A stretch of DNA of 42,641 bases, from contig NZ_JARHTQ010000050.1 in the NCBI RefSeq assembly GCF_029223525.1, positions 1 to 42,641 of the forward strand, written 5' to 3'. Below, piece by piece: positions 1-42,641 of the stretch. The notes under the pieces are model-generated. The model saw only the letters and a program-made list of their open reading frames with translations, was not told the DNA's origin and did not search any database. Source of the stretch: Streptantibioticus ferralitis. Its GTDB lineage: Bacteria; Actinomycetota; Actinomycetes; Streptomycetales; Streptomycetaceae. A program made the position numbers and the translations under genes. Within the stretch, counting starts at the first letter, position 1, and each line of letters starts with the position of its first letter.

Positions 1-55
1 ACCCACCCGTTGCCGCCACCTTTTGGGCGCCGTCGCGCTCGGCCGCCTGTGGGTC

Positions 56-147
56 GGGGACGTGCCGGGGTGTCTCCTCACTCCAGTTATCAGTGCACAG
101 TCGCGGTGCGTCGCGGGGTCGCTGCGGGGACACTCCGGCCCGCCCCC
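56..147. repeat. Degenerate inverted repeat, copy A of a dispersed intergenic element
   Basis: The left arm at 56-74 and right arm at 129-147 pair imperfectly (about 15 of 19 positions). The same layout, with a perfect 19-bp stem and the shared interior words tcctcactccag and gcgggga, is found at 11289-11380. The common upstream word gttgcc...gcgctcggcc supports one repeat family. Function unknown; it may act as a terminator or structured RNA. Confidence 0.5.
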
Positions 148-231
148 TTAGGTTGTTCGCCGCGCTGCGGCGGGTGCCCAGAAGAGTGGGCAGGGGGTGC
201 GATTGCTTTTTCCGGCTCCCCCTTCGGGGTT

Positions 232-298
232 CGCAGCCCGCCCCCGACCCCCGCGCGGCCGAGCGCAACGGCACGATGCGATTGCCGGTAACGGGGGG
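232..298 (-). repeat. Reverse-oriented fragment of the same dispersed element
   Basis: Read on the minus strand this segment gives cccgtt-ccgg, then gccgttgcgctcggcc (257-272), then a G-run with ggtcgggg. That is the same order of words as 11244-11292. It faces copy A, so the left edge holds two head-to-head members. Confidence 0.4.
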
Positions 299-336
299 AG
301 GGAAGTCTCCTCACCCGGAACCGCCAAGCGGGAGCG

Positions 337-1032
337 CTACCGTTTGGCGACGAAGACGTGGCTCGCCACGTCCTGGCTCAGCTCGGCCGCCTCGCCGCCG
401 GAGCCGACCAGAATCCCGCCGGGAGACTCGGTGACGCTGACCACCGCGCCCGGCTGCACACCGGCGCGCCGCAGCGTGTACATCAACTGGGCGTCGGTCT
501 GGATCGGCTCGCCGATCCGCCGCACCACCACGGTCTTCCCGTCGGCGCCGGGATCCAGGTCGACCAGGCTGACCGTGCCCTCGTCCAGGAACGGGTCGGC
601 CTCCGCCTTCTCGCCCAGTTCCTCCAGGCCGGGGATCGGGTTCCCGTACGGCGACTCGGTGGGGTGCCGCAGCAGCTCAAGCACCCGCCGCTCCACCGCC
701 TCGCTCATCACGTGCTCCCAGCGGCAGGCCTCCGCGTGCACCTGCTCCCATTCCAGGCCGATGACGTCGACCAGCAGGCACTCGGCGAGCCGGTGCTTGC
801 GCATCACGCGGGTCGCGAGCTGCCGACCCTCCTCGGTCAGCTCCAGGTGCCGGTCGCCCGCGACCTGCACCAGGCCGTCCCGCTCCATTCGCGCCACCGT
901 CTGGCTGACCGTCGGACCGCTCTGGTCCAGCCGCTCGGCGATACGGGCGCGCATGGGGACCACACCCTCCTCTTCCAGCTCCAGGATGGTGCGGAGGTAC
1001 ATCTCCGTCGTGTCGATGAGGTGTCCCGACAT
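337..1032 (-). CDS. dmdR1: Iron-dependent DtxR-family repressor (DmdR1/IdeR type)
   Basis: A 231-residue Fe(II)-sensing transcriptional repressor of siderophore and iron-uptake genes. Residues 1-70 form the winged helix (IAERLDQSGPTVSQTVARME), 71-140 the metal-binding dimerisation domain, and 150-231 an SH3-like FeoA domain. The metal ligands of DtxR are all present one position later: Met11, His80, Glu84, His99, Cys103, Glu106, His107. The Cys points to iron rather than the manganese sensor MntR. The ATG at 1032 has GAGG 8 nt upstream. It is divergent from the SIS gene. In S. coelicolor dmdR1 is overlapped by the antisense gene adm, and a long antisense frame exists here too. Family very sure; the symbol rests on remembered synteny. 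Confidence 0.93.
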   Translation of the reverse strand: MSGHLIDTTEMYLRTILELEEEGVVPMRARIAERLDQSGPTVSQTVARMERDGLVQVAGDRHLELTEEGRQLATRVMRKHRLAECLLVDVIGLEWEQVHAEACRWEHVMSEAVERRVLELLRHPTESPYGNPIPGLEELGEKAEADPFLDEGTVSLVDLDPGADGKTVVVRRIGEPIQTDAQLMYTLRRAGVQPGAVVSVTESPGGILVGSGGEAAELSQDVASHVFVAKR

Positions 1033-1182
1033 ACGTGCCCCTCAATAGCTCGTGCGGTGGCCCTGCTGCCAATTCTGACGCATGCCACCGACAACGCCGC
1101 CCATTCGGTGTTGACAGCCCATGCCGACAGGATCCACCGTGATCGGCGACCTATGAGCGGAGGACGGCGACATGGCGGCTGA
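358..1182 (+). CDS. Antisense open frame across dmdR1, possible Adm
   Basis: A GTG at 358 opens a 274-codon frame that runs antisense through almost all of dmdR1 and ends inside the SIS gene. In S. coelicolor the antiparallel gene adm overlaps dmdR1 and both proteins were reported to be made. Its His/Leu/Arg/Pro-rich sequence is also what any antisense frame looks like in GC-rich DNA, no good ribosome site precedes it, and no domain is recognisable. Listed only because of the published precedent. Confidence 0.22.
   Translation: MARHVLAQLGRLAAGADQNPAGRLGDADHRARLHTGAPQRVHQLGVGLDRLADPPHHHGLPVGAGIQVDQADRALVQERVGLRLLAQFLQAGDRVPVRRLGGVPQQLKHPPLHRLAHHVLPAAGLRVHLLPFQADDVDQQALGEPVLAHHAGRELPTLLGQLQVPVARDLHQAVPLHSRHRLADRRTALVQPLGDTGAHGDHTLLFQLQDGAEVHLRRVDEVSRHTCPSIARAVALLPILTHATDNAAHSVLTAHADRIHRDRRPMSGGRRHGG
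1111..1140 (+). promoter_or_regulatory. Possible promoter of the SIS-domain gene
   Basis: A perfect TTGACA -35 hexamer is at 1111-1116. The best -10 at 18-bp spacing is only CACCGT (1135-1140), so the -10 is weak. It lies 32 bp upstream of the SIS start codon in the divergent dmdR1/SIS spacer. Confidence 0.35.
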
Positions 1183-1927
1183 CGATCTCGCCGGTCGGTA
1201 CCTCGACGCTGCCATCGACCTGCTGCGCCGAGTACGCGACGAGGACGCCGAGAGCATCGCCGAAGCGGGACGGCTGATCGCCGAAGCGGTCGAGGGCGAC
1301 GCCCGGATCTTCGTGTTCGGCGCGGGTCACTCCTCGCTCCCGGCGCAGGACGTGGTCTACCGGGCGGGCGGACTGGCCCTGATCAACCTGCTCGCGGTGC
1401 CCGGCGTCATCGGCGTGGACGTCATGCCCGCCACCCTCGGCAGCGCGCTGGAGCGGGTCGGCGGGCTCGCCGCGGCCGTACTGGACACCAGCCCCGCCGA
1501 ACCGGGCGACGTGCTGATCGTCATCTCTTTGTCCGGCCGCAACGCGTTGCCGGTCGAAATGGCGCTGAACGCCCGTGCGCTGGGCCTGAAGGTCATCGGC
1601 GTCACCTCGCTGGCCTACCCGGAGCAGACGAAGTCGCGGCACTCCTCCGGCACGTATCTGAAGGACCACTGCGACGTGGTGATCGACAACAAGATCGCGG
1701 TCGGCGACGCGGAGCTGACGTACGAGGGCGTTGCGGCCCCGTTCGGTCCGGCGTCCACCGTCGTCACCAGCGCCGTGCTGCAGGCCGTGGTGGCCACCGC
1801 GGTCGGTGCGCTGGCCGAACGGGGAGTCACCCCGCCGCTGCTACGGTCCGGCAACGTGGACGGCGGGCACGAGTGGAACGCGCGGATCCTGGCCGAGTAC
1901 GGCGACCGGATCTTCTACCGCCGCTGA
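1172..1927 (+). CDS. SIS-domain sugar-isomerase-like protein (UPF0309 family)
   Basis: A 251-residue single SIS (phosphosugar-binding) domain protein. The N-terminal helix (1-40) is followed by the Rossmann-like core with VFGAGHSS (about 49-56) and the phosphate-binding strand VLIVISLSGRN (about 114-124). The C-terminal part, with DGGHEWNARI, is typical of the UPF0309 group of cytosolic proteins. The substrate is unknown; phosphorylated amino sugars are typical SIS ligands. GGAGGA lies 6 nt before the ATG, so the start is firm. The gene is divergent from dmdR1 and convergent with the PAS gene. No iron link can be claimed. Confidence 0.88.
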   Translation: MAADDLAGRYLDAAIDLLRRVRDEDAESIAEAGRLIAEAVEGDARIFVFGAGHSSLPAQDVVYRAGGLALINLLAVPGVIGVDVMPATLGSALERVGGLAAAVLDTSPAEPGDVLIVISLSGRNALPVEMALNARALGLKVIGVTSLAYPEQTKSRHSSGTYLKDHCDVVIDNKIAVGDAELTYEGVAAPFGPASTVVTSAVLQAVVATAVGALAERGVTPPLLRSGNVDGGHEWNARILAEYGDRIFYRR

Positions 1928-1949
1928 CCGACCCCGCCCGCCAGGGCGC

Positions 1950-3272
1950 CTACCGGCGCCGGTTCAGCAGCGCCGCCATGTCCAGTGCCGCCGCGACCCG
2001 GGCCGCCACGTCCTCCGCGTACGCCGCGTCCGCGCGGTCGAACGGCCGCCGCCCCGCACCGCGCAGGAACGTCACCACGCCCAGCGTCCGCCCCCGGCTG
2101 CGCAGCACCGAACACAGGCCGTACATCGTCCCCTCCGGCCATCTGCGGAGTGCGGCCTGCTCCGGCGAGAGGTCCGCGGCCCGCACCGAGCCGAGCCGTT
2201 CGACCGACTGCAGCGCCGGATGGCCCTCCTCGTACGGCACCGGGATACCGCCGGACGCCACCGGCAGGCACGGCCCGGGACCGCCCGGCGTCCCGGCCGC
2301 CCGTACCAGCTTGCCGCCGGCGCCCATCACGTCGATCAGGCCGTCGTCGGCGAAGCCCGCGAGCGCGTAGTCCAGATAGCCGGTGGCCGCCTCCATCGGG
2401 TCCTCGCACTCGGCGCCCGCGTTCGCCGCCCGACGCAGCTGGTTGGTGCGGAACCGCAGCTGCGACGCCTCCTGCTCGGCGGCCTTGGTGTCGGTGATGT
2501 CCTCGAAGAGCCAGCCGACGCCGAGCGGCACCGGCTCCTCGCCGAGCGGTGAGCCAAGACGTACGAAGCCGCTGCGCCAGCAGTACCGCTGCGCACCCTC
2601 GCCCTCGCCGCGCAGGGTCACCCACAGATCGAGCGGTGCGGTCGGCGCGCCCTCGGAGAGCACATGGTGCAGCGCGTTCTCCAGCTCCTCGACGCCCTGG
2701 CCCAGCACTTCGGCGAGCGGGCGGCCGAGCAGCGCCTCCCGGCCGGTGCGCAGGGCCCGTGCGGCGCAGCTGTTGACGACGGCGGGGCGCAGGTCGGCGT
2801 CTATCAACACCACGCCCCAGGATGCCTCTTGGAACAGTGCGTCGCTGAGCGCGATGGACCGTTCCAGATCGATCTGCGCATGCACCTCGGAGAAGGCGCA
2901 GTACACCCCGACCGGCTGTCCGTCGGGCGCGGTGACGGCCGCCGTCTGGGCGCGCACCAGGACGCGATGGCCGTCTTTGGTCAGCAGGGCGAACTCATGG
3001 ACCTGACGACCCGGCCCCTTCATCACGCCGAGCAGCCGGGCCATCAGTTCGTCGGCGTCGGCGCTGCGCACCGCCCAGCCCGCGAGCCCGCGGCGGCCGA
3101 CGGCGTCATCGGCGCTCCAGCCGAGGATGCGGGCCGCCTCTGTGTTCCAGTGGGTGACCAGGCCGTCCTGGTCGAAGGCGCACAGAGCGGCGTCCATGCT
3201 TTCGAGGAGGGCGGCGAGAAGCTGCTCGTCGCCGCCGCTCAGCGGCTTCGCGTGGGCGTCGGAAGGCTGCAC
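1950..3272 (-). CDS. PAS-PAS-GAF sensor protein without output domain
   Basis: About 440 residues. Residues ~20-125 form a PAS domain (LLESMDAALCAFDQDGLVTHWNTEAARILGW), ~140-265 a second PAS domain with a PAC tail (WLFEDITDTK), and ~290-430 a GAF-like domain (MYGLCSVLRSRGRTLGVVTFLRG). In Streptomyces this order usually leads into a SpoIIE/PP2C phosphatase, but here the protein ends after the GAF domain, so it presumably signals through a partner. The GTG at 3272 was chosen; the frame stays open to a TTG at 3302, and neither has well-spaced ribosome-site support (GGGGAG sits only 2 nt before 3272). No kinase or DNA-binding motif seen. Confidence 0.8.
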   Translation of the reverse strand: MQPSDAHAKPLSGGDEQLLAALLESMDAALCAFDQDGLVTHWNTEAARILGWSADDAVGRRGLAGWAVRSADADELMARLLGVMKGPGRQVHEFALLTKDGHRVLVRAQTAAVTAPDGQPVGVYCAFSEVHAQIDLERSIALSDALFQEASWGVVLIDADLRPAVVNSCAARALRTGREALLGRPLAEVLGQGVEELENALHHVLSEGAPTAPLDLWVTLRGEGEGAQRYCWRSGFVRLGSPLGEEPVPLGVGWLFEDITDTKAAEQEASQLRFRTNQLRRAANAGAECEDPMEAATGYLDYALAGFADDGLIDVMGAGGKLVRAAGTPGGPGPCLPVASGGIPVPYEEGHPALQSVERLGSVRAADLSPEQAALRRWPEGTMYGLCSVLRSRGRTLGVVTFLRGAGRRPFDRADAAYAEDVAARVAAALDMAALLNRRR

Positions 3273-3327
3273 ATCTCCCCATTCAACCCCCCTGTGACGC
3301 AACCCACACGACGTTCGGGAAAATCAG

Positions 3328-3356
3328 TTGTGCCTCGGCTGCGGCGTTCTTACGCT
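3328..3356 (+). promoter_or_regulatory. Candidate promoter firing into the PAS-pdxH spacer
   Basis: TTGTGC (3328-3333), a 17-bp spacer, then TACGCT (3351-3356) resemble a HrdB-type promoter. Nothing annotated lies downstream on this strand except a 12-codon ORF (3388) and the structured segment at 3484-3551. It could drive a short RNA. Inferred from sequence only. Confidence 0.35.
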
Positions 3357-3387
3357 GGCGGTACACGGAGAGGAGGTGGTCCGAAGA

Positions 3388-3426
3388 ATGATTGCTTATC
3401 GGACGCGTGAGGTGACTGCCGGCTGA
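3388..3426 (+). CDS. Possible 12-codon peptide MIAYRTREVTAG
   Basis: An ATG-to-TGA frame lying after the candidate promoter. A strong AGGAGG (3371-3376) stands 11 nt before the ATG, longer than ideal. It may be a leader peptide of a small transcript or chance. No family recognised. Confidence 0.2.
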   Translation: MIAYRTREVTAG

Positions 3427-3483
3427 CGCCGCGCACCTCGCCTGCGAGATGTGCGTCGCGGGCCTAATCCAATGCAGTCACCC

Positions 3484-3551
3484 GACCCGCGGGCTACCGG
3501 AATTCGTCCGGTCCGGTCCTGGAGGTTCCTCCAGGCGGCAGCCCGCGGGTC
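3484..3551. other. Potential three-way-junction structure
   Basis: The outer 12-bp stem gacccgcgggct (3484-3495) pairs perfectly with 3540-3551. Inside it, accgga/tccggt (3496-3501 with 3507-3512, 5-nt loop) and cctggagg/cctccagg (3518-3525 with 3528-3535) form two more perfect hairpins. This makes a closed junction on either strand. It sits past the pdxH stop codon and could be its terminator or part of a small RNA. Confidence 0.5.
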
Positions 3552-3573
3552 GCTGCATGTCCGCTTCCTGCTG

Positions 3574-3640
3574 CCGGCCTATGGACACGGGCTTCTGCCG
3601 GCCTATGAGCACAGGCTTCTACCGGCCTATGGGCACAGGC
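3574..3640. repeat. 24-bp tandem repeat duplicating the pdxH stop region
   Basis: Units at 3574-3597, 3598-3621 and 3622-3640 (partial) share ccggcctatg-gcac-ggctt. Read with pdxH (minus strand), the third unit encodes the last codons (Cys-Pro-stop) and the other two repeat the same tag stop context beyond the gene. Confidence 0.75.
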
Positions 3641-4280
3641 GGTCGATCCGCCAGCCCTCCCCCTCACGCACGTACACCAGCCGGTCGTGCAGCCGGTTCT
3701 CCCGGCCCTGCCAGAACTCCACCCGTTCCGCGTCGACCCGGTAACCGCCCCAGAACGGCGGCGCCGGGACCCGCTCGCTCTCCGGATACCGGTCGGCCAG
3801 CTCCGCGTACCGCCGCTCCAGTTCGGCACGCGACCCGACCGGCGCGGACTGATCGCTCGCCCACGCGCCGAGCTGGGAGCCGTGCGGACGGCTGCGGAAG
3901 TAGGCGACCGTCTCCTCACGCGCCACCTTGGTCACCGGGCCGCAGATGATCACCTGCCGGGCGATCGGGTGCCAGGGGAAGAGCAGTGAGGCGTAAGGGT
4001 TCTCCGCCAGATCGCCGCCCTTGCGCGAGCTGTAGTTGGTGAAGAAGACGAAGCCGCTGGTGTCGTAGCTCTTCAGCAGTACGGTCCGCGAGCTGGGGCG
4101 CCCCGAGGCGTCGGCCGTCGAGACGACCATCGCGTTCGGCTCGGGAAGACCGCTGCTCGCGGCGTCGGCGAACCAACGGGCGAACTGCTCGTACGGGCAC
4201 GGGGCGAGCTCGGGCACGTCGAGACCAGCGGCACGGTACTGCTTCCGCATGGTGGCGGGGTCGGGGTGGGGCACCCGCAC
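3627..4280 (-). CDS. pdxH: Pyridoxamine/pyridoxine 5'-phosphate oxidase
   Basis: An FMN-dependent oxidase that converts PNP or PMP to pyridoxal 5'-phosphate, the last step of B6 salvage. Family signatures are visible: [10 protein letters not shown] near the N terminus, [43 protein letters not shown], and the C-terminal [12 protein letters not shown] with its substrate and FMN contacts. GTG 4280 gives 217 residues, close to the usual 210-220. GTG 4274, ATG 4250 and ATG 4343 are alternatives, and none has a clear ribosome site. It is divergent from citA, and its stop lies in a tandem repeat (3574-3640). Function is firm, the start uncertain. Confidence 0.88.
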
Positions 4281-4587
4281 ATCTTGCAGCACGGAAGGCG
4301 GCCAGTGCGCGGCCGTGGCCAGGCTCACCCGGGCGGGTGACATCGCACGCCGGGGCAGCTTGGGACAGGTCCGGCGAACGGCCACCCGACCAAGTAACGC
4401 AGTGTGCCGCACGTCACGCTTCCGGTCACGTAGTGAAACCGACAGAATCGCCCCTGGACCGCTGTGACCTCTCGACACCAACAGATACCTTGCTGCGTTC
4501 CTCCTCGGCAGGGTGAACCACCACCCGAGCAGGGCATGACCGAGGTGTCACCAGCCACTCGTCGACCACATCATGAGGAGCCGCCTG

Positions 4588-5688
4588 ATGTCCGACTTCG
4601 TACCCGGACTTGAGGGAGTCGTCGCGTTCGAAACGGAGATCGCGGAACCCGACAAGGAAGGCGGCTCCCTGCGCTACCGGGGCGTCGACATCGAGGACCT
4701 GGTCGGCAGCGTGTCCTTCGGAAACGTCTGGGGCCTGCTGGTGGACGGCAGCTTCAACCCCGGTCTGCCGCCGGCCGAGCCGTTCCCGATCCCGGTGCAC
4801 TCTGGTGACATCCGCGTCGACGTGCAGTCCGCGCTGGCGATGCTCGCACCGGTGTGGGGTCTGAAACCGCTGCTCGACATCAGTGCCGAGCGGGCCCGCG
4901 ACGACCTGGCGCGGGCGGCGGTCATGGCGCTGTCCTACGTGGCGCAGTCGGCGCGCGGGCAGGGGCTGCCGATGGTGCCGCAGCGGGAGATCGACAAGGC
5001 GCAGACCGTCGTCGAGCGCTTCATGATCCGCTGGCGCGGCGAGCCGGACCCCCGGCACGTCAAGGCCGTGGACGCGTACTGGACGTCGGCTGCCGAGCAC
5101 GGCATGAACGCCTCGACGTTCACCGCCCGGGTCATCGCCTCCACCGGTGCGGATGTGGCCGCCGCACTGTCCGGCGCGGTGGGCGCGATGTCCGGGCCAC
5201 TGCACGGCGGGGCGCCGTCCCGGGTGCTCGGCATGATCGAGGAGATCGAACGCACCGGTGACGCGGTCTCCTATGTGAAGAAGGCCCTCGACAAGGGCGA
5301 GCGCCTGATGGGCTTCGGCCACCGCGTGTACCGCGCGGAGGACCCGCGCGCCCGCGTGCTGCGCCGCACCGCCAAGGAGTTGGGCGCGCCGCGCTACGAG
5401 GTCGCCGAGGCGCTGGAGAAGGCGGCGCTGGAGGAGCTGCACAGCCGCCGCCCGGACCGTGTGCTCGCCACCAACGTGGAGTTCTGGGCAGCGATCATGC
5501 TGGACTTCGCCGAAGTTCCGGCGCACATGTTCACGTCGATGTTCACCTGCGCTCGCACCGCGGGGTGGAGTGCGCACATTCTTGAGCAGAAGCGGACCGG
5601 CCGTCTGGTGCGGCCGTCCGCGCGGTACGTGGGGCCTGGGCCGCGCAGCCCGCGCGAGGTGGAGGGGTTCGGGGAGGCCGTGCACTGA
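4588..5688 (+). CDS. citA: Citrate synthase (citrate synthase 2 type)
   Basis: A 366-residue cytosolic enzyme condensing acetyl-CoA with oxaloacetate in the TCA cycle. The citrate synthase fold is complete, with the likely catalytic triad His206 (GPLHGGAPS), His245 (MGFGHRVYRAEDPRA) and Asp306 (IMLDFAEVP). ATG 4588 is chosen over the in-frame ATG at 4573 because GAGGAG (4575-4580) lies 7 nt before 4588, and the sequence then begins MSDFVPGLEGVVAFETEIAEP, as in Streptomyces homologues. It has the short-chain architecture of the second Streptomyces citrate synthase. A methylcitrate synthase activity cannot be excluded from sequence. Confidence 0.93.
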   Translation: MSDFVPGLEGVVAFETEIAEPDKEGGSLRYRGVDIEDLVGSVSFGNVWGLLVDGSFNPGLPPAEPFPIPVHSGDIRVDVQSALAMLAPVWGLKPLLDISAERARDDLARAAVMALSYVAQSARGQGLPMVPQREIDKAQTVVERFMIRWRGEPDPRHVKAVDAYWTSAAEHGMNASTFTARVIASTGADVAAALSGAVGAMSGPLHGGAPSRVLGMIEEIERTGDAVSYVKKALDKGERLMGFGHRVYRAEDPRARVLRRTAKELGAPRYEVAEALEKAALEELHSRRPDRVLATNVEFWAAIMLDFAEVPAHMFTSMFTCARTAGWSAHILEQKRTGRLVRPSARYVGPGPRSPREVEGFGEAVH

Positions 5689-5783
5689 CGTTTGGTCCGG
5701 CGCGGATTTCGGTTGGGGTGCGGTTGGTTCGGCACCGCCGGTCCGCGCCGTCGGTGGCTGCTCGCCATCGCGGCGGGGATTTC

Positions 5784-5801
5784 TTGGGGGCAAGCCCCCA
5801 A
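5784..5801. terminator. Hairpin downstream of citA
   Basis: ttggggg (5784-5790), loop caag, cccccaa (5795-5801) is a perfect 7-bp stem. It lies about 95 bp past the citA stop and before the convergent oxidoreductase stop, so it can serve both strands. No strong U-tract, as is common in Streptomyces. Confidence 0.45.
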
Positions 5802-5837
5802 ACCCCCGGCCGTGGCGGCGAGTTTCTGTTGGGACCT

Positions 5838-5897
5838 GTCCCCAAGCGTCCGGTCCCCAAGCGTCCGGTCCCCAAGCGTCCGGTCCCCAAGCGTCCG
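5838..5897. repeat. Four perfect tandem copies of a 15-bp unit
   Basis: The unit gtccccaagcgtccg occurs at 5838-5852, 5853-5867, 5868-5882 and 5883-5897 without a mismatch. The first copy also pairs with ttgggac (5829-5835) to form a hairpin. Located between two convergent stop codons; probably slippage-prone and variable between strains. Confidence 0.9.
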
Positions 5898-5950
5898 GCC
5901 GCGGGCGCGGGGGTGTTGGGGCTTGCTCCTATCGCCGGCCACCATGGTGG

Positions 5951-10010
<4,060 letters not shown>

Positions 10011-10022
10011 CAGGCGTGTTGC

Positions 10023-10050
10023 GGGTGGCGGGGCGGGGGCCCCGCCACCC
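10023..10050 (+). terminator. Terminator of serC
   Basis: gggtggcggggc (10023-10034), loop gggg, gccccgccaccc (10039-10050) is a perfect 12-bp stem. It starts 12 nt after the serC stop codon. Confidence 0.8.
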
Positions 10051-10080
10051 CTTGCTCCGAGTGCGCTCCAACGGCTCGGC

Positions 10081-10430
10081 TTGTGGTTCACGGACTACCC
10101 GCAGCTCGGACGCACCGGCCTGAAGGTCTCCTGACTGGTGCTGGGCACCGTGAACTTCGGCCAGGTGACCGAGGAGGCCGACAGCCACGCCATCATGGAC
10201 GCGGCGCACGCCGCGGGGCTGGACTTCTTCGACACCGCCGACGTCTACGGATGGGCTGAGAACAGGGGCCGCACCGGGGAGATCATCGGCTGCTGGTTCG
10301 CCAAGGGCGGCGGCCGCCGGGAGAAGACCGTACTGGCCACCAAGGTCTACGGGGACATGGCCGAGTGGCCGAACAACGGCAGGCTCTCCGCGCTCAACAT
10401 CCGGCGCACCGCGGACGCCGGCCGGAGGCG
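10081..10430 (+). pseudogene. Decayed aldo/keto reductase N-terminal fragment
   Basis: The frame reads DYPQLGRTGLKVS-stop-LVLGTVNFGQVTEE, then GLDFFDTADVYGWAENRGRTGEIIG and KTVLATKVYGDM, the start of an NADPH-dependent aldo/keto reductase (TIM barrel, Asp-Tyr of the active site in FFDTADVYG). The TGA at 10132-10134 replaces the usual Arg codon of KVSRLVLGT, a one-base CGA-to-TGA change. Homology stops after LSALNIRRTADA near 10420, so about two thirds of the enzyme, including the catalytic Lys/His region, is missing. Clear pseudogene. Confidence 0.8.
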
Positions 10431-10477
10431 TTCGCGTGGTAGTCGGCGGGCGCCAAGCGGACGGCGGTGGCGTGCGC

Positions 10478-10564
10478 TCAGCGGACCGCGGCGGCCACCA
10501 CCACGACGGCCAGGAGCAGCACCATGGCCGCGGTCATCACTCGGGTACGGGTCTTGGGATCCAC
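10478..10564 (-). CDS. Possible 28-residue single-pass membrane peptide
   Basis: The GTG at 10564 opens a frame reading MDPKTRTRVMTAAMVLLLAVV and then further hydrophobic residues to the stop. A short basic head is followed by one strong hydrophobic helix, a layout typical of small bacterial membrane proteins. No ribosome site is visible, and it lies right behind the thpR terminator. It also overlaps the far end of the decayed reductase. Plausible but unproven. Confidence 0.4.
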   Translation of the reverse strand: MDPKTRTRVMTAAMVLLLAVVVVAAAVR

Positions 10565-10577
10565 GTATCGAGACTAA

Positions 10578-10604
10578 CCGGCCCGGGACGCTGTCCCGGG
10601 CCGG
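10578..10604 (-). terminator. Terminator of thpR
   Basis: ccggcccgggac (10578-10589), loop gct, gtcccgggccgg (10593-10604) is a perfect 12-bp stem. It starts 3 nt past the thpR stop codon. Confidence 0.8.
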
Positions 10605-10607
10605 GGG

Positions 10608-11174
10608 TCAGTGGCCCAGCGGCCAGCGCCGCACGGTCTCGTAACGGGGTTGCGCGCCCGGCGTGCCCGGCTCGGGGGGATGGCTCTCGACAAGGTCGAT
10701 GTGGTCCGCCGTCCACTCCCGGCTGGTGAAGTCCGTCAGCAGTTCGGTGTACGGGCGCAGCGGGGTGTGCCGGTGCGGGCGAGCGCGGGCCAGCGTCAGA
10801 TGCGGGCGGAACGCGCGGTCCTCCATCTCGATACCGGTTCTGCGGGCACCCGCGGCGACGGAGTCGGCCAGCCGCCCGAGCGGGGCCACGTCGCCCTCGA
10901 CTCCCACCCACAGCGTGCGGTCACCGAACCGGCCGCCGCCCGACAGCCGCAGGGACATCGGCTTGTGGCGGCGGGCCGCGCGCTCCAGGCGTGCGATCAG
11001 CTCCGGGATGGTCTCCTCGGGGACCTCGCCGAGGAACGCCAGGGTGAGGTGATGGCCGGTGTCCCCGGCCCAGCGGAGGCGGTCCGCACCGGGGGCCGAG
11101 CGAAGCTTGTGCTCGGCGCGGGAGAGGTCGCGCAGCGCTTGGGATGAGGGCCAGAGGGCCACGAAGAGTCTCAT
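10608..11174 (-). CDS. thpR: RNA 2',3'-cyclic phosphodiesterase (2'-5' RNA ligase family)
   Basis: A 188-residue 2H phosphoesterase. Both HxTx signatures are present: His42 in HHLTLAFLG and His125 in PHLTLARAR. The start MRLFVALWPS is characteristic of ThpR, which opens 2',3'-cyclic phosphates on RNA ends and shows ligase activity in vitro. ATG 11174 was chosen by family alignment; AGGAA lies about 11 nt upstream, a rather long spacing. Stands alone, with a strong terminator immediately downstream. Physiological substrate uncertain. Confidence 0.92.
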   Translation of the reverse strand: MRLFVALWPSSQALRDLSRAEHKLRSAPGADRLRWAGDTGHHLTLAFLGEVPEETIPELIARLERAARRHKPMSLRLSGGGRFGDRTLWVGVEGDVAPLGRLADSVAAGARRTGIEMEDRAFRPHLTLARARPHRHTPLRPYTELLTDFTSREWTADHIDLVESHPPEPGTPGAQPRYETVRRWPLGH

Positions 11175-11558
11175 GGGGCGGGGGGTTCCTTCTGCCTGCG
11201 GGGCGCTTGCGCTGGCGTTTCTGGGGTTTTGCCCACCCGCCCACCCGTTGCCGGTGATCTTGCCGTTGCGCTCGGCCGGTTCGGGGTCGGGGGTGTGCCG
11301 GGGTGTCTCCTCACTCCAGGTTGACCCCACAGGCACTGTTGCGTCCTGGGGTCGCCGCGGGGACACCCCGGCACACCCCCTTTTGCCGTCTTCCGCGCCG
11401 CGGCCGGGTGGGGGGAGTTTGAAGACCGCGCTTCGGTGGAGCGGGGCGATCCGAAGGCCGCGGCTGGGCGGGAGGCCGCGGCCGGGTGGGGGTGCCACGG
11501 CCGCGGCCGGGTGGGGGTGGACCCCAAGGCTGCGCCTTCGGGGGTAGTCCCGAAGGCG
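11175..11558. other. Gene-free spacer with a repeat element and G-rich tract
   Basis: No convincing gene. 11241-11380 carries the best-preserved copy of the dispersed repeat. 11455-11525 is a low-complexity tract with several variants of gccgcggccgggtggggg. The MFS stop lies at 11559. Confidence 0.6.
11289..11380. repeat. Perfect 19-bp inverted repeat, copy B of the dispersed element
   Basis: gggggtgtgccggggtgtc (11289-11307) pairs exactly with 11362-11380. A second stem inside, gacccca (11323-11329) with tggggtc (11347-11353), gives a nested long hairpin; ttttg follows the right arm, as in a terminator. The preceding 16-bp word gccgttgcgctcggcc (11262-11277) is the mark shared with the left edge. 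Confidence 0.8.
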
Positions 11559-12872
11559 CTACGTGGTTGCCTGGGTGCGTCTTGCGGTCCAGTGGATCGC
11601 CAGGCCGACCGCGGCGGCCGCGGCCGCTGAGACCAGGCCGCCTGTCAGGAAGCCCACCCGGGCGCCGTACGTGTCGGTGGCCCAGCCGACCACGGGGCCG
11701 CCCAGCGGGGTGCCGCCGACGAAGACCATCATGAACAGGCTCATGACCCGGCCCCGCATCGCGGGATCCGTGGCGAGCTGGACGGTGGAGTTCGCGGTGG
11801 TGTTGATCGTGATGCCGAACACTCCGATCACCACCAGCAGCGCGGCCAACAGGTACATCGACGGCGACAGCGCGGCCACCATCTCCAGCGCCCCGAAGAC
11901 CACCGCCGCGCCCACCAGCATCCGCAGGCGGGTGGCCGTACGCCGTGCGGCCAGCAGCGCACCGGCCACCGAGCCGACGGCCATCGCGGTGTTGAACAGT
12001 CCGTACGTGCTCGCACCGGCGTGGAAGACGCCGTGCGCGAACGCCGACAGCCAGATCGGGAAGTTGAAGCCGAAGGTGCCGATGAAGCCGACCAGGACGA
12101 TCGGCCAGATCAGTTCGGGCCGGGATGCCACATAGCGCAGTCCCTCCCGTAGTTGGCCCTTGCCCCGCGGGGTGGGCTCCACCTGGTGGAGTTCCTCCTG
12201 GCGCATCAGCAGCAGGCCGATGAGCGGGGCGCCGAAGGACAGTCCGTTGATCAGGAACGCCCAGCCGCTGCCGACCGCGGTGATCAGCACACCGGCGACG
12301 GCCGGGCCGATCAGCCGCGCGGTCTGGAAGTTGGCGGAGTTGAGGCTGACGGCGTTGCGCACGTCCTTCGGACCGACCATCTCGACGACGAAGGACTGCC
12401 GCGTCGGGTTGTCGACCACGGTCACCACACCGAGCAGGAACGCGATGGCGTAGACATGCCAGACCTGTACATGGCCGCTGAGCGTCAGCACGGCCAGGAC
12501 GAGACCGAGCAGCCCCATCGAGGCCTGGGAGACCAGCAGGAGTTTGCGCTTCGGGTAGCGGTCGGCGATGACGCCCCCGTACAGCCCGAACAGCAGCATC
12601 GGCAGGAACTGGAGTGCGGTGGTGATGCCGACCGCCGTCGAGGAGCCGGTGATGCTGAGCACCAGCCAGTCCTGGGCGATACGGGACATCCACGTGCCGG
12701 TGTTGGACACCATGGCGCCGGTGAAGAACAGCCGGTAGTTGCGATTGCGCAGCGAGCTGAACATGTGCCGCTTCGCCGACGCCGTGAGGCCGGCCGGCGC
12801 GGTCGGCCGGGTGGTAGTCGTGATGGTGGGGTTCGATCCGGGTGCGGCTTCTGCTCCGGGGGCCGAACTCAA
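11559..12872 (-). CDS. MFS efflux transporter (MFS_3/EntS-like)
   Basis: A 437-residue integral membrane protein with about 12 hydrophobic segments starting near residue 45 (NYRLFFTGAMVSNTGTWMSRIAQDWLVL). The loop 2-3 motif GGVIADRYPKRKLL and the NPTRQSFVVEMVGP signature in segment 5 are typical of the DHA3 drug and siderophore exporters. The TTG at 12872 is supported by AAGAGG 6 nt upstream. It is transcribed 48 bp behind a MarR regulator, so it is probably an inducible exporter of a toxic compound or metabolite. Substrate not predictable. Confidence 0.88.
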   Translation of the reverse strand: MSSAPGAEAAPGSNPTITTTTRPTAPAGLTASAKRHMFSSLRNRNYRLFFTGAMVSNTGTWMSRIAQDWLVLSITGSSTAVGITTALQFLPMLLFGLYGGVIADRYPKRKLLLVSQASMGLLGLVLAVLTLSGHVQVWHVYAIAFLLGVVTVVDNPTRQSFVVEMVGPKDVRNAVSLNSANFQTARLIGPAVAGVLITAVGSGWAFLINGLSFGAPLIGLLLMRQEELHQVEPTPRGKGQLREGLRYVASRPELIWPIVLVGFIGTFGFNFPIWLSAFAHGVFHAGASTYGLFNTAMAVGSVAGALLAARRTATRLRMLVGAAVVFGALEMVAALSPSMYLLAALLVVIGVFGITINTTANSTVQLATDPAMRGRVMSLFMMVFVGGTPLGGPVVGWATDTYGARVGFLTGGLVSAAAAAAVGLAIHWTARRTQATT

Positions 12873-12920
12873 GGGGGGCCTCTTCTCTGCTTGGTGACGG
12901 CTGAAAGATGTGCCCGCTGT

Positions 12921-13355
12921 CTACAGGTGCGCCAGCTTCTCCAGTACCGGCGCCGCGTCCCGCAGCGTTGCCCACTCCTCGTCGGTGAGCCCTTCGGCAA
13001 GCTGCGCGAGCCATACGTTCCGCTTGCGGCGGCTCTCCGCGAGCATGGCTTCGGCCTGTTCGGTCTGGCTGACCACGACCTGGCGGCGGTCCTCCGGATG
13101 CGGCTCCCGGCGGACCAGACCCTTGCCCTCCAACATGGCCACGATGCGGGTCATGGACGGCGGCTGCACGTGCTCCTTGCGGGCCAGTTCGCCAGGGGTG
13201 GCGGAGCCGCAGCGGGCCAGCGTGCCCAGTACGGACATCTCGGTCGGACTGAGCGACTCGTCCACTCTCTGATGGCGCAGCCTGCGCGACAGCCGCATCA
13301 CGGCCGATCGCAGGGAGCTCACCGCTGCGAGGTCATCCTCGGACAGTTTGGTCAC
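12921..13355 (-). CDS. MarR-family transcriptional regulator
   Basis: A 144-residue winged-helix repressor. The wHTH spans about 35-100 (SPTEMSVLGTLARCGSATPGELARKEHVQPPSMTRIVAMLEGKGLV) with the wing RREPHPEDRRQVVV, flanked by dimerisation helices. The GTG start has no good ribosome site. An inverted repeat lies 8 nt upstream and covers a -10-like TAACCT, a classic autoregulation layout. First gene of an apparent operon with the downstream MFS exporter. The ligand is unknown. Confidence 0.92.
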   Translation of the reverse strand: MTKLSEDDLAAVSSLRSAVMRLSRRLRHQRVDESLSPTEMSVLGTLARCGSATPGELARKEHVQPPSMTRIVAMLEGKGLVRREPHPEDRRQVVVSQTEQAEAMLAESRRKRNVWLAQLAEGLTDEEWATLRDAAPVLEKLAHL

Positions 13356-13362
13356 AGTTCTT

Positions 13363-13381
13363 TAGGTTATCTCATTACCTA
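13363..13381 (-). promoter_or_regulatory. MarR operator candidate
   Basis: TAGGTTAT-CTC-ATTACCTA is an 8+3+8 inverted repeat with one mismatch, 8 bp from the MarR start. Its AT-rich sequence stands out sharply from the GC-rich surroundings. The TAACCT on the minus strand could be the -10 box, so binding would block transcription. Confidence 0.7.
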
Positions 13382-13496
13382 CCCTAACGAAACCCGGGGT
13401 CGCCATCAAACGCGGCTGTGTGCGAACTCACCCGTACGAGTGACTTCCCCTCGAAAAGAGCGGCACTGTGCGACGGCAGAACGCGACGGTAGGTGT

Positions 13497-13685
13497 ATGG
13501 GACCGCGTGGATCGAAAGTGCTCAGTGTGCGCATAGACACGGAACTGCTGGAACGGATCGGCGATCATGCCGCCAAACGCGGAATGAGCGTCCAGGACTA
13601 TGTCGTCCGGACGCTCATGCGCGAGGACTTCGACGAGAGATTCAAGGCCTCGGTGGACAGGACCCAGCGCTTCTACGCCGGCTAG
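13497..13685 (+). CDS. Ribbon-helix-helix (CopG/Arc-like) protein
   Basis: 62 residues. SKVLSVRIDTELLERIGDHAAKRGMSVQDYVVRTLMRED is a textbook ribbon-helix-helix DNA-binding fold (beta strand ~7-13, helices ~15-28 and ~31-44), followed by a short acidic tail. Only a weak AGGT precedes ATG 13497. No toxin gene neighbours it, so an antitoxin role is not supported. It converges on the purine permease with 7 bp between the stops. Confidence 0.82.
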   Translation: MGPRGSKVLSVRIDTELLERIGDHAAKRGMSVQDYVVRTLMREDFDERFKASVDRTQRFYAG

Positions 13686-13692
13686 CCCCTCA

Positions 13693-15150
13693 CTACGTCA
13701 GGTGCAGCGCCGGCATCAGGTAGTAGAACGTGAAGACCGCCGAGACCGCGTACAGCGCGACCGGTACCTCACGGCCCCGGCCAGCCGCCAGCCGCAGCAG
13801 GCAGAAGGTCATGAAGCCCACACCGATGCCGTTGGTGATCGAGTAGGTGAACGGCATCATCAGCATGGTCAGGAACGCCGGAATGGCGATCGTGAAGTCG
13901 CTCCAGTCGATGTCCCCGATGCTGTGCGCGAGGATCAGGAAGCCCACCGCGATCAGCGCGGGGGTGGCCGCCTGCGCCGGAACCATCGTGGCCACCGGGG
14001 TCAGGAACAGCGACAGGATGAAAAGCAGTCCCGTGACGATGCTGGCCAGCCCCGTCCGCGCGCCCTCGCCGACACCGGTCGTCGACTCCACGAAGCAGGT
14101 GTTGGCCGAGCTGGAGGTCGCACCGCCGAGCGCGGTGGCGATACCGTCCACCATCAGCACCCGACTCATACCGGGCAGATCACCCTTCTCGTCCAGCAGA
14201 TGCGCCTCATCGCTCACGCCGAGGATGGTGCCCATCGCATCGAAGAAGCCGGACAGCAGGACGGTGAAGACGAACAGGACGCCGGTGACGATCCCCACCT
14301 GGTGGAAGCCACCGAAGATGCTGACCTTGCCGATCAGGCCGAAGTCCGGGCTGGACACCGGGTTGCCCGGCCACTTGGGGACGGTGAGCCCCCAGGAGGC
14401 GGCCGGGACCTTGGCGACCGCGTCGATGACCAGCCCGAGGACGGTCATGGCGACGATGCTGATCAGGATCGCGCCCGGCGTCTTGCGCACGATCAGCGCG
14501 AGGGTGAGCAGCACACCGAGGATGAAGATCAGCACCGGCCAGCCGTCGAGGTGACCGTTCGCGCCGAGCTGCAGCGGGACAGTGGTGTGCGCGGCGTCCG
14601 GGATACGTGAGACGAAGCCGGAGTCGACCAGTCCGATGAGGAAGATGAACAGGCCGATGCCGATGGCGATCGCCTTGCGAAGCCCGAGCGGCACCGCGCT
14701 CATCACCCGCTCGCGCAGCCCGGTGGCGACCAGCAGCATGATCGCGAAACCGGCGAGCACCACCATGCCCATCGCGTCCGGCCAGCTCATCTTGGGCGCG
14801 AGCTGCAGTGCCACCACGCTGTTGATGCCGAGCCCGGCCGCCAGCGCGATCGGCACGTTGCCGATGACGCCCATCAGCAGCGTGGTGAGCCCGGCGGTCA
14901 GCGCCGTCGCGGTGACCAACTGGCCTCCGGCGAGATGGTGGCCGAACTTGTCCACACCGCTACCGAGGATGATCGGATTCAGCACGATGATGTAGGCCAT
15001 CGCAAAGAAGGTGGCGATACCGCCACGAATCTCCCGATAGACGCTGGAACCCCGCTCGGAGATCTTGAAGTAACGATCCAGACCGTTCTTGGGGGCATGC
15101 GGAGGGTTGGGCTTCGCGAAGCCGACCGAAGCGGTCGCCGAGCTGGGCAT
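13693..15150 (-). CDS. NCS2 purine permease (AzgA-type)
   Basis: A 485-residue polytopic membrane protein with about 12-14 hydrophobic segments. The AzgA/GhxP marks are clear: YFKISERGSSVYREIRGGIATFFAMAYIIVLNP at the N terminus, GLGINSVVALQLAP, and SSANTCFVESTTGVGEGARTGLAS with FFDAMGTILGVS. It probably imports hypoxanthine, guanine or adenine by proton symport. ATG 15150 has GAGGAA 5 nt upstream. A single-gene unit with about 200 bp of upstream spacer. Exact base specificity unknown. Confidence 0.92.
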   Translation of the reverse strand: MPSSATASVGFAKPNPPHAPKNGLDRYFKISERGSSVYREIRGGIATFFAMAYIIVLNPIILGSGVDKFGHHLAGGQLVTATALTAGLTTLLMGVIGNVPIALAAGLGINSVVALQLAPKMSWPDAMGMVVLAGFAIMLLVATGLRERVMSAVPLGLRKAIAIGIGLFIFLIGLVDSGFVSRIPDAAHTTVPLQLGANGHLDGWPVLIFILGVLLTLALIVRKTPGAILISIVAMTVLGLVIDAVAKVPAASWGLTVPKWPGNPVSSPDFGLIGKVSIFGGFHQVGIVTGVLFVFTVLLSGFFDAMGTILGVSDEAHLLDEKGDLPGMSRVLMVDGIATALGGATSSSANTCFVESTTGVGEGARTGLASIVTGLLFILSLFLTPVATMVPAQAATPALIAVGFLILAHSIGDIDWSDFTIAIPAFLTMLMMPFTYSITNGIGVGFMTFCLLRLAAGRGREVPVALYAVSAVFTFYYLMPALHLT

Positions 15151-15343
15151 GGAAATTCCTCGGGGAAAAGCGCGGCCTCGACCGCTGGGCATGGTTCTCA
15201 CGAACCCGACCGGATTTGGACATTCGCACGAAAGAATCCAGTCAGGCGTAGGCCGTTTCAGTATGAACCGATGAGTGTTTGATCGCTATCTCCGCGCGTA
15301 GACACCATTGGGCGGGGTGCGCGAGCGCCGTCGAGGCGGGTCG

Positions 15344-15349
15344 TAGGCT
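15344..15349 (+). promoter_or_regulatory. -10 box, leaderless DUF2530 gene
   Basis: TAGGCT ends 7 nt before ATG 15357 and no ribosome site lies between, so the mRNA should begin at the start codon. Confidence 0.45.
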
Positions 15350-15356
15350 GTGCGCT

Positions 15357-15611
15357 ATGACGAGGAAGTGGACACCGCGGCACGAAACCCCTGAGCCGCT
15401 GGAAGCGAACGATGTCGCGATCGTTACCGGCGGCACGATCGTCTGGTTCGTCCTCTTCCTGGTCCAACTCCCCTTCTACGGGTGGTTCGCCGCCCGGGGG
15501 CACTCATGGTGGATCTGGAGTTGCCTGGCCGGCGCGGGCCTCGGCACGGTGGGCATCTGGTACGTCCGGAAGCGGCGTGAGGCGCTGCGCAGGCACCGCT
15601 CGGACGCCTGA
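15357..15611 (+). CDS. DUF2530 small membrane protein
   Basis: 84 residues with two hydrophobic segments (IVTGGTIVWFVLFLVQL ~25-41; WIWSCLAGAGLGTVGIWYV ~53-71) and a basic C-terminal tail (RKRREALRRHR). It matches the actinobacterial DUF2530 pattern, including the N-terminal PEPLEAND motif. Function unknown. ATG 15357 was chosen because it begins the conserved part and has a -10 box at leaderless distance. Confidence 0.85.
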   Translation: MTRKWTPRHETPEPLEANDVAIVTGGTIVWFVLFLVQLPFYGWFAARGHSWWIWSCLAGAGLGTVGIWYVRKRREALRRHRSDA

Positions 15612-15702
15612 TCGCCCGCGGCGGGCGGCTGGCGTAAACCGCCCACCTGTGACCGCCACCTTCGGGCGCCCTTGCGGACGCCAGAATCTCCTGTACGCCA
15701 CG

Positions 15703-15708
15703 TAGTGT
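15703..15708 (+). promoter_or_regulatory. -10 box, leaderless P-type ATPase gene
   Basis: TAGTGT ends 7 nt before ATG 15716 with no Shine-Dalgarno sequence, matching the layout at serC and the DUF2530 gene. Confidence 0.45.
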
Positions 15709-15715
15709 CAGACGC

Positions 15716-18088
15716 ATGAGCGATCACGCCCGGCCAAGCCCGCCGCAGGCGAACCCGCAGGGCCTGACCACCGCCGAGGTCGCCGAGCGCATGGCACGCG
15801 GGGAGGTCAACGACGTCCCCGTGCGCAGCTCCCGGTCCACCGCGGACATCGTGCGCGGCAACGTCTTCACGCGCTTCAACGCGATCCTGGGCGTACTGTT
15901 CCTGATCATTGTCGTGGCGGGGCCGATCCAGGACGGTCTCTTCGGCTTTGTGATCATCGCCAACACGGCGATCGGCATCATCCAGGAACTGCGGGCCAAG
16001 AAGACCCTGGACAGCCTGGCCCTGATCGGCGAGGCGAAGCCCACCGTACGGCGGGACGGCACCCCCGCGCCGCTGTCCACCTCAGAGATCGTGCTGGACG
16101 ACGTGATCGAGCTGGGGCCCGGCGACAAGTGCGTGGTGGACGGCGAGGTGGTGGAGGCGGACGGGCTGGAGATCGACGAGTCGCTGCTCACCGGTGAGGC
16201 CGATCCGGTGGTGAAGCGGCCCGGCGACCCGGTGATGTCGGGCAGCTTCGTCGTCGCGGGCAGCGGGGCGTTCACCGCCACCAAGGTCGGCCGCCAGGCG
16301 TACGCAGCCCAACTGGCCGAGGAGGCCAGCCGGTTCACCCTGGTCCACTCCGAACTGCGCACCGGCATCAGCCAGATCCTCAAGTACGTGACCTGGATGA
16401 TGATCCCGGTCGCCATCGGCCTGATCGTCAGCCAGCTGTACGTGGAGAACCACGACTGGCGCGAGGCCGTGCGCCGGATGGTCGGCGGGATCGTCCCGAT
16501 GGTCCCCGAGGGGCTGGTGCTGCTGACCTCGATCGCCTTCGCGATCGGCGTGATCCGGCTGGGCCGCAAGCAGTGCCTGGTGCAGGAGTTGCCCGCGATC
16601 GAGGGGCTGGCCCGGGTCGACACCGTGTGCCTGGACAAGACGGGCACGCTGACCGAGGGCGGCATGGACGTCACCGAGTTGCGGGTGCTCGACGGCGACG
16701 AAACGTACGCGGCATCGGTGCTGGCCGCGTTCGGCGCCGCCGATCCGCGGCCGAACGCCAGCCTCCAGGCGATCATCGACGCCTACCCCGACGGCTCGGA
16801 CGGCTGGCACTGCACCGGTTCGCTGCCGTTCTCCTCGGCACGCAAGTACAGCGGGGCGACGCTGCGGGACGCGCACGGCGAGAGCCGTACCTGGCTGCTG
16901 GGCGCGCCCGATGTGCTGCTGCCGCCCGGCCACCCGGAGCTCGCCGGGGTGGACGAACACGGCGCGCGGGGCCTGCGGGTACTGCTGCTGGCCCGCGCCA
17001 CGAAGCCGCTCGACGACCCGTCGGTGATGGACGGGATCGAACCCACCGCCCTGGTGGTGCTGGAGCAGCGGCTGCGCGGCGACGCCGCGGAGACGCTGCG
17101 CTACTTCGCCGAGCAGAACGTGTCCGCCAAGGTCATCTCCGGTGACAACGCGGTGTCGGTCGGAGCGGTCGCCGCCAAGCTGGAGTTGCCGGGGGCGCAC
17201 AGTCCGGTCGACGCACGGCGGTTGCCCGCCGGGCGGGACGAGATGGCGAAGGTGCTGGAGGGCGGCTCGGTCTTCGGCCGGGTCACCCCGCAGCAGAAGC
17301 GCGACATGGTGGGCGCGCTGCAGTCGCGCGGCCACAACGTGGCGATGACGGGGGACGGCGTCAACGACGTGCTGGCGTTGAAGGACGCCGACATCGGCGT
17401 GTCGATGGGTTCGGGCAGCGAGGCGACCAAGGCGGTGGCGCAGATCGTGCTGCTGAACAACAGCTTCGCCACGCTGCCGTCGGTGGTCGCCGAAGGGCGC
17501 CGGGTGATCGGGAACATCACCCGGGTCTCGAACCTGTTCCTGACCAAGACCGTGTACTCGGTGCTGCTCGCCCTGCTGGTGGTGATCTGGCGGGTGCCCT
17601 ATCCGTTCCTGCCCCGGCATCTGACACTGCTCAGCACGCTGACCATCGGCGTGCCCGCCTTCTTCCTGGCACTGGCGCCCAACCGGGAGCGCGCCCAACC
17701 GCACTTCGTCCGCCGGGTGATGCGGTTCGCGCTACCGATGGGAGTGATCGCCGGGATCGCGACGTTCGTCACCTACCTGATCGCACGCCACCACTACCAC
17801 GGCGCGGGCGAGTTGGACGCCGAGACCAGTGCGGCGACGCTGACGCTGTTCCTGATCTCGATGTGGGTGCTGGCGATCATCGCCCGCCCCTATACCTGGT
17901 GGCGGATCTGGCTGGTGCTGGCGATGGGCCTGGGCTTCCTGGCCGTGCTGGTCACGCCGTGGCTGCAGGCCTTCTTCAAGCTGAAGCTGGTCGGCACCGA
18001 GGGGCCGTGGACGGCGGTCGGGATCGCGGTGGCGGCCTCGGTGGCGCTGGAGCTGGTCTGGCGCTGGATCAGCCGCCGCCCTGCCTGA
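15716..18088 (+). CDS. P-type cation-transporting ATPase, CtpE-like
   Basis: 790 residues. The N-terminal cytoplasmic part and first membrane pair (~50-95) lead to the actuator loop with LLTGEADPV. The ion-site helix carries MVPEGL instead of the PEGLP of other P2 pumps. The phosphorylated Asp307 lies in DKTGTLT, the hinge TGDGVND at 545-551, and the C-terminal membrane helices cover 600-790. PEGL without the second proline, at this length, is typical of mycobacterial CtpE, reported as a calcium importer needed for envelope integrity. Ca2+ specificity here is inferred. A leaderless start is likely. Convergent with the sacsin-like gene. Confidence 0.88.
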
Positions 18089-18122
18089 CCGTATGATCGC
18101 GGACCATGTCGTTCCGCTCACC

Positions 18123-18169
18123 CGGGGGCTCACATGCTCAGGGCGAGGGTCAAGCACAGCTGACCCCCG
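18123..18169. terminator. Probable bidirectional terminator hairpin
   Basis: cgggggctca (18123-18132) pairs with tgacccccg (18161-18169) with one bulged base. It sits between the convergent ATPase and sacsin-like genes. Confidence 0.4.
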
Positions 18170-18182
18170 CCCCGGTGGTGGA

Positions 18183-21100
18183 TCAGTCGAACCAGCGCGC
18201 CTCGGCCAACTCGGCCGCCCGTGACGGGTCCTCCAGCAGCGCCGCCACCTCGAAGCGGCGCTGCCACTCCCCCGCCGCCCAGGCCAGGCCCGCCGCAACG
18301 CCCTCCAGCGTGGCCGCGTGCAGCACGCCGTCCACGTAGCGCCAGTCCAGCTCGATGCCCGGCTCGACGAGCAGTTCCTCGTGTTCGAGGTACGAGGCCG
18401 GTGCGCCCGGCAGCAGTTCGCGTACCGCGTCGGGCACCTCGTGCGGCTCGCCCTGCGTGGTGACCGGAGCGGCGAACTCCGCGCTGAGGCGGCGGGCTTG
18501 CAGGAGTTCGGCCAGCTCCGTCGCATGGCGGGGACCGGCGGGCAGCAGCGGCCGGCCGACCGCGAGCGGCAGCAGGTCCGGGGCGTCGGCGATCAGCGCC
18601 TCGCCCGCGTCCACCACCGCCACCACGCCGTCCACCACCGCCCGCAGTTCGTCGGGCAGGGTGACCGATTCCGGGTCCAGCGCCGACAACTCCGCGTACA
18701 GCCAGCGCAGTTGCGAGGCGGTGACCGGACGGGACGGATCGGCCAGCCGCGCCAGGAGTTCGGCGGCGCCGCCGGGCTCGTCCAGCAGCGCGGCCACCGA
18801 AGTCCGCACACCCAGCGCCCGTAGCACCTGTTCGTCCACGGCCGAGGTCTCCGCCTCGTCGTACAGCCCGGCCAGCAGCGGGTCTCCCCCGGCCGCGCGC
18901 AGGCCCACCGGGCGACGGCCGTCCAGCACCGGGTGGTCGCGCAGCCACCAGGCGGTGTACGGGCGCACGCTCTGCGTCGTACCGTCCGGCAGCAGCACCC
19001 GCACCGGTGTGGTGATCGCGTCCCGCAGCGGCGGCTGAGCGAGCAGTGCCAGGGCCTGGGGCCAGGCGTCGTCGTCGACCAGGTCCAGATCGCGCACCCC
19101 GATGATCTCGGTGGCGACCGGCGGCACATCGGTGTCCGGCAGTTGGTCGAGCACGTCCTCGCACCACACGTCGACGGCGTCGAGCAGGCCCGGGTCGTCG
19201 GGCTCGGCCCACTGGCCGTCGCGCGGTTCGAGGTCGTCCGGGTCGAGGACCACATCGCCGGCCCGTACCAGCGCGAAGGTGGCGAGCACGCCCACGGCGG
19301 TCAGCGGCTGCTCACCCCAGCGGGCCGCCAACTCCGGGTCGCACGGCGCCATTTCGTCCGCACGGATGACCCGCTCGAAGAGGCTTCCGGGGTAGACGAG
19401 TTCACTCGCGGGGGTGAGCTCGCCCTCGTCGTCGGGGAGCGCGAGCGCGCCGAGCCACGGTTCGTCGCCCGGCGCCAGGTTCGCGTCGCGGACCAGCGAC
19501 AGCACGAGCTCCGCCAGTTCCTCGGCGTCGAGCGTCCCGGCCTCCTCGTCCCACATCTCGTCCGCGTCCAGGGAGTTGGCGACCGCGGCCCGCACCTGGG
19601 GGGTGGTCAGCACGGCACGGGGTGTGGCGGGCGTCGCGCCCAGCTTCTCCAGCAGCGGGTGGGCGGCGTCGGGGTGGGCGACCCGCAGACCGAGCCGGGA
19701 CAGGCCGTCGGGCAGCGGGCCGATGCCGGTGGGCAGCAGGATCTGGCGCGGGCCGACGACGGTGCGTCCGTCGGTGAGCGGTACGGGAAGGCCGCTCAGC
19801 CGGTCGGGATCGGTACCGGCGAGGGCGTCGTAGAGCCGGTGCCACCAGGTCGCCGGGCGCTCGGCGCCGGAGAGCCGGTCGATGGCGTCGCCCAGCGACA
19901 GCCGGGCGACGCCCAGGCTGCGAAGTTCCACCCGGCGTTCCAGACCGGCGGGCAGCAGGCTGGGGAAGATCTCGGCCAGCACGGTGACGGCCTCGGCGGA
20001 CGCGCCTTCGACCAACTCGGCGCGGTCCGGGCGCAGCGCGTGCGGCTCTTCCGGTTCCTCGCCGGGCTCGGCGGGCGCGGGTCGGGCGCTGGGCAGGAAC
20101 GGGGTGGACGGCAGCCGCTCCAGCACGTGTGCCCGCAGCGTCCCGTCCAACTCACCCTTGCCCAGCGGGCCCGGCACCAGGTCGATGATGCCGGTGCCCA
20201 GCGGGCGCCAGTCGCGCAGCAGTTCCACGTAGGACTCGGCGGCGCGCTCGGCGATGAACTCGGCGAGCGGGCCGGGCGCGACATGGCGCCGGGTGGGATC
20301 GAGCGGGAAGGATGCGATCAGCAGCGCGGGCAGGCCGAGCGGTTCGTCGGTCGGGGTCGGGGCGTGTACGACGGGTGCGGTCCGCGGACGGACCGGCGCT
20401 CCGCCCGCGCCGACCGGAACGGCCCAGGTCACCGACCAGGCGGGGCGCAGCCGTTCCTCGACGGGGCGGCCTTCGAGCAGTTCGGCGGCGAGCGGGCCGC
20501 CGGTCGCGGTGACCCGCCAGCGGGTGGTTCCGGTGACGCTGTCCTCGACGATGACGTCCTCGCCGTGCTGGCGCCGGGTGAGGGTACGCACCCCGCCTTC
20601 CGGCGTTTCGATCACGACTTCGGTCAGGCCGGGCAGGGTCAGCAGCAGCGCGTCGTCGACGGCGGAGAGCAGATGGTCCGCCAGGTCCTGCGCCGCGCCG
20701 TCGCGCAGCGGCAGCACGACGACGGTGTCATAGCCCTCCGGAGCGCGCCCTTCGGCCGGCAACGGCAGCCGCAGCAGCGGTACATGGCCGTCCCGGCGGC
20801 GCAACTCATCGGCGAGGCCGGGGCTTTGGGCGGCCGCCTCGGCGGCCAGCTCGCGGGCCTCGGCGAGCGACCACCGTACGCCACCGGTGCGGCCGACGAC
20901 CGCGGGCTCGTCGCTGACCGCGAGAACGGCGGAGAAGCCGACGCCGAATCGGCCGACGGCCGCCTCGGCCTGGTCGCGTTTGGCGGAGGCGCGCAGCGTC
21001 GACAGCGATTCGACACCCGCGGCGTCCAACGGCGCGCCGGTGTTCGCGGCGGCGAGCACACCCTGGTGCAGGGTGAGCCGGAGGCGGCCCGGCACCCCGG

Positions 21101-21308
21101 CGCGCAGCGCCGCGTCCGCGGCGTTCTGGGCGAGCTCGACGACGAGGCGGTCGCGGTAGCCGCCCAGCGCGAGGTCCTCCTCGGCGTTGGCGTCCTCGCG
21201 GAACCGGGCTGGGGACGCCTGCCACGCGTCCAGCACGGCACGGCGCAAACGCTCCGTACCGAACGGATCGGCTCCACCCTGCGGTTCCTGCACGATCGGC
21301 TTGCCCAC
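18183..21308 (-). CDS. Large sacsin/Hsp90-like GHKL ATPase protein
   Basis: 1041 residues. The N-terminal ~30-240 is a GHKL (Bergerat) nucleotide-binding domain of the sacsin/Hsp90 type: N-box ELAQNAADA (~58-66), then VGRFGVGFSAVLAVSDEP (~118-135). The remaining ~800 acidic, Leu/Ala-rich residues show no domain I recognise. GTG 21308 (VGKPIVQEPQGGADPFGTERL) has AAGGA 6 nt upstream. Streptomycetes encode such large sacsin-N proteins next to the DUF3027 gene. A chaperone-like or scaffold role is possible but unproven. Confidence 0.82.
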   Translation of the reverse strand: MGKPIVQEPQGGADPFGTERLRRAVLDAWQASPARFREDANAEEDLALGGYRDRLVVELAQNAADAALRAGVPGRLRLTLHQGVLAAANTGAPLDAAGVESLSTLRASAKRDQAEAAVGRFGVGFSAVLAVSDEPAVVGRTGGVRWSLAEARELAAEAAAQSPGLADELRRRDGHVPLLRLPLPAEGRAPEGYDTVVVLPLRDGAAQDLADHLLSAVDDALLLTLPGLTEVVIETPEGGVRTLTRRQHGEDVIVEDSVTGTTRWRVTATGGPLAAELLEGRPVEERLRPAWSVTWAVPVGAGGAPVRPRTAPVVHAPTPTDEPLGLPALLIASFPLDPTRRHVAPGPLAEFIAERAAESYVELLRDWRPLGTGIIDLVPGPLGKGELDGTLRAHVLERLPSTPFLPSARPAPAEPGEEPEEPHALRPDRAELVEGASAEAVTVLAEIFPSLLPAGLERRVELRSLGVARLSLGDAIDRLSGAERPATWWHRLYDALAGTDPDRLSGLPVPLTDGRTVVGPRQILLPTGIGPLPDGLSRLGLRVAHPDAAHPLLEKLGATPATPRAVLTTPQVRAAVANSLDADEMWDEEAGTLDAEELAELVLSLVRDANLAPGDEPWLGALALPDDEGELTPASELVYPGSLFERVIRADEMAPCDPELAARWGEQPLTAVGVLATFALVRAGDVVLDPDDLEPRDGQWAEPDDPGLLDAVDVWCEDVLDQLPDTDVPPVATEIIGVRDLDLVDDDAWPQALALLAQPPLRDAITTPVRVLLPDGTTQSVRPYTAWWLRDHPVLDGRRPVGLRAAGGDPLLAGLYDEAETSAVDEQVLRALGVRTSVAALLDEPGGAAELLARLADPSRPVTASQLRWLYAELSALDPESVTLPDELRAVVDGVVAVVDAGEALIADAPDLLPLAVGRPLLPAGPRHATELAELLQARRLSAEFAAPVTTQGEPHEVPDAVRELLPGAPASYLEHEELLVEPGIELDWRYVDGVLHAATLEGVAAGLAWAAGEWQRRFEVAALLEDPSRAAELAEARWFD

Positions 21309-21437
21309 GTCGGTCCTTCCGCTCCGCGACCACCTACCCGCGCATTCTCGCGGAATGCGCGGGCGGCGGATGACCCGGGCTGCCCTGCGTGCCGGTGGTT
21401 CTGTCTTCCCGCCCACCGCCCCTTTTCGGGGGCGCCG

Positions 21438-22364
21438 TCAGGAGTGGCCCAGTTCCTCCGTCGGCCCGGTCTCCTCCACCGAACCGCCGTGGCGGTCGGG
21501 GTGCAGTGGCATGGGCTCGACGTTCATCTCGTCCAGGACCGGCGGGGCCGGGCGGGGCGCACGGGGCATGACGGCGGCTTCGGAGTGGCCGCCGCAGCCG
21601 AAGCCGAGCGAGACGACATGGCCCTCCGCGGGGCTGAACTCATTGGCGCAGATGCCGAACGCCTGCCGCAGCGAGCCCGCGATCGGGACCAGGAAGCCGC
21701 AGCTCACGCAGTGCGCGGGGGCCGCCTGCGCGATGGCGGACTTCGGACCGAACGCCTCCTCCCAGCGGGCGGCGGCGGCTTGCAGACCGTACCGGGACAG
21801 CACCCGGGCGCGCCGCAGGCCGAGCTCCTCGGCGACGGCGGAGATGCTGCCGCGGGCGGGCGTGGTCGGCAGCGCGGCCGGAGGGGTGGCCGTCACATCG
21901 GCGTCCTCGGCCTCGGCCAGCTCGGCGAGGTCCTCGGCGACGGCCGAGACCGCGGAGTCCACCGGCGCTTCCTCGGCGGCCAACCAGCCGGGCTCCAGCC
22001 GCAGGTCGTCCGCCTCGGTGGGCAGCAGATCGCCGGGGCCCAGGTCCCCGGGGCGCAGCCGCTCGCTCCACGGCACCCACTCGGGCGCCAGCAGCGCCTC
22101 CGCGTCGGGGAGCAGCACCGCCTCGTCGAGGGTGACGGCCTTGGCACGGGAGGCCCGGGCCACGGTGACGGCCCACCGCCAGCCGCGGTACGCGGGGTCC
22201 TGGCAGGCGAAGGAGTGCGTGACGACACGGTCCCCCTCGGCCACGGCCCCGAGGTACTCACCGACGGCCTCCGCCCCGGCGAGTTCCTCGGCCGCCGCGC
22301 GGGCGAGGTCAACCGCCTCGGCGCACAGGCGGTCCGGTGTCCGGCTTCGCATCGCAGCACTCAC
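21438..22364 (-). CDS. DUF3027 domain protein
   Basis: 308 residues. N-terminal MRSRTPDRLCAEAVDLARAAAEE, then THSFACQDPAYRGWRWAVTVARASRAKAVTLDEAVLLP and EWVPWSERLRPGDLGPGDLLPTEADD are the DUF3027 core conserved in Streptomyces. A putative metal site is suggested by HCVSCGF, GICANE and GFGCGGHSE near 225-265. GTG 22364 precedes the conserved start by four residues; a perfect palindrome lies directly upstream. Function unknown. Runs in the same direction as the sacsin-like gene 129 bp away. Confidence 0.85.
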   Translation of the reverse strand: MSAAMRSRTPDRLCAEAVDLARAAAEELAGAEAVGEYLGAVAEGDRVVTHSFACQDPAYRGWRWAVTVARASRAKAVTLDEAVLLPDAEALLAPEWVPWSERLRPGDLGPGDLLPTEADDLRLEPGWLAAEEAPVDSAVSAVAEDLAELAEAEDADVTATPPAALPTTPARGSISAVAEELGLRRARVLSRYGLQAAAARWEEAFGPKSAIAQAAPAHCVSCGFLVPIAGSLRQAFGICANEFSPAEGHVVSLGFGCGGHSEAAVMPRAPRPAPPVLDEMNVEPMPLHPDRHGGSVEETGPTEELGHS

Positions 22365-22365
22365 A

Positions 22366-22377
22366 AGAATCGATTCT
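22366..22377. promoter_or_regulatory. Perfect 12-bp palindrome AGAATCGATTCT at a start codon
   Basis: It begins one base before the DUF3027 GTG codon. Perfect twofold symmetry and AT content unlike the surroundings suggest a repressor site or a 5'-end hairpin. Confidence 0.4.
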
Positions 22378-22732
22378 CTCCTACGCCGTCTCACGAGTGC
22401 GCCGACCGGAGGCTGAGCGGGACGGAGCGGACCTTGGGACCGCGTCGACGTCCGCCCAATCGTCCTCGGGCGCACCGACTTGGTTCCCATTCTGCGGGAT
22501 CGGCCGGAAGCGCGCGGCGAGGAACGTGCCGGTGGGGGCGCGTGGGGCACGCTACCCGTCCACGCTCCGCGCGGGAAGTCAGGGGTACGCCCGACCCCTG
22601 CGCACAGCCCCCCAGCGGCGCGTCGCCGCACGCCACCGGCCCGCCGCCGCACCGTCACCGTACCGCCGTCAGCGGGGACATCCCGCGGGCGACCGGAGAT
22701 AACGGCCCTGCGCGGGCGGTGATGGGGGCAGG
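22378..22732. other. Divergent spacer without a recognisable gene
   Basis: 355 bp between the DUF3027 gene and the MFS gene. Open frames exist on both strands but lack ribosome sites and family motifs. It should hold both promoters, but none stands out. Confidence 0.5.
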
Positions 22733-24112
22733 ATGGCAGTCGTGGGTGCCCTCCGGAGGTCCGCGGCCGGGCCGATGCGTCGGGTCGGCCGGGCCGTCGC
22801 GCGCGGACCGGTGCGGCTGGCGCGCTGGGTGCGGGCGGGGGTCCGCAAGGTGACGCACGCGCACGGGGCGGGTGAGACCGGGCTGGCGAAGCTGCTGGAG
22901 CTGCAGGCCGTCAGTTCCGCGGGCGACATGATGATCACGATCGCGCTCGCCAGCACCGTCTTCTTCTCGGTGCCGACCGGTGAGGCGCGCGGCCGGGTGG
23001 CCCTGTACCTGCTCATCACCATGGCGCCGTTCACCCTGCTCGCCCCGGTGGTCGGACCGATGCTGGACCGCGTCCCGCACGGTCGGCGGGCCGCGATGGC
23101 AGGGTCGATGCTGGCGCGCGCGGTGCTGGCCTGGGCGATGGCCTCGGTGGTGTCGACCGCGGGGCTCGGGCTGTACCCGGCGGCGCTCGGGGTGCTGGTG
23201 GCGTCCAAGGCGAACGGCGTGGTGCGCAGCGCCGTCGTACCGCGGTTGCTGCCGCCGCGGATCTCGTTGGTCAAGGCGAACTCCCGGATGACGCTTTCCG
23301 GGCTGCTGGCGACCGCGCTCGCCGCCCCGATCGGCGGGGCGCTGCATCTGATCGGGCCCAGCTGGCCGCTGTACGGGGCATGCGCGATCTTCTCCGCCGG
23401 GGCGTTCCTGTGCTTCTCGCTGCCGCATCACGTGGACTCGGCCAGGGGCGAGCGCAAGGCCTCGCTGCACCGCGAGGACGAGATGGCGGCCCCGGCCGGG
23501 AAGACGGCCCGACGGCCGGGGCTGCGCACCGTCGGCTCGTCGGTGCTGTACGCGCTCCAGGCGAACTGCGCGCTGCGCGGGCTGTCCGGACTGCTCACGT
23601 TCTTTCTGGCGTTCATGCTGCGGGAGCATCCGTTGAGCGGCCTGTCCGCCGCGTTCTCCCTGGGTCTGGTGGCCGTGGCGGCGGGTGGCGGCAACGCCCT
23701 GGGCAATGTGCTCGGCGCCTGGCTGCGCACCCGGGCGCCGGAGGTGATCATCACGACCGTACTGCTGGTGGCACTCGGCACCCTGGTGTTCGCCGCCGTC
23801 ATCTACGGCGCGGTGGCGGTGCCGCTCGCCGCGGCGGCCACCGGACTGACCCAGGCGATGGGCAAGTTGTCGCTGGACGCGCTGATCCAGCGCGATGTCC
23901 CGGAGGAAGTGCGTACCTCGGCGTTCGCGCGCTCGGAGACCGTGCTCCAGCTGGCCTGGGTGCTCGGCGGCGGCCTCGGCATCGTGCTGCCGCTGAACGG
24001 CGCGCTGGGGCTGGCGGTGGGCGCCGGGGTGGTCGGCGCCGGCGCCGCGGCGACCGTACGGGGCCTGCTGGCGGCGGCCCGACGCGGCACGCCGCACCCG
24101 CGCGTGGCGTGA
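22733..24112 (+). CDS. MFS-type membrane transporter
   Basis: 459 residues. A basic cytoplasmic head of ~50 residues precedes about 12 hydrophobic segments. Visible MFS elements include FTLLAPVVGPMLDRVPHGRRAAMAGS (loop 2-3) and a central loop rich in Arg/Lys/Glu (~235-265). Substrate unknown. GGGGG stands 5 nt before ATG 22733. First of four same-strand genes ending with mqnD, with 27 bp to the next gene, which has its own -10 box. Confidence 0.85.
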   Translation: MAVVGALRRSAAGPMRRVGRAVARGPVRLARWVRAGVRKVTHAHGAGETGLAKLLELQAVSSAGDMMITIALASTVFFSVPTGEARGRVALYLLITMAPFTLLAPVVGPMLDRVPHGRRAAMAGSMLARAVLAWAMASVVSTAGLGLYPAALGVLVASKANGVVRSAVVPRLLPPRISLVKANSRMTLSGLLATALAAPIGGALHLIGPSWPLYGACAIFSAGAFLCFSLPHHVDSARGERKASLHREDEMAAPAGKTARRPGLRTVGSSVLYALQANCALRGLSGLLTFFLAFMLREHPLSGLSAAFSLGLVAVAAGGGNALGNVLGAWLRTRAPEVIITTVLLVALGTLVFAAVIYGAVAVPLAAAATGLTQAMGKLSLDALIQRDVPEEVRTSAFARSETVLQLAWVLGGGLGIVLPLNGALGLAVGAGVVGAGAAATVRGLLAAARRGTPHPRVA

Positions 24113-24126
24113 ACCAGGGCGCCCGG

Positions 24127-24132
24127 TAGCCT
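24127..24132 (+). promoter_or_regulatory. -10 box, leaderless DUF2771 gene
   Basis: TAGCCT ends 7 nt before ATG 24140, with no ribosome site between. It suggests an internal promoter for the DUF2771-mqnB-mqnD genes. Confidence 0.45.
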
Positions 24133-24139
24133 CACCGTC

Positions 24140-24601
24140 ATGACCATTCGCCGCAGTGCCGCCGCCGTGGGTGCGGTTGCCCTTGGGTTGTTCGCCCTCT
24201 CCGCCTGCACCAAGCCGACCCCGCTGGCGACCGTCACCGTCGGCTCGACCTCCGTGCACACGGAAGCGTCCTGCTACAACGGCGGTAAGGCGCTGAGCGA
24301 CCTGTCCTCCTGCATGAACAAGGCCCCCGACCAGACCGTCACGGTGCACACCACGGACAAGGTGCACATCGGGGTCGATCCGGCCATCGCCGACAAGGGG
24401 TGGGTCGTAGTGACCGCGACGGGTCAGAAGACCGACATCCTCAAGAAGCAGACGTTCTACACCTTCCCCAACGCCAGCGCCCTCTTCATCGACCAGCAGA
24501 CCGGCCAGTCGTCCAAGACGGCGAACCTGAGCATCGTCGAGGTCTCCGGCAAGGGCGGGGCCGCAGGCGTGTGGAACGTCAAGCTGGAGCTGGCGGACTG
24601 A
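24140..24601 (+). CDS. DUF2771 lipoprotein
   Basis: 153 residues. Signal peptide MTIRRSAAAVGAVALGLFALSAC ends in the lipobox LSAC with lipid-modified Cys23. The exported part contains conserved VTVHTTDKVHIGVDPAIADKGWVVVTATG, typical of DUF2771, and a likely Cys44-Cys57 disulfide (ASCYNGG, SSCMNK). Function unknown; an outer-face membrane lipoprotein. Its stop codon is 4 nt before mqnB, so co-transcription is very likely. Confidence 0.88.
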   Translation: MTIRRSAAAVGAVALGLFALSACTKPTPLATVTVGSTSVHTEASCYNGGKALSDLSSCMNKAPDQTVTVHTTDKVHIGVDPAIADKGWVVVTATGQKTDILKKQTFYTFPNASALFIDQQTGQSSKTANLSIVEVSGKGGAAGVWNVKLELAD

Positions 24602-24605
24602 CGCC

Positions 24606-25376
24606 GTGCGGCTGCTCGTGGTGACCGCGGTGGCGGCGGAGCGTGATGCCGCCGCCCGCGGGCTGCATGCCGCGAACCAGGCGCGCGATACCGGCGACGC
24701 CAACGTCGGGCTGCAACGCCCGCTGCCCGGCGGGTACTCGCTGCTGCGGCTCGCCATGGCCAGGTTCGGCACGGACGGCGTGGGTGTCGCCGACCTGCTG
24801 GACGCCGGGGTGGGCTGCGCGGCCGCCGCTGCCGGGACCGCGACCGCGCTGACCGCGGCGCAGGTCGCCGGGGAGCCGTACGACCTGGTGGTCTCGGCGG
24901 GCATCGGCGGCGGGTTCCAGCCCGGCGCGCCGATCGGCTCGACCGTCGTGGCGGACGCGATCGTCGCCGCGGATCTGGGCGCCGAGACGGCCGAAGGGTT
25001 CGTGCCCGTCACGGAGTTGGGGTTCGGCACCGCACGCCATCTGCCGCCCGCCCGCCTCTCCCGTACCGTCGCGGACGCGCTCGGCGCCGCCTACGGGACC
25101 GTGCTGACGGTCTCCACCATCACCGGCACGGCCGACACGGCCGCACAACTGATCGACCGTCACCCCACCGCGCTGGCCGAGGCGATGGAGGGGTTCGGCG
25201 TGGCGGAGGCGGCCGCCGGACACGTTCTGCCGGTGCTGGAGATCCGCACGGTGTCGAACGCGGTGGGTCCGCGCGACCGCGGCGCCTGGCGGATCGGCGA
25301 TGCGCTCGCCGCGCTCACCGAGGCCTTCCGCGAACTCGTACCCGTACTGGAATCGGAGGCCGCGAGCGATGGCTGA
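24606..25376 (+). CDS. mqnB: Futalosine hydrolase
   Basis: 256 residues of the nucleoside phosphorylase/MTAN fold. It removes hypoxanthine from futalosine to give dehypoxanthine futalosine in the futalosine menaquinone pathway. Visible: VVTAVAAERDA at the N terminus, VSAGIGGGF, the substrate-binding AEAMEGFGVAEAA, and C-terminal RTVSNAVGPRDRGAWR. GTG 24606 follows the lipoprotein stop by 4 nt. Its last 8 bases overlap mqnD, indicating translational coupling. Same order as the characterised S. coelicolor pair. Confidence 0.95.
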   Translation: MRLLVVTAVAAERDAAARGLHAANQARDTGDANVGLQRPLPGGYSLLRLAMARFGTDGVGVADLLDAGVGCAAAAAGTATALTAAQVAGEPYDLVVSAGIGGGFQPGAPIGSTVVADAIVAADLGAETAEGFVPVTELGFGTARHLPPARLSRTVADALGAAYGTVLTVSTITGTADTAAQLIDRHPTALAEAMEGFGVAEAAAGHVLPVLEIRTVSNAVGPRDRGAWRIGDALAALTEAFRELVPVLESEAASDG

Positions 25377-26223
25377 CCCCTTGAAGATCGCGTACTCGCC
25401 CTGCCCCAACGACACCTTCGTCTTCCACGCCTGGGCGCACGGCCTGGTGCCGGGGGCGCCACGGCTCGATGTGGCGTTCGCCGACATCGACATCACCAAC
25501 GGGCTGGCGGAGCGCGGCGAGTTGGACGTGCTCAAGGTCTCCTACGCCGTGCTGCCGTGGGTGCTCCAGGAGTACGCACTGGTGCCGTGCGGTGGCGCGC
25601 TCGGCCGCGGCTGCGGACCGCTGGTGCTGACCCGGGAGGCCGGGGCGGCGGCGGACCTCGCCGGGAAGACGGTGGCCGTGCCGAGCGAACGGTCGACGGC
25701 GTACCTGCTGTTCCGCCTGTGGGCGGCCGGCGAGGTGCCGGGCGGGGTCGGCCGGATCGAGGTGCTGCCGTTCCACGAGATCATGCCCGCGGTGCGGGAC
25801 GGCCGGGTGGACGCCGGTCTGGTGATCCACGAGGCCCGCTTCACCTACCAGGGCTACGGACTGCACTGCCTGGCCGACATGGGCGAGCACTGGGAGAAGA
25901 CCACCGGACTGCCGATACCGCTCGGCGCGATCATCGCCAGGCGGTCGCTCGGCGGGCCGATGCTGCGCCGCATCGCCGACGCGGCCCGCGCCTCGGTACG
26001 GATGGCCTGGGACGATCCGACGGTCTCCCGCGGCTATGTGCTCTCGCACGCCCAGGAGATGGACGAGTCGGTCGCGGACCAGCACATCGGGCTCTACGTG
26101 AACGACTTCACCGACGACCTCGGCGAGGACGGCTACGCGGCGGTCCGCGGGCTGCTCACACGTGCGGCGGCCGAGGGGCTGGTGCCACCCCTCGGCCCTG
26201 ATGCGCTCAGCTTCCCGGCGTAA
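25369..26223 (+). CDS. mqnD: 1,4-dihydroxy-6-naphthoate synthase
   Basis: 284 residues. It converts cyclic dehypoxanthine futalosine to 1,4-dihydroxy-6-naphthoate, the ring precursor of menaquinone. The periplasmic-binding-protein-like fold shows KIAYSPCPNDTFVFHAW, LKVSYAVLPWVLQEYALVPCGGALG, AVPSERSTAYLLFRLW, and HEARFTYQGYGLHC with the active-site region. ATG 25369 lies within the mqnB end (overlap ATGGCTGA) with GGAGG about 10 nt upstream. Remaining mqn genes are not in this window, as in S. coelicolor where they are scattered. Confidence 0.96.
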   Translation: MADPLKIAYSPCPNDTFVFHAWAHGLVPGAPRLDVAFADIDITNGLAERGELDVLKVSYAVLPWVLQEYALVPCGGALGRGCGPLVLTREAGAAADLAGKTVAVPSERSTAYLLFRLWAAGEVPGGVGRIEVLPFHEIMPAVRDGRVDAGLVIHEARFTYQGYGLHCLADMGEHWEKTTGLPIPLGAIIARRSLGGPMLRRIADAARASVRMAWDDPTVSRGYVLSHAQEMDESVADQHIGLYVNDFTDDLGEDGYAAVRGLLTRAAAEGLVPPLGPDALSFPA

Positions 26224-26231
26224 CCGCGCCG

Positions 26232-26615
26232 TCAGACGTCCAGTTGGTCGGCGACCGCGCGCAGTACGCCCGCGATCTTGTGGCCGTGGGCCTTCTCCGG
26301 GTAGCGGCCGCGCTGCAGCGAGCGGGCCACTTCCTCCAACAGGGTGGTGACGTCCTGGACGATCGGCAGCAGTTCGTCCGGCTTGCGGCGTTGCGCGGCG
26401 GCGACCGACGGTGCCGGGTCCAGCACCGTCACCGAGAGCGCCTGGTCGCCGCGCTGGCCCGCGACGACCCCGAATTCCACCCGCTGGCCGGGCTTGAGCG
26501 AGTCCACCCCGGCGGGGAGAACGGACGAGTGCACGAAGACGTCACCGCCGTCGTCGCGGGAGAGGAAGCCGAAGCCCTTCTCGCTGTTGAACCACTTGAC
26601 CTTGCCGGTTGGCAC
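26232..26615 (-). CDS. Cold-shock domain protein with C-terminal extension
   Basis: 127 residues. Residues 1-65 are a complete cold-shock domain with RNP1 (KGFGF, 13-17) and RNP2 (VFVH, 26-29) for single-stranded RNA/DNA binding. Residues 70-127 form an alpha-helical extension (ELLPIVQDVTTLLEEVARSLQRG) that marks the long actinobacterial type rather than the 67-residue CspA. GTG 26615 has GAGG about 8 nt upstream. Convergent with mqnD, 8 bp apart. Confidence 0.92.
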   Translation of the reverse strand: MPTGKVKWFNSEKGFGFLSRDDGGDVFVHSSVLPAGVDSLKPGQRVEFGVVAGQRGDQALSVTVLDPAPSVAAAQRRKPDELLPIVQDVTTLLEEVARSLQRGRYPEKAHGHKIAGVLRAVADQLDV

Positions 26616-26819
26616 GTCCGACCTCGTCCTCGTCTGGTGGAGAAAACCCGTTGGAGCACCGCCGCCCGAAAGGAGCCGTCGCCGACTCCGGCTAGCCCGG
26701 ATAGCAGTGCAGCGGGCCCCCTGAAGACCCGCCTGTCACCAGGCTAATGGTCCGCGGGTGGGTGACAAGACGCCCAGGCCCCGATCCGCGGCGTCTCTAG
26801 CGCGACCTACCCTGGTGAC

Positions 26820-27071
26820 GTGACTAGTGAAACCCGTATGCCTGGTGATCTGCTGGTGCGGATCGGCGCGATCGTGTTCATCATTGGCGCGGTCGCGACG
26901 CTCGCCACCATTACGCCGTTGTTCCTCGGCACGCATCCGCTGCCGACGGCCGCGTATGTGGTGTGCATGCTGATGGGCGTCGGCTTCCTGCTGGCGCTGG
27001 TCGGGCTACTGCGTTCGGCGCTGGCGCAGCGGCGTCAGGCCCGCCCGTCACCCACCACCACCCTCAACTGA
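26820..27071 (+). CDS. Small two-helix membrane protein
   Basis: 83 residues. Hydrophobic segments at ~13-37 (VRIGAIVFIIGAVATLATITPLFL) and ~45-68 (YVVCMLMGVGFLLALVGLLRSAL), then a basic tail. TACCCT (26808-26813) ends 6 nt before GTG 26820, a likely leaderless start. Its last codons (PSPTTTLN-stop) lie in the first unit of a three-copy repeat. Function unknown. Confidence 0.75.
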   Translation: MTSETRMPGDLLVRIGAIVFIIGAVATLATITPLFLGTHPLPTAAYVVCMLMGVGFLLALVGLLRSALAQRRQARPSPTTTLN

Positions 27072-27192
27072 GAGCCATCGGCTCGCAGCCGCCCGCCCGT
27101 CACCCACCACCACCCTCAACTGAGAGCCATCGGCTCGCAGCGCTTATCCGTCACCCACCACCACCCTCAACTGAGAGCCACAGGCTCGCAGC
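27045..27192. repeat. Three 45-bp direct repeats, each with a hairpin
   Basis: Units 27045-27089, 27097-27141 and 27148-27192 (period 52 and 51) run from ccgtcaccca to ggctcgcagc. Each carries gagcc-nnn-ggctc flanked by ctg/cag, so each folds into a stem. The third copy changes only the loop (atc to aca). Unit 1 contains the end of the small membrane gene; the spacer after unit 3 holds the HAD stop codon. Probably a triplicated shared terminator. Confidence 0.9.
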
Positions 27193-27194
27193 GC

Positions 27195-27833
27195 TTATCC
27201 GGCGGCCTGAGCCGGGTAGCCGGAGGCGTATCCGTCGAACCACGCGGGGAACTCCGTCAGGTCGCCGAGCAGCACCTCGGCACCGGCGGCGCGCAGCTCG
27301 TCCGCGTCACACGGCCCGGTGGCCACGGCGACGGACAGCGCGCCCGCGGTACGGGCACCGAGCACATCTCCGGTGTGATCACCGACGTACACCGACGCCC
27401 CGTGCTCACGCAGCGCCTCGGCCTTCGCCTCCGCCCACAGCCAGCCGATGAGGGCGTCCGGCTCGATACCCAGGTGCTTCAGGTGGAGCGCGGCGTTCGG
27501 CTGGTGCTTCGCCGTGACGACGATCGCCCGGCCGCCCGCCTGCCGCACGGCGTCCATGGCCTCACGGGCGCCGGGCATGGCCGGGGTGGGCTCGATCGCG
27601 TGCTCGATGTAGAGCGCCCGGTACAGATCGGCGACCTCGGCGATCTCGTCGGCCGGGAACCAGTTGGCCAACTCCACATCGAGGGGCGGCCCGAGCCTGG
27701 TGATCGCCAGTTCCGAGTCGATGTACCTGCCCGTCTCTCGGGAAAGCTGGTCGTAGGCGGCCTTGATGCCCGGCCGCGAGTCGATCAGGGTCATGTCGAG
27801 GTCGAAACCGACCGTCAGGGGATGCTGGGCCAT
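27195..27833 (-). CDS. HAD-family phosphatase
   Basis: 212 residues. HAD motif I is FDLDMTLIDS with nucleophile Asp11 and acid Asp13, motif II VVTAKH (~105) and motif IV VGDHTGDVLGA (~147). The helical cap lies between ~20 and 90. Likely a cytosolic phosphatase of the phosphoglycolate-phosphatase-like group; the substrate is not predictable. ATG 27833 starts the conserved sequence; an alternative ATG at 27842 is in frame. A 9-bp inverted repeat covers the start codon. Convergent with the small membrane gene. Confidence 0.85.
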   Translation of the reverse strand: MAQHPLTVGFDLDMTLIDSRPGIKAAYDQLSRETGRYIDSELAITRLGPPLDVELANWFPADEIAEVADLYRALYIEHAIEPTPAMPGAREAMDAVRQAGGRAIVVTAKHQPNAALHLKHLGIEPDALIGWLWAEAKAEALREHGASVYVGDHTGDVLGARTAGALSVAVATGPCDADELRAAGAEVLLGDLTEFPAWFDGYASGYPAQAAG

Positions 27834-27856
27834 GCCAGTCATTGTGGCTGGCATGG
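27830..27856. promoter_or_regulatory. 9-bp inverted repeat over the HAD start codon
   Basis: ccatgccag (27830-27838) and ctggcatgg (27848-27856) pair perfectly across a 9-nt loop. The HAD ATG is in one arm, so an mRNA hairpin would hide it; alternatively it is an operator. Confidence 0.5.
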
Positions 27857-28092
27857 CGCGTTCCGGTTCTCCGGGGGTGCCCCCCGGGCCCCGCCACGCA
27901 CTGAGACGGTCTCGTAGCCGCCGGTCCACGCCATCGTGGTTGTTCGCCGCGGCGGAAAGTTCCGGCCGTCCCGACGGCGAGCAGCCCCGCGGCGCCGGCG
28001 AACTCCTGCCGCAACGGCGAGCAGCTCCACGGTGGGGACCGTCGGTGCCGAACGCACCGCAACCCGGTCAAGCGATCCGCCGGAAGGGGCAC

Positions 28093-29112
28093 CTAACGGC
28101 GGGCGGCGCTACGCCACAGGAGGAACAGGGCGGAGCCGATCGCCGCGACCTTCACCACCGTCGGGAAGTCGGCGGTGATCGTCTGCCCCAGTTGGTTGGT
28201 GGCCAACGGGGTGCCCCAGCGCCCTTCGGTGCGTCCCCACACCCAGATCAGCTCGCCCAGTACCACCACCCCGGGCAGTCCCAGTGCGGCGAACTTCGCC
28301 TCGCCGCGGCCGATGCCCCGCGTGGTGTACGCCAGCAGCCAACCGGCGCCCAGCGCCAGCCAGTTGCCCAGCACCACTCCGGCCACCAGCGCCAGCGCGG
28401 CCAGCAGCTCCAGGGGACCGACGGGCAGGCCCCGCCGCCGGACCGCCTCGGCCGGTGCGGACAGGGTACGCGGGCGGCGCAGCCGGAACCGCCGGGGCGC
28501 GGCCTCGGCCGATGCTGTCGGGGTACGCGGGCGCCGCAGCCGGAACCTCCGGGGCGCGGCCTCGACGGGCGGGTCGGCGTCCTGCCCCGCCTCCGCCTCG
28601 GCCGCCTCGCCCTCCTCCGGCTCGTCGAGCTCCGGCGGCAGCAACCCGCCCGACCAGCCCGCCAGCACCTCGTTGGTGGTGAGACCGCCGCGTATCCCGC
28701 CGCCGTCGGTGCTGTCGCGAGCGGGCGGCACCCGCCACCACTCCGGCTCGGCCGCGGACGACCCACGCTCGTCGGATGCCGTTGGCGGCTTGTCCAGGCT
28801 GAGCGCCTTGTCGGGACTCGGCGCTTCGTTGGCGTTCCGGGCGGTAGGCGCCGGTGCGGCCTCGTGGCGCGGCTGCGCCTCCTGGACCGGCCTGTCCCGG
28901 GCGGCTGCCTCCACCACCTCGTCCGGGGTGCCCAGCTTCCCCAGGATGCGGCGCACCGTGGCCTGGCTATCGCTGCCGCCGCGCTGGCGGTCGATGTCGG
29001 TCCGCAACTGCGCGACGAGTCTCATGCGATCCGCCGAGGCCATGGCGGTCTGGGCGAGATCGCCGACCCGGCTCAGATAGTCGTAGACGAGTTTGTCGCT
29101 CTCGATGCCCAT
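28093..29112 (-). CDS. HAAS-like membrane protein with Arg-rich repeats
   Basis: 339 residues. Residues ~5-70 (DKLVYDYLSRVGDLAQ...RLVAQLRTDIDRQ...VRRILGKLGTPDEVV) match the helical HAAS/DUF1700-type N-terminal domain found before membrane segments. Then come a low-complexity acidic/Pro-rich linker and two tandem units of AEAAPRRFRLRRPRT (about 28450-28565). Four hydrophobic segments follow (~250-335). Probably a membrane signalling protein. ATG 29112 begins the conserved region; an upstream frame is open but unsupported. Confidence 0.75.
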   Translation of the reverse strand: MGIESDKLVYDYLSRVGDLAQTAMASADRMRLVAQLRTDIDRQRGGSDSQATVRRILGKLGTPDEVVEAAARDRPVQEAQPRHEAAPAPTARNANEAPSPDKALSLDKPPTASDERGSSAAEPEWWRVPPARDSTDGGGIRGGLTTNEVLAGWSGGLLPPELDEPEEGEAAEAEAGQDADPPVEAAPRRFRLRRPRTPTASAEAAPRRFRLRRPRTLSAPAEAVRRRGLPVGPLELLAALALVAGVVLGNWLALGAGWLLAYTTRGIGRGEAKFAALGLPGVVVLGELIWVWGRTEGRWGTPLATNQLGQTITADFPTVVKVAAIGSALFLLWRSAARR

Positions 29113-29338
29113 CCGCTCACACCCAACCCGCTGTCCTGCCCGGCCCGTTGACCGTACCGCCGAGGCCTTCCGTGTCGCAGGACGCACGGCGGATACGGCG
29201 AGCTCTACCCATCCTGTCGTGGGCACCACACAAGATCAGTGGAACAGGCCCTAATGTGGGACGGATGACCGCCCTAGGGTTTAGGTGACCGACCCGGGGT
29301 CCGGAAGATGACCACCGAGCGGAAATCGGGAGGTGCGC

Positions 29339-31810
29339 GTGGCGGGCGGTGTCGAAGCGACAAGCGCGGGCTCGGGCCCGCGTACCCTCGCGGAGGATTT
29401 GCGCGCGCGTGGCGACGACGCCGTCGCGGCGCTGCTGCTTGCGCGCCCCGACCTGGTCAACCCGGTGCCGGGCGATCTCACCCAGCTCGCCACCCGGGCC
29501 GGTACCCGGGCCTCGGTGGTGCGCGCCCTGGAACACCTCGACCGGTTCACGCTGCAGACCGCCGAGGCGCTGGCGATCGCCCCCGACCCCTGCCCGTACG
29601 AGACCCTGCGCGCCCTGATGACCGGCGACGAGGGATCGGCGGAGATCGTGGCGGCACTGCCCAAGACGCTGGCCGCGCTGCGGACCAACGCGCTGGTGTG
29701 GGGTGGCGACGACCGGCTGCGGCTGGTGCGCACCGCCCGCGATCTGCTCGCGCCCTCACCCATCGCGCCCTCACCGACCGGTCTGGGGCCGACGGTCGCG
29801 GAGGCCGCCGCGGGCATGTCGCCCGGCCGCCTGCAGCAGATCGTGGCCGACGCCGGGCTGCCCGCGACCCACGACCCGGTGAGCGCGGTCGCCGCGCTCA
29901 CGGCGCTGTTCTCCGACCGGGTCCGGCTGGAAGCACTGCTCGCCGAGGCACCGGAGGGCACGCAAGCGGTGCTGGAGAGGCTGAAGTGGGGCCCGCCGTA
30001 CGGAGATGTGGCGCAGGCCGCCGATCCGGTACGGGCGCGCACCGCCGACACTCCCGTGCAGTGGCTGCTGGCCCGCGGCCTGCTGCTGCCCGCCGGGCAC
30101 CACACCGTCGTGCTGCCGCGCGAGACGGCGCTGCGGCTGCGCGGCGGACGCGCGCACCAGGCGCCGGAGCCGCTGCCGCCCGAGGTGGCCCCGGCCGCGC
30201 GGTACGACGCTCAGGTGGTGGACGGAACCGGCGCCGGGCAGGCGTTCACGGCGGTGCGGACCGTGGAGGAACTGGTCAAGGGATGGGACGCGGGCGGTCC
30301 GCTGGTGCTGCGGGCGGGTGGAATGAGCGTCCGGGACCTCAAGCGCACCGCGGCCGTGCTGGACACCACCGAGGAACTGGCCGCGTTCTGGCTGGAGACC
30401 GCGTACGCCGCCGGACTCGTGGCCTCCGACGGCGAGGTGGACGAGGCGTACGCGCCGACGCCCGGGTTCGACGAGTGGCTGCGGCTGCCCACCGAGGACC
30501 GCTGGGCACGGCTGGCCTCCGCATGGCTGGCGGCCACCCGCACGCCGGGCCTGGTCGGCGGCCGGGACGCCAAGGGCCGCACGCTTTCCGCGCTCGGCCC
30601 TGACCTGGACCGCTCACTGGCGCCGGGAGTGCGGCGCCGGGTGCTGGAACTGCTCGCCGCGCTACCGGACGGCGCGTCCGCTCGGCCCGAGGAACTACTG
30701 CCCCGGCTGCGCTGGGAGCGGCCACTGCGCGGCGGCGCGAGTCTGGACGAGTTGCGGGCGCGGATCGTCCAATGGACCGTCCAGGAAGCCGAGTTGCTGG
30801 GTGTCACCGGCCGCGGCGCGCTGTCCGCCCACGGCCGTACGCTGCTGGCCGAGGCGCCGGGAACGGCGCTGGAGGCGGCGGCCGACCGGCTGCGCCCGCT
30901 GCTGCCCGAGCCGCTGGACCATGTGCTGCTGCAGGCCGATCTGACCGCGGTCGCCCCCGGCCCGCTGCGCACCGTGCTCGCCGAGACGCTCGGTGTGCTC
31001 GCCGACATCGAGTCCAAGGGCGGGGCGACCGTCTACCGGTTCACCCCGGAGTCGGTGCGGCGGGCGCTCGACGCCGGGCGCACCGCGGACGATCTGCACA
31101 CCTTCCTCGCCACGCACTCGCGCACTCCCGTCCCGCAGCCGCTGACCTACCTCATCGACGATGTGGCCCGCCGGCACGGACGGCTGCGGGTGGGCGCCGC
31201 CTCGGCCTACGTCCGCTGCGACGACGACGCGCTGCTCGCCGAGATCCTGGCCGACCGCAGGGCCGCGGGGCTCGGCCTGCGCCGGCTGGCGGCGACCGTG
31301 CTGGCCGCCCAGTCCGAGCCGGTGACCTTGCTGGAACGGTTGCGCACCATGGGCTTCGCGCCCGCCGCCGAGTCCGCCGAGGGCGATGTGCTGATCACCC
31401 GCGCCGACGCCCGCCGCACCCCGCCGCGCGCCGCGCCCGTTCCGGTACCGGACGGGCCACCACGACCGGACCAGACGCTGCTGTCGGCGGCGGTCAAGGC
31501 GATCCGCGCGGGCGACCGGGCGGCCACCGCGGCCCGTAAACCGGCGCCGGAACCCGCGGCCCGCGGCGCCCGGCTGCCCCGCACCACCTCGGCCGAGACG
31601 CTGGCCACCATGCAGGCCGCCGTGCTCACCGGCGAGGCGCTGTGGATCGGCTACGTCAACGCGGACGGCGCCGCCAGCCAGCGGGTCATCGAGCCGGTAC
31701 GGGTCGAGGGCGGCTTCGTCACCGCGTACGACCACACCGCCGACGAGGTGCGCACCTACCCGCTGCACCGCATCACCGGCGTCGCCGAACTCGCCGAGGA
31801 CGCGGGGTAG
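29339..31810 (+). CDS. Helicase-C-3 and WYL-like domain protein, partner of XPB helicase
   Basis: 823 residues. The N-terminal winged-helix-like part (LTQLATRAGTRASVVRALEHLDRF) is followed by the conserved helicase-associated domain (VLLQADLTAVAPGPL...LADIESKGGATVYRFTPESVRRALDAG) near 510-570. A WYL-like domain closes the protein (GEALWIGYVNADGAASQRVIEPVRVEGGFVTAYDH...YPLHRITGVAEL). No Walker A is present, so it is not itself a helicase motor. GTG 29339 was chosen over GTG 29333 because GGGAGG ends 5 nt before it. In actinobacteria it normally adjoins the XPB gene; here a 4.9-kb insertion separates them. Likely DNA repair. Confidence 0.85.
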   Translation: MAGGVEATSAGSGPRTLAEDLRARGDDAVAALLLARPDLVNPVPGDLTQLATRAGTRASVVRALEHLDRFTLQTAEALAIAPDPCPYETLRALMTGDEGSAEIVAALPKTLAALRTNALVWGGDDRLRLVRTARDLLAPSPIAPSPTGLGPTVAEAAAGMSPGRLQQIVADAGLPATHDPVSAVAALTALFSDRVRLEALLAEAPEGTQAVLERLKWGPPYGDVAQAADPVRARTADTPVQWLLARGLLLPAGHHTVVLPRETALRLRGGRAHQAPEPLPPEVAPAARYDAQVVDGTGAGQAFTAVRTVEELVKGWDAGGPLVLRAGGMSVRDLKRTAAVLDTTEELAAFWLETAYAAGLVASDGEVDEAYAPTPGFDEWLRLPTEDRWARLASAWLAATRTPGLVGGRDAKGRTLSALGPDLDRSLAPGVRRRVLELLAALPDGASARPEELLPRLRWERPLRGGASLDELRARIVQWTVQEAELLGVTGRGALSAHGRTLLAEAPGTALEAAADRLRPLLPEPLDHVLLQADLTAVAPGPLRTVLAETLGVLADIESKGGATVYRFTPESVRRALDAGRTADDLHTFLATHSRTPVPQPLTYLIDDVARRHGRLRVGAASAYVRCDDDALLAEILADRRAAGLGLRRLAATVLAAQSEPVTLLERLRTMGFAPAAESAEGDVLITRADARRTPPRAAPVPVPDGPPRPDQTLLSAAVKAIRAGDRAATAARKPAPEPAARGARLPRTTSAETLATMQAAVLTGEALWIGYVNADGAASQRVIEPVRVEGGFVTAYDHTADEVRTYPLHRITGVAELAEDAG

Positions 31811-31902
31811 CGCCCGGCCATCCATCGCGGACGACCACTCTGTTTCGGCGCGCGATGCGCGACACTGGAAGCTTGTCCCGGTAGAACGAGCGAAGGGCCA
31901 GG

Positions 31903-31928
31903 GCGTGAACGGACCTCTCATCGTCCAG
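31903..31928 (+). repeat. attL: 26-bp direct repeat, left copy
   Basis: Identical to 36814-36839. Begins gcgtgaacggacctctcatc. Contains the GTG and first eight codons of XPB. Similarity to the right junction continues upstream in blocks: acactgga at 31862 and gaaggg at 31892. Confidence 0.88.
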
Positions 31929-31964
31929 GCGATCAGGTCCGGTGCGCGTACTAAGCCGTCGTGA
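31905..31964 (+). pseudogene. Severed XPB 5' stub (19 codons)
   Basis: The frame reads VNGPLIVQ, identical to the real XPB start, then runs into element DNA (AIRSGARTKPS) and stops. It is the original or displaced head of the helicase gene, left behind by integration. It still has GAAGG at ribosome-site distance. Confidence 0.8.
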
Positions 31965-32012
31965 GCCGCCTGCCTACCATTTCCGCAGCCCAGAGCATAA
32001 GGAGCCCCGCTC

Positions 32013-32135
32013 ATGCACCACGGGGGGGGCAGCGCACGAACGGAGCCGACTGGGGGCGCCCTGAGTGATCAGGTGCCGAGGCGGTTCGAGGGCTTATCGA
32101 GCCACGCGAACTGTTCCTCGCTGGTGACGGTGTAG
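32013..32135 (+). CDS. Short ORF with a strong ribosome site, perhaps a gene remnant
   Basis: AAGGAG lies 8 nt before ATG 32013, one of the best ribosome sites in the element. The frame (MHHGGGSARTEPTGGALSDQV...) lasts 40 residues and runs antisense into the end of the methyltransferase gene. The start may belong to a gene whose body was replaced. No family recognised. Confidence 0.25.
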   Translation: MHHGGGSARTEPTGGALSDQVPRRFEGLSSHANCSSLVTV

Positions 32136-33246
32136 CCGAACCGAGCCACCTCGGGCCGGTCGTTTTCCTTCCACCACTGGTGGGCTGACTCGACCTCATC
32201 CCAGAGCTTCCGTGCCCCGTACTGCCAGACCGTGAAGCGATCTTCGTGCTTGCCGTCGTAGTCGACGGCTGCCCACGAACTGCCGTCCGTGGTCGCTAGC
32301 CACAGCCTCTTCTCGACCCCGTCCACGTCGGGGTTGTCGTGCCAGGTGCGCCACACGTCGTGGAGTCGCAGGCCGATGGCGAACTGAAGGTCCCAGTCGT
32401 CACCTGTGACTGTCCATGGGGACAGGCGGGTACTCGATTCCGCCGGTTGGTGGTCGTCTTTGACGACATCGCGGAAGATCCGCAGGCTGGTCCGCTGGCC
32501 GCGCATGAGCATGAAGGCCGAGTGAGGTGAGAAGCGTCCTCTCGCGCTGGCGTCGGCGTCCACCTCCAGCCGCAACAGCCCGTAGCACAGCCATGGGCTC
32601 TCCCACGGGGTCAGGATGACGCCGCCCGGCTCGATCTGCGGCACCCACATCTGCGGCACGTGGTTGACCGAGCATGTTGCCATGAGGCGGTCGTACGGAG
32701 CCCTGGGCAACCAGCCTTCCGCCCCGTCGGCACAGATCACGCGGGGGCAGTACCCGGCGCTGCCGATCCGCGTTCGTGCCCGTGCTGCGAGGCTCGCGTC
32801 CACTTCGACCGTGGTCACACGGTGGTCTCCGAGACGGTGGCTGAGTAGCGCGGCGTTCCAGCCGGTTCCGGTGCCGATCTCCAGCACGGTCTGGCCAAGT
32901 TGCACGTCGAGTTCCCGCAGCATCCGAAAGACGATGCTCGGGGCGGACGCAGAGGACGAGGGCCATACGTCGCCGTCCGTGGGTTCCGCACCATCACAGA
33001 CCTGCGTGATCACGGGATCATCGGCGTAGGCGGCACGAAGCCACGCGTCCGGTTCCTCCTGACATTGCACGGGCGCAGATCGCCGCTGTCGTCGTAGATC
33101 CAAGCCGTCTCGGGCAGGAACTTGTGCCGGAGCGCACCTCGCGCGGCCATCGCCCACAGCTCGTCAAGGTCGCGTCCCAGGTCATCGGATACGGACAGTA
33201 GGAGGCCGCGCAGGGCGGCCTCCACCTGCTCTTGCTTGAACTCCAC
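32069..33246 (-). pseudogene. PCMT-like SAM-dependent methyltransferase split by a frameshift
   Basis: Reading from GTG 33246, frame 1 gives VEFKQEQVEAALRGLLLSVS...ALRHKFLPETAWIYDDSGDLRPCNV. Near 33060-33066 homology passes to the -1 frame: QEEPDAWLRAAYADDPVITQV, then VLEIGTGTGWNAALLSHRLG (SAM site), VEVDASLAARAR and the C-terminal domain. The whole resembles protein-L-isoaspartate methyltransferase relatives used in peptide-modification clusters. A one-base deletion explains the break; no slippery heptamer is visible. If frame 2 initiates internally (GTG near 33073), two polypeptides could form. Active state uncertain. Confidence 0.65.
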
Positions 33247-33380
33247 TGCCAGCCCTTCTTGTGCTTGGGCTCCGGCTGCGGCTTCGAGCCGTCCGGGCTC
33301 GGCTTCGCGGTGCCCGGGTCCTTGCCTCCGGCGTGCTTACCGTCGCCGCCGCTGCCGCCCTTACCTGTGCCCCATCCCAT
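33018..33380 (-). CDS. Gly/Lys/Pro-rich small ORF before the methyltransferase
   Basis: ATG 33380 has AAGGAG 6 nt upstream, an excellent start. The first ~45 residues (MGWGTGKGGSGGDGKHAGGK, then PGTAKPSPDGSKPQPEPKHKKGW) are hydrophilic. The rest of the 120-codon frame overlaps the methyltransferase in another frame and looks like a shadow. Either a short peptide whose true end was lost, or the original N terminus of the methyltransferase, cut off by a frameshift near 33246. Confidence 0.35.
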   Translation of the reverse strand: MGWGTGKGGSGGDGKHAGGKDPGTAKPSPDGSKPQPEPKHKKGWQWSSSKSRWRPPCAASYCPYPMTWDATLTSCGRWPREVRSGTSSCPRRLGSTTTAAICARAMSGGTGRVASCRLRR

Positions 33381-33430
33381 GGGTGTCTCCTTCAACGCTG
33401 TGACGTGTGTTGGATTTCGGATGACTTTGC

Positions 33431-33508
33431 TTAGCTCGGCTTCGGGGGCCGGGCCGGTGTCCGGGTTGGCATGTCGTCCGGCTGTTTCGGCCCCTTGGGA
33501 TCGGCCAT
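33431..33508 (-). CDS. Possible 25-residue peptide MADPKGPKQPDDMPTRTPAR...
   Basis: ATG to TAA, Pro/Lys/Asp-rich, lying 50 bp before the Gly/Lys-rich ORF on the same strand. AAGGG stands about 12 nt upstream. It follows a terminator hairpin, so it could be the first gene of the methyltransferase unit. No family recognised. Confidence 0.3.
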   Translation of the reverse strand: MADPKGPKQPDDMPTRTPARPPKPS

Positions 33509-33535
33509 GATGGAACCGCCCTTCATCTGATGGGC

Positions 33536-33575
33536 GGCGCCGGAGGTCTGCGCTGGTTACGTCGCCTCCGGCGCC
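33536..33575. terminator. Hairpin separating two element transcription units
   Basis: ggcgccggagg (33536-33546) and cctccggcgcc (33565-33575) are perfect 11-bp arms with an 18-nt loop. It lies just past the stop of the 76-residue ORF (33593), in position to end the ATPase-TM-ORF unit. Confidence 0.6.
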
Positions 33576-33592
33576 TTCTTCCTCGTTCCTGT

Positions 33593-33823
33593 TCAAAAGG
33601 GACGAGGTCCCTGCTGGTGATCTGTTGAACCCACCTCCGCCAGTCCCTTCGTGTGGTCCGGGGGAAACCCTTTGGATGACACGGCGGAGGTGGGCTTCCC
33701 CTCCCGCGCCGTCACGGCTGTCCGCTCACGTGACGGGGCGGGAAGCTTGGCGAGTCGTTCCCGACTCTCGTTTGAACCCTGGTACCCGACGAACGCGAGA
33801 AGATCCGGGCGCAAGTTCGTCAT
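33593..33823 (-). CDS. Hypothetical 76-residue protein, coupled to upstream gene
   Basis: ATG 33823 begins one base after the TGA of the preceding gene (TGAGATG), implying translational coupling. Sequence MTNLRPDLLAFVGYQGSNES then a polar Lys/Arg/Ser/Pro-rich tail. No family recognised. Its coding DNA contains two large inverted repeats (33630-33694 and 33703-33742), unusual for a gene, so a structured non-coding reading is also possible. Confidence 0.4.
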   Translation of the reverse strand: MTNLRPDLLAFVGYQGSNESRERLAKLPAPSRERTAVTAREGKPTSAVSSKGFPPDHTKGLAEVGSTDHQQGPRPF

Positions 33824-33824
33824 C

Positions 33825-34007
33825 TCAGGCCGTCCAATCCGACTGAGCGTCCGGCGCGGAGGCGGAGTTGGGTGGTGTCGGCTCCTGTAACTCCTGCTGC
33901 ACAACGGAGCCGAGACAGAACAGCGCGATGACGTGGGCGATGGCCCATGCGACGGTGAATGTCTTCTCGCCTGCGCTCGCGTCGTCGAAAGCATGCTCCC
34001 CCGGCAT
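33825..34007 (-). CDS. Hypothetical 60-residue single-pass membrane protein
   Basis: The ATG overlaps the stop of the RsbW-like gene by one base (TGATG), a typical coupled arrangement. MPGEHAFDDASAGEKTF, then a hydrophobic helix (TVAWAIAHVIALFCLGSVV, ~18-36), then a polar tail. It may be a membrane partner of the ATPase. No family recognised. Confidence 0.6.
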   Translation of the reverse strand: MPGEHAFDDASAGEKTFTVAWAIAHVIALFCLGSVVQQELQEPTPPNSASAPDAQSDWTA

Positions 34008-34495
34008 CAGGCCACCGCCGCCGCGAAGCGAGCGATGCCCAGACCCGTCCTCGACTCAAGCCGCGGTAAGGGGCGGCGGTTCGATGTGCCGCTGTCGTCG
34101 GACGAGGCTAGGACCTGCATTTCCGCCCAGACCTTTTTGCCACGGACGGTCGGCTCCCATCCGCAGTTCACGGTCAGGGCGTTGATCAATGACAGTCCGC
34201 GACCGTTCTCATCGTCGTCCGTGACTGGCCGCCTCTTCGGGGGCTCGGGGTCGCCGTCGAAGACCTCAAGCAAGATGCGGTCCGTGTCCTGATACAGCCC
34301 GACCATCAGCGGCCCGGTGCTGTGTTTGACGGCGTTGGTCAGCAACTCGGAGGCGACCAACTCAATGGCTTGCGCGCTCTCTTCGCTGAGCGAGCCGGAC
34401 CAGCACCTGGCAGCCGCAACAATGCGGTGGCGAGCCGGGCCGACGAAGCGAGGTGTGCCCGGGATGACGAAGCGCATGGTGCCCGCAGAGATCAT
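34007..34495 (-). CDS. RsbW/SpoIIAB-like ATP-binding regulator
   Basis: 162 residues with a GHKL HATPase_c_2 domain: N-box ELVASELLTNAVKHS (45-59), G1 LEVFDGDPEPP (76-85), G2 GRGLSLI (98-104). These single-domain ATPases act as anti-sigma or regulatory kinases and are very numerous in Streptomyces, including on mobile elements. ATG 34495 has GGAG 8 nt upstream. Start of a unit with two tightly coupled small genes. Partner unknown. Confidence 0.85.
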   Translation of the reverse strand: MISAGTMRFVIPGTPRFVGPARHRIVAAARCWSGSLSEESAQAIELVASELLTNAVKHSTGPLMVGLYQDTDRILLEVFDGDPEPPKRRPVTDDDENGRGLSLINALTVNCGWEPTVRGKKVWAEMQVLASSDDSGTSNRRPLPRLESRTGLGIARFAAAVA

Positions 34496-34584
34496 GACGG
34501 TTGCTCCTGGCGATGGCCTGTGGCGTTGCGTCGAGTGGGTGGGCCGACCTCGCGGGTTGACGACGGGGCGACAACAACTGATTG

Positions 34585-34604
34585 GCCAACTAGGCTCAGT
34601 TGGC
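34585..34604. promoter_or_regulatory. Inverted repeat GCCAACT-n6-AGTTGGC between divergent units
   Basis: Two perfect 7-bp arms spaced by aggctc. It lies in the only divergent spacer of the element, 90 bp from the ATPase start and 125 bp from the plus-strand unit. A likely operator for one or both. Confidence 0.5.
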
Positions 34605-34728
34605 GCTCGCCGTCACCCTCTGAGGTGGTCCGACTGCTCACCGGCATGAACGTACGGGTGGCGAGCGTGGCGTAGGACTCACTACGGGTACGGGTTAGCA
34701 CCAGAGGGTCGACTCCTCGGGGAGCACG

Positions 34729-35139
34729 ATGAGTACGCAGCCAAAAGCGAGGCGCCGTTCCAGCACAGGAGCCACGAGCAATGCCAGTGGCACGCTGCTG
34801 CGCCGCCAAGCGCTGTATCTCGCCAGCTATGACAGGCGTCAAGACGCACCCCGGTGGACGGCTGAGACGCTGCATCGCCGCCGTGGCCTGCTATCTGTCC
34901 GGGGTTGGTCTGTCCACTGGGTGGAGACGCGAAGCATCGCTGCGGCCTTGGCGAGGCAGGGCGATCCTCAACCGTTACGAGACTTCATCGAGAGGTCGCT
35001 GGCGGACGACGACGAGGCAGCCGTAGCGGGAGTTCTGGGGGATCAAACCACGTACGCTCTGGATGCTCTGGACTTATCATCGCGGTCCCGCCGTGAACTC
35101 GGCGTTGTATGCCAGCTCCTACGCGCACATCAGACCTGA
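34729..35139 (+). CDS. Hypothetical 136-residue basic/helical protein
   Basis: ATG 34729 has GGGGAG 5 nt upstream. Ser/Arg-rich start (MSTQPKARRRSSTGATSNAS), then LYLASYDRRQDAPRWTAETLHRRRGLL and IAAALARQGDPQPLRDFIERSLADDDEAAVAGVLG. It looks alpha-helical and soluble. No family recognised. The HD nucleotidase gene follows after 17 bp, so the two are probably one operon. Confidence 0.65.
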   Translation: MSTQPKARRRSSTGATSNASGTLLRRQALYLASYDRRQDAPRWTAETLHRRRGLLSVRGWSVHWVETRSIAAALARQGDPQPLRDFIERSLADDDEAAVAGVLGDQTTYALDALDLSSRSRRELGVVCQLLRAHQT

Positions 35140-35156
35140 TCGACCGGAGGACAGCC

Positions 35157-35732
35157 ATGGAGGAGAAGACCATCGCAGCGGGCACAGCGGGGTTCCTGAT
35201 GGAAATGGGCATGCTCAAGCGGGCCAAGCGGTCGGGATGGTGGATTGCTGGAGTCAAGGACCCAGAAACGATCGCTGAACACTCCTTCCGAACAGCCGTC
35301 GTTGGGTCCGTACTTGCGCTGATGGAGGGGGCAGACCCGGCGAAGGTCGCACTGCTCTGCGTCTTCCATGACACCCAGGAGACCCGCATCGGCGACATCC
35401 CGCACATCGGTCGGCGATACCTGAGTGCGGCGTCCAACGAGAAGGTGACCGCTGACCAGGTCTCGGCAGCGCACCCGGCCGTCGCCTCCGGCATTCAGCG
35501 CGTCGTGGATGAGTACGAGAACGGCGACAGCCTGGAAGTGATCGTCGCGCATGACGCCGACAAGTTGGAGTGTCTGATCCAGGCTGTTGAGTACCGTGAG
35601 CAAGGGCATTCGAACGTCCAGAACTGGATTGACACAAGCCTTGCGAGCCTGAAGACGGCTTCCGCGCAAGAGCTTGCCGAAGCGGCGCTGAACATGTCCT
35701 CGGTGGAGTGGCAGCAGACGTACCTGCGCTAG
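35157..35732 (+). CDS. HD-domain nucleotidase (YfbR-like)
   Basis: 191 residues. HD-domain metal ligands are His42 (EHSFRTAVVG), His71-Asp72 (FHDTQETRIGD) and Asp133/Asp135 (AHDADKLECLIQA), as in YfbR-type 5'-deoxynucleotidases that dephosphorylate dNMPs. GGAGG lies 6 nt before ATG 35157. As element cargo it may alter nucleotide pools. The deoxynucleotide substrate is inferred from the family. Confidence 0.88.
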   Translation: MEEKTIAAGTAGFLMEMGMLKRAKRSGWWIAGVKDPETIAEHSFRTAVVGSVLALMEGADPAKVALLCVFHDTQETRIGDIPHIGRRYLSAASNEKVTADQVSAAHPAVASGIQRVVDEYENGDSLEVIVAHDADKLECLIQAVEYREQGHSNVQNWIDTSLASLKTASAQELAEAALNMSSVEWQQTYLR

Positions 35733-35998
35733 GAGCCACCCCTATAGAGCGACGCCCGGGGGCACAACCTTCGTAGGGCTTCGCCACGATCTGCGCACAG
35801 CGATGGCGCCCGTAATCCCGGGACCGTCGAGTACGACGCTCGCGGGCCGCCGACGACGAACCGCGGTACGTGGCAGGCGAGTTCGCCCTCAACGGCCGCC
35901 CGCCGCCCTCCGTCCACGGCCCCGTATCGTGGGCGTTCGCGCGCAATGGGCGGGACGGTGCTGCTGCCTAAGCGCAGTGCCACAACGGGGATGGACAC

Positions 35999-36538
35999 AT
36001 GCAGAGCACGAATGGCTGGGCCTCCCTCGTCATGGCCGTGGTGGTCGTCGGTCTGGTGGTACGGCAGCAGCTGCGCACCCGTCGGGTGCGGCGCCATGGC
36101 TCGTTGATCATCCCGGCCGTCCTCGGCATCCTGGGCGCCTTGGGGATCGCCTTCGGCATCGCCTCGGTCGTCAAGTACCACCCGCTGACCACGTTGCCCG
36201 TCGTCCTCCTGGTGGCGAGCCTGGCTGTCGCGGCGGGCTTCGGCATGGCCAGGGCACGGACCGTACGGGTATGGCAAGGCCCCCAGGGCGAGGTGCTGCG
36301 CAAGGGAACGGCGGCCACCACCGGGCTCTGGCTGGCCTCAATAGGTGCGCACATCGGGCTGAGCCTGTGGATCGACCACACAGCCGGGGCCGGGGTGGGT
36401 ACCGCGTCGCTGTACGCGTACCTGGCGATCGGCCTGGGGCCGCAGAACCTCCTGGTGCGCGGGCGGGCCGGCGCGCTGCGACCCCAGCCTGACGCGGCAA
36501 ATCAGCCCAACCCCGGCTCGTACATCCGACAGCGGTAG
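35999..36538 (+). CDS. Multi-pass membrane protein
   Basis: 179 residues with about four hydrophobic segments: ~8-22, ~36-60, ~66-85 and ~105-145. Segment order and the RQQLRTRRVRRHG cytoplasmic stretch recall CcdC/DUF1453-type proteins, but I cannot assign it firmly. GGGGATGGA stands just before the ATG. A 266-bp spacer separates it from the HD gene, with no other gene seen there. May be element cargo or captured chromosomal DNA. Confidence 0.7.
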   Translation: MQSTNGWASLVMAVVVVGLVVRQQLRTRRVRRHGSLIIPAVLGILGALGIAFGIASVVKYHPLTTLPVVLLVASLAVAAGFGMARARTVRVWQGPQGEVLRKGTAATTGLWLASIGAHIGLSLWIDHTAGAGVGTASLYAYLAIGLGPQNLLVRGRAGALRPQPDAANQPNPGSYIRQR

Positions 36539-36541
36539 GCC

Positions 36542-36694
36542 TCACCCGAGTACCGCAAGCGGTTCTCGAACATCGACGTCTTCCTCGACCACGACCACGT
36601 TCCACCCGCGTGCCTCGCACAGCGACTCGCACGCCGCCCGCTGCCGCTTCGGAGCAGTGCTTTCCTCGGTCTCACGCGATAGGCGAACATGGAC
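36542..36694 (-). pseudogene. Serine recombinase N-terminal fragment (former integrase)
   Basis: The frame reads VHVRLSRETEESTAPKRQRA, then ACESLCEARGWNVVVVEEDVDV before breaking into unrelated residues and a stop. Ser in RLSR is the recombinase nucleophile region, and the Arg-Gln-rich helix plus ARGW-VV are typical of large serine integrases. About 450 or more residues are missing. Its place next to attR is where an integrase gene is expected. Confidence 0.65.
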
Positions 36695-36813
36695 GGCTGC
36701 GCGCGTCCCCGGCGCGCTGGCCGGGACGCTCTCGCGGCGCCCGGGCCGGGGCTCGTCCCCTTTCGCCGTGATGCGGCACACTGGAGGTTTGGCGGTTACG
36801 GGAAGGGCGGAAC

Positions 36814-36839
36814 GCGTGAACGGACCTCTCATCGTCCAG
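36814..36839 (+). repeat. attR: 26-bp direct repeat, right copy
   Basis: Exact match of 31903-31928. It contains the functional XPB GTG (36816). Blocks upstream (tttcgccg 36761, gatgcg 36770, acactgga 36778, gaaggg 36802) resemble the left junction in the same order. Confidence 0.88.
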
Positions 36840-38465
36840 AGCGACAAGACGCTGCTGCTGGAGGTGGATCACCCGAGCGCGGACGAGTGCCGTCGCGCCA
36901 TCGCGCCGTTCGCCGAGTTGGAGCGGGCGCCGGAGCACATCCACACCTATCGCGTCACGCCGCTCGGCCTGTGGAACGCGCGCGCCGCCGGGCACGACGC
37001 CGAGCAGGTCGTCGACGCGCTCGTGCAGTACTCCCGCTACCCCGTTCCGCACGCCCTGCTCATCGACGTCGCCGAGACCATGGCACGCTACGGGCGGCTG
37101 CGGCTGCTCAAGCACCCCACCCACGGGCTGGTGCTGGAGACCACCGACCGGCCGGTACTGCACGAGGTGCTGCGGTCGAAGAAGATCCATCCGCTGGTCG
37201 GCGCCCGTATCGACGAGGACACGGTCATCGTGCATCCGTCGGAGCGCGGGCAGATCAAGCAGGTGCTGCTGAAGCTCGGCTGGCCCGCCGAGGACCTCGC
37301 CGGATACGTGGACGGCGAGGCGCACCCCATCGAACTGCGCGAGGACGGCTGGGCGCTGCGCCCCTACCAGCAGCAGGCCGTACAGGGCTTCTGGCACGGC
37401 GGCTCGGGCGTGGTCGTGCTGCCGTGCGGCGCGGGCAAGACGCTGGTCGGCGCGGGCGCCATGGCACAGGCCAAGGCCACCACCTTGATCCTGGTGACCA
37501 ACACGGTCTCCGCGCGCCAGTGGAAGCACGAGCTGGTGCGCCGCACCTCGCTGACCGAGGACGAGATCGGCGAGTACAGCGGAACGCGCAAGCAGATCCG
37601 CCCGGTCACCATCGCCACCTACCAGGTGCTGACGACCAAGCGGAAGGGCATCTATTCGCACCTTGAGCTGTTCGACTCGCGCGACTGGGGCCTGATCGTC
37701 TACGACGAGGTGCATCTGCTGCCCGCGCCGGTCTTCAAGTTCACCGCCGACCTGCAGGCGCGCCGCCGTCTGGGGCTGACCGCGACGCTGGTACGGGAGG
37801 ACGGCCGCGAGTCGGACGTGTTCTCGCTGATCGGCCCGAAGCGGTTCGACGCGCCGTGGAAGGAGATCGAGGCGCAGGGCTACATCGCGCCCGCCGACTG
37901 CGTCGAGGTCCGGGTGAACCTGACGGACTCCGAGCGACTGGCGTACGCCACGGCGGAGGCCGACGAGAAGTACCGGTACTGCGCGACCACCGCGACCAAG
38001 CGGCATGTGATCGAGGCACTGGTGGCCAAGCACAAGGGCCAGCAGACGCTGGTCATCGGACAGTACATCGACCAGCTCGACGAGTTGGGCGAGCACCTGG
38101 ACGCTCCGGTGATCAAGGGCGAGACGACCAACGCGCAGCGCGAGAAGCTCTTCGACGCGTTCCGGGCAGGCGAGATCAACGTGCTGGTGGTCTCGAAGGT
38201 GGCGAACTTCTCGATCGACCTGCCGGAGGCGACGGTCGCCATCCAGGTGTCCGGCACCTTCGGCTCGCGGCAGGAGGAGGCACAGCGCCTCGGCCGGGTG
38301 CTGCGGCCCAAGGCCGACGGCCACAAGGCGCACTTCTACTCGGTGGTCGCCCGCGACACCATCGACCAGGACTTCGCGGCGCACCGCCAGCGCTTTCTGG
38401 CCGAGCAGGGCTACGCGTACCGGATCGCGGACGCCGACGACATCCTGGCCGGCGACGAGGTCTAG
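36816..38465 (+). CDS. XPB-like DNA repair helicase
   Basis: 549 residues, superfamily 2. The N-terminal DUF/damage-recognition-like region (~1-170) leads to the motor: Walker A LPCGAGKTLVG with Lys208, DEVH box 297-300, LGLTATLVRED, and the second RecA lobe with QVSGTFGSRQEEAQRLGRVLRPK. It matches bacterial XPB, a 3'-to-5' DNA unwinding enzyme. GTG 36816 is supported by GAAGG about 9 nt upstream and by the VNGPLIVQ start repeated in the left stub. It stays intact after element insertion. Convergent with the GT87 gene; the stops share CTAG. Confidence 0.94.
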   Translation: MNGPLIVQSDKTLLLEVDHPSADECRRAIAPFAELERAPEHIHTYRVTPLGLWNARAAGHDAEQVVDALVQYSRYPVPHALLIDVAETMARYGRLRLLKHPTHGLVLETTDRPVLHEVLRSKKIHPLVGARIDEDTVIVHPSERGQIKQVLLKLGWPAEDLAGYVDGEAHPIELREDGWALRPYQQQAVQGFWHGGSGVVVLPCGAGKTLVGAGAMAQAKATTLILVTNTVSARQWKHELVRRTSLTEDEIGEYSGTRKQIRPVTIATYQVLTTKRKGIYSHLELFDSRDWGLIVYDEVHLLPAPVFKFTADLQARRRLGLTATLVREDGRESDVFSLIGPKRFDAPWKEIEAQGYIAPADCVEVRVNLTDSERLAYATAEADEKYRYCATTATKRHVIEALVAKHKGQQTLVIGQYIDQLDELGEHLDAPVIKGETTNAQREKLFDAFRAGEINVLVVSKVANFSIDLPEATVAIQVSGTFGSRQEEAQRLGRVLRPKADGHKAHFYSVVARDTIDQDFAAHRQRFLAEQGYAYRIADADDILAGDEV

Positions 38466-39694
38466 GCCCGGTGGCCGCGCCGGGTACGGACGGCGGCGAC
38501 GGCCAGGAACGCCAGCCCCATCAGCGGGTAGGGGGAGGCGAACGGCTGCCGCCACCACGACAGGTGCAGGACGAACAGCCCCGGCTGGTGCACGATCCAC
38601 ATCGTGCGCGCGGTGAAGGCCACCACCACCGCGCCGAGCACCGCCCACCGCCAGCGCACCCGGCGCGCCTCGGCGGCCAGCAGTGCGACCAGCGGTACGC
38701 ACCAGACCCAGTGGTGCGTCCAACTGATCGGCGAGATCAGCAGCGCGGTGACCGCCGCGCACAGCACACCCCAGGCTTCCAGCCCGCGGCGCGCCGCGCG
38801 CACCGCGATCACCAGGCCGACGGCCGCGGTGAGCGCGGCCGGTATGGTCCACCACGCGCCGGGGTCCGGGGTGTGCAGCAGGCGGGCGATCAAGCCCTGT
38901 AGGGACTGGTTGTCGACGATCCAGACCTTGCCGACCCGCTCGGTCTCGAACATCCGCCGGGTCCAGAAGTCGACCGTGGCGCCCGGCAGCGCCAGCCAGC
39001 CGATCAGCACGGTCCCGGCGAAGGACGCGGCCGACAGGGCCGCCGCCCGTACCCGCCCGGTCAGCAGCAGATAGACCGCGAACAGCGCCGGGGTCAGCTT
39101 GATACCGGCCGCGATGCCGATCGCCACACCCTTGCCGCGCGCGCCGTCCGGCCGGGCCAGGTCCCACAGGACGAGGCAGGCCAGGGCGATGTTGACCTGG
39201 CCGAAGACGAAGGTCTGGAAGACCGGTTCGATCCACACCCCGAGCGCGACCGCCACGATGATCGCCACCGGCCGCAGCTCCACCCGGCGCGGCCAGCCCA
39301 CGAAGCGGAAGGACAGGTGGGCCAGCAGCCCCAGCAGGGCGACGTTGATCTCGGTGGCGCCGAGCCGCAGCACATCGAGCGGCAGCCATGACGTCGGTAC
39401 GAAGAGGATCGCGGCGAACGGCGGATAGGTGGCGGGCAGGTTCCACTCGGTGACCCGCAGGTCGTACAGGCCTTGCCCGGTGGCGGCGGCCAGGCCCTCG
39501 GCCCTGTAGACGACGGCGTCGGCCATCTCGAAGCGCATCGTCAGGCACAGTCCGGCGTAGACCGTGAGGGAGACGGCGAGCAGTGCGGTGGCGAGCATCA
39601 GCGGGCGCCGGGGGGTGGCGGCCAACGCCACCCGAAGCGGCTGCGCTTCCCACCCCTTACGGTTCGCGCTGCGCGCAGCCGTTGTCGTACTCAC
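38462..39694 (-). CDS. GT87-type polyprenyl-linked mannosyltransferase (DUF2029)
   Basis: 410 residues and about 10 membrane segments. GT87/DUF2029 marks: a first-loop acidic pair (MRFEMADAVVYRAEG), YPPFAAILFVP, FGQVNIALACLVLWDLAR, KLTPALFAVYLLL, NQSLQGLIARLL and SPISWTHHWVWCVPL. These enzymes add mannose (or arabinose in related families) from a polyprenyl phosphate on the outer membrane face, as in lipomannan synthesis. GTG 39694 is preferred to TTG 39697; neither has a strong ribosome site. Convergent with XPB, overlapping by 4 bp. Confidence 0.88.
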   Translation of the reverse strand: MSTTTAARSANRKGWEAQPLRVALAATPRRPLMLATALLAVSLTVYAGLCLTMRFEMADAVVYRAEGLAAATGQGLYDLRVTEWNLPATYPPFAAILFVPTSWLPLDVLRLGATEINVALLGLLAHLSFRFVGWPRRVELRPVAIIVAVALGVWIEPVFQTFVFGQVNIALACLVLWDLARPDGARGKGVAIGIAAGIKLTPALFAVYLLLTGRVRAAALSAASFAGTVLIGWLALPGATVDFWTRRMFETERVGKVWIVDNQSLQGLIARLLHTPDPGAWWTIPAALTAAVGLVIAVRAARRGLEAWGVLCAAVTALLISPISWTHHWVWCVPLVALLAAEARRVRWRWAVLGAVVVAFTARTMWIVHQPGLFVLHLSWWRQPFASPYPLMGLAFLAVAAVRTRRGHRA

Positions 39695-39787
39695 CAAGCC
39701 ACACCCTTCGATCGCCGTCCGCCCCGGCGGCGACCCTACCCGGCGGTGCCTGGCGCCCGCTCAGCGGTACATGCCGATTACCAGCGT

Positions 39788-40021
39788 TTATTCCTGGGTC
39801 TTGGCGGATTGCCCGGGTACGCGGGGGGCGAGATCCGGCTGCTTGGTGCCGTCGGTGCCGAGGATGACGATGCGGAACGCGGTGTCGGCGAAGACGCCGA
39901 TCGCGCGCATCGTGCTGCCGAGGAGATGGCGCGGATGGGCACGCCGCGCCGCCGTGCCGGAGTCATCCGGCGCCCCCATCGCGGTGCTGCCCCGGATCGG
40001 GGTGAATGTCGTGGTAGCCAT
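39788..40021 (-). CDS. Small conserved-looking protein, 77 residues
   Basis: MATTTFTPIRGSTAMGAPDDSGTAARR, then HPRHLLGSTMRAIGVFADTAFRIVILGTDG and a polar tail. TACCGT ends 6 nt before ATG 40021, a leaderless layout (GGAGG is too close to serve as ribosome site). No domain recognised; the middle looks amphipathic. Gap to the upstream motor gene is divergent. Confidence 0.55.
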   Translation of the reverse strand: MATTTFTPIRGSTAMGAPDDSGTAARRAHPRHLLGSTMRAIGVFADTAFRIVILGTDGTKQPDLAPRVPGQSAKTQE

Positions 40022-40339
40022 GCCTCCACGGTAGGTTTTCACCCCCTTGGCGTACATCGGTCGCCAGGATGATCGGGCGGCCCACATCCCGTACCCCATC
40101 GGTGCAGGCCGTCCACCCGGAGGTCTACCCGGCCCCCTAGGGGTGGTCCGCAGGCCGCCGGAAATCCGTTAGCGCTGCCGACGGCGACGGCGTAGGATCG
40201 CGCGTCTTGCCGCCTCCCACGCCGTCCGCGCGCCGGGGAGAGCGCCGACCGGACGGCAACCGGTCGGCAGCCGAGCCGCACCACATGTCGACGTCCGTCG
40301 CCGGACGTCTGCCCTGCGTACCGCCGGAGGCATCGCACC
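40022..40339. other. Divergent spacer with structured 5' leader of the motor gene
   Basis: No gene. A perfect palindrome cccctagggg is at 40134-40143. Two strong hairpins are at 40244-40268 (9 bp, loop acggcaa) and 40290-40309 (8 bp, loop tcgc), followed by the GGAGG ribosome site at 40325-40329. The layout suggests RNA-level control of the downstream gene. Confidence 0.5.
40169..40198 (+). promoter_or_regulatory. Candidate promoter of the HelD-like gene
   Basis: TTAGCG (40169-40174), 18-bp spacer, TAGGAT (40193-40198). It would give a ~135-nt leader containing both hairpins. Confidence 0.4.
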
Positions 40340-42448
40340 GTGTCCATTGGCACACCCGAACCGCTCGACCGTGAGCGCGCCCATCTCACCGCGTCCCGTA
40401 CCGCGCTACGTGCCATGCGGGCCGACGCCGAGTCGCTCGACATCCGCGATGTGACCGCGAACTGGGTCAACGCACAGGTCCTCCAGCAGCAGATCGAGCA
40501 GCGTATCGAGGCGCTCGCCGACCTCGCCCACACCCCGCTTTTCTTCGGCCGCCTCGACTATCTGCACGCTCCCGGCGCCGACCAGGCGGCGGGAGCGTCA
40601 GGAGGGGCGGCGCGCAGCGCGTCCGGCGGGGGCGGTGGCGGGCGACGGGAGGGCGAACGGTTCTACATCGGCCGCCGCCATGTGCACGACGCCGACGGCG
40701 ACCCGATGGTCATCGACTGGCGCGCCCCCGTCTCGCAACCCTTCTACCGGGCGTCCCGCAAGGACCCGATGGACATCGGGCTGCGCCGCCGATTCGGCTA
40801 CACCGGCGGCCAGTTGACGGCCTATGAGGACGAACACCTCACCGATCCGGCCGAGGCCGACACCACCAGCAAGCTGCTCCAGTCGGAGATCGAGCGGCCG
40901 CGCGTCGGCCCGATGCGGGACATCGTTGCCACGATCCAGCCCGAGCAGGACGAGATCGTCAGGGCCGGGATCGGGGGCACGGTCTGCGTGCAGGGCGCGC
41001 CGGGCACCGGAAAGACGGCGGTCGGCCTGCACCGTGTCGCGTACCTGCTCTACGCGCACCGCGAGCGGCTGGCCCGCACCGGCACGCTGGTGGTCGGCCC
41101 GAACCGGTCCTTCCTGCACTACATCGAGCAAGTCCTGCCCGCGCTGGGCGAGTTGCACGTCAAGCAGGCCACCGTCGACGACCTGGTGGCCCATGTCGAG
41201 GTGCGGGCCACCGACACCGCGCGGGCCGCCTGCCTCAAGGGCGACATCCGGATGGCAGAGGTGCTGCGCCGCGCCGTGCGCAGCGGGATCACCACCCCGA
41301 CGGAACCGGTGGTGGTGGTCCGCGGCTCCCGGCGATGGCGCATCCCGGCCTATGAACTGGAGGACATCATCACGGAGTTGAAGGAACGGGACATCCGCTA
41401 CGGCGCGGCGGCCGACGCACTGCCGCAGCGCGTCGCGCATGCCGTGCTCACCCGGATGGAGGCGGCCGGGGAGGCGCCGGACGACCGGGTGCAGGACGCG
41501 GTGGCCCGTTCCCAGCCGGTCAAGGCGGCGGCCAAGGCGATGTGGCCGCCGGTCGACCCGGCCAAGATCGTGCTGCGGCTGCTGTCGGAGCCGGAGTTCC
41601 TCGCCCGGTGCGCGGACGGACTGCTCAGTGCGGACGAGCAGAAGGAGATCCTTTGGGCCAAGCCGGGTCGCGGCGTGAAGTCCGCGCCCTGGTCGGCGGC
41701 GGATGCCGTGCTGATCGACGAGGCGATGGACCTGGTACGGCGGACGCCCTCGCTCGGCCATGTCGTACTCGACGAGGCGCAGGACCTGTCCCCCATGCAG
41801 TACCGGGCGGTCGGCCGCCGCTGCACCACCGGTTCCGCGACCGTCCTCGGGGACATCGCCCAGGGCACCACGCCCTGGGCGACGGCGAGTTGGCAGGAGG
41901 CGCTGGCCCATCTCGGCAAGCCCGAGGCGGCCGTGGAGGAGCTGACGCGCGGCTTCCGGGTGCCGCGCGAGGTGATCGCGTACGCCTCTCGGCTGCTGCC
42001 CGCCATCGCTCCCGACCTGGCCCCGGCCACCTCGGTCCGGGAGTCGCCCGGTGATCTGCGGGTACGGGCGGTGGCGCCGGAGGAGCTGACGGCGGCCGTC
42101 ATCGCGGCGTGCCGCGAGTCGCTGGAGCGCGAGGGTTCGATCGGCCTGATCGCGGCGGATGCGCGCATCCCCGCGCTGGCGGGCGCGCTGACCGAGGCGG
42201 GCCTGCCGTGTCTCTCGCCCGGCGAGGAGACCTCCGAGCAGGCCCGGCTCACCCTGGTACCGGCTTCGCTGGCCAAGGGCCTGGAGTACGACTACGTGGT
42301 GCTGGATGAGCCGTCGGCGGTCGTCGACGGCGAGCCGGACGTGCGCACGGGGCTGCGCCGCTTGTACGTGGCGCTGACGCGGGCCGTTTCCGGGCTGATC
42401 GTGGTACATGCGGCCGCCCTGCCGGGGGAACTGACGCTCAGCGCGTGA
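40340..42448 (+). CDS. HelD/UvrD-like superfamily 1 motor ATPase
   Basis: 702 residues. The N-terminal helical arm (~5-60; RERAHLTASRTALRAM...QVLQQQIEQRIEALADL) is followed by ERFYIGRRHVHDADGDPMVIDWRAPVSQPFYR, characteristic of HelD-family proteins that recycle stalled RNA polymerase. Walker A is GAPGTGKTAVG (Lys225), the DEAQD box is in VVLDEAQDLSPMQYR, and the C-terminal motif is ARLTLVPASLAKGLEYDYVVLDEP...RRLYVALTRA. Streptomyces have both HelD and the rifamycin-resistance factor HelR; I cannot separate them by eye. GTG 40340 has GGAGG at 10 nt. Confidence 0.85.
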   Translation: MSIGTPEPLDRERAHLTASRTALRAMRADAESLDIRDVTANWVNAQVLQQQIEQRIEALADLAHTPLFFGRLDYLHAPGADQAAGASGGAARSASGGGGGGRREGERFYIGRRHVHDADGDPMVIDWRAPVSQPFYRASRKDPMDIGLRRRFGYTGGQLTAYEDEHLTDPAEADTTSKLLQSEIERPRVGPMRDIVATIQPEQDEIVRAGIGGTVCVQGAPGTGKTAVGLHRVAYLLYAHRERLARTGTLVVGPNRSFLHYIEQVLPALGELHVKQATVDDLVAHVEVRATDTARAACLKGDIRMAEVLRRAVRSGITTPTEPVVVVRGSRRWRIPAYELEDIITELKERDIRYGAAADALPQRVAHAVLTRMEAAGEAPDDRVQDAVARSQPVKAAAKAMWPPVDPAKIVLRLLSEPEFLARCADGLLSADEQKEILWAKPGRGVKSAPWSAADAVLIDEAMDLVRRTPSLGHVVLDEAQDLSPMQYRAVGRRCTTGSATVLGDIAQGTTPWATASWQEALAHLGKPEAAVEELTRGFRVPREVIAYASRLLPAIAPDLAPATSVRESPGDLRVRAVAPEELTAAVIAACRESLEREGSIGLIAADARIPALAGALTEAGLPCLSPGEETSEQARLTLVPASLAKGLEYDYVVLDEPSAVVDGEPDVRTGLRRLYVALTRAVSGLIVVHAAALPGELTLSA

Positions 42449-42641
42449 GCCGCGGGTTCCCTTCGGGGGCGGTTGCTTTGCGGGCGCGGCGCGGTGCGGT
42501 ACCGCTGCGCGGGGGCGGTGCGGTGCGGTACCGCTGCGCGGGGGCGGTGCGGGTTCGTTGCGCGGGGGCGGTTCGTACGTGGGTCGTTGCGGTTCGTCGC
42601 GCGGTGCGGCGCCGTTGCGCCTGCGGCGGGCTTTTCCCACC
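42449..42641. repeat. Low-complexity right edge with a 29-bp period repeat
   Basis: gcggtgcggtaccgctgcgc occurs at 42491-42510 and 42520-42539, each followed by a G-run; a third, diverged unit starts at 42545. Each unit contains the palindrome gcggtaccgc. The last bases (cttttcccacc) resemble the beginning of the dispersed element near 11226, so another copy may start beyond the edge. No gene seen. Confidence 0.7.

Follow-up and report, generated by a model that had tools for sequence, protein, structure and literature searches.

How can a mobile element insert at the very start of a protein gene and leave a complete gene behind? Elements that spare their targets are best known for restoring the 3' ends of tRNA or protein genes. 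The window, a stretch of 42,641 nucleotides from Streptantibioticus ferralitis (contig NZ_JARHTQ010000050.1), raises the question for the 5' end of an XPB-type DNA repair helicase gene; the host genus lies outside the Streptomyces group of the taxonomy used. As an initial annotation had noted, an exact 26-bp direct repeat (31903-31928 and 36814-36839, spacing 4911) flanks 4.9 kb, with its left copy heading a 19-codon stub (31905-31964) and its right copy the full helicase (36816-38465). By an arithmetic estimate, about 1e-7 chance exact 26-bp repeats are expected per 8 kb of such DNA, and a chance repeat is thus ruled out.

A decayed element between two XPB starts

Between the two starts lies the 4.9-kb relict of an integrative element that has decayed (G+C 66.3% versus 71.8%). 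The locus is laid out as follows:

29333-31810, + strand: gene for a Helicase_C_3 + WYL protein (Pfam), left of XPB in relatives too
31811-31904, + strand: XPB upstream region of own-genus type, the left half of the former attB (local alignment)
31903-31928, + strand: attL with the left repeat copy (26 bp), where the native start of XPB meets the element (sequence comparison)
31905-31964, + strand: 19-codon stub ORF plus stop, left at the native XPB start (read from the sequence)
31928-31955, + strand: element arm P' adjoining the crossover; by eye it resembles the P' arm of G001 and mirrors the P arm
32069-33157, - strand: cargo, methyltransferase of the ATP-grasp peptide (graspetide) type, N-terminus perhaps broken (TIGR04188)
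34007-34495, - strand: cargo, protein with a histidine-kinase-like ATPase domain (PF13581)
34729-35139, + strand: cargo ORF without a family match (ORF list, profile searches)
35142-35732, + strand: cargo, HD-domain (YfbR-like) hydrolase (PF13023)
35999-36538, + strand: ORF without a family match above cut-off (ORF list, profile searches)
36566-36736, - strand: N-terminal fragment of the XPB-site serine integrase (protein comparison)
36752-36815, + strand: XPB upstream region that is foreign and Streptomyces-like, standing where the P arm normally lies; left border approximate (local alignment)
36814-36839, + strand: right repeat copy (26 bp), marking the beginning of the complete XPB gene (repeat search)
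36816-38465, + strand: XPB-type DNA repair helicase, complete ORF with an own-genus body (PF16203, PF13625; tree placement)

The left end of the relict matches elements that carry a full serine integrase at the same XPB site, and the integrase fragment is 81% identical to the integrase of one such element (genome G001, same genus) and 68% identical to that of another (G015). The proposal that a serine-integrase element had inserted at the start of XPB is supported; the window itself retains of the integrase an N-terminal fragment that lacks the domain set of large serine integrases. The methyltransferase scores 301 bits with TIGR04188, below the 380-bit cut-off, and aligns to a G001 protein from residue 57 only. 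The replication, transfer and helix-turn-helix (HTH) proteins of G001 have no match anywhere in the window, and the set that marks an actinomycete integrative and conjugative element (AICE), namely an integrase, a replication initiator and an FtsK/TraB-like transfer protein, is not present in the window element, which can therefore be no more than a relict or a relative unable to conjugate. With its integrase mostly lost and no recognisable replication or transfer gene, the element is very probably immobile.

Intact relatives at the same site

The initial annotation had suggested looking for an empty site and for full serine integrases at the same target, and both were found. In G002, a genome of the same genus, the helicase-C/WYL gene is followed after 80–90 bp by XPB with a single copy of the repeat; this gene also lies immediately 5' of XPB in some other relatives. 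Full-integrase elements with left ends of the window kind measure 13.2 kb in the same-genus genome G001 and 4.4 kb in G015. An integrase or a piece of one at 70% identity or more occurs in 15 of 394 family genomes, directly 5' of XPB in all 15; nine of these integrases are full length without stops and six are broken or partial. Six further genomes carry relatives of 33–35% identity, none of them at XPB within 1.5-kb flanks. In a species collection, 33 of 34 integrase loci lie directly 5' of XPB (two in Saccharopolyspora), including L114, whose best segment is just 39% identical and which is yet at XPB. The two counts overlap in their loci (e.g., L082 and G015) and are therefore not independent. 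The initial annotation had also held that a repeat present twice in most relatives would speak against insertion; this is not what was seen, as two core-pattern matches (at most 2 mismatches) occur in 5 of the 394 genomes, i.e., the window's own, G288, and G107, G239 and G371, where the second match lies away from XPB.

In the G001 integrase, a single protein carries the Resolvase, Recombinase and zinc-ribbon domains (PF00239, PF07508 and PF13408, all above cut-off). The G001 element contains the complete AICE set, i.e., integrase, RepSA-like initiator and FtsK/SpoIIIE-domain protein; the FtsK_SpoIIIE model PF01580 gave 29.4 bits (cut-off 24), the RepSA model 577 bits, below its cut-off of 700, and the TraB model scored far below cut-off. 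Near-full-length relatives of the G001 initiator and FtsK-domain proteins lie beside the integrase at L098 and L101. Among 1418 phage and 2576 plasmid matching records, all below 60% identity, no known phage or plasmid with an XPB-site integrase was found (top-ranked matches 36% and 32%, respectively). IMG/VR holds one predicted provirus contig with a 73% integrase relative at the extreme contig end; a scan of 7 of the 12 available ORFs of 180 aa or longer gave no clear sign for or against a phage.

Taken together, these comparisons suggest that the window in all likelihood contains an immobile relict from a family of elements with a large serine integrase specific for the 5' end of XPB.

A putative translation start in the attP arm

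In all 11 elements for which both ends were available, the identical core spans 8–11 bp, which rules out the 26 bp as the integrase core, as the initial annotation had taken them to be. The recombination core, ATCGTSCA, corresponds in relatives to XPB codons 6–8 (sequence comparison). The arms of attP are mirror images of each other (16–21 of 28 positions) in 8 of the 11 elements, the mirror arm lacking GGAGG; the other three (L097, L104 and L114) have no recognisable mirror P' arm. attL was located for 10 of the 33 species-collection loci, these three among them, within the stretch available per locus.

The P arm of the element carries GGAGG, five bases and then a GTG in the XPB frame. All 49 right ends compared share this arm with its in-frame GTG and XPB codons; among 39 distinct right ends, GGAGGTA and GTGTCCTG are invariant, and the variable bases between GTG and core, read by eye, are synonymous in the XPB frame. 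The initial annotation had envisaged an attP that brings its own version of the helicase promoter and start. Indeed, the arm replaces the XPB start, but the usual attP leader, GGAGGTATGYGTGTCCTGC, is unlike the native helicase promoter and start rather than a copy of them, and inspection of the P arm by eye revealed no clear XPB promoter.

Comparison of relatives thus shows what integration does. The stub at the left end keeps the native promoter and start codon together with the initial codons, and at the right end the P arm provides a Shine-Dalgarno sequence, an in-frame GTG and new first codons for XPB. Such a replacement leader would keep XPB translated, which may be why insertion is tolerated. 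Once the element has decayed and can no longer excise, the element-derived leader would become the permanent XPB start.

The right end of the window

The right end of the window departs from this pattern: among the 20 genomes in which an integrase match lies at XPB, the window alone has a native-type right end. Since it bears a native-type XPB start, the 26-bp "core" is mostly common gene sequence. The stretches preceding the two GTGs are similar to each other, as had been noticed initially (local alignment score 27 versus a maximum of 23 in 200 shuffles). In local alignments to 53 loci, the last 70 bases of the left stretch score 91 with G002 and 89 with G001, the next best being 50; for the right stretch, a Streptomyces is nearest (60) and own-genus scores are poor (30 and 27). 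The right end of the window is thus of foreign origin.

The XPB body itself clusters with the same-genus G002 and G001 on the XPB tree, on an end branch of 0.053 versus 0.017 and 0.020 for the congeners. Its bases 90–270 are 84–90% identical to congeners, versus 93–96% between congeners, with a single 90-base bin reaching 97% identity to a Streptomyces; foreign alleles in the body were not significant (Fisher p = 0.078). From these comparisons, the foreign upstream region most likely stems from later recombination with a Streptomyces-like donor, which would also have made the 26-bp repeat; alternatively, it may have arrived with the element.

One form of such an arrival, a mechanistic version of the initial idea, is a tentative possibility to which we give appreciable but clearly minor weight. 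The arriving circle would already have lost most of its integrase and would have carried an earlier host's XPB promoter, start and P' arm, i.e., a captured attL; one crossover in the common start sequence would then have joined the own promoter to core and P' at the left end, and the foreign promoter to core and XPB at the right end. That a single crossover accounts for the own promoter with P' at one end and the foreign promoter with an own-genus XPB body at the other is its attraction, and G107, where another promoter-core-P'-like segment occurs at a place other than XPB, suggests that such segments can travel. However, it requires an aberrant circle plus recombination of an attL-like site, which serine integrases normally do not recombine, and there is one clear case only.

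Element-type XPB starts across Streptomycetaceae

The element arm alters the beginning of XPB to MSCLIVQ instead of MNGPLIVQ. An MSCLIVQ start was found in 60 of the 394 family genomes (30 with loci, 16 more fetched, one of them a duplicate, and the rest known from other comparisons here), 38 of which have no detectable integrase trace beside XPB. GGAGG lies within 16 bases before the start in 58 of 60 MSCLIVQ loci versus 0 of 50 native-type loci; the latter come from 49 genomes and remain from a set of 57, 30 of them chosen for likeness to the window's right arm, after 7 had been left out (attL copies, matches outside XPB and one variant). The XPB tree requires at least 24 switches between start types, a minimum on that tree, with gain and loss not distinguished; the tree comprises 122 rows of loci in hand, not a random sample, and was built by a quick search.

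Based on these results, we favour, with some reservation, the interpretation that attP of this integrase family carries a ready-made translation start, and that repeated invasion and decay fixed this start in about one seventh of the sampled Streptomycetaceae genomes, much of one genus included. As part of the same reading, start-codon capture by a mobile element would probably act as a ratchet, irreversible by excision once the integrase is gone. Some soil bacteria thus seem to retain an element-derived XPB start where the element is no longer recognisable.

The genus in question, g7 (35 of the 394 genomes), also suggests the reverse, namely that attP copied the XPB 5' end of a g7-type host, in the way that elements inserting into tRNA genes bring along a tRNA 3' end, and that sporadic MSCLIVQ/GGAGG starts arose by mutation or gene exchange. 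Twenty-five g7 genomes have the MSCLIVQ start; 24 of these fall into one clade of the XPB tree (support 86), and 24 show no integrase homology in the stretch searched. We nevertheless consider this direction rather unlikely. All 11 outgroup loci, from other families of the class, read GPLIVQS and are thus of native type (13 of 19 class genomes matched at E <= 1e-60, minus the own genome and G011), and many sporadic MSCLIVQ cases retain integrase pieces or, by eye, P-arm flanks. In addition, five bases separate GGAGG from GTG in all 19 integrase cases, as well as in 13 of 15 others with GGAGG, versus 4–8 in g7, as expected if the g7 start is an old scar. A mixed history of the MSCLIVQ start is possible.

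A purely local event, in which the XPB 5' end was duplicated around ordinary genes and no mobile element took part, would fit the exact 26-bp repeat by itself, but is ruled out for practical purposes by the integrase fragment, the conserved P' arm, the empty site in G002, the full elements at the same site and the unlike promoters.

Relation to known systems

If the favoured interpretation is correct, an entire family of integrases rewrites the beginning of a DNA-repair gene, giving it a conserved substitute for its ribosome-binding site and start codon, and the resulting scar seems to persist after the element itself has gone. XPB starts would then be a record of past invasions, odd XPB N-termini would be explained, and a new integrase/attB pair at a conserved Streptomyces site would be at hand. 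The question is also raised whether insertion alters XPB expression and DNA repair. Among the open-licence PMC matches listed, considered by titles and the beginnings of abstracts, no paper on integration at XPB or on a start-codon-supplying attP was found, which is not proof of absence.

A close parallel concerns the SpyCI chromosomal islands of Streptococcus pyogenes, which in the available part of the report insert at the 5' end of mutL and sever this gene from its transcription; mutL of strain Manfredo is served by a promoter located in the region of the SpyCI integrase pseudogene (PMC3430984). Both systems insert site-specifically where a DNA-repair gene begins. Unlike this promoter rescue in one strain (PMC3430984), the XPB family provides, in every one of the 49 right ends compared, a ribosome-binding site together with a start codon and first codons, and its element-type start is also seen in genomes in which no element is detectable.

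A published AICE survey lists, in the part available, 19 of 144 AICEs with serine recombinases, some of them in protein genes. The G001 element resembles these in its serine integrase, RepSA-like initiator and FtsK/SpoIIIE-domain protein, and differs in its XPB site and putative gene-start rescue, neither of which is described in that part of the survey. Decayed AICEs with cargo and a truncated integrase between direct repeats have been reported in a glycosyltransferase gene (PMC9513070). The window represents the same type of remnant, with repeats in a protein gene, but at another target, and gene-start replacement is not described in the available sections of that report.

Phage SV1 integrates in SCO4383 and, according to the available text, encodes no SCO4383 homologue or fragment that would compensate for the truncation (PMC4068962). 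Like SV1-type Streptomyces phage integrases, for which different inverted repeats in attB and attP are described (PMC4068962), the XPB-site system has a serine integrase, a short identical core and, in 8 of 11 elements, inverted-repeat attP arms; unlike SV1, the XPB element has an arm that continues the target gene in frame.

XPB as a recurrent integration site

The exact 26-bp direct repeat reported in the initial annotation, with one copy on a 19-codon stub and the other on XPB, the gene of a DNA-repair helicase, was recovered together with its neighbors:

29333–31810, Helicase_C_3/WYL protein gene (WYL gene; Pfam), left of the repeat
31903–31928, left repeat copy, heading the 19-codon stub
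36566–36736, serine integrase, N-terminal part only; 81% identity to the integrase of G001 (a congener), 68% to that of G015 (Kitasatospora)
36814–36839, right repeat copy, heading the XPB ORF
36816–38465, XPB ORF (Pfam PF16203, PF13625)

Relatives presented this site both empty and filled. As predicted for an empty site, the WYL gene directly precedes XPB in a second congener, G002, with 80–90 bp between them and a single copy of the core. In G001, the WYL side is followed by the core and by an element whose opening bases are similar to those of the window element, with XPB 13.2 kb onward, and in G015, from another genus, a 4.4-kb element occupies the same XPB site. In both genomes a serine integrase (domains PF00239, PF07508 and PF13408 in G001) adjoins XPB and is transcribed away from it.

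With the G015 integrase as a query (E ≤ 1e-60), 21 of 394 family genomes matched, 15 at ≥70% identity and six at 33–35%. The integrase lies directly 5' of XPB in all 15 genomes of the former group; nine of these bear out the expected insertions with a full serine integrase (full length, without stops), and six are broken or partial. XPB was found in the 1.5-kb flanks of none of the six more distant relatives. In a collection of named species, the integrase locus was 5' of XPB in 33 of 34 cases, several loci being partial, and the sole exception was a 31% relative from a Frankia MAG. Two of the XPB-site loci (L105, L112), with the same integrase and arm, belong to Saccharopolyspora, a distant actinobacterial genus of a different order. 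A 73% relative of the integrase is located at the end of a 47.9-kb predicted provirus contig (IMGVR_UViG_2866826726_000001; L237/L238); a phage may therefore integrate at the XPB site as well, or else this predicted provirus may be an ICE.

For 11 elements both ends were available. Their left and right ends share a block of just 8–11 bp around ATCGTSCA, and the 26-bp repeat is thus not the integrase core that it had been taken for; the central CA of the shorter core is the probable crossover dinucleotide. The attP arms mirror each other at 16–21 of 28 positions in eight of the 11 elements, while those of L097, L104 and L114 are not mirror images (6–10 of 28 positions). Genome G107 has a second XPB promoter-like segment, complete with core and P'-like arm, at a distance from XPB and near a contig end (L055, contig C61, around position 2723 of the reversed locus); the WYL-XPB site of the same genome is empty on another contig.

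A replacement start supplied by the element

It had been proposed that attP carries its own version of the helicase promoter and start. Instead, all 49 right ends compared (39 distinct) have in common a P arm, the attP arm reaching XPB, that confers a different start, MSCLIVQ. GGAGGTA and GTGTCCTG are invariant across the 39 distinct right ends, and bases further up are mostly variable. In the arm, GGAGG is followed after 5 bases by a GTG in the XPB frame, for a predicted N-terminus of M-S-C-L-I-V-Q-S-D-K as compared to the native M-N-G-P-L-I-V-Q-S-D-K. Variable bases between this GTG and the core end are synonymous in the XPB frame, and in L091 an out-of-frame ATG just ahead of the GTG is gone while the GTG is kept. 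As GGAGG is absent from P', the mirror arm at the left end, the Shine-Dalgarno sequence is not merely part of a symmetric integrase site. These sequence comparisons suggest that the Shine-Dalgarno sequence and GTG of the P arm maintain XPB translation.

Judging by the available parts of the respective papers, the closest published case that we found is SpyCI at mutL of Streptococcus pyogenes (PMC3430984), and serine-recombinase AICEs, a class of actinomycete integrative elements, in protein genes as well as decayed AICEs with truncated integrases are on record (PMC3218068, PMC9513070). By title and start of abstract, none of the matches listed deals with XPB targeting or with the supply of a start codon by attP.

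Distribution of the element-type start

The window's N-terminal integrase fragment, used as a query, found matches in 30 of the 394 genomes; in 20 of them, including the window, the match lies at XPB. Apart from the window, all 19 keep the element-type start, the motif being exact in 18 and carrying a single change in G238. In G387, ~0.85 kb separates the WYL gene from XPB, and nothing of the element can be recognised there beyond a 54-residue integrase piece. Altogether, 60 of 394 genomes bear the element-type start, namely these 19, 25 of a single genus (g7) and 16 others. Among the g7 genomes and the 16 others, three (G140, G270, G023) have weak integrase pieces, and tblastn detected no integrase traces in the remaining 38 within the stretches searched; despite the lack of a tblastn match, the flanks of G383, G333 and G393 resemble the P arm by eye.

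GGAGG is found ≤16 bases ahead of the element-type start in 58 of 60 genomes (19/19, 24/25 of g7 and 15/16 others) and ahead of the native-type start (MNGPLIVQ) in 0 of 50 loci. The element-type start is derived, given that GPLIVQS is read in all 11 outgroup loci, which belong to other families within the class. At least 24 switches between the types are needed on an XPB tree from a quick search, built with 63 native-type and 59 element-type rows (122 in all); it unites 24 of the 25 g7 rows in a single clade (support 86), leaving out L182. Several genomes without a detectable integrase, such as G146, combine a native-looking promoter with the element-type start, which fits the pattern that a deletion would leave.

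The exceptional right end of the window element

The window stands apart from the 19 other genomes where an integrase match lies at XPB: its right end alone bears a native-type start. Over the 70 bases preceding the left repeat copy, alignment scores were 91 and 89 against the two congeners; the corresponding stretch before the right copy reached 30 and 27 against them, but up to 60 against Streptomyces-group loci. Among 392 Streptomyces-group genomes, the best match to the right end showed 93% identity over 86 of 121 bases, about half of them gene start. The XPB body clusters with congeners in the tree; its bases 90–270 look less native, and a foreign-allele test on the body was not significant (p = 0.078). 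Taken together, the upstream scores, the best Streptomyces-group match and the congener-like XPB body show that an XPB upstream region of foreign origin separates the integrase fragment from the gene. The original notion of an attP bringing in a helicase promoter and start does not hold for the usual right ends, which carry the other arm. For the window's foreign promoter and native-type start there are two fitting routes. The somewhat likelier one, since it calls for nothing out of the ordinary from the integrase, is that donor DNA later replaced the P arm. In the other, which corresponds to the original notion, the incoming element would have brought with it the attL of a former host (native XPB start joined to P').

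Element class and cargo

The G001 element encodes a protein similar to RepSA (577 bits against a cut-off of 700) and an FtsK/SpoIIIE-domain protein (29.4 bits, over a cut-off of 24), and by these sequence matches it, at least, has the hallmarks of an AICE. It also encodes an ATP-grasp maturase (TIGR04187; 417 bits, over 350) and a methyltransferase (TIGR04188; 476 bits, over 380), a pair (L052, 13422–15532) that makes up a peptide cluster of the graspetide type, carried as cargo by an ICE. The window methyltransferase is TIGR04188-type (301 bits, cut-off 380) and its match to the G001 methyltransferase begins at residue 57; the replication, transfer and HTH proteins of G001 had no matches in the window. 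Other window cargo comprises an ATPase-domain protein, an HD hydrolase and ORFs without a known family. Two bits of element DNA (32795–32934 and 33439–33573) have 69–85% relatives elsewhere in the window's own genome (contigs C110, C17 and C64). The Kitasatospora element has a second, small resolvase-type recombinase in addition to its integrase (L053, 3567–4139), with a 64% relative in locus L086.
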